From positions 1-64,000 of the forward strand of contig JAKASE010000004.1 of assembly GCA_021819135.1 (NCBI GenBank): DNA of 64,000 bases, given 5' to 3'. This DNA comes from Thermoplasmata archaeon. GTDB taxonomy: Archaea; Thermoplasmatota; Thermoplasmata; Lutacidiplasmatales; UBA184. The notes beneath the pieces were generated by a model. That model was not told the DNA's origin. It saw only the letters and a program-made list of their open reading frames with translations, and did no database searches. Shown here one piece after another: positions 1 to 64,000 of this stretch (its first letter is position 1; every line of letters begins with the position of its first letter). Made by a program: the position numbers and the translations under genes.

Positions 1-1
1 G

Positions 2-82
2 ATGCTCCTGGCCCGGAAGACCCGACGTGGGGTCTACGACTGGGCGGCGCAAAGGTACTTGGCCCGGAGGGCCTTGGGATGA
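2..82 (+). CDS. C-terminal fragment of a CDS truncated by the window start (unknown product)
   Basis: Open frame from the window edge to TGA at 80-82 (MLLARKTRRGVYDWAAQRYLARRALG); too short to identify. Confidence 0.3.
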   Translation: MLLARKTRRGVYDWAAQRYLARRALG

Positions 83-202
83 CCGTTCTCAACAGGGGCG
101 CCGTCAACCGATTATTTCACAGGACTCGCGCCCGGCTCCCGGAGGCGCGCCAGGCCCCGGAACGCACCCGGGCGTAGTTCGCTGACTCGCTGTTCAGCGA
201 GC

Positions 203-213
203 GATTTTATAGG
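203..213 (+). promoter_or_regulatory. TATA-box-like element upstream of thioredoxin
   Basis: gattttatagg about 35-40 nt upstream of ATG 248. Confidence 0.4.
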
Positions 214-247
214 GTCGAAGTCTCGAGTAGGTCGCGAGGCGCACATC

Positions 248-565
248 ATGCCGGTTCAGGAGGTCGGGAGCGACACGTTCGACAGGTTCACCCAAGAGAG
301 CAAGGCGGCCCTCATCGATGTCTGGGCCCCCTGGTGCGGTCCGTGCCGGATGGTCTCCCCGGTCGTGGAGCGCCTGAGCGAGAAGTACAAGGGCAAGGTC
401 GCCTTCGGAAAGATGAACTCGGACGACAACGGCGAGAAGGCCGGGGCCCTCGGGATCATGAGCATCCCGACCCTGCTGTTCTACAAGCAGGGGAAGCTCG
501 TGGACCGGATCGTCGGGGCCTACCCCGAAGAGATCATCGACGAGCACCTCCGCCGCCTGCTCTGA
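248..565 (+). CDS. trxA: thioredoxin
   Basis: 105 aa; WAPWCGPCRM active site and thioredoxin fold pattern (IMSIPTLLFYKQGK). Confidence 0.93.
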   Translation: MPVQEVGSDTFDRFTQESKAALIDVWAPWCGPCRMVSPVVERLSEKYKGKVAFGKMNSDDNGEKAGALGIMSIPTLLFYKQGKLVDRIVGAYPEEIIDEHLRRLL

Positions 566-666
566 CTGCTCCGCCCGGGGCACGGGCGCCACCGCCCGAG
601 GGCGGTCGGCGCGTCCGTCGTCGCCCGAGCGCCGGGGTTTAGTACCGGACCTTCTCGGGAGGGGGC

Positions 667-1956
667 ATGAGCGCTCCCGCGGCCGACCTCCAGCTCGCCC
701 GGTACTCGTTCCAGCGGAAGCTGGACGAGATCGCGGCGGCGCGGGGGCGGGCGACCGAGCTGATCTCGCTCTATGTCTCGCCGGGCAAGCAGATCCCGGA
801 CGTCATTGCCTACCTCCGGAACGAATACGCGCAGAGCTCGAACATCAAGAGCCGGACGACGCGCAAGAACGTGATGTGGGCGATCGACTCGCTGATGGGC
901 CGGGTCCGCCAGTTCAAGGAGCCTCCGACGAACGGGGTCGCCTTCTTCGTCGGCAACAAGGCGATCGGGGCCGACCGGTCGGAGCCGGTGACGTTCATCG
1001 TGGAGCCGCCGGAACCGCTCAACACCTACCTTTACCGGTGCGACTCGACGTTCTTCCTCGACCCGCTCCTCGCGATGGTCCACGAGCCCGACACCTACGG
1101 CCTGATCGTGATGGACCGGGCCGAGGCGACCCTCGGCCTGCTCCGGGGCAAGCGGGTCGAGACCCTGCGGAACAAGCAGTCCCTCGTTCCGAGCAAGCAC
1201 GGACGCGGCGGCCAGTCCGCCCACCGCTTCGAGCGGATGATCGAGCACGCCGCGCACGAGTTCTTCGTCAAGATCGGTGAGATATCGACCGACCTGTTCC
1301 TGCCCCGGAAGGACGTGCTCAAGGGGATCCTGATCGGCGGTCCGGGAGCGACCAAGGAGTACTTCTACAAGGAGGGGTTCCTCCAGTACGAGCTCCAGCA
1401 GAAGGTCATCCTGCCCCTGTTCGACACCGGCTACACGGACGAGTACGGGCTCAAGGAGCTGGTCGAGAAGGCGACGCAAACCCTCCACGGCCTCGAGATC
1501 ACCGAGGAGAAGCGGATCATCCAGCGTCTGCTCGCCGAGATCCGGAAGGCGGAGAGCGGTCTCGCCGCCTACGGCCCCGCCGACGTGAACCACGCCCTCG
1601 AGATCGGGTCGGTCGATACCCTGCTCGTCTCGGAGGGGCTCCGGCAGCGCCGGGTCACCTTCCGCTGCACCGCCTGCTCCCACGAGTTCGGCCGGACGCT
1701 CCCGGACGCCGAGGTCGACAAGGTCCTCGACGGACCGTGCCCGAACTGCGGCCAGCGAACGCTCACCGAGACCGCGAACGAGGACTTCGTCGAGAGCCTC
1801 TTCCGACGCGCCGCGGACTCCGGGGCGGGGATTCGATTGATCTCCACCGAGAGCGAGGAGGGGGAGATGCTGCAGCGGGCCTTCGGCGGGATCGCGGCGC
1901 TGCTGCGGTACCCGGTAGCCTCCGTCGTCTCGGCGCCGCGTCGTCCCTCGGGCTGA
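667..1956 (+). CDS. prf1: peptide chain release factor aRF1
   Basis: NIKS motif (SSNIKSRTTRKN) and GGQ motif (HGRGGQSAHRFER); CxxC zinc site near the C-terminus. Confidence 0.96.
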   Translation: MSAPAADLQLARYSFQRKLDEIAAARGRATELISLYVSPGKQIPDVIAYLRNEYAQSSNIKSRTTRKNVMWAIDSLMGRVRQFKEPPTNGVAFFVGNKAIGADRSEPVTFIVEPPEPLNTYLYRCDSTFFLDPLLAMVHEPDTYGLIVMDRAEATLGLLRGKRVETLRNKQSLVPSKHGRGGQSAHRFERMIEHAAHEFFVKIGEISTDLFLPRKDVLKGILIGGPGATKEYFYKEGFLQYELQQKVILPLFDTGYTDEYGLKELVEKATQTLHGLEITEEKRIIQRLLAEIRKAESGLAAYGPADVNHALEIGSVDTLLVSEGLRQRRVTFRCTACSHEFGRTLPDAEVDKVLDGPCPNCGQRTLTETANEDFVESLFRRAADSGAGIRLISTESEEGEMLQRAFGGIAALLRYPVASVVSAPRRPSG

Positions 1957-2019
1957 TAGCCCGTACCGATCTGGGCCGGTCCGACCTGGAACCCGGGAGG
2001 CGACGTGGGACGCGCCGCC

Positions 2020-3498
2020 TCACCACAGATGGTCGAGCGGGTCGTCCTCGGAGGACGGTTCCTGGGATGGGGCCGGCCGCGGGGTCCGGTTCACGGGCGG
2101 CGCGACCCCGGCCGCTCCCGGTGGATAGAGGGTCGCGTTGGGGAAGGTCGGCGGGGGGAGCCGCCGCCGCTCGGTGACCAGTACGATGGCGACGACCGCG
2201 GCGACCACCGCGAGGACTCCGACCGCCATGACCCCGGTGAGGACGGTCCGGAGGTTCGGGAGGCCACTCGGCGCGGCCGCGGGGCACCCCGCGCCGGTCG
2301 CGAGACAGTTCGAGGTCCCGGTCGCCGAGGGCACGCTCAGCGGACTTCCCTGGATCGTGCCCGAGCCGAGGGGGTCGGCCGTCGAGCCGAGCGCGGTGGT
2401 CGGCCCGGTGGTGGTGGCAAGCCCGTCCGCGGCATTGTACGCGGCCGAGTCATAGCTCCAGCTGGAGGCCGCGACTCCGAAGTGTCCGTTGGCGCTGACC
2501 TTCGCGTCCAGAGTGGCGGGAGAGAACATCGCGATGCCGGTCTCGTTCGAGCTCCAGTGCTGCTGGGCGCCGCCGAAGAGATCGGCCGAGTCCGGGATCA
2601 GAATGAATCCTTCGCGATCGGTGAACGGCCCGTTCACGACGAGCCGCAGGGCCGGGTACTCGATCCCGGCGAACGTCACCGACGCGGACGGGTTGTAGCT
2701 CCCGGCCAGGGAGACATTGCCGGTCGGGAAGACCGTCGCCTGAGCCGCGACCGGCCCGACGGTCGACATGCCGAGGGATGAGCGCGCGTACTCGAGGTAC
2801 CGGACATGGATCACGCCGCTCGCCGAGAACGAGCTGTTCGAGGTCCAATCCATCGGACTCGCGCCGAGATTGACGGGAAACAGGCCGAGTGACGGGCTGA
2901 AATCCACGGTGGCGTTGCTCGCGACGCTGACGTAGACGTCGGCCGACCGGTTCGTGAGGCCGCCCACCATGCCGCCGCCCGAGACGGTCGACGACTCGGC
3001 GGTGTTCGTGAGGTTGGCCCGGAGGTACGAGCTCGAGTTGAGCAGGGCGATCGCGGGAGAGGCGACCCCGTTCACCAGGACCGAGCCGGACTGGGTCAGG
3101 TTCGCGAACGAGTCGATCGATTCCCACTCATGGAAGTACTCGTTCACATAGGCCGTGGGGGAGGAGCAGGATGGATAGCAATACTGAAGAAGGAACAGTG
3201 CGCCCATCGTCCGATGGACGGAGAGTTCGAAGGAGTTCGCCGTCGTGCTCGTTTCGTTCAACACCACAGAAAAGCCGATCGTCCAGTCCCCTTTGAGTGC
3301 CCACCCGCTCTGCGTCGTGATCGGGCCGAAAGAGGTGTTCTTCACATACCCGTAAGCCCACGTACTCGTACTGCTCGCCGGCACCGGCGACGAGGCCGGG
3401 GCGGCGGCGGCCGAAGCGACCGAAGAGAACCCAAAGACCAAGAGCAAAACTAGGGCTACCGTCAAGACCCACACACTGTTCCCAAATCTCCGATACAT
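2020..3498 (-). CDS. secreted/surface-anchored protein with signal peptide and C-terminal TM segment
   Basis: N-terminal hydrophobic signal MYRRFGNSVWVLTVALVLLLVFGFSSVASA, many N-x-S/T sequons, C-terminal TM followed by a Pro-rich cytoplasmic tail. Confidence 0.7.
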   Translation of the reverse strand: MYRRFGNSVWVLTVALVLLLVFGFSSVASAAAAPASSPVPASSTSTWAYGYVKNTSFGPITTQSGWALKGDWTIGFSVVLNETSTTANSFELSVHRTMGALFLLQYCYPSCSSPTAYVNEYFHEWESIDSFANLTQSGSVLVNGVASPAIALLNSSSYLRANLTNTAESSTVSGGGMVGGLTNRSADVYVSVASNATVDFSPSLGLFPVNLGASPMDWTSNSSFSASGVIHVRYLEYARSSLGMSTVGPVAAQATVFPTGNVSLAGSYNPSASVTFAGIEYPALRLVVNGPFTDREGFILIPDSADLFGGAQQHWSSNETGIAMFSPATLDAKVSANGHFGVAASSWSYDSAAYNAADGLATTTGPTTALGSTADPLGSGTIQGSPLSVPSATGTSNCLATGAGCPAAAPSGLPNLRTVLTGVMAVGVLAVVAAVVAIVLVTERRRLPPPTFPNATLYPPGAAGVAPPVNRTPRPAPSQEPSSEDDPLDHLW

Positions 3499-3597
3499 GA
3501 CGATCCGATCTCCTACTGCGGCGGAACTACGAAGTCGAGGGTGGGTTTCTCTCATAAGAGAAAGTTCTAGCGCCCGACCGGCAGGCTGGACACCATG

Positions 3598-3605
3598 TTA
3601 TATTG
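3598..3605 (+). promoter_or_regulatory. TATA-box-like element
   Basis: ttatattg about 25-30 nt upstream of GTG 3630, leaderless spacing. Confidence 0.45.
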
Positions 3606-3629
3606 TAGAACGCGGGGGGCCCTGACCCC

Positions 3630-4697
3630 GTGCGCGCCCTGACCGATTCGGAGGCCCGCGTCATGGCGGTCCTCCTGGCCGCGCATCCGGACCGAGAACG
3701 GGACCGATTGCGCCAGATCGGGGTCCCTCGGTCCACCTACCATGCGATACGGCGGCGGGCGTACCTCGAGGGGTGGTTGCGGGACCGCTACATCCCCCAT
3801 CCGGTCCCTCTCGGTCGACCGTATGCCACCTTCCTGGTCGCCCGGCCGTACGCCGACCGCCCGGAGCAGTTCGTGGCCCGGGTGTCGGAGGATCCGGGGA
3901 ACGTCCTCCTCTGGACCGGCACCCAGGTCGCCGTCGCGACGTTCTTCCACGCGACGCCCTCGGAACCGAAGCGGCTCCTGGACCGCCTGGTCGGGGAGCG
4001 GCTCGTGGCCCCGCCGATCTCGGTCACGGTCCGGGCCGACGGGCCCACGGTCCCCGTCTACTTCGACTTCGAGGGGCTGTGGTCCCACCTCGCCTCCCTC
4101 GAGGGGACGCTGGCCTACCCGCACGGGCTCGGGGGTGCCCTGGACGAGGGGCCCGATGGGGCACCCCCCCCTCCGACCTCGCACCAGCTCTGGGCCGTGG
4201 GCGAACTGCTCCGACGACCGTTCGCGTCCCCGGACCCGGAACGGGGAGGGCACCTCGTGGGACCGCTCGGCCTTCCGTTCTCCCAACGCAAGCTCCTGGC
4301 GAAGGGCTGGATCACGCACCGCACGATCCTCGACCCCTCCCGCCTTCCGCCGTTCCAGGGCCGCACCGCCGACCAGGTGGTGCTGCTCTCGGGTACGCCG
4401 AGGCGCGGGGCCCGGCCGGAGGAGCTCTTCGCCCTCCTGACCCGGGAATCCCGGGTCTTCCCGTTCCTCTATGTCGTCGGCGATGAGCGCTGGCTTCTGG
4501 GCGCCCTGGGATCTTCCTCCCCGCGCCGCGATGAGGGGAGCGCCACGCGCCGACCGGTGCTCCCGACTCTGCGCGAGCACCTTGAGGGGATCGAGATCCT
4601 TCAGGAGGCCGCCCCGGGGTTCTCCGCGCCGGTCGACCACCGGTACGATCGTCTCGCGACCCCCGCCGGACGGCCCGCTCCGCCGAAGGCGTCATAA
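3630..4697 (+). CDS. putative winged-helix/HTH transcriptional regulator
   Basis: N-terminal LTDSEARVMAVLLAAHPDRERDRLRQIGVPRSTYHAIRRRAYLEGWL resembles a wHTH; remainder unassigned. Confidence 0.5.
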   Translation: MRALTDSEARVMAVLLAAHPDRERDRLRQIGVPRSTYHAIRRRAYLEGWLRDRYIPHPVPLGRPYATFLVARPYADRPEQFVARVSEDPGNVLLWTGTQVAVATFFHATPSEPKRLLDRLVGERLVAPPISVTVRADGPTVPVYFDFEGLWSHLASLEGTLAYPHGLGGALDEGPDGAPPPPTSHQLWAVGELLRRPFASPDPERGGHLVGPLGLPFSQRKLLAKGWITHRTILDPSRLPPFQGRTADQVVLLSGTPRRGARPEELFALLTRESRVFPFLYVVGDERWLLGALGSSSPRRDEGSATRRPVLPTLREHLEGIEILQEAAPGFSAPVDHRYDRLATPAGRPAPPKAS

Positions 4698-4719
4698 TCA
4701 CGGGGAGCGACTGTGCGTC

Positions 4720-4794
4720 GGGCGCGTAGCTTAGCCTGGATAGGGCACCGGGTTCCTAACCCGGCGGTCGAGGGTTCAAATCCCTCCGCGCCCG
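4720..4794 (+). tRNA. tRNA-Arg (anticodon CCT)
   Basis: Acceptor GGGCGCG/CGCGCCC, anticodon stem CCGGG-TTCCTAA-CCCGG, T arm GAGGG-TTCAAAT-CCCTC. Confidence 0.93.
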
Positions 4795-4970
4795 GTTCTC
4801 CCGGTCCGACCCATGCCGCCCTCAACCCTCGACGTGGGAAAAGGTGCATCCATCAGACCGGCGCTCGTACGGAGGAATCCCGCCCCTTTCTGGCCGGCGC
4901 GCGCCGCCATGCCGCTGTCGGGGCGGCGGGCTCGGCGGGTGGTTAATCTACTCAAAGCCGGTTCCCCAGC

Positions 4971-6950
4971 GTGGCCCCAGGTCGACGTCTCGCGGCCATC
5001 ATGTTCACCGACCTTGCAGGGTTCACCGCCGCCACGCAAACCGACGAGGCGCGGGCTCTGCGGATCCTCGAGGAGCAGGAACGACTGCTGCGGCCCATCC
5101 TCGAGCTTCACCGGGGGCGCTGGGTGAAGTCGATGGGAGACGGCCAGCTAATCGAGTTCGGGAATGCCCTCGATGCGGTGGAGTGTGCGGTCGACCTCCA
5201 GCAGCACATCAGGGGTCGCAATGCGCGCGCAAGAACCGAGCTTCTCCATCTGAGAGTAGGAATCCACCTCGGCGACGTCGAGGAACACGGGGACGATATC
5301 CTCGGAGACGCGGTCAACATCGCCTCGCGGATCGAGCCGCAGGCGGATCCCGGCGGCGTCTGCATATCCGAGCCGGTCTTCGTCCAGATTCACAACAAGG
5401 TGTCCTATCGGCTCGAACCGTTGGGACGCACGAGCCTGAAGGGCGTACGGGACCCGATGAACCTCTACCGAGTCGTGATTCCGTGGGTCCCCGCACTTGC
5501 ACCCGCCACGACCCAGGGGGGGCCGCGCTTGGCGATTCTCCCACTCACCAACATCAGCCCCGACCCGAGGGACGAATACCTCGCGGACGGTCTCACAGAG
5601 GAGCTCATCACGGTCCTCTCACAGCTCAAGGGGCTCCGGGTGATTTCCCGGACCTCGGTGGGGCAGTACAAGGGTACCACGAAATCGATCGCACAGATCG
5701 GGACCGAGCTGGGCGCAGACTCGGTGCTCGAAGGAAGCGTACGAAAGGTCGGAGACCAGCTCCGAATCGCCGTGCAGCTAATCGACTCCCGGACCGACGA
5801 GCACCGTTGGGCACAAACCTACGATCGGAAGCTCGAGAACGTCTTCGCGATCCAAGCAGACGTCGCCGAGCGGACGGCCGGTGCCCTGAAGGTCGAACTC
5901 CTGGGTGCGGAACGGAAGGCGATTCGGGAAGCGCCCACGCGGAACCTCGAGGCGTACGAGGTCTATCTCCGGGGAATCGAGGCCAACCTGCGCTTCGGCG
6001 TCCGCGCCGAACCTTCGGTCGATGCCGAGGCCGCGAGCTACTTCGAAGAGGCGATCCGCAAGGACCCACAGTTCTCGGCCGCGATGGCCCGGTACGCCAG
6101 TCATCTCATTGATGTGATGAGTGAGACCCGGAGCAAGGCGGAAGTGGTCCCCAAGATCAGAGCCCTCGTCACCCAAGCTCTCGACCAGAGTCCGGAGTCC
6201 TCCGAAGGGCACACCGCGCTGGGTTCCCTCGTTATGCAGATAGACCACGACTGGGGGCGCGCGGAGGGTGAGTTCCAGAAGGCGATCGAGCTCAACCCGA
6301 GCAACTCGACCGCCCGGCATCAGTACGGATGGTTACTCCGCGTGCTTCAGCGGTTCAACGAGGCGCGACGCGAACTGACCTCAGCGCTCGATCAGGACCC
6401 TCTGAACTACCTAAACCGGTGGGCGTGGGCCGAACTTCCTTTCGATGAGGGGGACCTTCCGGAGGCGCTGTCGGCGGCCGATGCGCTCGTGGAAAGCTAC
6501 CCCGACCGTCCGGCGCCGCGCGTCCACTTGGCAATCGTCCACGTGTACGCGGGCCGTTTCGAGGAGGCGGTCCGGGGGGTGGAGCCGTTGGCCGGCGGCA
6601 CAGACCTGGTCTCCCGCTTCGGCCGCGGTTACGTGCTCGCCATGACCGGGGACCCCGACGAGGCGCGCAGGCTCTTAGTCGATCGCGGGGCAGGTGCCCT
6701 CCGTCAGCATTTTAGCTTGGACTTGGCGGCCATTCTGTGCGCCGCCATGGGTGAGAGGGACCGAGCCCTCGCATTTCTCGAGCAGGATGAGAGCGTCGGC
6801 GACGGAGTCCTATGGACCTCCTACCAAAACCTGGCCTTCGACGCCTTCCGGAGTGACCCGCGGTTCATCGCCCTCCTTCGCGCCGAGAACCTGCCGAGCG
6901 GCGCCTTAGCCCGACGGTTGTTCGCGCCCCGGTCGACTTTTCCCAGCTGA
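4971..6950 (+). CDS. class III adenylate/guanylate cyclase domain + TolB-like domain + TPR repeats
   Basis: MFTDLAGFTAATQ...GDGQLIEF...VGIHLGDVEEHGDDILGDAVNIASRIE (class III cyclase); LAILPLTNISPDPRDEYLADGLTEELI (TolB/FlgO-like); C-terminal TPRs. Confidence 0.88.
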   Translation: MAPGRRLAAIMFTDLAGFTAATQTDEARALRILEEQERLLRPILELHRGRWVKSMGDGQLIEFGNALDAVECAVDLQQHIRGRNARARTELLHLRVGIHLGDVEEHGDDILGDAVNIASRIEPQADPGGVCISEPVFVQIHNKVSYRLEPLGRTSLKGVRDPMNLYRVVIPWVPALAPATTQGGPRLAILPLTNISPDPRDEYLADGLTEELITVLSQLKGLRVISRTSVGQYKGTTKSIAQIGTELGADSVLEGSVRKVGDQLRIAVQLIDSRTDEHRWAQTYDRKLENVFAIQADVAERTAGALKVELLGAERKAIREAPTRNLEAYEVYLRGIEANLRFGVRAEPSVDAEAASYFEEAIRKDPQFSAAMARYASHLIDVMSETRSKAEVVPKIRALVTQALDQSPESSEGHTALGSLVMQIDHDWGRAEGEFQKAIELNPSNSTARHQYGWLLRVLQRFNEARRELTSALDQDPLNYLNRWAWAELPFDEGDLPEALSAADALVESYPDRPAPRVHLAIVHVYAGRFEEAVRGVEPLAGGTDLVSRFGRGYVLAMTGDPDEARRLLVDRGAGALRQHFSLDLAAILCAAMGERDRALAFLEQDESVGDGVLWTSYQNLAFDAFRSDPRFIALLRAENLPSGALARRLFAPRSTFPS

Positions 6951-7189
6951 TCGCAGATGCGCCGCCACCGATATCGGCTCTTCTTCCCGTCGTTTCGGTC
7001 GCGGCAGGGCCCCTCGCGTGGAAAGGACCTCTTTGCACGCTTGGTCCGAGTTCTCCCTGCCAGCGTGTTGTGGCGAGTTCCTTCGCGCCCGGTTGAGAAA
7101 CGCGGGCAAACAGCAGGTCGCGAGGGAGGAAACTGCCATCGACTGCAGCCTGCGTCGAGGTCCTAGTAGCGGGGACGTTCGGAAAGTGG

Positions 7190-7774
7190 GTGCCATCCCG
7201 ATTCCGTTATGGCCGAGCGGTCGATTTCCGAGAAGTGGCTGCCTTAGGGTCGAGGACACGACTGGCTGCGACGCTGGCAATTGGCGCGGCCATTGGGGTG
7301 GTTGCAACGTTGGCTACCGTTGCCGGGCTGGGGTACACTTTTTCGCCGACGGGAATCGGCCAGGCAGTGATCGGATCGGTTTGGGCAAACTACACATACA
7401 CAACGTCGACGCCGCTGAATGACTCTCAGCCTCTGAACGAGATGTTTCAGAACTTTGTCATAGGAGGACCCTCCGCAGGGGGTGCCCCCGGTTCGCAGTT
7501 CGGATTCACCATGTCCCCCTATGACAACTCGACCGTGAATTGCACGCTTTGGTCTGTGAGCGTATTTGCCCCCTTCACACTGGAATCTGTCAGGGTCACC
7601 GACTTGCCGGAAGGGGGTCCGATCGTCAACGAACCACTCCCTGTGACCCTTCCCGCCGCCGTCAGTGGGACATCACATTGGGCGAATCTGTGGATAGTCG
7701 TCGTCCTACCCAGTCACTCGGGAGTCTTCGCTCTTACGATGCTGGGGACGGCATCCTGTAACGGCCTGCCATAA
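7190..7774 (+). CDS. hypothetical secreted protein (N-terminal TM)
   Basis: One hydrophobic N-terminal segment (LAATLAIGAAIGVVATLATVAGLGY) and an extracytoplasmic N-x-T-containing domain. Confidence 0.55.
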   Translation: MPSRFRYGRAVDFREVAALGSRTRLAATLAIGAAIGVVATLATVAGLGYTFSPTGIGQAVIGSVWANYTYTTSTPLNDSQPLNEMFQNFVIGGPSAGGAPGSQFGFTMSPYDNSTVNCTLWSVSVFAPFTLESVRVTDLPEGGPIVNEPLPVTLPAAVSGTSHWANLWIVVVLPSHSGVFALTMLGTASCNGLP

Positions 7775-7906
7775 TTCCGAGCCCCGGGGGGCGCGAATCC
7801 CTTGCGTCTTTCGTACGAATGCGCACCGGGGCCAGGAGAGGAGAATCCACCCCGTCCGGGACCTCAATAACCTCGGCCGGCTGCCCAGGACGAGATCGGA
7901 GTCACG

Positions 7907-8335
7907 ATGCGGGGAAAGGTTCAGATCGTGTTCGATTGCCGAGACCCGGACGCGCTCGCCGCGTTCTATGCCGTTGCGCTACACTATCAGTTGCAGGATC
8001 CGCCGGCCGGCTTCGAGACTTGGCAGGCGTTCCTGAAGGCGCAAGGGGATCCGTCACCGGAATGGACCTCCGCGATCGTAGATCCGGACGGGACGGGTCC
8101 TCGTCTATTCTTCCAACACATGGACACTCCGAAACCTCCCAAGAATCGGTTGCATCTCGACATCAATTCGACCCGCGGACACGAGGTTTCTCTTGAGCAA
8201 AGGAAGAACGAAGTGAACGCGGAGGTTCTGCGAATCGCGGCCCTCGGGGCGACGAAACAGAAGGAATTCGAGGAGAACGGCGAGTACTGGGTCGTCATGC
8301 TCGACCCCGAGGGCAACGAGTTCTGCGTCCAGTAG
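7907..8335 (+). CDS. VOC-superfamily (glyoxalase-like) protein
   Basis: QIVFDCRDPDALAAFYAVAL...LHLDINS...YWVVMLDPEGNEFCVQ. Confidence 0.85.
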   Translation: MRGKVQIVFDCRDPDALAAFYAVALHYQLQDPPAGFETWQAFLKAQGDPSPEWTSAIVDPDGTGPRLFFQHMDTPKPPKNRLHLDINSTRGHEVSLEQRKNEVNAEVLRIAALGATKQKEFEENGEYWVVMLDPEGNEFCVQ

Positions 8336-8561
8336 GGGCCGTCGGTACCCTCCGGCGCTTCGGACCTTGCATCGATCGGGGGGGCAGTCTCCCACGTGCG
8401 GACATCGAGACCATCCCGACCGAGTCCGCGAGTGAGGCCGGATCCCCGATCATCCGGAACCCGGGGTGGGCCGCCCCTGGGCGGTGACCTTACCGCTCAG
8501 GAGCCAGGTTACTCGTCGTTCAGTCCAAGGTTATCTGCCGTCCGGCCCACGTGAGGGGCGA

Positions 8562-9479
8562 ATGACCGCTTCGAACGAGCTCGAGGGACGAGCGTCGGAA
8601 GCCAAGCGTGTATTGGTCACGGGTGCGACCGGGCAGCAGGGCGGGGCTCTGGCGCGGCTCCTTCTTCGCCGAGGGCATCACGTCCGGGCGATGACACGGA
8701 AACCCGACGGCCCCGCGGCGGCCGCTCTGAGGAAGGCGGGAGCCGAGGTGGTGGCGGGGGACCTCGGGAACCGATCCTCGGTCGAGGCCGCCGCGAAGGG
8801 AACGGACGTGGCGTTCATCGTCGCCACTCCCTATGAACAGGGCGCGGCCACGGAGACTCGATGGGGGAAGACCGGTGTGGATGCGGCCCATGCCGCCGGG
8901 GTCCCCTACATCGTGTATTCCTCCGTGAGCGATGCGGACCGCAACACCGGCATTCCGCACTTCGACAGCAAGTTCGAGGTGGAAGAGCATCTCAAGCGGC
9001 TGGGCACAGACTACTCCATCATCGCCCCCGTGTTCTTCATGGAGAACTTCTTTGCACCCTGGACGACCGCCGGATTCGCGAGCGGAGTCCTCGCGATGGG
9101 CATGGCGCCGGACCGTGCGCTGCAGGTCATCTCCCTCCCCGAGATCGCCGAGTTCACGACCCTCGCCGTGGAACGGCGGCACTCCTTCCGAGGGAAACGG
9201 ATCAACATCGCCTCCGACGAGCGCACGCCGGTCGAAATGGCCCACCTGATCTCCCAGGCCGCAGGGGGGAAACTGAGGTACGTGCCGGTCCCGCTCGACG
9301 AGGTACGGAAGCAGAGCGAGGACTTCGCGAAGATGTACGATTGGTTCAATCGGGTCGGGTACAGCGTCCGCATCCCGAAGCTGAAGTCCGACTATCCGCA
9401 GGTCCACTGGACCACCTTCTCCGAATGGTCGGCGGCTCAGGACTGGTCCCGGGTCCTGCCCCGTTCGACTTCGCACTGA
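8562..9479 (+). CDS. NmrA-like NAD(P)-binding protein
   Basis: VLVTGATGQQGGALARLLLRRGHHVRAMTRKPDGPAA; Rossmann GxxGxxG. Confidence 0.86.
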   Translation: MTASNELEGRASEAKRVLVTGATGQQGGALARLLLRRGHHVRAMTRKPDGPAAAALRKAGAEVVAGDLGNRSSVEAAAKGTDVAFIVATPYEQGAATETRWGKTGVDAAHAAGVPYIVYSSVSDADRNTGIPHFDSKFEVEEHLKRLGTDYSIIAPVFFMENFFAPWTTAGFASGVLAMGMAPDRALQVISLPEIAEFTTLAVERRHSFRGKRINIASDERTPVEMAHLISQAAGGKLRYVPVPLDEVRKQSEDFAKMYDWFNRVGYSVRIPKLKSDYPQVHWTTFSEWSAAQDWSRVLPRSTSH

Positions 9480-9635
9480 CGATATCCGGAGCTCGTCATC
9501 GGACTCCCACCGCGGATCCGTCGCACCGTTCCCCAGGAGGAATGCCGACGGTCCGCCTCGCCGACCGGACCGCCGGGGCTGCGAGTCCATCCGCGACGTA
9601 TATGGACCGGGAGATTCGAGCCGACCCCGCAGACC

Positions 9636-9848
9636 ATGACCGACGAGGAAGATCGACCCCGATTCCGAGAACACCTTCGAGACCTCGGCCGGGCGCTGGG
9701 CGGGATGGGCAAGGACATCGGCCGGGACGCGGTCGAAGCTCCCCACCTGGCCCGGGTTGGCACGAAGAACGCCCTGGCCCGCGCCGCCGGGATCCGCCGG
9801 ACCCCGATGCAGGAATGGTCCGAGCCAGACCCGGAGGAACCGAAGTAG
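9636..9848 (+). CDS. small hypothetical protein
   Basis: 70-aa ORF with TATA-like gtatatgg about 35 nt upstream; no recognised domain. Confidence 0.4.
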   Translation: MTDEEDRPRFREHLRDLGRALGGMGKDIGRDAVEAPHLARVGTKNALARAAGIRRTPMQEWSEPDPEEPK

Positions 9849-10178
9849 CCGCCCCCGACACTCCCGACCCGTACCGCGGGGTTGCCCTGGCAAGGGCCCT
9901 GAGAACCGAACGGGACCGTTTCGACCAGTGGGGGATGCCCCAGGGGCCCCTCCGCCGGTATGGGTAAATCGCGGTTGACACAATCCCTTAGCCTCCTACC
10001 GGGAGGATGGACCCCGATGAGCTCGGGAAGGCCGCGCCGGCCGACCGCAAGATATCGATCCTTGGCGCCGCGGCGCCCCCCGCGCCGCGTCGGGGCCGGC
10101 GAGCCCGGCCTCCCCGCGGCGGGACGGCGCCCGAGCCCGGGATCCCGGGCGGCCGCGGGAAGGTCGGTCCGGGGGGGC

Positions 10179-11459
10179 GTGGCGCACCCGCTCTCGGAAG
10201 AAGGGGAGCTCCGCGATCCGACCGCTCCGGCCGAGCCGTCCCCGGCGCCACTCGAGCTCTATGCGTGGGAGCAGAGCCTCGACACGACGTCGCTCGAAGA
10301 ACTGGAGTCGGTCCACCGGTCGGCGGATCGCGACTGGCTCGACGCCCTCTTCCGGGCGTCGCCCGCGCTCGGTGAGGTCGCCCGCCTGGCCACCTGTCAC
10401 CGAGTCGAGCTCTTCTTAGTGTCCTCCTCCGAGCCCGCCGCCCAACGGTTCGCCCACAAGCTGCCCGGCCGGCCCGCGGCCTGGAAGGCACGGACCGGCC
10501 GCGACGCCATCCGTCACCTGTTCCGCGTGGCGAGTGGGCACGGGTCGCTCGCGGACGGGGAAAAGGAGATCCGGCTCCAGGTCCGGTCGGCGGGCGGCGC
10601 GAGCCTCTGTCGCCTGCCTCGCCCTGTCCTCCGCGAGATCTTCGGCGCCGCCGCCGATGCGGCGGACTCGGTCGCCCCCGAGGTCGCCCCGGAGCGGTCG
10701 ATCGCCGCCGTGGCCGCCTCCGAGCTCCTCCGTCTGCTTCCCGGTCCCCGTCGCCGGGTGCTGGTCATTGGGGCCGGTATCGTCGGGCGACAGGTCGTCG
10801 AGGCCCTGGCCGGTCGGGTCGAGGTCACGATGGCCTACCGCAGCCGGCCCCCGGACCCCGGATTCCTCCGGGCGACCCACAGCCGGGCCGTGCCGATCGC
10901 GGCGCTGCCGAAGGAACTGCGCCGGGCCGACGGGGTCGTCACCGCCGCGAAGAGCGGCGACCGGTGCCTCGGACCGGAAGACCTCGTCTCGGACCGGGAC
11001 CTGGTCCTGGTCGACCTCGGTGTCCCGCGGAACGTCGACCCGAGCGTTCGCCGGTCGCCCCGCGTTCGTCTGATCGACCTCGAGGCCCTCCACGAATCGG
11101 TCCGTGCGCCCCTCGCCACGCGGGAAGACCCGGCGCTCGCCCGGCTCACGGAAGAGTGCGGGGACCGCTGGGAGGCCCGCGCGCTCCAGCCCTGGATCGA
11201 CACGGTTCGCCGTCAGGCCGAGTCGGTCCGCCGGTCGGAGATCGCCGTTGCGCGCGAGTTCTTGGGCCGTCTCACGCCGGACCAGGAGCAGGCGCTCGAC
11301 CGGCTCACGCGCCGCCTGGTCTCCCGGCTCCTGCTCGCCTCGACCGAACGGCTCCGGACCCTGCCGCCGGGGGCCGAGGGGGACCGTTTCCGACAATTCG
11401 CGCTCGAGCTGCTCCGTGTCCGGAACGGGGCGCCCGACCCGCTCCCGGGACGGGGCTGA
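10179..11459 (+). CDS. hemA: glutamyl-tRNA reductase (start uncertain; ORF open from 9960)
   Basis: ATCHRVELF catalytic-Cys motif, Rossmann VLVIGAGIVGRQVVEALAGR, GVVTAAKSGD, LVDLGVPRNVDPSV, C-terminal dimerisation helices. Confidence 0.85.
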   Translation: MAHPLSEEGELRDPTAPAEPSPAPLELYAWEQSLDTTSLEELESVHRSADRDWLDALFRASPALGEVARLATCHRVELFLVSSSEPAAQRFAHKLPGRPAAWKARTGRDAIRHLFRVASGHGSLADGEKEIRLQVRSAGGASLCRLPRPVLREIFGAAADAADSVAPEVAPERSIAAVAASELLRLLPGPRRRVLVIGAGIVGRQVVEALAGRVEVTMAYRSRPPDPGFLRATHSRAVPIAALPKELRRADGVVTAAKSGDRCLGPEDLVSDRDLVLVDLGVPRNVDPSVRRSPRVRLIDLEALHESVRAPLATREDPALARLTEECGDRWEARALQPWIDTVRRQAESVRRSEIAVAREFLGRLTPDQEQALDRLTRRLVSRLLLASTERLRTLPPGAEGDRFRQFALELLRVRNGAPDPLPGRG

Positions 11460-11647
11460 GCGACCCCCCCCCACCGATCCGGGTCCCCCCGATGCCGCAG
11501 GCGCTATCCGCCCATGCGGGGTCTCCCGAAGCGCTCGTGACTCGCGATCCCCCCTCCGTGGAGCCCGCGCGCGGCTCGGTCCAGTTAACGCCGGTCGACG
11601 GCCCGCTTATCGGGGGGACTTCGGGCTCGGCCGCCGCGGGGGAACGC

Positions 11648-12757
11648 ATGGAGGCGCGCCGGGAAGCTGCCGTCGATCGGGTCCCGGGACTCTCGAAGAG
11701 CCCCGATGCCGTCCCTCCGGTGCCCCGGAACTTCGCGGAGGCGCCGATGCTGATCGCCTGGGAGCTCACCCGGGCCTGTGGACTCAAGTGCCGGCACTGT
11801 CGGGCGACCGCGATCCCGCACCGGGACCCCGGGGAGCTCAGCACCGCGGAGATCTTCCGGGTCCTCGAGGAGATCGCGGGCCTTCGTCCGCACCGTCCGG
11901 TGATGATCTTCACGGGAGGGGACCCGACGGAGCGGCCCGACCTCTCGGAGATCCTGGCCCGTTCGGTGTCGCTCGGTCTCATCACGGCGGTCTCGCCCAG
12001 CGTGACCCCGCGGCTCACGGACGCGGTGATCTCGGGATGGGCCCGCGCCGGGGTCCACACGGTCTCGATCAGCATCGACGGGTCCGTGGCGGACGTCCAC
12101 GACCGCTTCCGGGGGGTGCCCGGTACGTTCGCCGCGTCGCTCGCGGCCGCCCGCTCGGTCGTGGAGCATGGCCTCCCGCTCCAGGTGAACACCTCGATCT
12201 CACCGGAGACCCCGGGCCCGCTCGAATCGATGGCCGAGCTCGTCCGGGGCCTCGGCGCGCGCCGTTGGGAGCTCTTCTTCGTGATCGGCACGGGCCGGGC
12301 CCGCGAGCTCCCGGCCCTGTCCGCCGAGGCGACGGAGTCGGTGCTCGTCTGGCTCGCCGGCCACGCCCCGGCCGCTCCGTACCGCATCACGACCGTCGCC
12401 GCGCCCCAGTTCCGCCGGGTGCGGGAGCAGCTGGCCCCCTCGGGCCGAAAGGCGGAGGGACCGGTCGTCAAGGAGGGGCGAGGGTTCGCCTTCATCGACC
12501 ACCTCGGCCACGTCGCCCCGAACGGCTACCTGCCGGTCGACGCCGGCAACATTCGACGCGAGACGTTCAGCGCTATCTACCGGGATAGTCCTCTGTTCCG
12601 CGTGCTGCGCGATACGAGCCGGCTCAAGGGTCGCTGCGGCCGATGCCCGTACCGCGAGGTCTGCGGAGGGTCGCGGGCGCGGGCGTACGCCGAGACCGGG
12701 GACATCCTCGCCGAGGATCCGGCCTGCCCGTACCAGCCGGAGATGGCCGCGTCGTGA
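11648..12757 (+). CDS. radical SAM/SPASM protein, AhbD/AhbC-like (start uncertain; alternative ATG 11492)
   Basis: LTRACGLKCRHCRATAIPHRDP (CxxxCxxC) and SPASM-like CGRCPYREVCGGSRARAYAETGDILAEDPACPYQP; sits between hemA and hemH. Confidence 0.85.
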   Translation: MEARREAAVDRVPGLSKSPDAVPPVPRNFAEAPMLIAWELTRACGLKCRHCRATAIPHRDPGELSTAEIFRVLEEIAGLRPHRPVMIFTGGDPTERPDLSEILARSVSLGLITAVSPSVTPRLTDAVISGWARAGVHTVSISIDGSVADVHDRFRGVPGTFAASLAAARSVVEHGLPLQVNTSISPETPGPLESMAELVRGLGARRWELFFVIGTGRARELPALSAEATESVLVWLAGHAPAAPYRITTVAAPQFRRVREQLAPSGRKAEGPVVKEGRGFAFIDHLGHVAPNGYLPVDAGNIRRETFSAIYRDSPLFRVLRDTSRLKGRCGRCPYREVCGGSRARAYAETGDILAEDPACPYQPEMAAS

Positions 12758-13701
12758 GCGCCGCCGTCCCTCGACCCGTGCTCCTGATGGCGCACGGGGC
12801 CGCCGAATCGGTCGATGAGCTGCCCGCGTACTATACCCACGTGCGGGGGAGCCCGCCCCCGCCCGCCCTGCTCGAGGAGCTCACCGAGCGGTACCGCGCG
12901 ATCGGCGGCCGCTCTCCGCTGCGGTCGATCACCGCGTCGCTCGCCGGCGGCCTCGAGCGGGAGCTCGAGGCCCGGCACGGTCCCGGGCGATTCTCCGTAC
13001 AGTTCGCCTTCCGTCATACCGCCCCGTACATCGAGGAGGTCGTCGGCTCGATCCTGAACAACGGGGCCCGTGCCGTCCTCGCGATCGTCCTGGCCCCGCA
13101 CCGCTCGGGGTTCGTGGACCAGGGGTACCGTCGTCCGATAGAGGCGGCGCTTCGGTCCTCCGGTCGGTCGACGCCGGTACAGATCTCCCCGGAGTGGTAC
13201 CTCGAACCGGCGTTCGTGGCCCTTGAGGCCGACCTGATCCGGGAAGCGGTCGCCCGCCTACCCCCCGACTTGGCCCCTTCGTGCCGCGTCGTTTTCAGCG
13301 CCCACAGCCTTCCGGAGCGGATCGTCGCCAAGGGTGATCCGTACCCGGACCAGCTTCGGGAGGGGGCCCGGATCATCGCCGAGCGCGCCGGGCTCACGGC
13401 CGACCGCTACACGGTCGCCTGGCAGAGCGCCGGGCGGACGGGGGACCGGTGGCTGGGCCCCGACCTACGGGAGGTGCTGCGTCAGGAGCATGCGCGGGGC
13501 ACCCGGGCCGTTGTTGTCTGTCCGCACGGCTTCGTCTGCGACCATCTCGAGGTCCTCTTCGACATCGATATCGAGGCGCGTGAGGTCGCCGACTCCCTGG
13601 GTCTGCGGATGGAGCGGACGGGGATGCCCAACGACCGGCTCCCGTTCGTCCGGGCCCTCGCCGACGTCGTCGACCGAATGGAACGGGCTCCCGGACGATG
13701 A
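12754..13701 (+). CDS. hemH: ferrochelatase (protoporphyrin or coproporphyrin)
   Basis: VLLMAHGAAESVDELPAYYTHVRGS, FSAHSLPERIVAKGDPY, QSAGRTGDRWLGPDL, VVVCPHGFVCDHLEVLFDIDIE. Confidence 0.93.
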   Translation: MSAAVPRPVLLMAHGAAESVDELPAYYTHVRGSPPPPALLEELTERYRAIGGRSPLRSITASLAGGLERELEARHGPGRFSVQFAFRHTAPYIEEVVGSILNNGARAVLAIVLAPHRSGFVDQGYRRPIEAALRSSGRSTPVQISPEWYLEPAFVALEADLIREAVARLPPDLAPSCRVVFSAHSLPERIVAKGDPYPDQLREGARIIAERAGLTADRYTVAWQSAGRTGDRWLGPDLREVLRQEHARGTRAVVVCPHGFVCDHLEVLFDIDIEAREVADSLGLRMERTGMPNDRLPFVRALADVVDRMERAPGR

Positions 13702-15209
13702 GCGCGTCGGTCGCCGGGAGCCCCGCCGGGCCCCCGCGGGTGGTGATCATCGGCGGGGGCATCACCGGACTGGCCGCCGCCTGGGAGCTCGAAGGCCCGA
13801 GCCGTTCGGGCGCCCTCGGGGTCGACCTCTTCGAATCGTCCGACCGCGTCGGGGGACCGATCCGTTCTGACGTCACTTCGGGTCACGTGCTGGAGGGAGG
13901 ACCGGACTGCTTTCTTTCGACAAAGCCCGGAGCCATCGAGCTCTGCGAGGAGCTGGGGCTCTCCGGGTCGCTGATCGGGGTCCGGCCCTCGGCCGGCCGG
14001 GCATTCATCTACCGCGACGGCCGGCTCCACCGGATCCCCGCGCTCCTCGGCCCCGGCCGACGGTCCGCGGTGCGTGCGCTCGCGTCCACGACCCTCTTCT
14101 CGCGGGCCGGGAAGTTCCGCATGCTGGCCGGAGGGGCCCTGGTCTGGCTTCGGCCGATACACGCCGACGATCGCTCCGCGCTAGGACCCCAGCTACGGTC
14201 CCGATTCGGCGACGAGGCCGTCGACTGGATGCTCGAGCCGCTGGTCTCGGGCGTCCACCCCGCTCCGCTCGAGATCCTGAGCGCGTCGGCCGTGGCCGGC
14301 GTCCTGCCGTCCCGGTGGGTCGTCGGTCGGTCTCCTCCGACCATGGTCCGACCCCCGAGTCCGGGCCCAGTCGCGCCGGGCTCGCCGCCTTCGGTCCGTC
14401 TTCCCGCCGGGCCGTTCCTCTCGTTGCGGGAGGGACTGGAGCAGCTCCCCCGTACCCTGGCCGCGCAGCTCTCGGGAGCGGCGGTGCACCTGCGCACGCG
14501 CGTCCGCGAGGTTCGGCCGGAAGGCGAGCGCTATGCGGTCGCCCTCGACGACGGGCGGAACGTGCTCGCCGATGGGGTGGTCTTCGCGGTCCCTCCTCCC
14601 GTGGCGTCGCAGCTCCTCGCCGGGGGCTTTCCCACCGCTGCCGGACATCTGAAGGAGATCCGAATGGAGAGCCTCGGGGTGGTCGGCGCCGTGTTCGACC
14701 GGTCGGACGTTCCGCTCCCTCTCGACGGCTCGGGCATCCTGGTCCCGCGGCGGAGCGGCCTACCGGTTTCGGCGTTCACATGGCTGTCGGCGAAGTGGGA
14801 CCGGCCGGGGGCGGGCCCGGAGGAGATCGCGCTTCGCGTCTTCCTGCGGAGCGACCCCGGTCGGACCGACCCCCCCTCTGAAGCCGAGTGGCTGGCCCTC
14901 GCCCGAGAAGGGCTGCGCGCGGTGATGGGGATCACGGCCGCACCGCGGTTCGCGACCGTCTTCGCGCACCGGGCCGCGCTCGCGTGGTACGAGGTAGGTC
15001 ACGTCGAGCGGGTCCGTGAGGTGCGTCGGATCCTCGGCGACGGCTCCGGGGTCGAGCTGGCGGGCGCCTCCTACGACGGCCTCGGGATACCCGACGCGAT
15101 CCGCTCCGGGCGCGAGGCAGCGCGGCGGATCCGCGCGCGTGTGGAGAGGAGATCGCCGCCGGGGCTACCGAAACGACCCGTCGGCGAGCCCCTCCGTTCC
15201 GGAGCGTGA
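13698..15209 (+). CDS. hemY: protoporphyrinogen/coproporphyrinogen III oxidase (HemY/CgoX type)
   Basis: VVIIGGGITGLAAAWELE FAD motif, GGPIRSD, GPDCFLSTKPGAIELCEELGL, GVHPAPLEILSASAV; ATGA overlap with hemH. Confidence 0.92.
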   Translation: MSASVAGSPAGPPRVVIIGGGITGLAAAWELEGPSRSGALGVDLFESSDRVGGPIRSDVTSGHVLEGGPDCFLSTKPGAIELCEELGLSGSLIGVRPSAGRAFIYRDGRLHRIPALLGPGRRSAVRALASTTLFSRAGKFRMLAGGALVWLRPIHADDRSALGPQLRSRFGDEAVDWMLEPLVSGVHPAPLEILSASAVAGVLPSRWVVGRSPPTMVRPPSPGPVAPGSPPSVRLPAGPFLSLREGLEQLPRTLAAQLSGAAVHLRTRVREVRPEGERYAVALDDGRNVLADGVVFAVPPPVASQLLAGGFPTAAGHLKEIRMESLGVVGAVFDRSDVPLPLDGSGILVPRRSGLPVSAFTWLSAKWDRPGAGPEEIALRVFLRSDPGRTDPPSEAEWLALAREGLRAVMGITAAPRFATVFAHRAALAWYEVGHVERVREVRRILGDGSGVELAGASYDGLGIPDAIRSGREAARRIRARVERRSPPGLPKRPVGEPLRSGA

Positions 15210-16468
15210 TCGAGCCGATGGTCCCGCTCCCCACCGACCGATCGGCTTCGACCTGGGATCGACCGATCCTGTCGGTCACCCGGGCGGCCCGCGGTTTCGG
15301 CGCCGGGGCGCTCTCGGTCGTTCTGGCGATCGACCTCGGCCGGGCGTCGTACTCTCCCCTGCTCGTGGGGGCCCTCCTGGCGCTCGCGATGGCGGGGGCC
15401 TCGGCCTGGTCGATCCTGGTGCCGCGGGCCGAGCGGTGGATCGGCCGCCGGTCCCTCTTCGGGGTCGGCGCGGTCGCCCTCGCGGCGGGAGGGACGCTCC
15501 TCTGGTACGACCTCGCGAGCCTCGCGGTCGTCGTCGTCGCCCTCCTGCTCGGGGGGATCGTCGCCGGCTCGGCGGACATCAGCCCGCTCGGTGCCCTCGA
15601 GCAGGCGTCGCTCGCGGACGCGGCCTCCGACCGGCACCGGACCCGCACGTTCTCGTTCTACAACCTCGCGGGCTACATCGGCACGGCGCTCGGGGCCCTG
15701 GCCGCCGGTCCCCTCTCACAGGTCGGGTCGCCCTTCGGAACGTCGGCGGGGTCGGCTCCGCGCGACGCCGTCATGCTCCTCTACGCCCTCATCGGGGTCG
15801 GGCTCGTTCCGGCGTATTTCGCGCTTTCCCGCCCCCGAGACACCGGGGCGGTCGTTCCGGCCCGTCCGCCCATCGACGAGGCGACCCGTTCGATCGTGCG
15901 GAGCCTCTCCGGCCTCTTCGCGATCGATGCGTTCGGGGGCGGGCTCATCGCGAACACCCTCGTCGCCTACTATCTCGAGATACGGTTCGCGCCGTCGCTC
16001 GAGTCCCTCGGCCTCCTCTTCTTCGCCGCCAGCCTCGCCGCCGCGTTCTCCCTGATGGCCGCGGTGCCGCTCGCCCGACGGTTCGGTCTCGTCAACACGA
16101 TGGTCTTCACGCACATCCCGTCGAGCATCCTGCTGATCATGTTCGCGTTCGGGCCGACCTTCCTGGTCGCGTCCCTGTTCTGGATCGCCCGGTCGACGCT
16201 CTCCCAGATGGACGTGCCCACCCGTCAGTCGTACACGCAGGCCGTCGTGCCTCCCGGGGCCCGGGCGACCGCGGCCGGATACACCACCGCGGCGCGAAGC
16301 GCCCAATTGCTCGGAGCCCCGGTGACGGGGGCGCTCCTCGGGTTCGGCGGCCCGTGGCTGGCCGGTCCCTTCCTACTCGCGGGCTCCGTCAAGATCGCCT
16401 ACGATCTCGCCCTCTACCGCAGGTTCCGCTGGATCCGACCTCCCGAGGAGATCGGACGGTCGGGTTGA
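15206..16468 (+). CDS. MFS-type transporter
   Basis: Multiple TM segments; R-x5-R-RTRTFSFYNLAGYIGTALGALAAGPL; MDVPTRQSYTQAVVPPGARATAAGYTTAARS. Confidence 0.85.
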   Translation: MIEPMVPLPTDRSASTWDRPILSVTRAARGFGAGALSVVLAIDLGRASYSPLLVGALLALAMAGASAWSILVPRAERWIGRRSLFGVGAVALAAGGTLLWYDLASLAVVVVALLLGGIVAGSADISPLGALEQASLADAASDRHRTRTFSFYNLAGYIGTALGALAAGPLSQVGSPFGTSAGSAPRDAVMLLYALIGVGLVPAYFALSRPRDTGAVVPARPPIDEATRSIVRSLSGLFAIDAFGGGLIANTLVAYYLEIRFAPSLESLGLLFFAASLAAAFSLMAAVPLARRFGLVNTMVFTHIPSSILLIMFAFGPTFLVASLFWIARSTLSQMDVPTRQSYTQAVVPPGARATAAGYTTAARSAQLLGAPVTGALLGFGGPWLAGPFLLAGSVKIAYDLALYRRFRWIRPPEEIGRSG

Positions 16469-16648
16469 CGGCCGATCGTCTCCCGCCTCCCTCCCCCCTG
16501 GAGAGGCCCGGCCGGCGCGGGGGGGAACGGACCACACCGGCGAACTCGCGCGTCCGGTACGCCCCGATCGAGGCGCGTCGTCGCGATCGCCCCGAAGCCC
16601 CGAGCTTATGGCGAGTGGGTCTCTCTCGGAACCGACCGAAGGCGTCCC

Positions 16649-17164
16649 ATGGAGAAGGTCAAGCTCTACGCCGACCCGACACCGGTGGGCGAGACCTTCT
16701 GCGAGCAGATCCCCGGCCCCCCGCTGGTACAGTTCGAGCTTTCGCGAGGCGGGATCCCGAGAGCGTCGCGGGTGATCGATCAGCTCTTCGAGAACAGCCG
16801 GGTGGGGTGGGCGGACCTCCTCCGGGACCGCACCAGCGAGGTCCTGCGCCGGGAGGAGGAGCCCGATCGCTTCCGGTTCGTCGTTCGTCTGTCACGTCGG
16901 GGAGGCACCACGGCGATCGAAGTGCGTCGCCGGTCCCCGACCGACCTCTGGTCGCATGGCCACGTCGTGCGGAACCGGACCGTCGAGTGCGCCTTTCACC
17001 ACTACAGCGTGCGCTCGGAGGGGACCGTGGGTGAGCTGCGCGACCAGGTCGAGCTCCGGAGCACGAGCCGGTTCTTTCGATTCCAGCGGCGCCAGATGGG
17101 CTCCGTCGCGGCTCGGGCCGCCGAGAACCGGCTGGACGACATCGTGCGGGAGCTCGGTCAGTGA
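16649..17164 (+). CDS. hypothetical protein
   Basis: 171-aa ORF; no domain recognised. Confidence 0.5.
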   Translation: MEKVKLYADPTPVGETFCEQIPGPPLVQFELSRGGIPRASRVIDQLFENSRVGWADLLRDRTSEVLRREEEPDRFRFVVRLSRRGGTTAIEVRRRSPTDLWSHGHVVRNRTVECAFHHYSVRSEGTVGELRDQVELRSTSRFFRFQRRQMGSVAARAAENRLDDIVRELGQ

Positions 17165-17258
17165 AGACCCGGGACTCGAAACGCAGACCGCCTCTCGCGC
17201 CGAACGAAACACCATGTAGGGCGGGTGCGATGGGGAGGTCGACGGAGGTTCGGGCGAG

Positions 17259-17909
17259 ATGACCGGGAAGGGGCGGGTAGGGATCCTGGGGAGCGGGGTC
17301 GTCGGACAGCAGCTCGGTCGCGGGTTCGCGGCGCACGGATTCGAGGTCATGCTCGGCTCCCGGGACCCGAGGAAGCTCAACGCGTGGCGTGCCGCGACAC
17401 CGGGCCCGGTATCGACGGGGACGTTCGAGGAGTCCGCGGCGTTCGGCGAGGTGGTCATCCTCGCGACCGCCGGCTCCGCGACGGAAGAGGCGATCGACCT
17501 CGCCGACCCGAAGAACTTCGTCGGGAAGCTCGTGCTCGATGCGACGAACCCCCTCGACTTCTCGCACGGTATGCCTCCCGGGCTCTTCCTCGGGACCACG
17601 GACTCTCTCGGGGAACGCGTCCAGCGGAAGCTCCCCGACGCGAAGGTCGTGAAATGCTTCAACACCGTCGGCAACACCCGGTTCATCGACCCAAAGTTCC
17701 GGGAAGGGGTGCCGCCAATGCTGATCTGCGGGAACGACGAGCCGGCGAAGCGGCGCACCGATCAGATCCTCCGGGAGCTCGGCTGGCCCGGGGCGATGGA
17801 CGTCGGGGGGATCGATGCGGCCCGCTGGCTCGAGGCCATGGTGCCGCTCTGGGTCCGGGTCGGACGGTCGCTCGACACCTACGAGCACGCGATCCGCTTC
17901 GTACGCTAG
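17259..17909 (+). CDS. NADP/F420-dependent oxidoreductase-like protein
   Basis: VGILGSGVVGQQLGRGFAAHGFEVMLGSRDPRKL; VLDATNPLDF; KVVKCFNTVGN. Confidence 0.87.
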   Translation: MTGKGRVGILGSGVVGQQLGRGFAAHGFEVMLGSRDPRKLNAWRAATPGPVSTGTFEESAAFGEVVILATAGSATEEAIDLADPKNFVGKLVLDATNPLDFSHGMPPGLFLGTTDSLGERVQRKLPDAKVVKCFNTVGNTRFIDPKFREGVPPMLICGNDEPAKRRTDQILRELGWPGAMDVGGIDAARWLEAMVPLWVRVGRSLDTYEHAIRFVR

Positions 17910-17959
17910 GACGACGGAGGCTCCGTGCCCCTCCCGCCCCCCACGTCCGGCGGGCGCCC

Positions 17960-18763
17960 GTGACCGCGGCGCCGCCGGTCAACGCCGACGCGGAGGAGCG
18001 GCTCGCCGCGACCCTCCCGGACCTTCCGCTCACCTTCGGGCTCCGCTCGATCCTGTACCGCCACGTTGGATCGGCCTGGATCGACGGCGACCCCGGCGCA
18101 CCCCGATCGGCGGTCGTCGTCGTTCCGTGGGCTCCGACGGAGCCCGACGTCATCGGCGACGACCCGCAGAGCGCCTGGGAACTCCTCCGTCACATCCCGG
18201 GCTGGAACTGTGCGCACGGCAGCCCGGCGCTCGTGCGCGCGCTCGTCCCCCGAGTCGAGGAGGCGCTCCGGACCACGACCCTCGTACAGGAGGACGTGTA
18301 CTACACGCTGGATCAGGCCCCGGTCCCGCACCAGCACCCCTCCGTCCGTCCCCTGACCGACGACGACGTCGCCCTCCTCGAGGAGGCCCCGGTCCCGCTG
18401 CGGCCCGTGGGGTTCGGCTCGCTCCTCGCCGCTCTCACCGGCGGCGTCGTGGCGGGCGCGATCGTGGACGGTCGGGTCGTCAGCACCGTCTCGATGACGG
18501 TCTCTTCCGAGAACTACGCGGACCTGAGCGCGCACACCCTGGAGGCGTGGAGGCGGCGCGGGCTGGGCACGGCCGCTGCCTGCCTCGCGTCGCGCCTCGT
18601 TCGCGCGCGGGAGCTGACGCCGGTCTGGAGCACGGTCGAGGACAACCGGGGGTCCCGACGCCTGGCCGAGCGTCTCGGCTACACCGAAGTGGGACGCCGG
18701 GCGTACCTCGTCGTTCCCTCCCTGCGGCGGTCGAGCGGATTCCGTCCCGAGCCAACGGCGTAG
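17960..18763 (+). CDS. GNAT-family N-acetyltransferase
   Basis: C-terminal HTLEAWRRRGLGTAAACLASRLV...VWSTVEDNRGSRRLAERLGYTEVGRRAY acetyl-CoA motif. Confidence 0.78.
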   Translation: MTAAPPVNADAEERLAATLPDLPLTFGLRSILYRHVGSAWIDGDPGAPRSAVVVVPWAPTEPDVIGDDPQSAWELLRHIPGWNCAHGSPALVRALVPRVEEALRTTTLVQEDVYYTLDQAPVPHQHPSVRPLTDDDVALLEEAPVPLRPVGFGSLLAALTGGVVAGAIVDGRVVSTVSMTVSSENYADLSAHTLEAWRRRGLGTAAACLASRLVRARELTPVWSTVEDNRGSRRLAERLGYTEVGRRAYLVVPSLRRSSGFRPEPTA

Positions 18764-18880
18764 GCCCCGGATCGGAGAGGGGCGATCTCCCGCCGCCCGC
18801 CGCGCCGAGCGCCCGGGCCGATATCGGTCCCGCCCGGACCCGGTCGTGCCCCGGGTCCGAAGACGGAACGCCTGGAAGAC

Positions 18881-18904
18881 ATTATATCGAATTCGATACA
18901 TAAT
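18881..18904. promoter_or_regulatory. palindromic operator / TATA region upstream of the PadR gene
   Basis: ATTATATCGAATTCGATACATAAT with a perfect 12-bp core ATCGAATTCGAT (18886-18897), 9-30 nt upstream of ATG 18913. Confidence 0.6.
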
Positions 18905-18912
18905 CCGATACC

Positions 18913-19464
18913 ATGGTGGAAGCGGTTCCTCGCGGACCGGTGCCGGGCCGAATCCTTGGACTGTATGCTCTCTCGGTGATGGCGAGGGAGGGGCCGGTCC
19001 ACGGCTACGGCCTCGCGGAGCGGATCGCCGAGCGGACGGGCGGCGCGTGGAGGCCCGGCGCGGGGGCGATCTACCCGGCGCTGAACGGCCTCGCCCGGCG
19101 CCACCTCGCCCGCATGTCGCGGCAGGGGGTACGCCGGGTCTACCGTATCACGCCGACCGGCCGCCGGATGCTCCGCGAGGTCCGCCGGCGGGTCGCCTGG
19201 CGAAGCCGGGGTGGGCTCGACCTGAGCCTGCTCTGGGCCGAGATCGCCGGTGTCGGGGACCCCGGAGAGCACCTGGTCAGCCGGCTCGGGGTGCATCTCG
19301 ACGCGATCTACGAGTACTTGCTGCGTCGTCCCTCCGGCGCGGCGGACGCCGAGCGGCTTCGGCGCGCCGTTCGCGAGCGGCTCGCGGACGCGGAGCGTCG
19401 GCTCGGGGCGAGCGACGCCGCCGTGAGGAGTCCGTTCCCGGCCGAGCGGGGGGTCGCCGCATGA
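18913..19464 (+). CDS. PadR-family transcriptional regulator
   Basis: LGLYALSVMAREGPVHGYGLAERIAERTGGAWRPGAGAIYPALNGLARRHLA...RVYRITPTGRRML. Confidence 0.9.
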   Translation: MVEAVPRGPVPGRILGLYALSVMAREGPVHGYGLAERIAERTGGAWRPGAGAIYPALNGLARRHLARMSRQGVRRVYRITPTGRRMLREVRRRVAWRSRGGLDLSLLWAEIAGVGDPGEHLVSRLGVHLDAIYEYLLRRPSGAADAERLRRAVRERLADAERRLGASDAAVRSPFPAERGVAA

Positions 19465-20465
19465 CCGACAACGTAGGGACGCCCGCGATCGCGACGCACG
19501 ACCTCAGCAAGCGCTACGGCAATGGGGGGCGCGGCGTGCTCGCCCTCGACCACGTGAACCTGACGATCCCCCCGGCGAGCGTCTTCGGCCTGCTGGGCCC
19601 GAACGGGGCCGGCAAGACGACCTTGATCAAGGTCCTGACGGGCATCAGCGACATCACCGCAGGGAGCGCGACCGTCGCCGGGTTCGATGTCCGGCGCGAG
19701 TCGAAGGCCGTGCGCGCCCGGATCGGGTGGGTCGCGGCCGAGGTCATCCTGGACGACGACTTCTCCGGATGGGAGAACCTCTGGCTCCAGGCGAAGCTGC
19801 AGAACCTCTCCGACTGGGAAGGGCGGGCGAACCATCTCCTCACGTACTTCTCCCTCCAGGACCGGAAGGACGACAAGGTGAGCCACTACTCGACCGGGAT
19901 GCGCAAGAAGCTCGAGATCGCGCTCGCCCTCCTCCATCAGCCCCAGGTGATCTTCATGGACGAGCCGACGATCGGGCTCGACGTCGGCACCCGCCGGATG
20001 CTCTGGGACATCGTCACCGGCGTCCACAAGGAGTTCGGCGTGACCGTGCTCCTCACGACTCACTACATCGAGGAGGCCGACGCCCTCTGCGACCGGCTCG
20101 CGATCATCGACGAGGGGCGGATCATCGCGCAAGGAACGCCGTCCGAGCTGAAGGCCCGGGTCCACGCGGACCTGGTCCTGCTCGAGATGTCCGACGGCCT
20201 CGATACCCCGGTCGTCTCCGCGATCCCCGGCGTGCAGGAGGTCCGGCCGCAGGGCGGCGACTGGATGATCCGGGTCGGCTCGTCGGAGGAGTTCCTCCCC
20301 CGCCTCTTGGCGGCGATCCCGACGGACCAGATCCGCCGGATCAGCGTGGAGAAGCCGAGCCTCGAGACGGTCTTCCTCGACCTCACAGGGAAGCGGATCG
20401 GCGCCGAGGAGCCGATGCGGGACATCCGCAAGTTCTACGCCCAGATGCGGAGGGCCCGGTCGTGA
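19461..20465 (+). CDS. ABC transporter ATP-binding protein (DrrA/CcmA-like)
   Basis: Walker A GPNGAGKTT, signature YSTGMRKKLEIA, Walker B VIFMDEPTIGLD; ATGA overlap with padR. Confidence 0.95.
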   Translation: MTDNVGTPAIATHDLSKRYGNGGRGVLALDHVNLTIPPASVFGLLGPNGAGKTTLIKVLTGISDITAGSATVAGFDVRRESKAVRARIGWVAAEVILDDDFSGWENLWLQAKLQNLSDWEGRANHLLTYFSLQDRKDDKVSHYSTGMRKKLEIALALLHQPQVIFMDEPTIGLDVGTRRMLWDIVTGVHKEFGVTVLLTTHYIEEADALCDRLAIIDEGRIIAQGTPSELKARVHADLVLLEMSDGLDTPVVSAIPGVQEVRPQGGDWMIRVGSSEEFLPRLLAAIPTDQIRRISVEKPSLETVFLDLTGKRIGAEEPMRDIRKFYAQMRRARS

Positions 20466-21241
20466 CGAGCCCCGGGGTGAGCCAGTTCTGGGGCCTCTAC
20501 GCCCGGGAGGTCCTCCGGACGTTCCGCAACCCGTTCGTCATGCTGATCACGGTCGTCCAGCCGTTCATGTGGCTCGCCTTCTTCGGGTCGAGCTTCGGGA
20601 ACGTACCGAAGTCCTACCTCGAGGCGCTCTTCGGGGCGTCGAACTACATCCAGTTCCTGCTGCCGGGGGTCCTGTCGACCTCGATGCTGTCGGTCGGGAT
20701 GTTCGGGTCGATGAGCACGATCCAGGACAAGCGGTTCGGTTTCATGAAGCGCATCCTGATCACGCCGACGTCGAAGGAGCTCATCTTCGTCTCGAAGGCG
20801 ATCGGGGCCGCGACACGGGGACTCGTCCAGATCCCGGTGATGATCGCCGCCGCGGTCGTCTTCGGCGTGCCGTTCGTGCTCACCCCGGTCCAGTGGGTCG
20901 CGTGGGTCGCCGCGCTCTTCTTCCTCGCGATCGGGTTCTCGAGCCTGTTCCTCGCGATCACCGCCCCCTCGACCGACTGGCAGACCCCGGGGGTCGTCTC
21001 GAACTTCATCACGATGCCCCTCATGTTCGCGAGCACGGCGCTCTTCCCGTCGGGGAACTTCCCGGCGTGGATGCAGGCGATCTCGTCGGTCAACCCGATC
21101 ACGTTCTCCGCGCTCCTCGGACGGAGCTTCGTCCTCGGCCGGGCGGTCGACTGGTCGTACCTCGGCTACCTCGCGATCTTCGCCTTCGGGATGCTCGCGA
21201 TCGGCTACGCCGTCTCGGCGCGCTGGCTCAAGGTCGAGTAG
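20462..21241 (+). CDS. ABC-2 type transporter permease (DrrB-like)
   Basis: Six-TM pattern; LRTFRNPFVMLITVVQPFMWLAFFGSSF; ATSTALFPSGNFPAWMQAISSVNPITF; GTGA overlap with the ATPase gene. Confidence 0.92.
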   Translation: MTSPGVSQFWGLYAREVLRTFRNPFVMLITVVQPFMWLAFFGSSFGNVPKSYLEALFGASNYIQFLLPGVLSTSMLSVGMFGSMSTIQDKRFGFMKRILITPTSKELIFVSKAIGAATRGLVQIPVMIAAAVVFGVPFVLTPVQWVAWVAALFFLAIGFSSLFLAITAPSTDWQTPGVVSNFITMPLMFASTALFPSGNFPAWMQAISSVNPITFSALLGRSFVLGRAVDWSYLGYLAIFAFGMLAIGYAVSARWLKVE

Positions 21242-23624
21242 TCCGGCCGACGGGCCCCGCCCCCGGCCCCGCCTCCACCGTGAAATCCCGGCCCTCCCAG
21301 CGGTCGACGTCCGGCCAGTAGAACGTGAACGTCCATCGCCGGCCCGCCTGCCCGAGGGGATCGAGGTCCACGTAGTGGAGCCCGATTCCGCCATCGGAGG
21401 AGTCGACGTCGCGCAAGGTGCGCCAGTCGTCTTCGCTCACGTGCAGCCGGAACGGCGCGGCGGCGATCACCCGCAGCCGGGCCCCGGACTCCACGACCCG
21501 GGGACGCCGGCCGAACTTCCAGACCTCGAGGGGAGCGGAGGAGGACCGGGAGCGGCCGCCGAGATACCGCTCGGCGACCTCGGGCACCCGGTCGAAGACG
21601 GCGCGGTCGGAGGCCGACCGCAGGAGGGTGAGGTACTCGGCATGGGCCCAGGCGAGGGGCATCGCGGCCTCGGTGGGCCGACCGAGCGCGAGGTGGAGCG
21701 TCGGGCGGTCGACCGCGTCCCATACCTGCTCGGTGAGCAGTCCGGTCGGGGTCGCGAGGCGCTCGAGGGTCGTGAGGTACGGGGTCGGGTCGTTCCCGAG
21801 GGCGAGCTCGTAGTGTCCGCGCTCGCCGGTGAGGAGGGGCCACGCCCGTCCGACCCCCCAACCGGTGTACGGCGCCCCGTCGTCGCCCTCACCGTACCCG
21901 TCGTGGTTGTACCGCCGCCAGACCGGCCCGAACGGGGTATCGACCTTCAGGACGGCATCCACGACCCGGACCGAGTCCCGGACGATCGGGTCGTCCGCCC
22001 GACGGATCCCGTAGCGGACGAGCTCGAGGAAGTCCCCCGATACGATCTCGGACGCCGGGAACTCCTCCGGGGTCCCGGGGGCGAGGTTCGGCAGCCGCAG
22101 TCGGCCGAGGTCCGGGGCCGTGTCCGGCTCGGTGTCGTCCGCAGGGAACGGGCGGATACGGACGTAGTGGCGGGAGATGCCGGGGACGAGCGTTCCTGCA
22201 CCCGTCACCGTCCAGGGCTCGATGTGGCGCTCGAGGAAGTCGGCGTGCTCCTCGAGGAAATGCGCGGCCGCCGTCTCTCGGTCGGCGCGGGCAAACCGGG
22301 CGGCCACCATGAGCGCGGCGATCGAAGCGGCGAGCGTCGACGGGGAGTACCCCCCGACCTCCTCCCACCGGTCCTCCCCGGTGCAGGGACCGTGCTCGAT
22401 GAGGAATCGGGCCGCCCGGCGCACCATGACGCGGGGGTCGAAGTCCCCGAGCTTCCCCTCCTCCCGAAGCCGGCCGGCGAGGAGGATCGGGAACGCGACC
22501 TCGTCCAGCTGGACCCCCTGCCAGTAGGGGGTCCCGTCGACCCAGAAGTTCTGAGGGAAACCGCCGTCCGGACGCTGGCGGGAGGCGACGAAGACCAGGG
22601 CGCGGAGCGCCGCCTCCGGGCTCCCCGACGCGAGCAGCCCCATCGCCGAGTGGACCATGTCCCGGGTCCAGACGAGGTGGTAGCCGCCGGCATCCGAGTC
22701 GCCTTTGGACGAGCCCCAGGGGATCGACAACGACGCGATGAACCCGCCGGGGTAGCGCTTGTCCTCGTGGGCGAGGAGTATCGAGCGGCTCGCGCGATAG
22801 AGCCGGCCGTGGTCGTGCGTGAGGGGGGCGAGAGGCGCCTCGTGGAGGGCGACCCGGTTCCACTGCTCGACGAACCGGCGCCGGTGGACCTCGAACGGCG
22901 TGCTCAGGGACTGGAAGAGCGCGGTCACCGCCGCGGGGACGGACTCTCCGAAGGCGAGCCCGATCGTGAACTCGGAGCCCGACCGGGTCGGGACCTCGCC
23001 CACCAACGCGACGTTGCCGTCCGGCGCCTCATCGAACTCCCACGTGAAGTCCCGGTGACGGTCGAGGTCGGTCCACCCGTCGCTCGCGCCGACGTATCCG
23101 ACCGAGCTCCGCCGGAACGGGGCCGTCGAGCCGAGGGCGAGGGCTACCCCGTCCCGCTCGGCCGTGAGCAGCGACTGCCCCAGGACCTCGATGACGCGGG
23201 CGTTGTTCCCATAACCGCTCACGTTGAGGTGGGGCGCCGCGAGGACGAACAGGCGCAGGCGATCCGCCAGATCCGGGGAATCGATCTCGAGACGGCTGCG
23301 CATCAACAGACAGGGCAGGTGCGGGTCGCTGAGGACGGTCTTGTGGATCCGGTAGCGACCGTCCGGGTCCTCAGAGCGGATGTGGTAGCTGAGCGCGTGG
23401 TCGCTTCCCCGCTCGGTGACCGCCCGTAGGTGCCGTTTCTCCTCGTGGAAGAACGTCGATCCGTCCGTGAGGAGGAACTCCATGTCCCGGAGCTGCGGTC
23501 GGTCGATCCGGGGAAAATAGACCTCCGTCACGGTGCCGCGCCAGAGCGTGAACCAGAGCCGGGAATCGGCGGAGTAGGCGGTGCCGATCCCCTCCTTGTT
23601 GCTGTGGGCCCACCGGGGCTCCAT
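21228..23624 (-). CDS. glycoside hydrolase family 15 glucoamylase-like protein
   Basis: WAHSNKEGIGTAYSADSRLWFTLWRGTVTEVYFPRID; GGYHLVWTRDMVHSAMGLLASG; DGTPYWQGVQLDEVAFPI. Confidence 0.92.
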   Translation of the reverse strand: MEPRWAHSNKEGIGTAYSADSRLWFTLWRGTVTEVYFPRIDRPQLRDMEFLLTDGSTFFHEEKRHLRAVTERGSDHALSYHIRSEDPDGRYRIHKTVLSDPHLPCLLMRSRLEIDSPDLADRLRLFVLAAPHLNVSGYGNNARVIEVLGQSLLTAERDGVALALGSTAPFRRSSVGYVGASDGWTDLDRHRDFTWEFDEAPDGNVALVGEVPTRSGSEFTIGLAFGESVPAAVTALFQSLSTPFEVHRRRFVEQWNRVALHEAPLAPLTHDHGRLYRASRSILLAHEDKRYPGGFIASLSIPWGSSKGDSDAGGYHLVWTRDMVHSAMGLLASGSPEAALRALVFVASRQRPDGGFPQNFWVDGTPYWQGVQLDEVAFPILLAGRLREEGKLGDFDPRVMVRRAARFLIEHGPCTGEDRWEEVGGYSPSTLAASIAALMVAARFARADRETAAAHFLEEHADFLERHIEPWTVTGAGTLVPGISRHYVRIRPFPADDTEPDTAPDLGRLRLPNLAPGTPEEFPASEIVSGDFLELVRYGIRRADDPIVRDSVRVVDAVLKVDTPFGPVWRRYNHDGYGEGDDGAPYTGWGVGRAWPLLTGERGHYELALGNDPTPYLTTLERLATPTGLLTEQVWDAVDRPTLHLALGRPTEAAMPLAWAHAEYLTLLRSASDRAVFDRVPEVAERYLGGRSRSSSAPLEVWKFGRRPRVVESGARLRVIAAAPFRLHVSEDDWRTLRDVDSSDGGIGLHYVDLDPLGQAGRRWTFTFYWPDVDRWEGRDFTVEAGPGAGPVGRTTRP

Positions 23625-24047
23625 CCCCGGTCCTCCGAACGCCCTTCGGTTCCCCCGGGGTTGCACCGTGACCCACGCACCCAAGGCTAGGACCTCCCCG
23701 GGCGTCTTGAAGTTTCTCCGCGAGCGCTCCTCGGAAGGGAACGGCCGGACCGTATCGTGGGATCCTCACCGATCCCAACGACCGTCGTCACCCGCGCGTC
23801 CGACCAACCCCGATGGGAGGCGTTGGCCGCCTCCGAAGCGTACGGGCGACGGGGATCTCGATCGTGTGCCGAGCATCCGGCGAGCGGCATCGCCTCTCTC
23901 TCGGTCCGTTCCCTTGGATCGATCGCGACCCCCGCTCCGCACCGCGAGCTCGCGGTCCGGGTCGTCGCGGAGGCTTCCTCGAGAGCGGCGACCGCGCGCA
24001 CCTCGCGGGTCCGCCGAAACCCTTAGAGTTTGTCCGGAAACCTCCTA

Positions 24048-24314
24048 TCAAGTGGTTCCCGTGCCTCGCCTCCCGCTGCGAATCCACTGAACCAACCCAA
24101 GGACCAACAGTCCCCCACCGACGAAAACGGCCAACTCGCCGAGACCGAACAACGGTTGATTTTCCAGCGGAAGAGGCGCGGGGCACGGAGTGGGAGGATT
24201 GGATGAACAGTAGAGCACCTTGGGATAGATGATCGTAGCATAGAACTCGAGCCACCCGGCCCCCAGGGTGATCAAGGCGGCTCCCACGAGGGTCCACACA
24301 TGGTGTCGGCGCAT
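24048..24314 (-). CDS. small two-TM membrane protein (IS passenger)
   Basis: MRRHHVWTLVGAALITLGAGWLEFYATII...LFGLGELAVFVGGGLLVLGLVQWI; antisense to the transposase and inside the TIRs. Confidence 0.6.
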   Translation of the reverse strand: MRRHHVWTLVGAALITLGAGWLEFYATIIYPKVLYCSSNPPTPCPAPLPLENQPLFGLGELAVFVGGGLLVLGLVQWIRSGRRGTGTT

Positions 24315-24428
24315 GGTGTCGCGATGGCGTTGCAAGGGTTATAGCTCGCCCAGAAGCCCTTTCGCCGCTTCCTGTGGAGCTTCGTCGTGACGTAGGGAGC
24401 CGAGGGCTCTCCCCAATGGTGATGCTCA

Positions 24429-25247
24429 TTGCCGGCGGCATACCCTGCGGTCTCGCGCCACTCTCTGCCGATCGACCTCTGGATCGTCATCGAGACGTGG
24501 CTTCCATCGCTTCCTCCCCGCCCTGCGGGTGGTCGACCCCGTCGGGACGACCGCCAGTGCATGGAGGGAATCCTGTACGTCCTCCTCACCGGAATCCCCT
24601 GGCGCCTGCTCCCGCCCCAGTTCGGTCCCCCCTCCACCCTCTTCGACCGATTCCAGCAATGGAGCACCGCCGGGGTCTTCGAGCGCCTCTGGGAGCAGGC
24701 GCTCCTCACGTACGACGAGGCGGTCGGAATCCAGTGGACCTGGCAAGCGATGGACGGAGCGCTCACCAAGGCACCTCTCGGCGGAGAGGTCACGGGGCCC
24801 AATCCCACCGACCGAGCCAAGAGCGGCGGCAAGCGTAGCCTCCTCACCGATGGGAACGGAATCCCGCTCGCGGTCGTCCTCGCCCCGGCGAATCGCCATG
24901 ACATCAAGCTGTTCGAGGCCACCCTGGAGGCCCGACGGATCCTTCCGCCGATGGTCTCCCAGCACCTGTGCCTCGACAAGGGATACGACTCCGCCGAGGT
25001 GCGGGAGACCTCTCGCGCTTACCTCTTCACACCGCACATCCGGCCCATCGGAGAAGAGCCACGACGGATGGACCGGAACCGAAAACGCAGGCCTCGCCGA
25101 TGGGTCGTGGAACGGACCCACGCGTGGATGAACCGCTTCCGTCGCCTCTGGGCCCGCTGGGAGCGGAAGGTGAGGAACCATGCCGGGTTCGTGGCCCTCG
25201 CCTGCGCGCTCATCGTCTGGCGGGCGTGCGGAATCTGGTCGCGCTGA
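24429..25247 (+). CDS. IS5-family DDE transposase
   Basis: YVLLTGIPWRLLPPQFG; WTWQAMDGALTKAP; KSGGKRSLLTDGNGIPLAVVLAPANRHD; DKGYDSAEVRE; VVERTHAWMNRFRRL. Confidence 0.94.
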   Translation: MPAAYPAVSRHSLPIDLWIVIETWLPSLPPRPAGGRPRRDDRQCMEGILYVLLTGIPWRLLPPQFGPPSTLFDRFQQWSTAGVFERLWEQALLTYDEAVGIQWTWQAMDGALTKAPLGGEVTGPNPTDRAKSGGKRSLLTDGNGIPLAVVLAPANRHDIKLFEATLEARRILPPMVSQHLCLDKGYDSAEVRETSRAYLFTPHIRPIGEEPRRMDRNRKRRPRRWVVERTHAWMNRFRRLWARWERKVRNHAGFVALACALIVWRACGIWSR

Positions 25248-25296
25248 GGCCGACGAAATCTATAGGGACCACCTCCTCTCGCTCGCCCGAGGGGCG

Positions 25297-25581
25297 ATGG
25301 CGAAGCGAGCGACCGGAGAGAAGGCGCAAGCGACCCCGAAGAACTCGGGGCGGAAGGGAGCGCTCGCCGTATCGATCCGATGCATCGAGTGCGGGAGCGC
25401 CACCACGCTCACGTTTCCGGTGGCAGGTCGATCTCCCGGGGCGGTGTTCGGGGCCACCGGCTGGTCGGTGCTCAACGAGCCGGAAGAGGGACACGTGGTA
25501 TTCGCCTGCCAGAAGTGCTTCAACGAGGAGATGAAGTGCGAGGAGGAAGAGGGCCCTTCACGGGTCAGAGGCGAGGGATAG
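25297..25581 (+). CDS. zinc-ribbon-like small protein (IS passenger)
   Basis: IRCIECGSATTLTF...FACQKCFNEEMKCEEEE (CxxC..CxxC); stop codon abuts the right TIR. Confidence 0.55.
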   Translation: MAKRATGEKAQATPKNSGRKGALAVSIRCIECGSATTLTFPVAGRSPGAVFGATGWSVLNEPEEGHVVFACQKCFNEEMKCEEEEGPSRVRGEG

Positions 25582-25687
25582 GTTTCCGGACAAACTCTTA
25601 GCCTCCCGCTCCGGTCCCGGGAACCGTGCTCATGGTGAAGGTACCTGTTCCGCCCCCGACCGGTCCTCTAGGGCGGGGACCTGCCCC

Positions 25688-27103
25688 GTGACCCTGCTTG
25701 GCCTGACGGGGACCACGCTCCTCGTGCTCCTGCTTGGCGTCACCCTGCTCGTCGGCTTTGGCGCCGACTGGCTCGCGGTCCGGTTCCGGATCCCCGACGT
25801 CCTCTGGCTGATCGGGCTCGGCGTGCTCGCCGGACCGGTCCTGGGTCTGCTCGCCACGGGCTCTCTCCTCCTGATCGCCCCCGTCCTGGGCGCGGCGACG
25901 CTCGTCCTGATCCTGTTCGACGCGGGCATCGATCTCCAGCTCTCCGAGATCCGCCCCTACCTCGGTTCGGCGCTCGCCTTCTCGGCGAGCGTCTACTTCG
26001 TCAGCGTCGGGACGCTCTACCTGGTCGCGTACTTCGTCCTGTTCCCGGGCCATTTCGTGCTCTCGCTCCTGTTCGCCACCGCCCTTGGCTGCGCCTCGGG
26101 AGCGGTCATCATCCCGCTCGCCCGTCGGCTCGGGGTCGGGCCCGATCTCCGCAACTTCCTCCAGCTCGACGGGGCGTTCGAGGACGCGATCGCGGTCGTC
26201 GTGGTGACCACCATCCTCGCGCTCCGGGCCCCCTCGTCGTCGTCGCTGGCCCTTAACGTGACGGCGTCCCTCGTGCTCCCGCTCCCGGTCGGGATCGCTC
26301 TCGGGCTCGCCGCGGGGCTGATCTGGCTCCTGTTCCTGTACAGCTGGCAGGGCCGGCCGTTCTCGGCGCTGGCCACCCTTGGGTTCCTCTTCGTCGTGTA
26401 CGCCGTGACCGAGGCGCTCGGCGGGTCGGGGATCCTCGCCGCGCTCGTGTTCGGCATCGTTCTGGGGAACGAGGCGCTGGTCCGGCGGTTCCTGCGGAGG
26501 ACGCGGCCGTTCCGGATCTCGGAGGAGATGCGGAAGGTCGAGGTGGAGATCGCCTTCGTACTCCGGGCGTACTTCCTCTTCCTGATCGGGATGTTCGCGT
26601 CGCTCGCCGACCCGGGCCTCGGGGTCGGAGCGAGCGTCATCGTCCTCGTCCTCCTCCTCCTCGGGCTCCGGGGGCTCGTGTTCCGGGCCACCACCCAGCC
26701 GCCGAAGACCCCCAGAGAATGGCAGGGCACGGTGACCGCGCTCTACGGCCGGGGATTGACCTCCGCCGTCCTCCTGATCGTCTCGGTCGAGCTCATCCCC
26801 GCGGTCTCCATCCTCTTCGAGCCCGCGATCCTCCTGATCGTGGGGACGAACGTCGCGATGACCGTCTCGCTCTTCGCGCGCCCGGTCCCCCGCGCTACCC
26901 GCGCAGCGGGTCAAGACCGCCGGTGGGCCGAGGCGAGTCCCCGGTATATCTCGTTCACGGAGGCCGACCCCCGGGCGCCGGGGGCTCTCCCCGACGAGGA
27001 CATGCCCGAGCCGGTCCCCGATCCCGCGCCCCCGCCAGCCCCGGATCCGGCCCGCGCTCCGCCTCCGCTCCCCCGGATCCACCAGCCTCCCTCCCCACCG
27101 TGA
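25688..27103 (+). CDS. cation/proton antiporter (CPA1/NhaP-like)
   Basis: About 12 TM; RIPDVLWLIGLGVLAGPVLGL; LVLILFDAGIDLQLSEIRPYL. Confidence 0.87.
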   Translation: MTLLGLTGTTLLVLLLGVTLLVGFGADWLAVRFRIPDVLWLIGLGVLAGPVLGLLATGSLLLIAPVLGAATLVLILFDAGIDLQLSEIRPYLGSALAFSASVYFVSVGTLYLVAYFVLFPGHFVLSLLFATALGCASGAVIIPLARRLGVGPDLRNFLQLDGAFEDAIAVVVVTTILALRAPSSSSLALNVTASLVLPLPVGIALGLAAGLIWLLFLYSWQGRPFSALATLGFLFVVYAVTEALGGSGILAALVFGIVLGNEALVRRFLRRTRPFRISEEMRKVEVEIAFVLRAYFLFLIGMFASLADPGLGVGASVIVLVLLLLGLRGLVFRATTQPPKTPREWQGTVTALYGRGLTSAVLLIVSVELIPAVSILFEPAILLIVGTNVAMTVSLFARPVPRATRAAGQDRRWAEASPRYISFTEADPRAPGALPDEDMPEPVPDPAPPPAPDPARAPPPLPRIHQPPSPP

Positions 27104-27182
27104 TCCGTCGGAGCCCCGGGTGGCCCGCGGTCGGGGTCCGCTCGGCCGGTCGGGAGGATGGGGCCACCGCTGGGACCGGCTC

Positions 27183-28583
27183 TCAGGCCCCGCTCCCGGA
27201 CCCCTCGATCGAGCGGCGGAGGAGCGCGACCCCTTCTCGGGCGAGACCCCGCGCACGCTCCGGCTCCTTCGACTCGGCGAAGACCCGGAAGAGCGGTTCG
27301 GTGCCGGAAGGTCGGAGAAGGATCCAGCCGCCCTCGCGGTACGCCTTCACCCCGTCGAGCGTCACCACGCGCTCGCTGTCGCGGGAAAGCGCGGCCGCGG
27401 CCCGTTCCATGACCCGCTCCCGCAGCTCGGCCGGGCAGGCGATCTTCTCCTTGACCAGCGTGTAGTGCGGGAGCTCGGCGAGCACGTCGCCGAGGCCGGC
27501 CCCGCGCCGGGCGAGGAGGTCGAGGACCGCGGCGGCGGTCATCGCCCCGTCTCGGGCGAGCTGGTGGGCCGGGAAGATGAGCCCGCCGTTCTCCTCCCCG
27601 CCGAAGACCGCCTTCCGCTCCTGCATCGCGTGCGTCACCGCGGGGGACCCGATGCGGGTGTACTCCACGCTCCCCCCGAGCGGGCGGACGGCGTCCTCGA
27701 CCGCCTGGGTCCCCGACACGGGGGTGACGACGACCCCGCCGTGTGCCCGTTCGACCGCGTCGCGGGCAAGCAGGGTCAGGGTCTCTTCGCCGGGGACGTA
27801 CCGCCCGGTCGCGTCCACGAAGATCGCGCGGTCGGCGTCCCCGTCGTGGGCGATCCCGAGGTCCGCCCCGACGGCCGGCACGACCCGGGTGAGATCGACG
27901 AGGTTCGCGGGCGTCGGTTCGGACAGGTGGCCGGGGAACGTCCCGTCCACCACGCCGTTGAGGGAGATCACCCGGCAGCCAAGCCGGCGGAGCAGCGCCG
28001 GACTGGTCGCGACCGACGCGCCGTTCCCGCAGTCGAGGACGATGGTGAACTTGCGGGCCGCGATGCGGTCGGCGTCAACGCGGTGCACGATCGCGTCCAC
28101 GTACTGCGCGGCGCCCGAGGGGTCCGTCGCGATCTCCCCCACGGCGGAGTACGGGGACGCCGGCGTGACGCTCCGTTCGACGCCCTCCTCGATGCCTTCC
28201 TCGAACTCGCGGGTCGCCTCGAGCCCGTCGGCGGCGATCACCTTGATCCCGTTGAACTCGGGAGGGTTGTGCGAGGCCGTCACGATCACCCCGAGCGACG
28301 CGTGGTGCCGGGGGACGAGGAACTGGACCGCGGGGGTCGGCAGGAGCCCGACCTCGACGACCGAGTGGCCGGCGAGCGCGAGCGTGGCGCTGACGATGCG
28401 GGAGAAGGCGGGGCTCGAGGTACGCCCGTCCCAGCCGACCACGATCGGGAGGCCGACCGGGACCATCGCGGCGATCGCGCCCGCGACCCGAGTGACGAAC
28501 GGGGCCGTGAGCGTCGACCCGACGACCTCGCGGATGCCGTTCGTCCCGAACAGGCGCGCCAAGACCGGTACCGGCGCGCCCAC
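27183..28583 (-). CDS. glmM: phosphoglucosamine mutase / phosphomannomutase (start uncertain; ATG 28616 also possible)
   Basis: LFGTNGIREVV; VTASHNPPEFNGIKV phosphoserine loop; AHDGDADRAIFVDATGRYV; RPSGTEPLFRVFAES. Confidence 0.93.
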   Translation of the reverse strand: MGAPVPVLARLFGTNGIREVVGSTLTAPFVTRVAGAIAAMVPVGLPIVVGWDGRTSSPAFSRIVSATLALAGHSVVEVGLLPTPAVQFLVPRHHASLGVIVTASHNPPEFNGIKVIAADGLEATREFEEGIEEGVERSVTPASPYSAVGEIATDPSGAAQYVDAIVHRVDADRIAARKFTIVLDCGNGASVATSPALLRRLGCRVISLNGVVDGTFPGHLSEPTPANLVDLTRVVPAVGADLGIAHDGDADRAIFVDATGRYVPGEETLTLLARDAVERAHGGVVVTPVSGTQAVEDAVRPLGGSVEYTRIGSPAVTHAMQERKAVFGGEENGGLIFPAHQLARDGAMTAAAVLDLLARRGAGLGDVLAELPHYTLVKEKIACPAELRERVMERAAAALSRDSERVVTLDGVKAYREGGWILLRPSGTEPLFRVFAESKEPERARGLAREGVALLRRSIEGSGSGA

Positions 28584-28638
28584 AGGGACGGCCGTATAAA
28601 GCACCGGATGCTGCATGGACCGGGGCGCAGGCGGACGG

Positions 28639-29115
28639 ATGACCCTCCCTCGATGGCTCGCCGACGAAATGGTCGGCCGTCTCGCCCGGTACCTGCGGTT
28701 CGTCGGGTGCGACACCGAGTACGCCCGGGGGCTTCCCGATGAGGAGATCGTGGAGCGGGCCCGCCGGGAGGACCGGGTCCTGCTCACGCGGGACCGGGCC
28801 CTTGCGGCGCGCTGCCCGGGGTCGCTCCTTCTGACGAGCCCGAACCTCGAGGACCAGTGGCGGACGGTGCGGGCGGCGTACCCGGAGCTCCCGACGACGG
28901 TTGCGTTCCGGCGCTGCACCGAGTGCAACGGCCGCCTCGAGCCGTTCACGCCCGCGCCCGGCGCCCCGCGGGACGAGCGGATCCCCTGGGACCGTGTCGC
29001 GGGGGGGCTCCCCCTCTATCGCTGTGCGAACTGCGGTCACGTCTACTGGGAGGGCACGCACACCGCCGGGATCCGGGACCGGCTCCGCGCCTGGACGCCG
29101 GGGGCCCCGGGATGA
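28639..29115 (+). CDS. Mut7-C RNase domain protein (PIN-like + zinc ribbon)
   Basis: RWLADEMVGRLARYLRFVGCDTEYARGLPDEEIVERARREDRVLLTRDRALA; CTECNGRLEPF...YRCANCGHVYWEGTH. Confidence 0.87.
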   Translation: MTLPRWLADEMVGRLARYLRFVGCDTEYARGLPDEEIVERARREDRVLLTRDRALAARCPGSLLLTSPNLEDQWRTVRAAYPELPTTVAFRRCTECNGRLEPFTPAPGAPRDERIPWDRVAGGLPLYRCANCGHVYWEGTHTAGIRDRLRAWTPGAPG

Positions 29116-30143
29116 TCCGCCTCTACGTCGAGCTCTCCGGGGAAAGTCCGGCGCTCGCGGTCGCCGAGGCCCTCGCGGCCGCGGAGGCGGTCGGCGGACG
29201 GGCCGGGACCGGGGGACCGGAGATCCCGGGTCTCGCCGCCGTCGACGTCCCGGACGAGGCATCGGCCCGCCGCCTCTCGGAGCGGCTCGCCCTGGCCCGT
29301 CGGTGCCTCGTGGCGATCGCGGTCGGAAGCGCGGTTCTGGATGGGGTGGTCCGGGAAGGAGGGCGCGGCCGATCGGCGGCGTTTCGGCGGATCGGCCGCC
29401 CCTCGGGAGGGCACGATCCCCGGATCCCGGAGCTGGGTCGCGAGTACCGGCAGGGCGGGGGCACGATCGACCTAGAACATCCCGAACGCCGGTTCTGGCT
29501 CGCCGAGGACCCGGCGGGCGAACCGGCACTGTTCGAGGAGGTCGCCGAGGTAGAACGACGGTCGGCCGAGGCCCGCCGCATGCCGCTCCTCCCGTTCCAG
29601 CGACCCGTGAGCCTTCCGCCGCGGCTCGCCCGGGCGGCCGCGAACCTGGCGGGGATACGGCCCGGCGATGCGGTGCTCGACCCGTTCCTCGGCACGGGGG
29701 CGCTCCTCGCCGAGGCGGCGTTGCTGGGCGCGCGGGTCTACGGGGTCGACCGCGATGCCGCGATGGTCCGGGGGGCGCTCAGGAACTTCGCCTTCCTCGG
29801 CGTGACCCCCGAGGCCCTCCAGGTCGGCGACGCGGGCGACGTCGCTCTTCTGTCCGGGTCCCCCGCGTTCTCGGCGATCCTCACCGACCCTCCCTACGGC
29901 CGCGCGTCGAGCACGGGTGGAGAGGCCGCCGATCGGCTCGTCGACCGGGTCGTCCGCCGGTGGACCGAGCGTCTCGTGCCGGGGGGTCGTCTCGTGCTGG
30001 TCGTCCCCCAGGGGTCCCCCACGCCCGCCGGTTTCGAGTCGCCGCGGGTCTCGGTGCCGGTGCGGGTCCACCGCAGCCTCACCCGCGAGTTTCGGCTCTA
30101 CGTCCGCCCGGAGACCCGCGGACCGTCCCCTACGGGAACGTGA
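29112..30143 (+). CDS. tRNA (guanine-N2) methyltransferase, Trm11/TrmG10-like
   Basis: RPGDAVLDPFLGTGALLAEAALLGARVYGVDRD; TDPPYGRASSTGG (DPPY); ATGA overlap with the upstream gene. Confidence 0.87.
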   Translation: MIRLYVELSGESPALAVAEALAAAEAVGGRAGTGGPEIPGLAAVDVPDEASARRLSERLALARRCLVAIAVGSAVLDGVVREGGRGRSAAFRRIGRPSGGHDPRIPELGREYRQGGGTIDLEHPERRFWLAEDPAGEPALFEEVAEVERRSAEARRMPLLPFQRPVSLPPRLARAAANLAGIRPGDAVLDPFLGTGALLAEAALLGARVYGVDRDAAMVRGALRNFAFLGVTPEALQVGDAGDVALLSGSPAFSAILTDPPYGRASSTGGEAADRLVDRVVRRWTERLVPGGRLVLVVPQGSPTPAGFESPRVSVPVRVHRSLTREFRLYVRPETRGPSPTGT

Positions 30144-31704
30144 CCGCGACCTCGGTGGAGGCGCTCCCGGCCCCGGATGGGGCGCAGAGCTGGTTCACCG
30201 AGATCTGGATCCGCGCGGCGAGCGCGTCGACCGAGTTCGAGAACGCCACCCGGATGTCGTACTGCCAGTTCGTCGTCCCGTCCACCGTCACGTAGTCGCC
30301 GGAGGGGATCGAGGCGGTCGCGGTATCGTTGAACGAGACGTTCCCTCCCGGTAACAGGAACCGCCAGGACGACGTGGCCGCCCATTGTTCGAGCGCCGTC
30401 GCGTTGAGATAGAGGGCGTTCATCCCGGTCACGTTGACGACCGTCGCGCTGAACACGTACCCGTGGGCGAACCGGTCGTTGTTCACGAGGGTGGCCGAGA
30501 GGTTCGCCGCGACCGCGGCCCCGTTCGGGAGCGGGGCCGGTGCCCCGTAGGGGTTCTGGAGGCCGACCGATCCCGCCGGGACCGCGATCGGGACGAGGAC
30601 GAAGCCGGCGACGAGGAGCGCCAGGACCGCTCCGCCCACGGCGTAGCGCGGGGCCCCGAGGGGGGTCTGGTCGTTGAGCGGGGGCGGGTGGCGGAGGCCG
30701 AGGAACAGGAGCAGGATGGCGTAGAGCCACCAGCCGCTGTAGTAGATGCCGATGACGAACAGGAAGATCACGATCCCGTAGCTCACGTAGCGGGTGCGCT
30801 CGCCGAAGAGGGCACGGAAGACGTGGCCCCCGTCGAGCTGGCTCGCGGGCAGGAGGTTGATCGCGTTGACGAAGATCCCGACCCATCCCGCGATCGCGAG
30901 CGGATGCGCGTTCACTCCGGCGGTGGGGAAGAAGTAAGCGAGGAACTGCCAGAAGAACGACCCCCCGAACTCGAGGTTCCCGTAGCTCAGGCCGAGGACC
31001 GTCGGCCCGCAGTAGCTCGCGGGGAGGACCGGCGAGTGCGTCGAGAGGTACAGTCCCGCGAGGGTGATCGGGATCGACACGATGAACCCGACCAGCGGCC
31101 CGGCGGCCCCGATGTCGAACAGCGACTTCTTGTCCGGGAACGGCTCGCGGATGCTGACGAACGCCCCGAACGTGCCGAACGGGAACGGCGGGGGTACCGG
31201 GATGAAGTACGGCAGGGAGGCATCGAGCCGCCGCCGGCGCGCGACCGCGTAGTGGGCGAACTCGTGGAAGCCGAGGATCGCCATCACCGGGAGGGCGAAG
31301 TAGATCCCGCCCCAGAGGAAGTCGGACCCCGAGAGGGTCAGGCCGCCGACGTAGGTGAGCCAGATCACCGCGCCCGCGAGCGTGGTCGTCGCGACCGTGC
31401 CGGCGAGGAGCAGGAGGTTGATCCAGATCCGGGTGCGGCCGGTCCGGGGCTTCCGGACGACCTCGACGAAGTCCTCGCCCGATTCTCGCCGGAGGATCGG
31501 GATGTAGCCGAGCGCCCAGAGCTCCCGACGGAGGGAGTCGAACTTGTCGCTCAGCGTCGCGCGATCGATGTGGACGGCGAACAGGACCGACTGCGGGCCG
31601 ATCCGGGTCTCGTAGACCGGGAAGTGGACGCTCACCGACCGGCGGAGCCGGTCGAGCTCGGAGGTCCCCGACGAAGGAAGCGGTCCCGGTCCGCCGAGAC
31701 CCAT
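30130..31704 (-). CDS. site-2 protease family (M50) membrane metalloprotease
   Basis: ILGFHEFAHYAVARRRRLDASLPYFIPVP (HExxH-type HEFAH); NLLPASQLDGGHVFRALFG. Confidence 0.92.
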   Translation of the reverse strand: MGLGGPGPLPSSGTSELDRLRRSVSVHFPVYETRIGPQSVLFAVHIDRATLSDKFDSLRRELWALGYIPILRRESGEDFVEVVRKPRTGRTRIWINLLLLAGTVATTTLAGAVIWLTYVGGLTLSGSDFLWGGIYFALPVMAILGFHEFAHYAVARRRRLDASLPYFIPVPPPFPFGTFGAFVSIREPFPDKKSLFDIGAAGPLVGFIVSIPITLAGLYLSTHSPVLPASYCGPTVLGLSYGNLEFGGSFFWQFLAYFFPTAGVNAHPLAIAGWVGIFVNAINLLPASQLDGGHVFRALFGERTRYVSYGIVIFLFVIGIYYSGWWLYAILLLFLGLRHPPPLNDQTPLGAPRYAVGGAVLALLVAGFVLVPIAVPAGSVGLQNPYGAPAPLPNGAAVAANLSATLVNNDRFAHGYVFSATVVNVTGMNALYLNATALEQWAATSSWRFLLPGGNVSFNDTATASIPSGDYVTVDGTTNWQYDIRVAFSNSVDALAARIQISVNQLCAPSGAGSASTEVAVTFP

Positions 31705-31706
31705 CC

Positions 31707-32033
31707 TTATGCTCCGGCGCCCGGGGCGGTCGCCGACTTCCTCAGGCGCTTCGCCCGTTCCTTGGCCGAGTAGCCGGTCGCCGCCTCAAGGAACCGGTTG
31801 TACCGCCCGATCGTCTCGCGGGCGACCTCCTCGGCGACCTTCGGGTCCATGGTCACGTCCACGGAGAGGTCGCGTCCGGCCGGCCGGACCGAGAGGCGCG
31901 CGATCGCGCCGAACGACGTCGCGACCGAGTCCCCCGTCACGGTCGCCGACCCGAAATGCTCCCGGAGGATCCGCTCGAGCGCGGCGGCCGTGAGGTTCCC
32001 GCGATGGCTCGCCCGTACCGGGTAGTTCTGCAC
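31707..32033 (-). CDS. conserved archaeal hypothetical protein (DUF5611-like)
   Basis: MQNYPVRASHRGNLTAAALERILREHFG; TATA-like cttttatcgc about 25 nt upstream on the minus strand. Confidence 0.55.
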   Translation of the reverse strand: MQNYPVRASHRGNLTAAALERILREHFGSATVTGDSVATSFGAIARLSVRPAGRDLSVDVTMDPKVAEEVARETIGRYNRFLEAATGYSAKERAKRLRKSATAPGAGA

Positions 32034-32053
32034 GGAGGGCCGACGGCCGTAGC

Positions 32054-32064
32054 GCGATAAAAGG
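32054..32064 (-). promoter_or_regulatory. TATA-box-like element for the 31707-32033 gene
   Basis: Minus-strand ccttttatcgc ending 21 nt before the start codon. Confidence 0.5.
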
Positions 32065-32107
32065 GTTGGCGGGGTCTAGGCTCCCCGGGGACGCGGGCGG
32101 CCCGACC

Positions 32108-32347
32108 TCAGACGGTTTCGACCTCGAACTGGACCCGGAAGCCGCGCAGCTGGCGGGTCAGCTCGTCGGAGAGGTCGAGCACCTGCTCGCGGTTCGCCGG
32201 TCCCTGCCAGTCGTACACGAAGTCGTAGTTTCCCTGGGTCGGGCTGAACCCGCAGGACCGGAGCCGGTCGGCGATCGCGGACGGCTTGGCCCCCTCGCTC
32301 GAGAAGGTGACCCTCAGATACGTCTCCATCCCGAGGCGGACGGCCAT
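32108..32347 (-). CDS. small conserved hypothetical protein
   Basis: 79 aa, METYLRVTFSSEGAKPSAIADRLRSCGFSPTQGNYDFVYDW; plausible coding composition. Confidence 0.55.
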   Translation of the reverse strand: MAVRLGMETYLRVTFSSEGAKPSAIADRLRSCGFSPTQGNYDFVYDWQGPANREQVLDLSDELTRQLRGFRVQFEVETV

Positions 32348-33156
32348 CGGGGGCCAAAGGCCTTGCGCTCGAGATCGGGACGCAGGACCCCGAGGAGCGC
32401 GCGGCCCGGGTCGGTCTCCCGGGGACCGGTCGTTCGCGATAGGACGCGTCCCGAGGCAGGCGACCGTTCGGTCAAGGTGTAGCCACCGGAGGGCCGCCGG
32501 AGGACCTCGACCCGGAGGTCGGGCCCTCCGGACCGGCCTGCCGGCGCCGGCCCCCCGCGTCCGCGCCCGCGGGAGGAGGCCCCCCGGGCGACCGTGAGGC
32601 GGGTCCGGGGGAACGCCCGTCGGAGGGCCCGCTCCGCCGCGGGCCGGTCGGCGGGGTCCGAGGTGAAGAGGGCGACCCGGAAGCGGCCCAAGCGGCGTCC
32701 GGCCCGGTCGATCCGGCCGGAGCGCACCCGGCGCGAGCTGACCGGCTCGAGATCGTCCGCGAGGACGACCGGTACGATGACGATCGGGATCGGGGGCCGA
32801 CCGAGCCGACGGCGCTCCCGGTTGACGGCCCGACCCCCCTTCGCCGTATCGGAGGAGACGACAAGGACGTCGATCCCCTCCTCGATCGAGCGGCCGAACG
32901 GGTTCTCGAGCGGCACGGTCCGCCAGCGGCGGTCGGGGAACTCGCGGCGCAGCCAGCGCTCGAGCGCTCGCCGCCGGGTGGGGAACGGCTCGAGGCGCCC
33001 GGCGGCCGGCTTCGGGTAGCGCCGGAGGAACCCCTCGGTGGTGACCCCGATCGAGACCTCTCGCCCCACCCGGAACGCCGTCCGAAGGAGCGCTGCGTGG
33101 CCGACGTGGAGATGGTCGAACGTGCCGCCGAGCACGGCGTGCCCGAATCGCGGCAT
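32314..33156 (-). CDS. coaD: archaeal phosphopantetheine adenylyltransferase with C-terminal extension
   Basis: MPRFGHAVLGGTFDHLHVGHAALLRTAFRVGREVSIGVTTEGFLRRYP (GTFDxxHxGH); extra ~110-aa C-terminal region. Confidence 0.87.
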   Translation of the reverse strand: MPRFGHAVLGGTFDHLHVGHAALLRTAFRVGREVSIGVTTEGFLRRYPKPAAGRLEPFPTRRRALERWLRREFPDRRWRTVPLENPFGRSIEEGIDVLVVSSDTAKGGRAVNRERRRLGRPPIPIVIVPVVLADDLEPVSSRRVRSGRIDRAGRRLGRFRVALFTSDPADRPAAERALRRAFPRTRLTVARGASSRGRGRGGPAPAGRSGGPDLRVEVLRRPSGGYTLTERSPASGRVLSRTTGPRETDPGRALLGVLRPDLERKAFGPRWPSASGWRRI

Positions 33157-33173
33157 GGTCGCGTCCCGGCCTC

Positions 33174-33365
33174 CTAGACCAAGAGCCGGCTCACGAAGAC
33201 GATGAGCAGGAGCGCGATCGCCCCGTAGAGGAGGTAGACGTACCGTCGCCGGGTCGCGAGCTGCTCGGCGCGCTTTTCGCGGCAGGCCCGGCTGCAGGTC
33301 TCCTCGCCGACGTCGCAGACCCGGCCGCAGACCTTGCAGTGGCGGTGGTCGGCCTCGGCGGTCAC
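33174..33365 (-). CDS. small zinc-ribbon membrane protein (DUF2116-like)
   Basis: HCKVCGRVCDVGEETCSRACREKR followed by one TM helix. Confidence 0.8.
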   Translation of the reverse strand: MTAEADHRHCKVCGRVCDVGEETCSRACREKRAEQLATRRRYVYLLYGAIALLLIVFVSRLLV

Positions 33366-33417
33366 GGGGGTGGAAGGGGGCCGACACGCATAGCGTTAGG
33401 GAACCGGCCCGCCCCGC

Positions 33418-36375
33418 CTAGGCGCGGCGGACCCGCCGGCGCAGATCCCGCTCGGCTGCGTCCGGCCCGAGCGCCGGGCTCGGGTCGATCGGGTTCGGCG
33501 GGTCGCCCCCGAACCGGGGATATTCCGGGTCCGGCCGGGGCTCGTCGCCCAGGAAGTCGTCCTCCGGGGACTCCTCCCGCGGCCGGCCCGGCCGACGCGC
33601 CGGACGCGGACCCGCCTTGAGGGACCCCTCGGAGTCCGCCGAGAGCTGCTTCATCAGATTGAGCCAGATCCTTCCCTGGTGGGCGATCGTTCCCTCGAGC
33701 CGGTCGCGGAGATCGCTCGTCTGCTCGAGGAGCTCGCCTTCGACGCGGCGCATCTCGCGCTGCAGCTCGCGCCGTAGCTCCCGGACCCGGGACTCGCCGT
33801 CGTCGGTCCCCGGCCCGCGCTTTTCGAGCTCGCCGACCTTGAGCCAGGTCTTCCGCACGAGCGGCAGGACCCGGTCGCTGAGGACGAGGATCCGGCGGTC
33901 GAGGTCGTCGGCCTCCTGCCGGAGGTTCCGCTCGATGCGGGCGACCTCCGTCTCGCGCTGCTGGAGCTTGGTCTCGAGCCGTTCGAGACGGACGATCGAC
34001 TCCTCCTGGGAGGCCTTGAGGCGCACCTCGGCGTCGGCGAGCCCCGCGGCGACGATCTTCTCCTGGCCCGACCGTGCCCCCTCGAGCGCGCGGGCGACAC
34101 GGTCCCGGACCAGGGCGTCGAAGCGGTTCGAGTCGACGGTCTTCGAGAGCGACTGGTCGACGTCGTTCTTCAGGCGGGCGAGGAGCTCGACGTACTTCTC
34201 CCGCTCCCGCTCCTGGTTCTCTCGGAGCTTCTGCTCGACGAACGCCTGCATCCGCACCTGGAGGGCGGCGATCGAGGAGGTACCCGACTCGGTCACTTCC
34301 GCGACCCGGGCCCCCTGCTCGTTATCGAGCCGCTCCTCGGCCTGGTGGATCCGCTCGTCGGCGAGGCCGAGGATCTTCTCCCGCTCGGCGGTGAGGGCGC
34401 TTCCGAATCGGGTCTCGAGGTCCTTCGTCCGGCCGTCGATCAGGATCGCGAGACGGGTCTCGAGATCGCGCACCTCCTTGGTCCGGTGCTGCTCCGCCTC
34501 CGCGTCCCGCTGGTCGAGGATCTCCCGGAACCGGCTCTCGACCGACTCCCGCAGGGCGGTCCCCTGCTCGCGCGACTCGGCGAGCTCGAGGTCGAGCTGG
34601 GCCACGAGCGCGGCCCGGAGCTCCTCCTCGCCCCGCACCGAGCGGGCCTTGAGATCGTCCACCTCGTGGTGGAGCTCCTCCCGGAGCCGTTCGGCCCACC
34701 GCTCGCCCGCGGCCTGGACCGACTGTTTGAGCTTCTCGGAGAGGTCGGTGATCGCCTGGTCGCTCCGCAGGACGACCCGTCCCTCGATCTCGTCCAGCGA
34801 CCGCGCCGGATCGGGGGCGGGACGGGACTCGAGCGCCGCGATCCTTGGCCCGAGCTCCGTCTCGAGCCGGGCCACGGCCCCTCGAAGCTCGGCCGCAAGG
34901 TCCCGCAAGTGCCCGTCGAACGTGGTGAGGACCCGCGCCTCGATCTGCTTCTCGTCCGGAACCGGTTCGCGGACGCGCGCGAGCTCGGCGACCTTCTGGT
35001 CGACCAGCCGCTCGAGATGGTTCACGTCGTCCGACGCGACCTCCGCCCGGGGCGGAGGGATCATGGCCGGGGACGGGGCGGTCAACGGGCCCGGTCCTGC
35101 CGGGGGCGGGGAGGGGGTCGGCCGGCTCGTGGGATCATCGCTCGTGGAGAGCGGAACGGTCCCGGGGGTCGCGCTCGAGGGGTCCCGGACCTCGGTCGGG
35201 CGCTTCAGCCACGGCGGGAGCGGGGTCCCCCCGTCCGGTCCCGAGGGGACCGGAAGTTCCGTATGAACGGCCACCGGATGCGGGGTCGAAATCGACGGCT
35301 GGGCCTGGACGTACTCGTTCGCCCGGCGGGCCGCCTCCCCGCTCATCGCGACCGAGCGTCCCTTCGGACGGGAGAGGAGCAGCGCCGCGGTCTCCATCGC
35401 GGTGCCGATGCGCCACATCGCCTTGCGGCGGTCGCGTCCCCCCTGGCGATCCGGATCGTGGAGCTCATGCGGGGTCCGGGACGACTCGACCAGATCGACC
35501 CGACGGGCGATCTCGGCGAGCTTCTCGTCCTCCTGGCCCCGCGCGTACTGCAGGACCAGGGGCAGGGTCCCCCGCTCGCGGGCGGTCGGCGGCCGGGTCA
35601 GGTCGCGGAGGGCGATCGGGGCCTCCTCCCAGCTTTCGAGCCGCTTCGAGTGCCACACCCCCTGCGCCTCCGGTCTCGGGACGCGCATCACCGCGAGCGC
35701 GAGCGGCATCTGCTCGGTGAACTCGTGGATGTTGACCTTCGCCTCGGGGAGGAAGTAGGGGAAGACGAGGAACGCCCCGAGCGAGACGAGCGAACCGGGC
35801 AGCATCCGCACGAGGTCGAGGACGACCTGCGCCGCCGGCTCCCACGCGTCCGACGCGACCACGACGACCGGCTCGGTCGTGCCGCGGTGGAAGAGGAACC
35901 CCTCCCCGACCGCCTGGTAGACCGACCCGTCCGGCTCGGCCCCGGGACGGGCGGGGGCCGACGGGCTGCCCATCGTGAGGTGGGCACGGATCACTGCCTC
36001 GCCGAACTCGCCGGTGGCGAGGAGGTCCTCCGTGGAGAAGACCAGGGTCTTCATCCCGAGCCGGGGACGGTCCTCGGTCGAGAGGAACATCCGCCCGACG
36101 CAGGTGTACCGGCCGTTCGCGGCCGGATAGAGGAACAGGTTCGGGTAGAACGAGAGCGGCTGGGAGGGGTTGGGGTCCCAGTAGTCATGGGTGTCGGCGA
36201 CGTTGATTGTGAGATGTCCAAGAAGCCGCACGGTCTCAAGGGTCTCGCGACGACCGGGGAACTCCTCGGGGATCGTCGTGTAGCCGGGGCTCTCGGCCTC
36301 GTTGTCGACCTGTCGGCACCAGATGACGGCGACCGGCGAGAGCGACGCGGACGTCGCGAGGTTCGCGCCCGCCAT
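33418..36375 (-). CDS. large coiled-coil protein with N-terminal globular domain
   Basis: 986 aa; N-terminal ~250 aa globular (SLSPVAVIWCRQVDNEAESPGYTTIPEEFPG...), Pro-rich linker, ~500 aa Glu/Arg-rich heptads; TGATG overlap with the upstream GTPase gene. Confidence 0.8.
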   Translation of the reverse strand: MAGANLATSASLSPVAVIWCRQVDNEAESPGYTTIPEEFPGRRETLETVRLLGHLTINVADTHDYWDPNPSQPLSFYPNLFLYPAANGRYTCVGRMFLSTEDRPRLGMKTLVFSTEDLLATGEFGEAVIRAHLTMGSPSAPARPGAEPDGSVYQAVGEGFLFHRGTTEPVVVVASDAWEPAAQVVLDLVRMLPGSLVSLGAFLVFPYFLPEAKVNIHEFTEQMPLALAVMRVPRPEAQGVWHSKRLESWEEAPIALRDLTRPPTARERGTLPLVLQYARGQEDEKLAEIARRVDLVESSRTPHELHDPDRQGGRDRRKAMWRIGTAMETAALLLSRPKGRSVAMSGEAARRANEYVQAQPSISTPHPVAVHTELPVPSGPDGGTPLPPWLKRPTEVRDPSSATPGTVPLSTSDDPTSRPTPSPPPAGPGPLTAPSPAMIPPPRAEVASDDVNHLERLVDQKVAELARVREPVPDEKQIEARVLTTFDGHLRDLAAELRGAVARLETELGPRIAALESRPAPDPARSLDEIEGRVVLRSDQAITDLSEKLKQSVQAAGERWAERLREELHHEVDDLKARSVRGEEELRAALVAQLDLELAESREQGTALRESVESRFREILDQRDAEAEQHRTKEVRDLETRLAILIDGRTKDLETRFGSALTAEREKILGLADERIHQAEERLDNEQGARVAEVTESGTSSIAALQVRMQAFVEQKLRENQEREREKYVELLARLKNDVDQSLSKTVDSNRFDALVRDRVARALEGARSGQEKIVAAGLADAEVRLKASQEESIVRLERLETKLQQRETEVARIERNLRQEADDLDRRILVLSDRVLPLVRKTWLKVGELEKRGPGTDDGESRVRELRRELQREMRRVEGELLEQTSDLRDRLEGTIAHQGRIWLNLMKQLSADSEGSLKAGPRPARRPGRPREESPEDDFLGDEPRPDPEYPRFGGDPPNPIDPSPALGPDAAERDLRRRVRRA

Positions 36376-37547
36376 CACGACCTCTTGGGAGCGCTGGCCC
36401 GGCGCTCGATCACGCGCTCGCAGGCCCGGGCGAGCGGGAGGGTCGTGTTGACCATGACGGGGACCCCCATCGTCGGCGTCCCCACGTTGGGTGCCTCCTC
36501 CCCGCTCTCGCCGATGAAGAGCGGGTGGCCCTCCCCGGTGGAGACCGCGCTCGAGACCAGGAAGACATCCTCCTTCACGGAGATCCCGCGTCCCTCCTGC
36601 GCCACGAGGATCGTGCCCATCCCGGCCCCGTCCCGGCGGAGGAGGAAGTCGGTCGGGTCGAACGAGGATCGGAACGCGCGCTCCCGGACCGATTGCTCGA
36701 CCTCGGTGTAGAACTCCTTGAGCTTGTCGGCCTTCGAGACCGCGATCACGAGCGGCAGGTTGCGCGTCCGCACGTACCGGAAGACGCCGCGGGCGAGGTT
36801 CACCTGCTGGGCCTGGTCGCGGAGCGACGGGAGGCCGGGGGAGAGGAGGAGGATGATCGCATCGGCCCCTTGGACGAACCGGCCAAGCAGCGTGAGGCCC
36901 CGGCGCCAGAGGTCCCGCCGGTCCGGCCGCCAGGAATCGAAATGCGGGATCACCTTGCACGTCCGCTCGGCGACCTCGCCGTCCGGGGCGTCGATCCAGA
37001 GCCGGTCGTAGGTGAAGTAGTCGGCGATGATCCCGCCGGCCTCGTCGATCGTCTGGAGCTCCATCGGCCGCGACGCCGCCTCCCCGTTGGGGGCGCCGTA
37101 GCGGAACCGCATCTTCATCTCGACGAACTGGTTGAACTTCGTCGGGAGCGGATACTTCGTCAGGATCCCCTGGTCCTCCCGGCCGGCGGCGAGCTCGACC
37201 CAGAGCTTCCGGCGGTCCTCCATCGGCCGGTTCACGTAGTAGCGGGTCGTCGTCTCGAGGCTGCCCTCCGGGTCGGTGGGGTCGGTCGTCTCGTACGTCG
37301 TCTCCTCGAGCGCCACATCGTTCTCGAGGTCGCCGTAGAGCGGGAGCGTGCCGGCGTCGGCACGCGTCGGGACGTACAGGATCGGAAGGTTGAGACCGAA
37401 GTGACCGGAGAGGAACCGGAAGTACGTCGTCTTGCCCGACGCCGGGATCCCGACGACCGCGATCCGGGCCGTATCGACCGACGGCTTCGCCTCGCGCTTC
37501 GTTCCCGCGGGCCGGCGGGTGCGGGTGGTGACCTTGACCTCAGCCAT
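36375..37547 (-). CDS. P-loop GTPase
   Basis: G1 GIPASGKT, G3-like TIDEAGG, G4 SKADK. Confidence 0.85.
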   Translation of the reverse strand: MAEVKVTTRTRRPAGTKREAKPSVDTARIAVVGIPASGKTTYFRFLSGHFGLNLPILYVPTRADAGTLPLYGDLENDVALEETTYETTDPTDPEGSLETTTRYYVNRPMEDRRKLWVELAAGREDQGILTKYPLPTKFNQFVEMKMRFRYGAPNGEAASRPMELQTIDEAGGIIADYFTYDRLWIDAPDGEVAERTCKVIPHFDSWRPDRRDLWRRGLTLLGRFVQGADAIILLLSPGLPSLRDQAQQVNLARGVFRYVRTRNLPLVIAVSKADKLKEFYTEVEQSVRERAFRSSFDPTDFLLRRDGAGMGTILVAQEGRGISVKEDVFLVSSAVSTGEGHPLFIGESGEEAPNVGTPTMGVPVMVNTTLPLARACERVIERRASAPKRS

Positions 37548-37565
37548 GGTGGTCCCGCGTGCCCC

Positions 37566-39068
37566 CTACCGCATCTCCGCGAGGCATATTTCAATGAAGT
37601 CCAGCGCCCCTTCCACCGCCGCCCCCGAGCTCGCGAGGTCGAGTCGGGCGTCCTGGAGGAGCCCGAACACCTCCTCGACCGCGGCCTCGTGGCGGAGCGC
37701 CGCGTCCTGGAGGTCGTCGGTCCCCGCGATCCGGGTGAGCTGGTAGGTCCCGCGAAGCTCGAGGAGCTTCGAGAACAGGCCCATCACGCGCTCCCGCGAG
37801 TGGGTGCCGTTCGAAGAGAGCGAATGCTCGGTCGTGTCGATGAAGCGCACCAGGGTCTCGGTCTCCTTGTCGTTCTGCATCCGGGCCTGCAGCATCGCCA
37901 GCCGCCGGAGCACGGCGGCCTGTGTGGTCGCCGGGAGCTTCTCGGCCTCCCCCCATGCCACGAGGAGCGACCGCGCCGCCTCGACGATCGCGTGGCGCGC
38001 GTACTGGATCCGCGCCTCCCAGTAGTGGTACGTCACCCGGGGAAGGACCGCCTGGGCGCGCGCCAGCCGCTCGAGCGCGACGTCGTACTGGCCCTGCAGG
38101 TACGCCTCGACGACCTCGCCGAGGGGACCGTACCGCTCCTTGAGGTAGGCCGGCGGGCCGCCCGCGACCCCGAGCACGCCGATCTCGAGCTCGGGGGACT
38201 CGTGGAAGCCGTCGGCGCTGTCCGCCCGCGCTGCTTCGTGCGCCGCCTTGATCCGGCCCACGGTCGCGTGCTGCTGGGGCTCCTTGAGCGCGCGGGCCGC
38301 GCTCGCGGCATGCCGCGCGAGCTCCTCCGGGTGGAGGTCCTCGATCGGCAGGTCGTCGTCGTACCCGACGTCGATGAACGCATGGACCATCTGCGCGAAG
38401 AGGGCGGAACCGGTCGTCACTTCCTGGTAGCCGAACGCCGGGGCGAGCCCGATCGCCTGGGCGCGCGTTTCCATTTGGGAGAGGAGCCCGTGCATGCTCC
38501 CCGCGTCGACCCCCTTGTCCCGCTCGGCACCGCTGCCGATCCCGATCAGGCGGAAGGAGAGGCGCGAGTTCGCCGGGAGGATGTACGGCACGAGATCGAT
38601 CCGTCCTTCGGGGAGCGGACCGTCCGGCGTCGGCCGGACGTCGAACCGCTGCGAGGCGTTGTCCCAGCCGTCGGTGACCAGGACGAGGTTCCCCCGCACC
38701 CCGTCGGTGCCGCTGCGAAGGAGGTCGGCGCCGACGGCGATCGCGTCCCAGATCGCTGAGCGCCCGCTCGGGGCCAGCATCGAGATCAGGTTCTCGATGT
38801 ACGGCAGGTTCTCCCGGTGGATCTCCGCGAGCGGCACCGGGACGCGGACGACCTCGGTGAACGTCACGAGACCGAACAGGGAGCCCGACTCCGAGGCGTC
38901 CTGGAGGATGCGGAAGACCGCGGTCCGTGCGACCTCGATCTTCTGACGCGGGGGTCGGCCCTCCTCCGACTCGGGGAGGGGGGCGAGCATGCTCTTCGAG
39001 AGATCGAGCAAGAGAACGTTCCGCTCGCGCGGCGTGGACGGTGGGGAGGGATTCGGTTCGTTCTGCAT
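37566..39068 (-). CDS. vWA-domain protein with helical C-terminal region
   Basis: MIDAS DLSKSM (DxSxS), NLVLVTDGWDNAS, then alpha-helical repeats. Confidence 0.88.
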   Translation of the reverse strand: MQNEPNPSPPSTPRERNVLLLDLSKSMLAPLPESEEGRPPRQKIEVARTAVFRILQDASESGSLFGLVTFTEVVRVPVPLAEIHRENLPYIENLISMLAPSGRSAIWDAIAVGADLLRSGTDGVRGNLVLVTDGWDNASQRFDVRPTPDGPLPEGRIDLVPYILPANSRLSFRLIGIGSGAERDKGVDAGSMHGLLSQMETRAQAIGLAPAFGYQEVTTGSALFAQMVHAFIDVGYDDDLPIEDLHPEELARHAASAARALKEPQQHATVGRIKAAHEAARADSADGFHESPELEIGVLGVAGGPPAYLKERYGPLGEVVEAYLQGQYDVALERLARAQAVLPRVTYHYWEARIQYARHAIVEAARSLLVAWGEAEKLPATTQAAVLRRLAMLQARMQNDKETETLVRFIDTTEHSLSSNGTHSRERVMGLFSKLLELRGTYQLTRIAGTDDLQDAALRHEAAVEEVFGLLQDARLDLASSGAAVEGALDFIEICLAEMR

Positions 39069-39247
39069 CCCGTCGCGCCAGCCTCAACCGGCCCATCGCA
39101 CGGACCGGACACCCGGTCCGGGAACGCGCCGGCCGGCTCCGCCCTGTTGCACGGGCTATTTACCGGGGGGAGGGTATATCTTGCTTCCGACAGTCCGGCG
39201 GCCCCCGGATATCCGTCATGACCGTCGGCCCGGGGTCCGGAGCTACC

Positions 39248-39257
39248 GTTATAACCC
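39248..39257 (+). promoter_or_regulatory. TATA-box-like element for rps17e
   Basis: gttataac about 28 nt upstream of ATG 39281. Confidence 0.5.
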
Positions 39258-39280
39258 ACGCCCGGACTGGCCCCGCCCGC

Positions 39281-39508
39281 ATGGGCAACATCCGCCAGAC
39301 GTACATCAAGCGGGTCGCGATCGAGCTGATCCGGCACTATCCGAACGACTTCTCCGGGGACTTCCAGAAGAACAAGCAGAAGGTCCTCGAGCTGACGGAC
39401 CTCGGCGTCGCCGTCGAGGGCGGACCGCTCCGCGTCACCCACAAGAAGCTCGCCAACCGGATCGCGGGCTACGCGACCCGGTACATGAAGCGCAAGCGCG
39501 GGACCTGA
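39281..39508 (+). CDS. rps17e: 30S ribosomal protein S17e
   Basis: MGNIRQTYIKRVAIELIRHYPNDFSGDFQKNKQKVLELTDL...SKxLRNRIAGYATRY-like. Confidence 0.93.
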   Translation: MGNIRQTYIKRVAIELIRHYPNDFSGDFQKNKQKVLELTDLGVAVEGGPLRVTHKKLANRIAGYATRYMKRKRGT

Positions 39509-39547
39509 ACGGTCCTCGCCCTACGCCCGCCGGCCCTCGGGGGCCGA

Positions 39548-40213
39548 TCAGTCGAGCACCCGGAGCCCTTCCTGGAGGTGCACGATCTCGACCGGCGTCG
39601 TCGGGCGACCGACCAGGATCCCCTGCGCGTTCGCGACCAGGCACGCCCCCACGATCGGGACGCCGAAGTTGGCGGTCGACCGATGGACCGGCACGCCGAG
39701 CAGCGAGCCCAGGGCGGTGCACTCCCGCTCCGTCGCCTTCGGGTGGACGACCACGCCCCGGTTCGTCGCCACCCCGGCCATCCCCACCGTCCCGAGCCCC
39801 GCGAGCGTTCCCCGCTCGGCCGGGACCCCGAGCGCGCCCGAGATCTCGCGGACGGTCTCCGCGGAGAACTCCGGGTGGACGAGCGCGCCCGTGTCGTTCG
39901 CGAGGATGTTGTTCCCCATCGCGTTCTGCCGGTGACGCACCACCGTGACCGGGGCGATCGCCTCGAGCCGGGCCTGCTCGGCGGGGGCGATCGCGTCGCC
40001 GACGACGAATCCGTTCGCGTTCGCCGCGACCATCGCGCCGACGACCTCGCAGTCGAAGACCGAGCTCCGTTCGAGACGGACCCCGAGGATCCGTGCGAGG
40101 TCGTGCTCGAGCGGACGGGGGGTCTGGGGAGGTCCCAGGGCGACCCGATCGAGGACCCGCAGGTAGACCCCGAGGTACGGGCTCCCCGCGAAGAGCGTCC
40201 GTCCGACCGGCAC
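39548..40213 (-). CDS. eif6: translation initiation factor aIF6
   Basis: GSPYLGVYLRV; AANANGFVVGD; NDTGALVHPEFS; VVVHPKATERE; VANAQGILVGRPTTPVEIVHLQEGL. Confidence 0.95.
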   Translation of the reverse strand: MPVGRTLFAGSPYLGVYLRVLDRVALGPPQTPRPLEHDLARILGVRLERSSVFDCEVVGAMVAANANGFVVGDAIAPAEQARLEAIAPVTVVRHRQNAMGNNILANDTGALVHPEFSAETVREISGALGVPAERGTLAGLGTVGMAGVATNRGVVVHPKATERECTALGSLLGVPVHRSTANFGVPIVGACLVANAQGILVGRPTTPVEIVHLQEGLRVLD

Positions 40214-40236
40214 GCGTGGCGTCTCCCGCGGCCGGA

Positions 40237-40533
40237 CTACTCGGGCTCGAGGAGGTCGACCTCGATGAGCCCGTCCTCGAACCGGATCGCCTTGACCCGG
40301 ACCTGCCGCGGAACGTGCTGGATGCCGCGCTCCCAGATCCGCTCGTTGAGCCGGGGATCGATCCAGACGTCCTCCGGCTTGCCCTTCATGTGGCGGACGA
40401 TGAATCGACGCACCGTCTCGAGCGCGTGACCGGCCCGGCGGCGGCGCGACGGCTGGTGCTGGCTCGGACGCAGCGGGATCACGTACTCTCGCTCGAGCTC
40501 CTCCGCGTGGCGGGTGCCGGTCTTCGCGGGCAT
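40237..40533 (-). CDS. rpl31e: 50S ribosomal protein L31e
   Basis: EREYVIPLR...AGHALETVRRFIVRHMKG..EDVWIDPRLNERIWERGIQHVPRQVRVKA. Confidence 0.93.
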   Translation of the reverse strand: MPAKTGTRHAEELEREYVIPLRPSQHQPSRRRRAGHALETVRRFIVRHMKGKPEDVWIDPRLNERIWERGIQHVPRQVRVKAIRFEDGLIEVDLLEPE

Positions 40534-40548
40534 CGTGCTTGGTCTCCT

Positions 40549-40707
40549 CTACTTGTGCAGGTGGCCCCGCTTCCAGGAGTGGCGCTTCGGATGTCGGGTC
40601 ACGCGCCGCTCGGTCCGTTGCATCACCCAGGCCGGGACGCGGCGGTTGGACTTGACGACGCGGAGGAGGCGGGTCTTGCGGGCGAGGCTCTTCCTACGGT
40701 TCGCCAT
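40549..40707 (-). CDS. rpl39e: 50S ribosomal protein L39e
   Basis: Translated by hand: MANRRKSLARKTRLLRVVKSNRRVPAWVMQRTERRVTRHPKRHSWKRGHLHK (52 aa); absent from the supplied ORF track because it is short. Confidence 0.93.
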   Translation of the reverse strand: MANRRKSLARKTRLLRVVKSNRRVPAWVMQRTERRVTRHPKRHSWKRGHLHK

Positions 40708-40722
40708 CGACGGTTCCTCCGT

Positions 40723-41082
40723 TCAGCGTCGCGTGATCGAGATCTCGCGGCGATCCGGCGCGATCCGCTCGAGCAGCGAGCGCAAGGTCGCGTCGTCGAC
40801 CTGCCGCTGGAGACGCCCGCTCGCGGCGAGCGCGATCAACTGCTGCTCGACCGAGGAGGCCACCTCCGGCTTCGCGAGCCGGATCCGTCCGAGGCGCTCT
40901 CGCGCCTCGGGGGTGAGGATGCGGCGCAGGATCTCGGCCCGCTCCGACTCCCGACGCTGCATCTCGGACTGCTGGGCCGCGTACGCCTGGGCGTTCGCGG
41001 CATCGGAGACCTGGCTCTCCTGGAGCTGACGGACCCGCCGACGACGGAGCTCCTCGAGCTCCGAGTCCCCTCCGTATGCCAT
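40723..41082 (-). CDS. PDCD5/TFAR19-family DNA-binding protein
   Basis: ELEELRRRRVRQLQESQ...AILRRILTPEARERLGRIRLAKPEVASSVEQQLIALAASGRLQRQVDDATLRSLLERI. Confidence 0.92.
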   Translation of the reverse strand: MAYGGDSELEELRRRRVRQLQESQVSDAANAQAYAAQQSEMQRRESERAEILRRILTPEARERLGRIRLAKPEVASSVEQQLIALAASGRLQRQVDDATLRSLLERIAPDRREISITRR

Positions 41083-41114
41083 CGACCAACCCTCCTCGCC
41101 TTCCCGTACGATGC

Positions 41115-41570
41115 TCAGAGGTACTTGGCCAATTCGGGTCGCTGTTCGGAGAGCTTCTGAAGGACGCCCTTCGAGACCGACGCGAGCAGCTTCTCGCCCT
41201 CCGGGCTCAACCGGCGACCGAGGTTCTTGTACGGCTGGACGAGGCCGGACTTCTCGAGCTGGTGGACGATCTCCCGCAGGACGGAGCGGGACCCGGAGCG
41301 GGCGTGGTACGGAGCGCTCCCCCGGTCTCGCTTGCCGCCGTACTCGGTGCTGAGCCGGGTGACCCCGACGTGACCTTTGAGGTAGATCTTCCGGAGGACC
41401 GAGGCGCTGCGCAGGTACCACCAGTCCGTCTGCACCGGCGCACGCTGCTTGTGGACCCCGGTCTTGACGAACTGGGCCCAGGGGGGTGGTTCGACCGCCT
41501 TGCGGTTCCTGAGCTCGCTCGCGAGTGGGGGCAGCAAGAGGGCCGGTGGGACATCATTGGGATGGGGCAT
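41115..41570 (-). CDS. rps19e: 30S ribosomal protein S19e
   Basis: VKTGVHKQRAPVQTDWWYLRSASVLRKIYLKGHVGVTRLSTEYGGKRDRGSAPYHARSGSRSVLREIVHQLEKSGLV. Confidence 0.95.
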   Translation of the reverse strand: MPHPNDVPPALLLPPLASELRNRKAVEPPPWAQFVKTGVHKQRAPVQTDWWYLRSASVLRKIYLKGHVGVTRLSTEYGGKRDRGSAPYHARSGSRSVLREIVHQLEKSGLVQPYKNLGRRLSPEGEKLLASVSKGVLQKLSEQRPELAKYL

Positions 41571-41593
41571 GGAGCGGCGCGGCCACCTAGTCG

Positions 41594-41604
41594 GGGTATT
41601 TAAT
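41594..41604 (-). promoter_or_regulatory. TATA-box-like element for rps19e and the downstream ribosomal cluster
   Basis: Minus-strand ctattaaatac about 25 nt upstream of the rps19e start. Confidence 0.5.
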
Positions 41605-41740
41605 AGCGCTCTCGGCCGTCCCCCGTCGGGCCGGTTCGGCCCGGCGTTCGCGTCGACCGGGCTCTCGACGGGGGCATGCGGGACCTATACAAGGGACCGG
41701 GGAGTCCCCGGGAGCGACCGGAGGGTCGCTCGAAGGACCG

Positions 41741-42349
41741 ATGACCGACGCCGCTCTCGTGCTGTCCGCCGGAGAGTCCCGCCGGTTCGGTGGCCCCCCG
41801 AAGGCGCTCGCGCCGGTGGACGAGAGATCGGCGGTCCGCCGGATCGCCGAGACCGCGCTCGAGGTGGGGTGCTTTCCCGTGGTCGTGGTCGTCGGGGCCC
41901 ACCGGATGCCGATCGCCCACGAGGTCCGGGGGCTGGAGGTCGAGATCGTGGAAGCCGGGGACTGGTTCGAGGGCCGCACCGCGTCGGTGCAGGCCGGTCT
42001 CCGGGCGCTGCCCGAGGGGGACGACGTCCTGTTCTGGCCCGTCGATCATCCGTTCGTCTCCCGGCGCACCGTCGAGACCCTCCTCGCGGTGAAGGCGCAC
42101 GACCCGCTCGGCGTATGGTTCGTGCCGACGTACCTCGGGCCGGGCGGCCATCCCGTCCTGTGGCGCTCGGTCGTGGTGCCGCACGTGCTCGAACTGCGGA
42201 CGGACGCTCCGCTCCGTTCGCTCTTACCCGAGTTCGGTCCCCAGGTCCGCCGCGTGGCGGTCGACGACCCCGGCGTCGTTGCGAACGTAGATACGCCCGA
42301 GGCGTTCCGGGACGCGCGAGAGGCCTGGTATCGGCGCTCGGAGCTCTGA
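41741..42349 (+). CDS. MobA/MocA-like molybdopterin nucleotidyltransferase
   Basis: AALVLSAGESRRFGGPPKALAPV; DDVLFWPVDHPFVSRRTVE; GVVANVDTPEAF. Confidence 0.87.
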   Translation: MTDAALVLSAGESRRFGGPPKALAPVDERSAVRRIAETALEVGCFPVVVVVGAHRMPIAHEVRGLEVEIVEAGDWFEGRTASVQAGLRALPEGDDVLFWPVDHPFVSRRTVETLLAVKAHDPLGVWFVPTYLGPGGHPVLWRSVVVPHVLELRTDAPLRSLLPEFGPQVRRVAVDDPGVVANVDTPEAFRDAREAWYRRSEL

Positions 42350-42356
42350 ACGAACG

Positions 42357-43208
42357 ATGGACCGCAGGCAGACGCGGGAGGCCCTGCGCCTTCTCGAGGC
42401 GCACCAGCCGTTCGTCCGGGCCTCCGTCGTCGAGGCCAGCGGTTCGGTGCCCGGCAAGCTCGGCGCGTCGATGCTGGTACGGGCCGATGGGACCACCCTC
42501 GGCACGATCGGGGGCGCGGCGCTCGAGGAGCGGGTGAAGTCCCTCGCCACGGAGGCGTTCGCCCGTCGCGCAGGAGGGCTCCACCGGTTCGAGCTCGCGG
42601 CCTGGAAGACGGGCGGCCTCCCGAGCCTGTGCGGCGGCTCGGTCGCGATCGCGGTCGAGTTCGTCCCCGCCCGCCCGAACCTCCTGCTCTGGGGTGGGGG
42701 CCATGTCTCCCGCGCCCTCGCCTCGTTGCTCCCGTCCCTGGAGTACGACTACAGCGTCGCTGACGACCGCCCCGACTGGGTCGGAGCCGACCGGTTCCCG
42801 GACGCCGAGCGTCGCGTGGTGGTCGCCCCGGAGAAGCTCTGGGAGGCGGTCGATCCGGCGTCGTTCACGCACCTCTACCTGCTCGGGTACGACGCGGCGA
42901 AGGACCTCGAGGTCCTCGCCGGTGCGATCGACCGGTTCCCGAACGCGATCGGCCTCATGGCGAGCGCGTCGAAGCGGGAGCACATGTTCGCCGCCCTCCG
43001 CGCACGAGGGGTCCGCCGCGAGGCGCTCGCCCGGGTGCGCTCGCCGGTGGGTCTCTCGATCGGGGCGGAGAGCCCGGAGGAGATCGCGGTGAGCATCGTG
43101 GCCGGGATCGTGGCGGAGGTGCACCCCGCGGCCCGCCGGGCCCCCTCGGGTCGGGCCCGGGAGCCGCGGAGGTCGCAGGAGGGCGATGCCGTCGCGCGAC
43201 GCCCTTAG
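42357..43208 (+). CDS. XdhC/CoxI-family protein
   Basis: ASGSVPGKLGASMLV..DGTTLGTIGGAALEERV; LLLWGGGHVSRALASLLP; PVGLSIGAESPEEIAVSIVAGIVAE. Confidence 0.88.
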   Translation: MDRRQTREALRLLEAHQPFVRASVVEASGSVPGKLGASMLVRADGTTLGTIGGAALEERVKSLATEAFARRAGGLHRFELAAWKTGGLPSLCGGSVAIAVEFVPARPNLLLWGGGHVSRALASLLPSLEYDYSVADDRPDWVGADRFPDAERRVVVAPEKLWEAVDPASFTHLYLLGYDAAKDLEVLAGAIDRFPNAIGLMASASKREHMFAALRARGVRREALARVRSPVGLSIGAESPEEIAVSIVAGIVAEVHPAARRAPSGRAREPRRSQEGDAVARRP

Positions 43209-43656
43209 CTTCCGACTGAACGGTCATCCGGTCGAGCTGGCCTGCGAGCCGGCGCGCGTGCTCCTCGACCTATTGCGCGAGGACCTTCGGCTTACCGGGA
43301 CCAAGCGCGGCTGCGACCTCGGCACGTGCGGCTGCTGCGCCGTCCTGGTCGACGGACGGCCGACGCTGAGCTGCCTCACCCTCGCGCGTCTCGTGGAGGG
43401 GCGCGCGGTCGACACGATCGAGGGGATCACGCCCGCCCAGGGGCTTTCCCCGGTCCAGCGGGCGTTCGTCGAGCACGGTGCGACCCAGTGCGGGTTCTGC
43501 ACGCCGGGGTTCATCGTGACGGCCACCGCGCTGCTCCGCGCGAACCCGAGCCCGAGCCGTGCGGAGATCGAGCGGGCGATCTCGGGGAACCTTTGCCGGT
43601 GCACCGGCTACGCGAAGATCATCGAGGCGATCCGGGCGGCCGCGGGGGCCGACTGA
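43186..43656 (+). CDS. [2Fe-2S] subunit of molybdenum hydroxylase (4-hydroxybenzoyl-CoA reductase gamma-like)
   Basis: CDLGTCGCCAVLVDGRPTLSC and CGFCTPGF...CRCTGY. Confidence 0.92.
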   Translation: MPSRDALSFRLNGHPVELACEPARVLLDLLREDLRLTGTKRGCDLGTCGCCAVLVDGRPTLSCLTLARLVEGRAVDTIEGITPAQGLSPVQRAFVEHGATQCGFCTPGFIVTATALLRANPSPSRAEIERAISGNLCRCTGYAKIIEAIRAAAGAD

Positions 43657-45980
43657 TGGCCTCCGCCCCGCCGCCGCCGTACCGACTTCTCGGCGGGCGG
43701 ATCCCGTACGTCGACGGTCCGCTGAAGGTCACCGGACGGGCCGAGTACACGGACGACATCCAGCGCCCCGGCATGCTCGTCGGGCGCGTGCTGCGCAGTC
43801 CCTGGCCGCACGCCCGCCTCCGGTCGATCGACGTCCGCGAGGCCCGGGCCGTCCCCGGGGTGCATGCGGTCCTCACCGGCGAACGGTACCCGACCCCGTT
43901 CGGCGTCCTCCCGATCACGCACGACGAGACCGCGATCGCCGTCGACAAGGCCCGGTACATCGGCGACATCATCGCGGCCGTCGCCGCCCGCGACGAGCGG
44001 ACCGCCGAGGAGGCGCTCGCCCGGGTCCGGTGCGAGATCGATTCGCTCCCCGAGCACGCCGACCCGAGGATGGGCGTGTCGGGGGTCTCCGAGCCGATCC
44101 AGAAGCGGAGCCTCCCCGGGACGAACATCCAGAAGGAGGTCGTCCAGCACTTCGGGGACGTGGACGAGGCGTTCCGGGCGGCGCGATACACCGCGCGGGT
44201 CCGGGGGACGTTCGCCGGCGTCACGCACGCCTTCACCGAGCCGCTCGTCACGATCGCGGAAGCGACCCCGGACGGACGGCTCACGGTCTGGAGCGCGACC
44301 CAGGTCCCCCACTACCTCCACCGGGCGCTCTCCGAGGTCCTCGGGATCCCGCTCCACCGCATCCGCGTCATCAAGCCCGAGGTGGGCGGCGGGTTCGGTG
44401 GGAAGTCCGACCCGCTGCCGCACGAGATCGCGTGCGCCGCCCTCGCGATCGAGACCGGGAGGCCCGTGAAGATCCTGTTCGACCGGGAGGACGTCTTCTA
44501 CACGAACCACGGCCGCCACCCGACGCAGAACGACGTCCGCGTCGCGGCCGACGCCGAGGGGAACCTCCTCGCGTACGACATCGAGGCGCTGATCGACGGC
44601 GGGGCGTGGAGCTCGTTCGGGACCGTCACGACGTACTACAATGGCGTGCTCGCGATGGGACCGTACCGCATCCCGAACTTCCGATACCGGGGTCGGCGCG
44701 TGTACACGAACAAGCCCCCGTCGGGCGCGATGCGGGCCCACGGCGGGACCAACATCCGCCACTCGGTCGAGGTCGCGCTCGACGAGCTCGCCGAGGCGAT
44801 GGGACGCGACCCGTTCGACCTCCGGGCGCAGAACGCCCTGGCCCCGGGGTCGACGACCGTGAACGAGTTCCGCATCACGTCGACCTCCTTCCTCGACTGC
44901 CTCAACGCCGTCCGCTCGGCGAGCGGCTGGCGGGAGAAGTTCCGGGCGCTCCCCTACGGCCGTGGTGTCGGTCTCGGCTGCGGGTTCTACATCTCGGGAT
45001 CGAACAGCCCGATCCACTTCACGCCGAAGATGCCGCAGTCGACCGTTCACCTCAAGGTCGACATGGATGGGGGGATCGCCGTCCACTCGATGCAGGCGGA
45101 CATCGGCCAGGGATCGAACACCCTGCTCGCCGCGATCGTCGCCGAAGTGCTCGGCGTGGACCTCGAGCGGGTCCATGTGCAACGGGTCGACTCCGACGTG
45201 AGCCCGGTCGACCTCGGCTCGTACTCGAGCCGGGTGACGTTCATGATGGGGAACGCCGCCCGCGCGGCGGCCGAGGAGCTCAAGGGCAAGCTCCTCGCGG
45301 CGGCGGCCGCGATCCGGGAGCGGCCCGTCTCCGACATCTCGGTCGGCCACGAGCGCTTCGAGGTCGCCGGCGCGCCGGACCTCGCGGTACCGTTCCTCGA
45401 CGCGCTGCACAAGGCGATGGAGACCACCGGGGCGCTCACCGCCTCGGGGTCGTACCAGACGCAGCCCCGGGGCGGTTCGTTCAAGGGGGCGAAGGCGGGC
45501 ACGGCCCCGGCGTACTCGTTCGCGGCGTACGTCGCCGAGGTCGAGGTCGACGTCGAGACCGGCGTCTACCGGGTGGAGACGATCTGGGCCGGGTTCGACT
45601 GCGGCCGTCCGCTCAACCGGCTCGCGGTCGAGGGCCAGATCGAGGGCTCGATCCACATGGGCCTAGGCCAGGTGATGGGCGAGTCGATGAGCTACCGGGG
45701 GACCCGCCTGCTCAACCCGTCGCTCCTCGAGTACAAGATCCCGATGCCCCAGCAGATGCCCCGGATCGAGATCCATCTGGTCGGGGCGGACGACCCCGAC
45801 GGACCGTTCGGGGCCAAGGAGGCCGGCGAAGGTCCCCTGATCGCCACCCTGCCGGCGGTCGGGAACGCCCTCTACGACGCGATCGGGGTCCGGTTCACCG
45901 AGCTCCCGATCACTCCCGACCGGGTCCTCCGGGGGATCGACCGACGCCGCTCGGAAGGGCGGGCCTGGAAGGGGCAGTAG
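43656..45980 (+). CDS. molybdopterin-binding subunit of molybdenum hydroxylase (4-hydroxybenzoyl-CoA reductase alpha-like)
   Basis: GRAEYTDDIQRPGMLVGRVLRSPWPHARL; GGGFGGKSD; KPPSGAMRAHGGTN; overlaps the 2Fe-2S gene by one nucleotide. Confidence 0.9.
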   Translation: MASAPPPPYRLLGGRIPYVDGPLKVTGRAEYTDDIQRPGMLVGRVLRSPWPHARLRSIDVREARAVPGVHAVLTGERYPTPFGVLPITHDETAIAVDKARYIGDIIAAVAARDERTAEEALARVRCEIDSLPEHADPRMGVSGVSEPIQKRSLPGTNIQKEVVQHFGDVDEAFRAARYTARVRGTFAGVTHAFTEPLVTIAEATPDGRLTVWSATQVPHYLHRALSEVLGIPLHRIRVIKPEVGGGFGGKSDPLPHEIACAALAIETGRPVKILFDREDVFYTNHGRHPTQNDVRVAADAEGNLLAYDIEALIDGGAWSSFGTVTTYYNGVLAMGPYRIPNFRYRGRRVYTNKPPSGAMRAHGGTNIRHSVEVALDELAEAMGRDPFDLRAQNALAPGSTTVNEFRITSTSFLDCLNAVRSASGWREKFRALPYGRGVGLGCGFYISGSNSPIHFTPKMPQSTVHLKVDMDGGIAVHSMQADIGQGSNTLLAAIVAEVLGVDLERVHVQRVDSDVSPVDLGSYSSRVTFMMGNAARAAAEELKGKLLAAAAAIRERPVSDISVGHERFEVAGAPDLAVPFLDALHKAMETTGALTASGSYQTQPRGGSFKGAKAGTAPAYSFAAYVAEVEVDVETGVYRVETIWAGFDCGRPLNRLAVEGQIEGSIHMGLGQVMGESMSYRGTRLLNPSLLEYKIPMPQQMPRIEIHLVGADDPDGPFGAKEAGEGPLIATLPAVGNALYDAIGVRFTELPITPDRVLRGIDRRRSEGRAWKGQ

Positions 45981-46005
45981 CGGGGCGGGGGGCCGGAGAG
46001 GGACG

Positions 46006-46989
46006 ATGCATCTCGACCCGTTCGAGCTCCACCGGCCCACGACGGTCGAGGAAGCGGTGGGACTGGCCCACGACCTCGCGGGTCGCACCGACTTCGTCGC
46101 GGGAGGGACCGACCTCCTGCCGAACTACAAGATGCACCTGAACGTCCGCCCGCACCTGATCGCCCTCGAGGACATCCCGGAGCTTCGGGGTCGGTCGCTC
46201 GCCCGCATCGGGGCGATGGAGCGTCTCGCCGACATCGAGTCCGACGCCGCGCTCGCGCGGGTCTACCCCGGGCTCGCCGACGCCGTGGGGGAGGTCGCCA
46301 CGCCGCTCGTCCGGTCCAGCGGGACGGTCGGGGGGAACCTCCTGGTCGAGACCCGCTGCTTCTTCTTCAACCAGAGCCTGTTCTGGCGGTCGAGCCTCGG
46401 TTACTGTCTCAAGGCCGACGGCGACAAATGCCACGTCGTCCCGCAGAAAGAGCGCTGCTACGCGACGTTCAGCGGCGACGTCGCCCCGGTCCTCCTCGTC
46501 CTCGACGCGGAGGTCGAGGTCGCCGGTCCGTCCGGACGCCGCCGGATCCCCCTCGCCGCGCTCTACGACGCGACGGGCGACGGGATCCGCCGGCTCACGC
46601 TCGCGCCGGGCGAACTCCTGGTCGCGGTCCACCTGCCCGAGGGGGCCCGGGGACGGCGGGCCCGGTACAAGAAGCTCCGCGTGCGGCCGTCCTACGACTT
46701 CCCCGAGCTCGGGGTCGCGGTCGCCGGCCGCTGGGACGCCGGCCGGGTCGCGTCGATGCATCTCGCGGTCGGCGGGGTCGAGACCTACCCCCGGCGGTTC
46801 GACGAGCTCACCGCGCCGCTCGAGGGGTGCGCGCTCTCCGACACGGCGGTCCGCGGGCTCGCCGAGGCGGTCATGCGAAAGCTCCGTCCGGTCCACAACA
46901 CTTTCCTGCTACCGGATTACCGCCGTCGCATGGTCGAGGTGTACGTGCGCCGCGCGATCGCCGAGGCCCGGGAGGGCGCGGCCGAATGA
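46006..46989 (+). CDS. FAD-binding subunit of molybdenum hydroxylase with extra four-Cys insert (4-hydroxybenzoyl-CoA reductase beta-like)
   Basis: VAGGTDLLPNYK FAD motif; TRCFFFNQSLFWRSSLGYCLKADGDKCHVVPQKERC (C-x15-C-x7-C-x8-C). Confidence 0.9.
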   Translation: MHLDPFELHRPTTVEEAVGLAHDLAGRTDFVAGGTDLLPNYKMHLNVRPHLIALEDIPELRGRSLARIGAMERLADIESDAALARVYPGLADAVGEVATPLVRSSGTVGGNLLVETRCFFFNQSLFWRSSLGYCLKADGDKCHVVPQKERCYATFSGDVAPVLLVLDAEVEVAGPSGRRRIPLAALYDATGDGIRRLTLAPGELLVAVHLPEGARGRRARYKKLRVRPSYDFPELGVAVAGRWDAGRVASMHLAVGGVETYPRRFDELTAPLEGCALSDTAVRGLAEAVMRKLRPVHNTFLLPDYRRRMVEVYVRRAIAEAREGAAE

Positions 46990-47456
46990 CCGCGACCGCG
47001 GAGTTCCGGCTCGTCCCCCTCGAGAAGCTCCGCGCCCACGAGCAGTACGACGAGGCGGGGGTCCTCGACCTCGTCACCGAGATCCGCGCGAAGGGGGTCT
47101 TCGCCGACCCGATCTGGGTCGCCCGGGGCTCCTACGCGATCCTGAACGGGCATCACCGGGTCGAGGCCCTGAAGCGTCTCGGGGCGCACCGGGTCCCCGC
47201 CTGGGTCCTCGACTACGAGAGCGACCTCGTCTCCCTCGAGCCGTGGAGCCCGGGTCCGCCGATCGCGAAGGCGGAGGTCGTCGCCCGGGCGAAGAGCGGC
47301 CGGCTCTTCCCGCCGAAGTCGACCCGCCACCGCCTCTCGACCGAGCTCCCGGCGCGTCCGATGCCGCTCACGGACCTCCTCGAGCCGGCGCGCCGGCCCG
47401 CATCTCACCGACCGGCGTCCCCACCGGCCGAAGGGGCCTCCGCGAGGAGCGGGTAG
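46986..47456 (+). CDS. ParB-like N-terminal domain protein, SerK/SbnI-like
   Basis: VPLEKLRAHEQYDEAGVLDLVTEIRAKGVFADPIWV....ILNGHHRVEALKRLG; PPIAKAEVVARAKSGRLFPPKSTRH; ATGA overlap with the FAD subunit gene. Confidence 0.75.
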   Translation: MTATAEFRLVPLEKLRAHEQYDEAGVLDLVTEIRAKGVFADPIWVARGSYAILNGHHRVEALKRLGAHRVPAWVLDYESDLVSLEPWSPGPPIAKAEVVARAKSGRLFPPKSTRHRLSTELPARPMPLTDLLEPARRPASHRPASPPAEGASARSG

Positions 47457-48055
47457 GGCAGCGGCCAGCCCCCCTCGGCGAACCGTCGGATCGCCTCCGC
47501 GAGGAGGCGCACCTCGACCGGGTGCACGCGGTCCCTGAGGTCCTCCGGCGTGTCCCCCGGAACGACCGGTACCTTCTCCTGCAGGAGGACCGGGCCCCCG
47601 TCGACCGCGCCGGTGACCTCGTGCACTGTCACGCCCGTCTCGGTCTCCTTCGCGGCGAGGACCGCCTCGTGGACGTGGTGGCCGTACATCCCCGGACCCC
47701 CGTACTTGGGGAGGAGCGCGGGGTGGAGATTGATCGCCCGGCCGCGCCAACGCTCGACCCAAGACGGCGGCAGGACCCGAAGAAAGCCGGCGAGCACGAC
47801 GAGCTCGGCCCCGTGGGCGCTGATCTCCTCCGTCAGGCGGGCGCTCCAGGACTCCCGGTCGACCCCCCGGGCCGGGAGGAGGACTGCCGGGATCGCGCGG
47901 CGCCGCGCGCGATCGAGCGCGCGGGCCCCCGGGCGGTCGGCGACGACCAGCACGATGCGGGCCGGCAGGCGTCCCGCGTCGACCTCTTCGGCGAGCCCCT
48001 CGAGCGTCGTGCCTTCCCCCGAAGCGAGCACTGCGATCGGCAACGCCCGGGTCAC
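47405..48055 (-). CDS. purN: phosphoribosylglycinamide formyltransferase
   Basis: IAVLASGEGTTLEGLAE; VLAGFLRVLPPSWVERWRGRAINLHPALLPKYGGPGMYG; GVTVHEVTGAVDGGPVLLQEKVPV. Confidence 0.93.
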   Translation of the reverse strand: MTRALPIAVLASGEGTTLEGLAEEVDAGRLPARIVLVVADRPGARALDRARRRAIPAVLLPARGVDRESWSARLTEEISAHGAELVVLAGFLRVLPPSWVERWRGRAINLHPALLPKYGGPGMYGHHVHEAVLAAKETETGVTVHEVTGAVDGGPVLLQEKVPVVPGDTPEDLRDRVHPVEVRLLAEAIRRFAEGGWPLPYPLLAEAPSAGGDAGR

Positions 48056-48232
48056 GGGATGCGCACCGGCACCGGTTAGAAGAGGGTGGCGGAGGGAGAT
48101 CCGGAAATCCCTGCGGCGTCCCCCGGCCGACCGGGCCGTCGGATGGCCCCCCGGACCCGGCGCCAGACCGGTCGTCGCGACGCGGGCAAGGGGTTTGGGC
48201 GGCGCGCGCTGGCCCGCCCCCGAGGGAGCTCG

Positions 48233-48939
48233 ATGGCCGCGCCGCTCTGGGACGACGTCGACCGGTACCTCGAGGAGCACCTCGTCCCCCGGGACCCCGC
48301 GCTCGAGGCGGCGCTCGCGGACAGCGCCGCGGCCGGTCTCCCGTCGATCCAGGTCTCCCCGACCCAGGGACGGTTCCTCCACGTGCTCGCCCGATCGGTG
48401 GGGGCGCGTCGCATCCTCGAGGTCGGGACCCTCGGAGGCTATAGCACGATATGGCTCGCGCGCGCGCTCCCGCTCGGCGGGCACCTCCTTACCCTCGAGG
48501 TCGACCCGGTCCATGCCGAGGTCGCTGGCCGTAACCTCGAGCGGGCGGGCGTCGCCCGTCGGTGGAGCTGCGGATCGGTCCGGCCCTCGATTCGCTGCGC
48601 GCCCTCACGGAGTCGGGGGAGCCCCCGTTCGACCTCACGTTCCTCGACGCCGACAAGCCGCCGTCGGTCGAGTACTTCGAGCCTGCCCTGCGCCTTTCGC
48701 ACCCGGGCAGCCTGATCGTCGTCGACAACGTCGTCCCGGTCGGCGCGATCGCGGCGGCCGGGCGGGACGACCCGGCCATCCGCGGAATGCGACGCCTCTT
48801 CGAGCGGATGCGCGAGGAACCGCGCGTGCGCGCCACCGCGTTGCAGACCGTGGGCTCGAAGGAGTACGACGGGTTCCTGCTCGCGGTCGTCGTCGACCCG
48901 AAGGCCCCGGAGCCGGGGCGGCCGGACCCCCGACGCTAG
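48233..48939 (+). pseudogene. SAM-dependent O-methyltransferase (CCoAOMT-like), frameshifted
   Basis: Frame 2 N-terminal half (ILEVGTLGGYSTIWLARALP) and frame 1 C-terminal half (LTFLDADKPPSVEYFEPALRL..GSLIVVDNVV) join near 48560 where one G appears missing. Confidence 0.8.
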
Positions 48940-49904
48940 AGCATCACGCGCAGGTTGAGCTTCTCGGTGAGCTCCTTGTAGCGGTTGCGGATCGTGACCT
49001 CGGTCACGCCGGCGACCTCGGCGACCTCGCGCTGGGTCCGGCGCTCGCCGCACTGGACGCTCGAGATGTAGATCGCGGCGGCGGCGACCCCCGTCGGACC
49101 GCGGCCGCTCGTGAGCTCGCGCTCGGTCGCCTCCTTCAGGATCTCGTTCGCACGCGTCTGGATCTCGCCCTTCAGCTTGAGCTCCGAGCAGAACCGCTGG
49201 ATGTAATCCTGCGGGCGCGTCGGCATCAGCTTGAGGTGGAGCTCGCGCGTCATGAACCGGTACGTCCGGCCGATCTCCTTGCGGCCGATCCGGGACTTGG
49301 AGGCGATCTCGTCCAGGGTGCGCGGGACGTTGCACTGGCGGCAGCTCCCGTAGAGCGACGCCGCGACGACGCCTTCGATCGAACGGCCGCGGATCAGGTT
49401 GCGATTGACCGCCTTGCGGTAGATCATCGCGGCGGTCTCGCGGACGTTCCGCGGGAGCGCCATGCCCGACGCGATCCGGTCGAGCTCGGCGAGCGCGAAG
49501 GCGAGGTTCCGTTCCGTGGCATTCGAGATGCGGATACGGCGCTGCCACTTGCGGAGCCGATAGAGCTGGGCCCGGTTGCGGGTCGGGATCGACTTCCCAT
49601 ACGGGTCCCGGTTCTTCCACCCGATCTCCGTCGAGAGTCCCTTGTCGTGGATGGTGAGCGTGGTGGGGGCCCCCGTGCGGGCGCGCTTCTCCCCCTGCTC
49701 GGCGTCGAACGCCCGCCAGTCCGGGCCCTGATCGATCATCGACTCCTCGAGGACGAGCCCGCACTCGTCGCAGACGAGCTCCCCGCGCTCGTAGTCACGG
49801 GTCAGGTGCGTCGAACCGCAGCTCGTGCAGCGCGTCGGCACCGCGAGGTCCTCCGGTCGCGCCGCGGTCTTCTCGACGTTCGCCGGGATCTCTCCGTCCG
49901 CCAT
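48936..49904 (-). CDS. tfb: transcription initiation factor IIB
   Basis: [29 protein letters not shown] zinc ribbon; two cyclin repeats. Confidence 0.96.
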
Positions 49905-49923
49905 GGTTGATCCTCGACCCTCC

Positions 49924-50190
49924 TTACTCCCGGACCAGATTCGCCCCCAGGATCGCCTCGCCCTCAGCCGGCGTCGGGGGCCGCCGGGGACGCACGCTGT
50001 AGTAGGGGCGAGCGACCGGACCGAAGACCCGGACGATCCGCCCGGGGAGGAGACCGCGCGCGTCCCTCACCGGCGTTCCTTCCGGGACCACGTCCTGCGA
50101 AGCGGCCCGGACCGTGAGGTAGCCGGCCGGCGTCACCGAGAGTATCGTCCCCACCTCGCGCGTTGCCGGTCGACCGCCGCCTCGCGACAA
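49924..50190 (-). CDS. H/ACA RNP protein Gar1-like (TTG start inferred)
   Basis: [17 protein letters not shown]....[34 protein letters not shown]; minus-strand TATA-like cttatatac just upstream. Confidence 0.75.
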
Positions 50191-50209
50191 GTGGTATAAA
50201 CGACTTGCG

Positions 50210-50224
50210 ATACGTATATAAGTC
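50210..50224 (-). promoter_or_regulatory. TATA-box-like element for the Gar1-like gene
   Basis: Minus-strand agacttatatacgta about 25-30 nt before TTG 50190. Confidence 0.5.
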
Positions 50225-51388
50225 TTACGCTCGTGGACGAGAACGGCTTCGCGCCTTCGACGCGGGGTCGGCGTCGGCCTCCCGTTCGGGGACGTACCCC
50301 TCCGGGGGAACGTACGGCACGAAGAGCGAGGGCCGGTACGTCCGGCTCGGCGGGGGCTCGTCGTCCCCCGCGGGAGCGGTCGGCTCCTCCGAAGGAGCCG
50401 GTCGGTCCCGGTCGGGGACCGCGACCTCCTCCCCGGCGACCTCGTCCTCGACCTCGCCGAGCCCGTCCTCCTCGAGGAGCGACTCCGGGGTCGGTGCCTC
50501 CGCCTCGCCGGGTTCGCTCGAGAGCGGGGGGGCGATCGGCGGGCCCGCGCTCGCGCGCTTCTTCTCCCGGGTGAGCCGGTCCACTTCGGCCCAGAGGACC
50601 TCGATCTCCTCCTCGGGCGTACCGTAGCGGCGCTCTTCGCTGATCGCCGCACGCACCTGGGCCATCAGTCGTGCGGCGCTCTGCGCCTTCCCCTTGATCC
50701 GCTGCAGCCGCCGGGCGAGGTTCCGGGCCTCCAGCAGGATCTCCTCCTCTTCGCTCGGGCTCACGAGCGGGACCGCCGGGGCGCGCGGGATGCGAACGAC
50801 GGCCCGGCGTAGCTCGATGAGCCGCTGCGCGGCCGTGGGGATATGCTGGTCCTGCACCGCCTGCAGAAGCCGGGAGAACGCCTGCGTCGCCTCGAGGACC
50901 TCCTCGCCCCGGTCGCGGGCCCGGCGGATCGAGACGCCGAGCGGCTCCGCCTCCTGGAGGCAGAACTTCGGGATCGCGTCGTTCAGCACGGCGAGCGCCA
51001 GCGAGGCGCTCGCCGCCGCCTTCTCGAGCGACCCGGCGCTCAAGGGCTCCGACATCAGCCGCCGCCGGGGGTTCCCGACACGAGAGTCGAGGTGGGCGAC
51101 GTCGACGCCGATCGTCTCGGCGATCGTCCGAAGTTCGTCGGCCCGCTTGAGGAGCTCGCGCACCCACGTCCAGTCCGGCCCGACGCGCGCGAGGAGCGCC
51201 TCGCCCCGCTTCACGATGGCGAGCGCACGGGCCGTCGAGCCCTCCCGGAGCGTCGCCTCGAACGTCTCCCGGATCTGGGCGATCGGGAACGGGAGCCCTT
51301 CCGCTTCGAGGGCCCCGGCCCGCGCGGCCAGCGCCTCGAGCCGCTCACGGACCGCGGCGATCGTGGGCTCGGGGGCCGCCACGGTCAC
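50225..51388 (-). CDS. coiled-coil hypothetical protein
   Basis: 387 aa, helical, acidic Pro-rich C-terminus; GTGA overlap with the upstream gene. Confidence 0.7.
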   Translation of the reverse strand: MTVAAPEPTIAAVRERLEALAARAGALEAEGLPFPIAQIRETFEATLREGSTARALAIVKRGEALLARVGPDWTWVRELLKRADELRTIAETIGVDVAHLDSRVGNPRRRLMSEPLSAGSLEKAAASASLALAVLNDAIPKFCLQEAEPLGVSIRRARDRGEEVLEATQAFSRLLQAVQDQHIPTAAQRLIELRRAVVRIPRAPAVPLVSPSEEEEILLEARNLARRLQRIKGKAQSAARLMAQVRAAISEERRYGTPEEEIEVLWAEVDRLTREKKRASAGPPIAPPLSSEPGEAEAPTPESLLEEDGLGEVEDEVAGEEVAVPDRDRPAPSEEPTAPAGDDEPPPSRTYRPSLFVPYVPPEGYVPEREADADPASKARSRSRPRA

Positions 51389-52626
51389 CCTCCCCCGGAC
51401 TCGGCGGCGAGCATGCGCATGAGCCGGCTCAGCGTCTCGTCGGCCTCCTGCAGACGACGCATGCGGAGGAGCTCGGTCGCCTCGCGGATCTGGATCGCGG
51501 CCTCGCGCGACGTCTCGCCTTCGGGCGGCAGGGTCCGGACCCGTCCGGCGAGGGTGCGCGCTTTCCGCAGCAGCCGGCCGAGCATCTCATCCTCGCCCTC
51601 CGCGGGCGGCGGGGGCGGGACCAACGGGGCGGCCGCGGAGGCGGGCTCGGGGGCGTTCTCGAGTTCTTCGAGCGCGCGCCTCAGATCGCGGATGCCCTGG
51701 ATCGCCTCGGGGATGCGGCCTTTCCTCAGGTGCCGCCCGGCTTCGAGATGCAACCGCCGCGCCGCCGCCGCGGGCGTGTGCTCCTCCGGATAGTGGTCCA
51801 GGGACTCCCCGGTGCGCTTGAGCTCCTCCTCGATCGACGCCGGGATCGCCTCGTGGAGCAGCATGAGCGTCTGCGCGGATTGCTGTGCGATGCTATCGAG
51901 GACCTCTTCGGTGATCTCCGGTTGGGCGAGCCGGTCGCGGATCGCCGCCACTTCGCCGGTGATCTCGCCGAGAGGGAACCCGAGCTCGACGGCCTCGGCG
52001 CGGAGCGCGTCGATCTGCGCGAGCAACCGCTGAAGGCCCCTCCAGTCGGACTCGAACTGGGTCAGCCGGCGTTCGGCCTCTGCGAAGAGCCGCCCGGCCT
52101 CCGTCCGATCGCCGGCGTTCAGGGCGTCGTCGATCCGGGCAAAGTCCGTTCGGAAGGCGAAACGTACGCCGCTCTTCTGGAGCGCGTCGCGTCGGTCGCG
52201 GAGGGAGGACCGACGGTCCTGGAGGAACTGCTCGGTCTCCCGGTCGAGGCGGACCTGGGCCGCCCGAAGGATCTCGAGCGCCTCGCTGTCGCGGCCCTCG
52301 GCCTCGATCAACGCGGCCTGGCAGAGATCGCTCGTCACGTCGGGAGCCCGGCCCAGTCCCTGGAGCTGGTCCATCTTCGCCCGGAGGTCGAGGCTGATCG
52401 TCGCGTTCAGTTCCGCCTCGGGCGAGAGCGGAGCCATGCCGCCCCCGGCCGCAGCCGGCGGCGCGGTCGGGCCGGCCCGGTGGCCGTTGCCGTGCGGCTC
52501 CTCGGGCGCGGCGTCCGCGATCGACCGGAGTCCCTCGATCGCGAGGGCCGTCGGGAACCCGCAAACGGGGCAATGCGCCGCCGTGGACGCGATGGGTTGT
52601 TCGCAGACGGGACAGCTAGACGGCAC
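51385..52626 (-). CDS. zinc-ribbon + coiled-coil hypothetical protein (start uncertain)
   Basis: CPVCEQPIASTAAHCPVCGFPTALAIEGL then long helical region. Confidence 0.7.
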   Translation of the reverse strand: MPSSCPVCEQPIASTAAHCPVCGFPTALAIEGLRSIADAAPEEPHGNGHRAGPTAPPAAAGGGMAPLSPEAELNATISLDLRAKMDQLQGLGRAPDVTSDLCQAALIEAEGRDSEALEILRAAQVRLDRETEQFLQDRRSSLRDRRDALQKSGVRFAFRTDFARIDDALNAGDRTEAGRLFAEAERRLTQFESDWRGLQRLLAQIDALRAEAVELGFPLGEITGEVAAIRDRLAQPEITEEVLDSIAQQSAQTLMLLHEAIPASIEEELKRTGESLDHYPEEHTPAAAARRLHLEAGRHLRKGRIPEAIQGIRDLRRALEELENAPEPASAAAPLVPPPPPAEGEDEMLGRLLRKARTLAGRVRTLPPEGETSREAAIQIREATELLRMRRLQEADETLSRLMRMLAAESGGG

Positions 52627-53196
52627 AGGACAATCCCTGACATACGTCGAGACGTTGGTCGGACCCTTAAAGTCTCGGGCAACTCCGAGGAGAGCCACCC
52701 GTTGAGACGGGCGGACGCAGGGGTACACCGGGTTTCATCGACAGGGGCGGTGGCTCGACCGGCCTGGACGCGGACGGAACCGCGAAGGGTTATTCGTCGT
52801 CCGACCGGGGGACGACCGTGAGACGCGGCACGCTTTTCCGCCATCCTTTCCGGCAGCCCGCGGGCCCTGGCCACGCGGATCCGCCGGACCTCACCCGGCG
52901 AAGCCGGTCACGAGTGCTTCCCTCTCCCCGATTTCCCGTCCGCGAAGCGGCGGCCGCCGGTAGTCCGCTCCTGACGACTCGTCCCGGGGTCGCCCGCGTC
53001 GCGTTCTCGTGGGAACCCTCGCTCGATGCATCGGACTCCCACCCGTGAGTTCCGCACTCCGGTACCTCGGACCAATCTGCAAGGGATGCTGGACGCGTAC
53101 CGCCCGACGACGACCGGCGACGGGCGGTCCTCCGCCAGAGTGCGGGCGAGGTACGGGAGGTTCTTCCCTCCACGAGCCGCCGACCGGCACGCGGGA

Positions 53197-53496
53197 CTAA
53201 CCACCCGAGAACGTCGGAACTACCGTGAGTCGAGTCGGGCCGTCGATCGTTCGGTCGAGGGGCACGGGTGTATCGTCCACGAGGACGGCGCTTCCCTCGG
53301 GGGCCTGGCCGATCTTGCGGAGCACGACGCGGATCGGCACACCGGCTTCCACCGTGAGTTCGTGCCGGTCGACTCGCCCTGCGCGCGTCACCTCGACGAC
53401 GACCGCGATCTGCGCCCGCGGAAGACCGCGGAGAGGGAGGGCATCGCTCGCTCGCGGGACGTCCGGTGCTCCCCGTGAACTCCTGCGATGCATCAT
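53197..53496 (-). CDS. small beta-grasp (MoaD/ThiS/SAMP-like) protein ending in Gly-Gly
   Basis: VVVEVTRAGRVDRHELTVEAGVPIRVVLRKIGQAPEGSAVLVDDTPVPLDRTIDGPTRLTVVPTFSGG*. Confidence 0.65.
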   Translation of the reverse strand: MMHRRSSRGAPDVPRASDALPLRGLPRAQIAVVVEVTRAGRVDRHELTVEAGVPIRVVLRKIGQAPEGSAVLVDDTPVPLDRTIDGPTRLTVVPTFSGG

Positions 53497-53618
53497 CGGT
53501 TTTCCCCGATTCCGGATCTGACGCCTTGGCTGAGAGGGACTACTACTTCATTACGGGAACGAGGAGGCGGAAGGCCCTCCCCCGACGCTGCATGGCCGTC
53601 CACTTCGTGCTGAGGCGA

Positions 53619-54203
53619 CTACGGGCACGTCGATGCGGTCACGTTCACCATGATGTCGATGCTCCACACCCCCGATGGAAGGCTCGGCGCGGGATCAGGC
53701 ACGACGATGGCCAGGTCCCACGTCACGAACCTCCCCGTCCCGCAGGGTTGTTCGACACCGTTCCCCCAGGCGGTCGCGGCCTGACACCCTGGGTCTTGTG
53801 TCGGAATACAGCCGTACGTGGTCGGTACCGGGGAGCTGATGCTCCAGTTCACGTACAGCGTCTCGTTCGGAACGTTGTGGGTCCACGTTACGTTCGGAAA
53901 GGCCACGGTGCTCCCACCGGAGATCCTGATGGGGAAGGGGGCGGGATAGACCTCTTGCGCGCCAAAGACGGGCCATGAGCCGGCCGGATAGGAGAAGTGT
54001 GCGACAATGCCTTCGAGTTCCACCTGTCCGGGCGCAGGGGACTTGGCCGTGAACAGCGACCCACCGTTCAGCGCGTAGATCGCGACAAGAGTCAATGCCA
54101 CCGACAGGAGCACGGAGATCGCCACCGTGGCGAGGCGGCGGAGCCGTGCAGGGTTCCGCGGCTCCGCGAAGGCGGACATGCGCCATGGTGTCAAACGGGT
54201 CAT
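53619..54203 (-). CDS. hypothetical secreted/membrane-anchored protein
   Basis: N-terminal TM LATVAISVLLSVALTLVAIYALNGG; extracytoplasmic domain with N-x-S/T sequons. Confidence 0.55.
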   Translation of the reverse strand: MTRLTPWRMSAFAEPRNPARLRRLATVAISVLLSVALTLVAIYALNGGSLFTAKSPAPGQVELEGIVAHFSYPAGSWPVFGAQEVYPAPFPIRISGGSTVAFPNVTWTHNVPNETLYVNWSISSPVPTTYGCIPTQDPGCQAATAWGNGVEQPCGTGRFVTWDLAIVVPDPAPSLPSGVWSIDIMVNVTASTCP

Positions 54204-54292
54204 TCACTATCAGGATTGCGCCTCGCGACTCTCGTCGGTTCTCGGCGAAACGCGGCCCGGCGTGCCGATCGCCGCCGGCTCGGCCCGGGGAA

Positions 54293-54379
54293 CGCTGAGG
54301 GGGAGATTTGAACTCCCGCGACGGAAACCCGTCACCAGATCTCGAATCTGGCGCCTTGGCCGAGCTAGGCTACCTCAGC
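54293..54379 (-). tRNA. tRNA-Ser (anticodon CGA)
   Basis: Minus strand GCTGAGG...CCTCAGC acceptor; CCAGA-TTCGAGA-TCTGG anticodon arm; long variable arm; GTTCAAATC T loop. Confidence 0.93.
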
Positions 54380-54598
54380 ACCCCGTTCGGCGCAGAGCTT
54401 CTCGCGTAAAAGGACACCGGCTCCCGCGACGCAGCGAGACCGACGGATCGGTCGCTCGCCGCCCGCTCCTTCGGGGTGGAGTGAGAATCCCCTTTGCACT
54501 GTTCATGGTACGGTACCTGAGGGAAGCGGCTCGCGGCCGACCGGCGAACGGCGGTTCTGCCTTGGCCGCTCCCGGCGCGCCGGTCGACGTCGTGACTC

Positions 54599-55648
54599 CT
54601 AGTTGCCCGGGTCGGAGGGAGTGCCGATCGCGGCCTTGAGACGACGGATCGCGTCGACCGGGAACGGATCGACGTGCCGCCGGTCGGCGAGAAAGAGAGA
54701 GACGTAGTCGCCGAGGGCGATGCCGCTCACGAGCGCCTCGAGCCGGTCCTCGGCCTCGAGCGGGACCGGCAGGACACGGACGCCGCGGGACCGCAGGAGC
54801 CTCTCGAGGTAGCGGAGGCTCTGGCGGATCGGGGGCCGCTCCTCCGACCATTCCAGGAGCAGGGCGGCGTACCGGCTCGCCTCCCGACGCCCAGTCGCGT
54901 CCCATCCGACGATCGCATTGTGCAGGAGCTCCGGCACCTCGTCGAAGGCGGCGACGCGTTTCGTGTTCTCCTCGAACTGGGTCTTCCAGCGCCGCGCGAG
55001 CGCGAGGAAGGAGCTTTCGGCGTACACGAACGGCAGGCGGTCCCCGATCTTCTCGGCGAGCCGTGCGGCGGGTCCGCTCGGCCGCCCGTACGCGGCGATG
55101 TGACGCTCGACGTGCGCGGCGACCCGGCCCACCCGGGCCTCGTTCGACTCCGGAAACCAGGCATCGAGCATGCCGAGGATGCCGCCCAGCAAGTGGCCGA
55201 CCGCGGAACGCGGCTGCGGGATGTTCGGCGGGATCACGAGCAGGGGGACCCCGTCCCGGTGCGCCCTTTCCGCGAGCGATCCCCCGGAGGTGACCACGGT
55301 GCGCCGGGCCCCGAGTCGGCCGGCGGTCTCGTACGATTGGACGGTCTCCCAGGTGTTGCCGGAGTAGCTGACGAGGATCACATGGCTCGAGGGCCCGACC
55401 GCGCGGGGAAGCGCCGGGGACCGGCTCACGACCAGGGCGACCGAGGTCTCCGCCTCCACGACGCCGCGGGCGAGGTCGGCCGCGATCGCGGACCCGCCCA
55501 TGCCGGCGACGATGACGAGCGGGCGCGAGGGGTCGGCCGGTACGGCCAGTTCCCGACCCGTGTGGAACCCGGCGACCAGCGAGGCCGGGAGAGTGGAGGC
55601 GGCCGAGCGCATCCGGTCCCGCCCATCGGTCCGGGGGTGACGCGGCAT
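54599..55648 (-). CDS. bifunctional phosphoglucose/phosphomannose isomerase (SIS domain)
   Basis: VIVAGMGGSAIAADLARG; HVILVSYSGNTWETVQSYETA; VGRVAAHVERHIAAYG. Confidence 0.88.
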   Translation of the reverse strand: MPRHPRTDGRDRMRSAASTLPASLVAGFHTGRELAVPADPSRPLVIVAGMGGSAIAADLARGVVEAETSVALVVSRSPALPRAVGPSSHVILVSYSGNTWETVQSYETAGRLGARRTVVTSGGSLAERAHRDGVPLLVIPPNIPQPRSAVGHLLGGILGMLDAWFPESNEARVGRVAAHVERHIAAYGRPSGPAARLAEKIGDRLPFVYAESSFLALARRWKTQFEENTKRVAAFDEVPELLHNAIVGWDATGRREASRYAALLLEWSEERPPIRQSLRYLERLLRSRGVRVLPVPLEAEDRLEALVSGIALGDYVSLFLADRRHVDPFPVDAIRRLKAAIGTPSDPGN

Positions 55649-55782
55649 CGGTTCTCGGTCCCGTTAGGGAGAGATATCCCTTGCGGGTTCGCCGCCGCTG
55701 CTCGGCAAGTTTCAAGAGTCCTCTCTCCCCTAGTTCAGACGCTTCGAGCGCTCCCGCGGGCGCCCGTCGCGGAGTGTCCACG

Positions 55783-58236
55783 GTGGCCGATGCCCGGGCG
55801 TCCAGAGCGACCCCCGACGGCCGCATCTCCACCGGAACCCCCGGTCTCGACTCCATGCTCGAGGGGGGCCTCGTCGCGCATCGGCCGTATCTCATCGTAG
55901 GCCCATCGGGCACCGGGAAGACCTCGCTCGCGCTCCAGTTCCTCCTCGAAGGAGTCCGACGCGGCGAGCGGACGCTCTACGTGACCCTCGAGGAACCGCC
56001 CAACGAGGTCCGGGTCAATCACCGGGGCCTCGGACCCGAGCTCCTCGAGGTCGAGGTGTTCGACGCGATCCCGGACATCATGCGCTACGAGCGCGTCCCG
56101 TTCAAGGACGTCGCCTCGGTCCGCCACTCGCTGAGGTTCCGGGACGTCCCGCTCGAGATCCGCCTGTCGCCCGAGCTCGCGGCCGTCGAGGTGACGATGA
56201 CCGCGCTCGAGCAGATGCTCCGGACCGAGGTCCTCCACCGGAGCTACTCGCGGCTCGTGATCGACTCGCTGACGGCCCTGCAGTACTTCTGCATGAAGGG
56301 GTTCGACCCGGTCGCCGGGGCGCAGGCGTTCCTGCGATTCGTCTCCGACCTGAGGGTCACGACGCTCCTCACCGTCGAGTCCCCGCTCGAGGACGTCGAG
56401 ACCCCGGAGCGGATGCTCGCCCGCGGCGAGATCCGCCTGTTCCGCTGGGAGCTCGAAGGCCGGACGGTGCGCGCGATCGGGGTCGAGAAGTTCCGCGGTA
56501 GCTCGCACGACGTCCGGCTCCATCCGTACCGGATCGGCCGGGCCGGCATCGACGTCAAGCTCGACGTCACGATTTCCCGCGATACCCGGCAGATCATCGA
56601 GACCGTCCCGTTGTTCGAGCCGGCCGCCGCGAAGGCCCCCGTACCGGTCCCCGCCGAGGCGAGGATCACTCCGCTCGATCCGCTCGCCGAGGAGGTGCGC
56701 GACCTGGTCCTGGCCGGGGTCGACGTCACGGCCCTCCGTTCCGAGGTCGAGGCGGCGCTGGAAAGCGCGACCACCGGCGAGATGAACCGGGTGCGGGCCC
56801 ACCTGGCCCGGGCGAACGCGCTCGCGGTCGATCTCTCCGGCGCGGTACGCGATCTTCCCCTCCGGACCCCTCCGCCGGACCCGACCGTCGCGGATGCGAT
56901 CCAGCGGATCGTCAATCGCAGCGAGGCCGCCCGCGCCGGTTTCCCGCCCACGAACCTGTTGCCCCCGAAGCTGCTCGAGGTCCAGCTCCAGTGGGTCCTT
57001 TCGCTGCTGCCGGTGGCCCACGCCGAGCCGGTCCCGTTACCGGGCGCGGTACCCGAGCCGCTGGACACGGCGGAGTCGGTCGTTGTTCCCGAACCTCCGG
57101 CCGGCGCGACGCTTCCCTCGGAGGGCGAGATCGGCGCGGCCTCGCCCGGCGGCGTCGGACTCGCCGTGGACGCGGTCGTTCCTCCCGTCATCCCCATTCC
57201 AGAGAGCCCCGAGACCACCCCCGAGGTCGAGGAGAGAGGCGCTCCGAGCCCGCTCGAGATATTCCCCGAACCGATCCCGGAACCGACCCCCGAGCCTCGG
57301 TACGCTACCGGGGCCGAGCCGTCGATCGGTCCGGGGACCGGCACCCCCATCCTTCCGCCCACTCCGACGGCCACGGACCCGCGGGCGGGGCCCGGTACTG
57401 CGACCACCCCGTCGTTGGAGCCGCTCGCGTCGCCGGAGACGACGGTCGCTCCAACGCCTTCTCCGGATCGCCCGTCCCCGGTGGGCGAGATCGCCCCCGC
57501 CGCGACGCCGTCGGAACCCCTGCCCGCGGTCGAGAAGCTCCCGGTCCCTGTGCGAAGCCCAACGGTCGCGGCCGCGCGGCCGATGCAGCCCTGGAGCCCG
57601 CCTTCCCTCCCGTGGGTCCAACCGCCGATACCGGAGGCCAAGACGAAACCCGCCGCGCAGACGAGCGCGAGACCGGTTCCCCCGGTGTCCGCGCCACCCC
57701 CGGGCCAACCCTCCCCGCGCGCGGCCCCGCCGCCCGCCCCCGGGCAGAGACCTCCCCTGCCTCAGATCGCCGGGCCCACGCCTGCGGCGATCGCGCCTAC
57801 CGCCACCGCGCCTTGGGCAGCTCCCGCACCCGTCGACCGGGGACCCCCACCCGCGGCCCGGGTCGCCAAGGGGGTCGTCCCTGCTCCCACGGCCCCGGCG
57901 CCGAAGCGGAAGCGGAAGTCCTCCTCATCGACCCGGCGACGCGCCACGGCAGCGCCGGCGACGGCCGCTCCGGCGGCCGCCACCGTACCGACACCGCTCC
58001 GGGAGACCTCTCCCGAGGCCGGCGCCCTCCCGAACCTCCCGACCGAGCCTCCCCCGGCCCCGGTCACCTCCACAAGACCGAAGCGGCGCCCCGCGCGCAA
58101 GCGGAGGGCCCCCTCGGTCGTAGCCGTTCGACCCGGGACCCCGCCTCCCGATTCGGCCCCGCCGTCGACCCCGGAGCCGGCCGAGCCGGCTCCGTTCGAT
58201 GCTCCCGCACCATCCTCGTCGCCGGAGGAGCGATAG
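55783..58236 (+). CDS. KaiC-like (RecA-fold) ATPase with long Pro/basic-rich C-terminal tail
   Basis: GRISTGTPGLDSMLEGGLVAHRPYLIVGPSGTGKTSLALQFLLEGVRRGERTLYVTLEEPPNEV; RLVIDSLTAL; ~450-aa low-complexity tail with KRKRKSSSSTRRR and TRPKRRPARKRRAP. Confidence 0.87.
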   Translation: MADARASRATPDGRISTGTPGLDSMLEGGLVAHRPYLIVGPSGTGKTSLALQFLLEGVRRGERTLYVTLEEPPNEVRVNHRGLGPELLEVEVFDAIPDIMRYERVPFKDVASVRHSLRFRDVPLEIRLSPELAAVEVTMTALEQMLRTEVLHRSYSRLVIDSLTALQYFCMKGFDPVAGAQAFLRFVSDLRVTTLLTVESPLEDVETPERMLARGEIRLFRWELEGRTVRAIGVEKFRGSSHDVRLHPYRIGRAGIDVKLDVTISRDTRQIIETVPLFEPAAAKAPVPVPAEARITPLDPLAEEVRDLVLAGVDVTALRSEVEAALESATTGEMNRVRAHLARANALAVDLSGAVRDLPLRTPPPDPTVADAIQRIVNRSEAARAGFPPTNLLPPKLLEVQLQWVLSLLPVAHAEPVPLPGAVPEPLDTAESVVVPEPPAGATLPSEGEIGAASPGGVGLAVDAVVPPVIPIPESPETTPEVEERGAPSPLEIFPEPIPEPTPEPRYATGAEPSIGPGTGTPILPPTPTATDPRAGPGTATTPSLEPLASPETTVAPTPSPDRPSPVGEIAPAATPSEPLPAVEKLPVPVRSPTVAAARPMQPWSPPSLPWVQPPIPEAKTKPAAQTSARPVPPVSAPPPGQPSPRAAPPPAPGQRPPLPQIAGPTPAAIAPTATAPWAAPAPVDRGPPPAARVAKGVVPAPTAPAPKRKRKSSSSTRRRATAAPATAAPAAATVPTPLRETSPEAGALPNLPTEPPPAPVTSTRPKRRPARKRRAPSVVAVRPGTPPPDSAPPSTPEPAEPAPFDAPAPSSSPEER

Positions 58237-59016
58237 ATGGCCACGGAGGGGCTCTCACCGGAGCGACGGGTGGCCACGGGGGTACCGGGGCTCGATCGGA
58301 TGCTCGGCGGCGGTCTGGTCGCCGGCCGGCCGTACCTCGTTACCGGCGGGACCGGGAGCGGAAAATCGCTCCTCGGGCTCCAGTTCCTGCTGGAGGGGAT
58401 ACGGCACGACGAGGAGGTGCTCCTCGTCGCGGTGGACGAGCCTCCGAACGAGATCATCGAGAACGTTCGCTCGTTCGGCTGGGACCTGAGCGCGATCAAG
58501 ACGCTCGACGCGAACCCCGGGACCCGGGCGATCCGTCGGCACATGGCCGTGCAGGAGATCCGCACGATGACCGACCTCAAGTCGATGCGCGATCACTCCC
58601 AGGACCAGAAGCGATCGAGCGATTCCGAGGACATCGCGATCCAGTCGATCCAGCTGAAGCTTCGCCAGCAGATGGCCGACCGGCCGTACCGGCGGGTCGT
58701 CGTCGACTCGATCACGTCCATCCGTCGGTTCGCGATCAAGGCCTCCATGGACCCGCAGGCCGAGCGCACGGAGATCCAGTCGCTCCTGCGGTTCCTTTCC
58801 GAGGCCGGGGTCACGACCCTGATCACGTCGACCCCGAGCGATCCGGGGTTGCTGACGCCGGAGGAGATCCTCACCCGGGGGGAGATCCTCCTCACGCGCA
58901 AGTGGGTCGGCGACCGCTCCGTCCGTCAGCTCAAGATCGTCCGGATCCGCGGATGCGCCCACGACCCGGAGCGTAGACCGTTCGTCATCACCGATCAGGG
59001 GATCCTGATCAGTTAG
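58237..59016 (+). CDS. KaiC-like ATPase
   Basis: RVATGVPGLDRMLGGGLVAGRPYLVTGGTGSGKSLLGLQFLLEGIRHDEEVLLVAVDEPPNEI; RRVVVDSITSI. Confidence 0.9.
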   Translation: MATEGLSPERRVATGVPGLDRMLGGGLVAGRPYLVTGGTGSGKSLLGLQFLLEGIRHDEEVLLVAVDEPPNEIIENVRSFGWDLSAIKTLDANPGTRAIRRHMAVQEIRTMTDLKSMRDHSQDQKRSSDSEDIAIQSIQLKLRQQMADRPYRRVVVDSITSIRRFAIKASMDPQAERTEIQSLLRFLSEAGVTTLITSTPSDPGLLTPEEILTRGEILLTRKWVGDRSVRQLKIVRIRGCAHDPERRPFVITDQGILIS

Positions 59017-59414
59017 GTCTCGCCCGCCCGCTCCGGGGGGCCCGGCAACCGAAGAGGCCCGAGCCGCGGTGGGTCGCGGGCTCCCCACGCTGCCGCTTCT
59101 CTTCTTTCGATCGGGAAGGTGACCCCTCGTGGCGACCGCTCACGGGAGAGGGAGGGTGGCGGCGACCGTTGAATCGGGAGAGGAGGGGATGGAACGGGGG
59201 GTTCGATCGTCGTCCCGGTCGGTGGCCGATGGACGCGCTCGGAGCTGTGGAGGCACCGTCCCGGCTCGTGCAAGGAACCCGGGTGGGAAAGGAAGGGGGC
59301 GTTTGATCCCGAGAGGGGGAGCGAACCCCGGCGACGGGCACGAGCCATTGCGCTCGGACCGCACTACACTTTCAATCGAAAGAGGAATAAGGTCGCCCCG
59401 GGCATCCGTCGCGC

Positions 59415-59912
59415 ATGGCGTTCTGGATCCTAAAAGAGGAGCCGGACCACTACTCGTTCGACGACCTCGTGAAGGACGGATCCGCCCGGTGGACGGGGGT
59501 CCACAACCCCCTCGCGCTCCGTCACCTCCGCACCATGGCGCCGGGGGACCGGGCGCTCTACTACCACACCGGCTCCGAGCGGGCGTGCGTCGGTCTCGTG
59601 AAGGTGACGACCGGCCCCGCGCCGGACCCCGGCGACCCCCGGCCCTCGTGGTGGGTCACGGTCTCGCCCGTCCGGCCGCTCCGTCGGCCGATCCCACTGC
59701 GGGAGATCGCCCTCGACCCGGCGCTCACCAACCTCGATCTGCTCCGCATCTCCCGGCTCTCGGTGGTGCCGGTCTCCCCGGACCATTGGGCCCGGCTCCT
59801 CGCCCACGAGAGCGCGACCGCGCCCGGCGATCGACCTACGGCACGAGGCCCGGGTCGCGCGAGAGCCTCCGCGCCACGGCGCCGGCCCATCGCCGGGAAG
59901 CGTAGACGCTGA
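59415..59912 (+). CDS. EVE-domain protein
   Basis: AFWILKEEPDHYSFDDLVKDGSARWTGVHNPLALRHLRTMAPGDRALYYHTGSERACVGLVKV. Confidence 0.93.
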   Translation: MAFWILKEEPDHYSFDDLVKDGSARWTGVHNPLALRHLRTMAPGDRALYYHTGSERACVGLVKVTTGPAPDPGDPRPSWWVTVSPVRPLRRPIPLREIALDPALTNLDLLRISRLSVVPVSPDHWARLLAHESATAPGDRPTARGPGRARASAPRRRPIAGKRRR

Positions 59913-61104
59913 CCGCCCACTCCGACGGGGACCGATCGGCGAGCGTTCGCCAGGGACTGCCGCCCCGGAACGGGAACGTGAGCTCACCGCCGACCTCCAC
60001 CGCGACCTCGCCCCAGTCGTCGCCGGGTTCCGGGTCGGCGACGAGACCGGAGAGATCGAGGAGGACCGAACCGGCCGGCGCCCCGACCCGGTCGGCGATC
60101 TCGTCCTCCATCCGCCGACGTTCCGCCGGAGCGGAGATAGCCCGGTTCCATCGCGCCCGGACGGCGGGCTCGACCGACCGCCATCCGAACGCGCGCTTGT
60201 ACAGACGTCGGTCGAGCAACCCCTCGACGAGCGAGCGGCTGAGCGCTCCCGCCTCCCGGAGGTGGACGAGGAGCTCCGCGTCCCTCCCGAAGAAGAGCGG
60301 GCGCGCGGCGTCCGGGTAGCCGTCCATCCGCTCGACCGCTCCCTGGGCCATCATCTCGGCCGCCCGGACGGTCTTGTGGAAGTACACGGTGGAATACATG
60401 AGCGCCCGACCGACGAGGAACCCCTCGACCGCGCTGCGGCCCTTCTCCGCGAACGCCATCCGAGCGTCGACCGCGCGGACCGTGTCCAGGAGCCGGACCG
60501 CGTCGATGGCGCCGTAGGCGACGCCCGTGTAGTACGCGTCGCGCTGAAGATAGTCGATCCGGTCCGCGTCGATCGGTCCGTGGAGGATCGCCCGGAGCAG
60601 GCGACGGGCCCGGGGGGGTTCGCGCGGGTCGATCAGTCGCGCGACGGAGGCCGGAGGGATCCCGAACCGTTCGAGGACGTTCGGGACCTCGACCCGGTCG
60701 GAAGGCCAGTCCGGGTCCTTGCCCTCGATGCGGAGGCAGGAGAGCCGCTCGTGGGGCACGCCCAGGACCTCGAGCATCGGGCCGTCGAGCGTGTGGGAGA
60801 ACGGACCGTGGCCGATGTCGTGGAGCAGGGCGCCCGCCGCGATCCGATCGGAGTCGGCATCGCCGAGGGAGAGCTGCTCGGACAGACGGGACGTCACCCA
60901 GTACGATCCGAGGGAGTGCTCGAGGCGGGTGTGGTTCGCCCCGGGGAAGACCAAGTGCGCAAGCCCCGTCTGCCGGATCCCCCAGAGGCGCTGGAACTCC
61001 GGGGTCCCCACCAGCGCGAGCGACGGTCCCTCGAGGGCGATCGGGCCGTGGACCGGATCGTAGATCGACTTTCGCCGACCGGTCGGTCGGACCCGGGAGG
61101 ACAT
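59836..61104 (-). CDS. HD-domain phosphohydrolase (dNTPase-like)
   Basis: KSIYDPVHGPIALEGPSLALVGTPEFQRLWGIRQTGLAHLVFPGANHTRLEHSLGSYW; GALLHDIGHGPFSHTLD. Confidence 0.93.
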   Translation of the reverse strand: MSSRVRPTGRRKSIYDPVHGPIALEGPSLALVGTPEFQRLWGIRQTGLAHLVFPGANHTRLEHSLGSYWVTSRLSEQLSLGDADSDRIAAGALLHDIGHGPFSHTLDGPMLEVLGVPHERLSCLRIEGKDPDWPSDRVEVPNVLERFGIPPASVARLIDPREPPRARRLLRAILHGPIDADRIDYLQRDAYYTGVAYGAIDAVRLLDTVRAVDARMAFAEKGRSAVEGFLVGRALMYSTVYFHKTVRAAEMMAQGAVERMDGYPDAARPLFFGRDAELLVHLREAGALSRSLVEGLLDRRLYKRAFGWRSVEPAVRARWNRAISAPAERRRMEDEIADRVGAPAGSVLLDLSGLVADPEPGDDWGEVAVEVGGELTFPFRGGSPWRTLADRSPSEWAVSVYASRRWAGAVARRLSRDPGLVP

Positions 61105-61167
61105 CAGGCCGGGCGGAGGCGTCCGGGACGATAAGGCGGCGGTCCGTTCGCACGAGTCGACCGGGTA

Positions 61168-61177
61168 CCTATTTATC
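61168..61177 (+). promoter_or_regulatory. TATA-box-like element
   Basis: cctatttatc about 27 nt upstream of ATG 61202. Confidence 0.5.
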
Positions 61178-61201
61178 GCACGGGCCCGTCCACCGCCAAT
61201 C

Positions 61202-64000
61202 ATGGCGGACACGGCGTCCGGTTCCCCTCCGGACGGTGACCCCCTCGAGGATGCGCGCGCTCTCTGGCGCGCGGCCCAGGATGCCGAAGCCCGGGGCGAC
61301 AAGGCGGCCTTCCTGAGCTCCCTCCGGGGGTTCCTCGCACTCGTCGAGACGCGCGCGAAGGAGCTCGCTCCGGCGGCCGGAGAGATCGCCCCGTTGCTGG
61401 ACGAGACCGCGATGGCGTTCTCCCGCGCCTCGCAGCCCGACTTCGCGCGGCGGGCGGTCGACCTCGGGCTCACGTTCAGCCCGGGCGCCTCTTCGCTCCT
61501 CCATCACAAGGCGCTGCTCCTCCTCTCCCAGAACGAGAACCTCCCCGAGGTGGTCAAGCTCGTCGACGCCGCCCTCGAGGGGAACCCGCACGACAAGGGG
61601 CTCTGGGCGACGCGCGGCGACGCCCTCCGCCTCGAGGGACACGACGCGGAGGCGGTCGAGGCGTACCTGCACGCCCAGCAGCTCGACGCGGCCTCGACCC
61701 AGTTCGTCGACAAGGCCCTGAAGCTCGCCCCGCACGACCCGAAGGTCCTGCGCACGAAGCTCGATCTCGCCCGGGCGGTGGGCGGTGACGTCCCGGCGCT
61801 CGAGGCCTGCGAGGAGCTCCTTCGGACGAACCCGGACGACATCGACCTGCTCCACGCCCGCTCCGAGCTCCTCGCCGCCCTGGGCCGGGCCGAGGAGGCG
61901 CTCGTGCCGCTCCTGCGCGTACGCGAGGCGAGGCCCGACGACCTCACGGCCGCGCGTCTTAACGTGCGGATCCTCTTCGGACTCGGGCGGGAGGAGGCGG
62001 CGCTCCCGATCGCGACATCGATCGTCCAGTCCTCCACCCCTCCCGAGGCGGCCGCGCTCTCGGAGATCGCCACGCTCACCGAACCGAAGCACCCCGAGCT
62101 CGCCCTCGCGGCCCGGGAGCGGCTCCGCGAGGTCGACCCCCGCAACCTGCAGAACCTCCACGACCTCCGCGACCTTGCGACGCGGCTCGATCGGGCCGAT
62201 CAGGCGCTCGCCGCATGCCGGGCCATCCTCGCCGCGCATCCGGACAACCTCGAGGCGATGCGCGGGGTCGCGGAGCTCGAGCTCGCCCAGGGTCACCCGG
62301 AGGCGGCGATCGAGGCGTACCAGGCGATCCGAGCGGCGCACCCCCACGCGGTCGGCGAGCTCCGCAAGGGGCTCGACGTCGCCCGCGAAGCCCATCGCGC
62401 GGACGTCGAGCAGGAGTTCGCGAAGTCGATCCTCGCCGAGGACCCGATCGACCTCACCGCCCAGGTCGCCCTCGCCCGGACGCTCTCCGCTTCGGGCGAC
62501 ACGATGGCGTCGATCCGGGCCTACGACGATCTCCTCACCGCCCATCCCGCCGAGCTGCCGTACCTCCTCGAGAAGAAGGAGGTCGTGGCGCGCACCAACG
62601 ACCCCGCGCTCCTCGCCCCCGTCCTCGACGAGATCTTCCGCCTCGACCCGACCCGTACCGAGATCGCGATCGAGCGAGGCAATCTCTACCTCGCCCTCGC
62701 CTACGACCAGGCGGAGGGATCGGCCGAGCGGGACCGGGCGGCGCGGACGGCGCTCGTCTCCTACGAACGCGCGTCGACCGATCCCGGCGCCGCATCGGTC
62801 GCGAACCTCGGGATCGCGCGCGCCTCCCGGCTCGTCGGGGACTCCGACCGGGCCGTGCGGGCGTACGCGACGTTCCTCGAGCCGGAAGGCAATCGACGGC
62901 GGTACGACATCCAGAAGGAGCACGGCCATGCCCTCCGGGAGACCGGGCGGTACTCCGAGGCCGCGGAGGCGTACGTCGGAGCGATCTCGGGCGGCCTCGA
63001 GGACCCGGATCTCTTCTGGGGCGCGGTCGAGGTGCTCGCGCCGCTCAACCAGGACGCCCGCGCCCTCCAGCTCCTCGAGGTCCTCCTGCGCCACGACCCG
63101 AACAACCCGCTCTATCTGCGCAAGAAGGGCCAGCTCCTCCTGAAGGTCGGCAAGCGCCACGAGGCCCTCCAGGCGCTCCAGCAGGCGGTCCAGGGGGCCC
63201 ACGGGGACCCGCACTCCTACTTCGAGGTCGCCGAGGCGCTCCGTGCCGAGGGGGCGTACGCCGATGCGATCCAGTACTACCGGGAAGGGCTCAAGGTCGA
63301 CCCGAAGAGCCGGCACGGCCGTCTCGCCCTCGCCGAGACGCTGCAGCTCGCCGGCCAGTACTCCGAGGTCGTCGACCTGGTCGATCCCCTCCTCACCGAG
63401 GACGCCAACGACCTCGCGGCCTGGAAGGTCCGGGGCGATGCGCTCCGCGCGCTCGGCCGACCGTCCGAGGTGCTCTATTCGCTCCGGGCGATCCTCCTCC
63501 TCGAGCCCGAGAACGGCGGCGCGCTGCTCGAGATGTACCGGCTCCAGCGGGACGCGAAGGAGACGAAGGAGGCGTACGAGACGCTGAGCCGCCTCCTCGC
63601 CACCGACGCGCCCGAGGCCCGGGACGCGACCCTCCAGCTCGAGCGGGGAGACCTCGCGGCGGGCCTCGGCCTCACGGAGGAGGCCAACCAGTCCTACGAG
63701 AAGGCGGCCCAGATCGACCCGGTCTACGGGGTCGAGATCGCGATCCGCCGCGCGCGGCTCCGGCTGAGCGCCGGCCGCCCGGACCTCGCCCTCGCGGTCC
63801 TCGATGACGGCCTGAAGGCCCACCCGTCCGGGGCTCCCCCGAACCTCGGGGCCCTGCTGCTACGGGCCGAGGTGCTCGAGGCGCTCGAGCGGCCCACCGA
63901 GGCGCGGGCCGTCTACGAGGAGGTGCGCGCCCGCGAGCCGAAGTCCCCGGTCGCGCTCGCGGGGATCGCGAAGTCGATGCTCTCCGAGGGGAAGCACACC
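61202..64000 (+). CDS. large TPR-repeat protein, truncated by the window end
   Basis: Frame open from ATG 61202 (MADTASGSPPDGDPLEDARALWRAAQDAEARGDKAAFLSSLRGFLALVE...) to the window end with repeated TPR-like helix pairs; not in the supplied ORF track because no stop lies within the window. Confidence 0.9.
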   Translation, partial: MADTASGSPPDGDPLEDARALWRAAQDAEARGDKAAFLSSLRGFLALVETRAKELAPAAGEIAPLLDETAMAFSRASQPDFARRAVDLGLTFSPGASSLLHHKALLLLSQNENLPEVVKLVDAALEGNPHDKGLWATRGDALRLEGHDAEAVEAYLHAQQLDAASTQFVDKALKLAPHDPKVLRTKLDLARAVGGDVPALEACEELLRTNPDDIDLLHARSELLAALGRAEEALVPLLRVREARPDDLTAARLNVRILFGLGREEAALPIATSIVQSSTPPEAAALSEIATLTEPKHPELALAARERLREVDPRNLQNLHDLRDLATRLDRADQALAACRAILAAHPDNLEAMRGVAELELAQGHPEAAIEAYQAIRAAHPHAVGELRKGLDVAREAHRADVEQEFAKSILAEDPIDLTAQVALARTLSASGDTMASIRAYDDLLTAHPAELPYLLEKKEVVARTNDPALLAPVLDEIFRLDPTRTEIAIERGNLYLALAYDQAEGSAERDRAARTALVSYERASTDPGAASVANLGIARASRLVGDSDRAVRAYATFLEPEGNRRRYDIQKEHGHALRETGRYSEAAEAYVGAISGGLEDPDLFWGAVEVLAPLNQDARALQLLEVLLRHDPNNPLYLRKKGQLLLKVGKRHEALQALQQAVQGAHGDPHSYFEVAEALRAEGAYADAIQYYREGLKVDPKSRHGRLALAETLQLAGQYSEVVDLVDPLLTEDANDLAAWKVRGDALRALGRPSEVLYSLRAILLLEPENGGALLEMYRLQRDAKETKEAYETLSRLLATDAPEARDATLQLERGDLAAGLGLTEEANQSYEKAAQIDPVYGVEIAIRRARLRLSAGRPDLALAVLDDGLKAHPSGAPPNLGALLLRAEVLEALERPTEARAVYEEVRAREPKSPVALAGIAKSMLSEGKHT

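What the first reader, a model, noticed from the sequence alone, without database searches (positions are those of the whole stretch)
33418..39068. vWA - P-loop GTPase - giant coiled-coil operon: candidate undescribed multi-component system
Seen: three tightly packed minus-strand genes (18-nt gap, then TGATG overlap). They encode a MIDAS vWA protein (DLSKSM), a GTPase (GIPASGKT, TIDEAGG, SKADK) and a 986-aa protein with a novel-looking globular N-terminus, Pro-rich linker and ~500-aa coiled coil. Established: vWA plus NTPase pairs (MoxR/vWA) and GTPase-centred systems with vWA and effector/adaptor proteins act as assembly or conflict modules in prokaryotes. Inference: the coiled-coil protein is the scaffold or effector switched by the GTPase, with the vWA protein as adaptor. 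I do not recognise this combination as described.
Basis: partly seen in the sequence, partly recalled or inferred. Interest (0 to 1): 0.72.

Follow-up and report, generated by a model that had tools for sequence, protein, structure and literature searches.

The report
Archaeal GTPase operon with DENN-like regulator
Three neighbouring genes in one family of uncultured archaea always travel together and look like a molecular switch (a GTPase), a regulator whose predicted shape resembles regulators of eukaryotic membrane-traffic GTPases, and a docking protein; if confirmed, a GTPase-regulator architecture thought to be eukaryotic would also exist in archaea outside the Asgard group.

Summary
In detail: a tight minus-strand operon encodes a MIDAS vWA protein (500 aa), a P-loop GTPase (390 aa) and a 985-aa protein with globular head, Pro-rich linker and coiled coil. 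The genome is a Lutacidiplasmatales-type Thermoplasmata archaeon. The trio is a real unit. It is linked in every locus long enough to show it (76 loci), also where all flanking genes differ. It is missing as a block, with clean empty sites, in eight genomes (two losses on a flanking-gene tree). Convincing relatives occur only in one GTDB family; plasmid and viral searches found none. It is single-copy, vertically inherited and evolves at housekeeping rates, which argues against a conflict system. AlphaFold2 of the head (63 sequences, pLDDT 87, pTM 0.88) shows longin strand-helix order, then an alpha/beta and a helical part. Its best PDB match is the DENN protein SMCR8 (E 1.3e-3, prob 0.69, poor global superposition), and four more longin/DENN-family chains are in the top 18. 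Best reading: a cytosolic GTPase switch with a longin/DENN-like regulator-scaffold and a vWA adaptor. The GTPase leans weakly towards DO-GTPases; GAP1 homology was tested and not found. The regulator role is inferred.

The parts
37566..39068 (-). vWA protein gene, 500 aa, first gene of the operon
   Evidence: Pfam VWA_2 E=3.3e-8; all 16 members match VWA_2
38640..39017 (-). vWA domain (residues 18-143)
   Evidence: Pfam VWA_2/VWA over the cut-off
38988..39005 (-). MIDAS motif DLSKSM (residues 22-27); the TDG motif with D133 is also conserved
   Evidence: D22, S24, S26, T132, D133, G134 invariant in 16 sequences
37569..38381 (-). C-terminal half of the vWA protein (residues 230-500), probably helical, weakly TPR-like
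   Evidence: weak TPR-family hits in a minority of members, best ANAPC3 E=0.0014; conserved C-terminal EMR
36375..37547 (-). P-loop GTPase gene, 390 aa, second gene
   Evidence: one copy per genome
37428..37451 (-). G1/P-loop GIPASGKT (33-40)
   Evidence: conserved in all 19 members as GIP[AS]SGKT
37032..37046 (-). G3/Walker B DEAGG (168-172)
   Evidence: invariant; G1-G3 spacing 133-136 residues
36726..36737 (-). G4 motif SKAD (271-274)
   Evidence: invariant
33418..36375 (-). Head-linker-coiled-coil protein gene, 985 aa, third gene; start overlaps the GTPase stop (TGATG)
35881..36336 (-). Longin-like N-terminal part of the head (residues 14-165); invariant R103, R105, G107, K109 lie at the strand 4-5 hairpin
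   Evidence: AlphaFold2, pLDDT 87.3 and pTM 0.88 for residues 1-350; Foldseek; invariants
35356..35880 (-). alpha/beta and helical part of the head (residues 166-340), DENN-like order of elements
34966..35325 (-). Pro-rich linker (residues 351-470)
   Evidence: 22% Pro
33676..34965 (-). Coiled-coil rod (residues 471-900), fast evolving and variable in length
   Evidence: composition and heptad score; whole protein 560 to about 1100 aa among relatives; p-distance 0.60

Best explanation
The operon encodes a cytosolic GTPase switch module. The P-loop GTPase cycles between GTP and GDP states. The head of the third protein, predicted to combine a longin-like domain with an alpha/beta and helical DENN-like part, binds that GTPase as its cognate regulator (exchange factor or activating protein), while its rod oligomerises and holds the complex at a site or tethers partners. 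The vWA protein docks a partner through a Mg-dependent MIDAS site and bridges it to the complex through its helical C-terminal half. The nearest working analogies are MglA with MglB/RomR in bacteria and Rab/Arf/Rag GTPases with longin-DENN regulators in eukaryotes. Shown here: the gene unit, the conserved G and MIDAS motifs, and a confident fold prediction for the head. Inferred: regulator-GTPase pairing, the direction of regulation (GEF or GAP), oligomerisation, and any cellular process (polarity, envelope or membrane organisation).
For: Unit: linked in 76 loci as far as contigs reach, including loci without the usual flanks (L115 lies beside complex I genes); genomes without the GTPase lack the other two (one exception, G042, is split by contig ends); eight empty sites with S17e directly beside PPAT; absence needs two changes on the flanking-gene tree. 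Head: pLDDT 87.3, pTM 0.88, order b-b-a-b-b-b-a-a then alternating b-a then helices, which matches the published longin, DENN, d-DENN order (PMC3521125); best PDB match SMCR8 with ARF1, E 1.3e-3, and in the top 18 two Lokiarchaeota longin chains, the Lst4 longin domain and a GATOR1-RAG chain; viral library best E only 0.1. Longin/DENN/roadblock proteins bind GTPases (PMC3521125, PMC10933270). The three genes evolve like housekeeping genes and follow the same tree. No segment hydrophobic enough for a clear membrane span.
Against: Foldseek E is just above 1e-3, TM-scores are 0.14-0.34 for the relevant hits and the SMCR8 superposition is poor (rmsd 17.9); no sequence-level match to any DENN or longin family. 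The GTPase model failed (pLDDT 34) and the GTPase is not a Rab/Arf/MglA-type small GTPase by sequence. No complex was modelled. Localisation and process are unknown.
Confidence: 0.5

Rival explanations
1. A diverged archaeal member of the DO-GTPase/GAP1 GTPase-centred conflict systems, with the coiled-coil protein in the place of GAP1 and the vWA protein as peptide-binding component.
For: DO-GTPase2 is the most specific weak Pfam hit (5 of 19 members, best E 0.043); hhalign 89-91% against archaeal DO-GTPase2; shared D-x-A-G G3 motif and long G1-G3 spacing; published systems also carry vWA proteins and coiled coils (PMC7159879).
Against: The hhalign control against DRG GTPases scores nearly as high (87%) and the matches are short. 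Head versus GAP1-N2: probability 0.1-0.2%. No variable effector, no mobility, one copy per genome, housekeeping rates.
Confidence: 0.2
2. A vWA plus NTPase co-chaperone pair, like MoxR/vWA, that assembles or matures another complex, with the GTPase in place of the AAA+ ATPase and the coiled-coil protein as tether.
For: vWA protein with MIDAS directly followed by an NTPase gene; weak similarity of the vWA part to cobaltochelatase and BatB-type vWA proteins.
Against: No AAA+ gene in the unit; the NTPase has G4 SKAD and is GTPase-like; no constant metallo-enzyme neighbour.
Confidence: 0.12
3. A translation- or ribosome-associated factor set, since in most species it sits beside S17e, eIF6, L31e, PDCD5 and S19e genes.
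For: Conserved synteny with ribosomal genes in most loci and ribosomal-protein-like conservation of the GTPase.
Against: vWA and S17e are transcribed divergently; in one group of genera the trio sits beside complex I genes; two lineages lost it while keeping the ribosomal genes.
Confidence: 0.08
4. Three adjacent but functionally unrelated genes kept together by generally slow rearrangement.
For: The whole region is syntenic within the genus, so co-occurrence there is weak evidence on its own; one deletion can remove adjacent genes.
Against: The trio stays together where all flanks differ (L115-L117, L122), and the deletions remove exactly these three genes in two lineages; translational overlap.
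Confidence: 0.08

Closest known systems
Longin-DENN GTPase regulators of eukaryotes (SMCR8/C9orf72, FLCN/FNIP-Lst4, Nprl2/3)
   Same: Order of longin, alpha/beta and helical parts in the predicted fold; best PDB match is SMCR8; SMCR8 also has a coiled coil (PMC8336837)
   Different: No sequence similarity, low TM-scores; archaeal; encoded in an operon with a GTPase that is not a Rab, Arf or Rag by sequence
MglA/MglB (roadblock) polarity modules
   Same: Prokaryotic GTPase and a putative longin/roadblock-superfamily regulator encoded together
   Different: MglA is a small Ras-like GTPase and MglB a short roadblock protein; here a long insert lies between G1 and G3, the head is bipartite with a long coil, and there is a vWA partner
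DO-GTPase2/GAP1-N2 systems (Kaur et al. 2020, PMC7159879)
   Same: GTPase with D-x-A-G G3 motif and long G1-G3 spacing, larger partner encoded downstream, some systems with vWA and coiled-coil proteins
   Different: DEAGG instead of DxAGE, G1-G3 133-136 against 75-92 residues; no GAP1 homology; no variable effectors
MoxR-vWA ternary systems
   Same: vWA protein with MIDAS next to an NTPase and a third partner
   Different: No AAA+ ATPase; the NTPase is GTPase-like; no effector domains

Membership tests
DENN module | Longin, then alpha/beta DENN, then helical d-DENN fold | tested here: inconclusive
   Order of elements fits and SMCR8 is the top PDB hit, E 1.3e-3, but TM 0.23 and rmsd 17.9
DENN module | Sequence match to DENN-family profiles | tested here: not met
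   No DENN family among Pfam hits of 63 members; no PDB sequence hit
DENN module | GEF or GAP activity on a GTPase | not testable with these tools
   Needs biochemistry
Longin superfamily | b1-b2-a1-b3-b4-b5-a2-a3 fold | tested here: inconclusive
   Same order in the model; longin chains 8yqg and 4zy8 in the top 9 but E 0.3-0.5 and TM up to 0.34
DO-GTPase2 (PF19993) | Pfam profile over its cut-off | tested here: not met
   5 of 19 members, best E 0.043
DO-GTPase2 (PF19993) | Specific profile-profile similarity | tested here: inconclusive
   89-91% but short; DRG control 87%
GAP1 system | GAP1-N domain in the partner protein | tested here: not met
   No match at E 0.01 in the own genome; hhalign 0.1-0.2%
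GAP1 / VMAP conflict systems | Mobile neighbourhood with variable effectors | tested here: not met
   Three constant genes, vertical pattern, no effector
vWA domain family | vWA fold with MIDAS | tested here: met
   VWA_2 E 3.3e-8, DxSxS and TDG invariant
P-loop GTPases | G1, G3 and G4 motifs | tested here: met
   GIP[AS]SGKT, DEAGG, SKAD conserved in 19 members; G4 is S/T-KxD type, so nucleotide specificity is still to be measured
MoxR-vWA systems | MoxR AAA+ ATPase in the unit | tested here: not met
   The trio has no AAA+ gene

The most novel reading that the evidence does not exclude
A non-Asgard archaeal lineage has a true longin-DENN-type GTPase regulator, fused to a long tether-like coiled coil and encoded with its own GTPase and a vWA adaptor. 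The DENN architecture, known only from eukaryotes in the sources read here, would then have a prokaryotic counterpart.
Probability: 0.3. Interest if true: 0.85.

Novelty: new variant of a known kind. Interest (0 to 1): 0.6.

Why it matters
DENN and d-DENN domains are described as parts of a eukaryotic module whose longin domain may derive from prokaryotic GTPase regulators (PMC3521125). A conserved archaeal operon that pairs a GTPase with a longin/DENN-like protein would give a direct, testable case of that ancestry or of convergence, in a lineage outside Asgard archaea. It also gives a possible function for gene families that arose in the Lutacidiplasmatales ancestor, most of which lack homologues (PMC9287336).

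Tried and rejected
Gas-vesicle GvpQ hit to the coil (E 6e-4 but 20 bits against a cut-off of 100): coiled-coil artefact. EAD2, syntaxin, apolipoprotein and similar hits: single members, coil composition. Defence system: no PADLOC hit. GTPase structure: AlphaFold2 failed at pLDDT 34 with 15 close sequences, so no fold search was made with it. Head as GAP1-N2: a by-eye resemblance around D-x(2)-GR-x-G was tested with 16 archaeal GAP1 sequences and failed. Virus or plasmid origin: no relatives in viral contigs or plasmids. MoxR/vWA: no AAA+ partner.
Full report
Observation. The three genes are as described: vWA 37566-39068, GTPase 36375-37547, head-coil 33418-36375, all minus strand, with an 18-nt gap and a TGATG overlap. 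The third protein is 985 aa. Codon third-position G+C of the trio (0.92-0.95) matches the neighbours (0.88-0.95), so they are native.

Where it is. The window is on a 2.2-Mb, 91%-complete genome. Related records are Thermoplasmata MAGs, one named Candidatus Lutacidiplasma silvani, so this is a Lutacidiplasmatales-type archaeon. Flanking genes, named here from their sequences, are S17e, eIF6, L31e, PDCD5 and S19e on one side and a phosphopantetheine adenylyltransferase-like gene (PPAT), a DUF5611-like gene and an M50-like protease on the other.

Is it a unit? In 76 loci from a scan of 84,980 species vWA, GTPase and head-coil are adjacent in the same order wherever the contig is long enough. Within the genus the whole region is syntenic, so that alone is weak. 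Two findings are stronger. First, in other genera of the family (L115-L117, L122) none of the usual flanks is present, yet the trio is intact; in L115 it lies by complex I, GNAT and methyltransferase genes. Second, of 14 genus members in which the GTPase was not found, 13 also lack vWA and head-coil; the other, G042, has both on contig ends. In eight genomes (L175-L182) S17e and PPAT lie next to each other with nothing between. On a tree of eight flanking proteins the absent genomes fall in two groups, two changes being forced by well-supported branches (quick method, SH-aLRT only). The rooted reading is two losses of exactly these three genes.

Distribution. With profiles, the GTPase was found in 74 of 400 genomes of the class at convincing E-values, all in one GTDB family and at least seven genera; the remaining hits (E above 4e-4) cover only P-loop-sized fragments. 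The head was found in 49 of 300, all in that family. No relatives in viral contigs (patterns matched but none confirmed) or plasmids. The scan of genome contigs reaches close relatives only, so distant bacterial relatives are not excluded. A published reconstruction places 383 gene-family originations in the Lutacidiplasmatales ancestor, of which only 22% have close arCOG homologues (PMC9287336); the trio would fit that pattern, by inference.

Evolutionary mode. Pairwise distances of the trio correlate with those of flanking housekeeping genes (r 0.79-0.86; coil 0.73). Mean p-distance is 0.24 for the GTPase, 0.34 for the head and 0.37 for vWA, against 0.20-0.43 for the seven housekeeping genes compared. 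The coil is fast (0.60) and the whole protein ranges from 560 to about 1100 aa. This is a constant module with a flexible rod, not a diversifying effector system.

The vWA protein. VWA_2 E 3.3e-8, MIDAS DxSxS and TDG invariant. The C-terminal half is probably helical, with weak TPR-like hits in a few members.

The GTPase. G1 GIP[AS]SGKT, G3 DEAGG and G4 SKAD are conserved in 19 members. Generic P-loop hits occur in nearly all members, DO-GTPase2 in 5 of 19 at E 0.043 or worse. Profile comparison gives 89-91% to archaeal DO-GTPase2 but 87% to DRG, both over short stretches. The G1-G3 spacing of 133-136 residues exceeds DO-GTPases (75-92), GPN (94) and DRG (46). I leave it as an unassigned P-loop GTPase with a weak lean to DO-GTPases. 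Its structure model failed.

The head. AlphaFold2 with 63 sequences gives pLDDT 87.3 and pTM 0.88. Strands and helices run 16-21 E, 31-35 E, 42-58 H, 74-85 E, 90-99 E, 105-114 E, 115-133 H, 150-161 H: the longin order. Then 170-174 E, 178-191 H, 201-205 E, 216-222 H, 225-231 E, 239-250 H, 255-258 E, and helices to 335. The published DENN module is longin, an alpha/beta sandwich with five strands, then helical hairpins (PMC3521125); here four strands are seen. Foldseek against the PDB ranks SMCR8 first (E 1.3e-3, prob 0.69, 387 columns), 70 times better than the next hit; ranks 7-9 are two Lokiarchaeota longin chains and the Lst4 longin domain, rank 18 a GATOR1-RAG chain. The viral library gives nothing better than E 0.1. 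Against this, no E-value is below 1e-3, superposition is poor (TM 0.23, rmsd 17.9), and sequence profiles give no DENN hit. I rate a longin-like first half about 0.6 and a DENN-like whole about 0.4. The most conserved surface-loop candidate is the hairpin with invariant R103, R105, G107 and K109; a role like an arginine finger is a guess.

Mechanism. Best reading (0.5): the head regulates the adjacent GTPase, the rod oligomerises and positions it, and the vWA protein docks a partner. Shown: gene unit, motifs, fold prediction. Inferred: binding, direction of regulation, process. Longin- and roadblock-superfamily proteins act as GTPase platforms in all domains (PMC10933270), which is why the pairing is proposed.

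Comparison. Not a member of GAP1 or VMAP systems: GAP1 homology was tested and not found, and no variable effectors exist. Not MoxR/vWA. It works most like MglA/MglB or a GTPase with a longin-DENN regulator; membership in DENN is open. Literature searches found no paper holding both 'Asgard' and 'DENN domain' in the library searched; the library lacks most subscription journals, so absence there is not proof of novelty.

Noticed in passing
L219 (G128:C1:1117000-1133000) and L222 (G195:C10): Archaeal DO-GTPase2 gene directly beside a GAP1-N2-type gene (PF20013 E 0.012 and 5e-4, below the cut-off of 24 bits) and, in L219, a second weak DO-GTPase: archaeal instances of the Kaur et al. systems.
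   Followed up: partly
L221 (G090:C1:664000-682000): Archaeal DO-GTPase2 with a GrpE gene and two DnaK-like genes (judged from sequence), resembling the HSP70 theme described for bacteria.
   Followed up: no
L218 (G002:C13:8510-9529): A genome of the same genus that lacks the trio carries a different protein over the DO-GTPase2 cut-off (27.1 bits).
   Followed up: no
L061: Record titled 'bacterium isolate clean3188' has the full archaeal gene order (S19e to trio); probably a mis-titled archaeal MAG.
   Followed up: no
L088, L089, L095-L097: In some relatives 1.5-3.6 kb of extra sequence lies between the coil and the PPAT gene; content not examined.
   Followed up: no
GAP1-N2 proteins in L219, L222 compared with window residues 16-115 of the head: By eye both have a G-Y motif after the first strand and D-x(2,3)-R-x-G before a later strand; no statistical support. 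A structure model of GAP1-N2 would tell whether it too is longin-like.
   Followed up: partly
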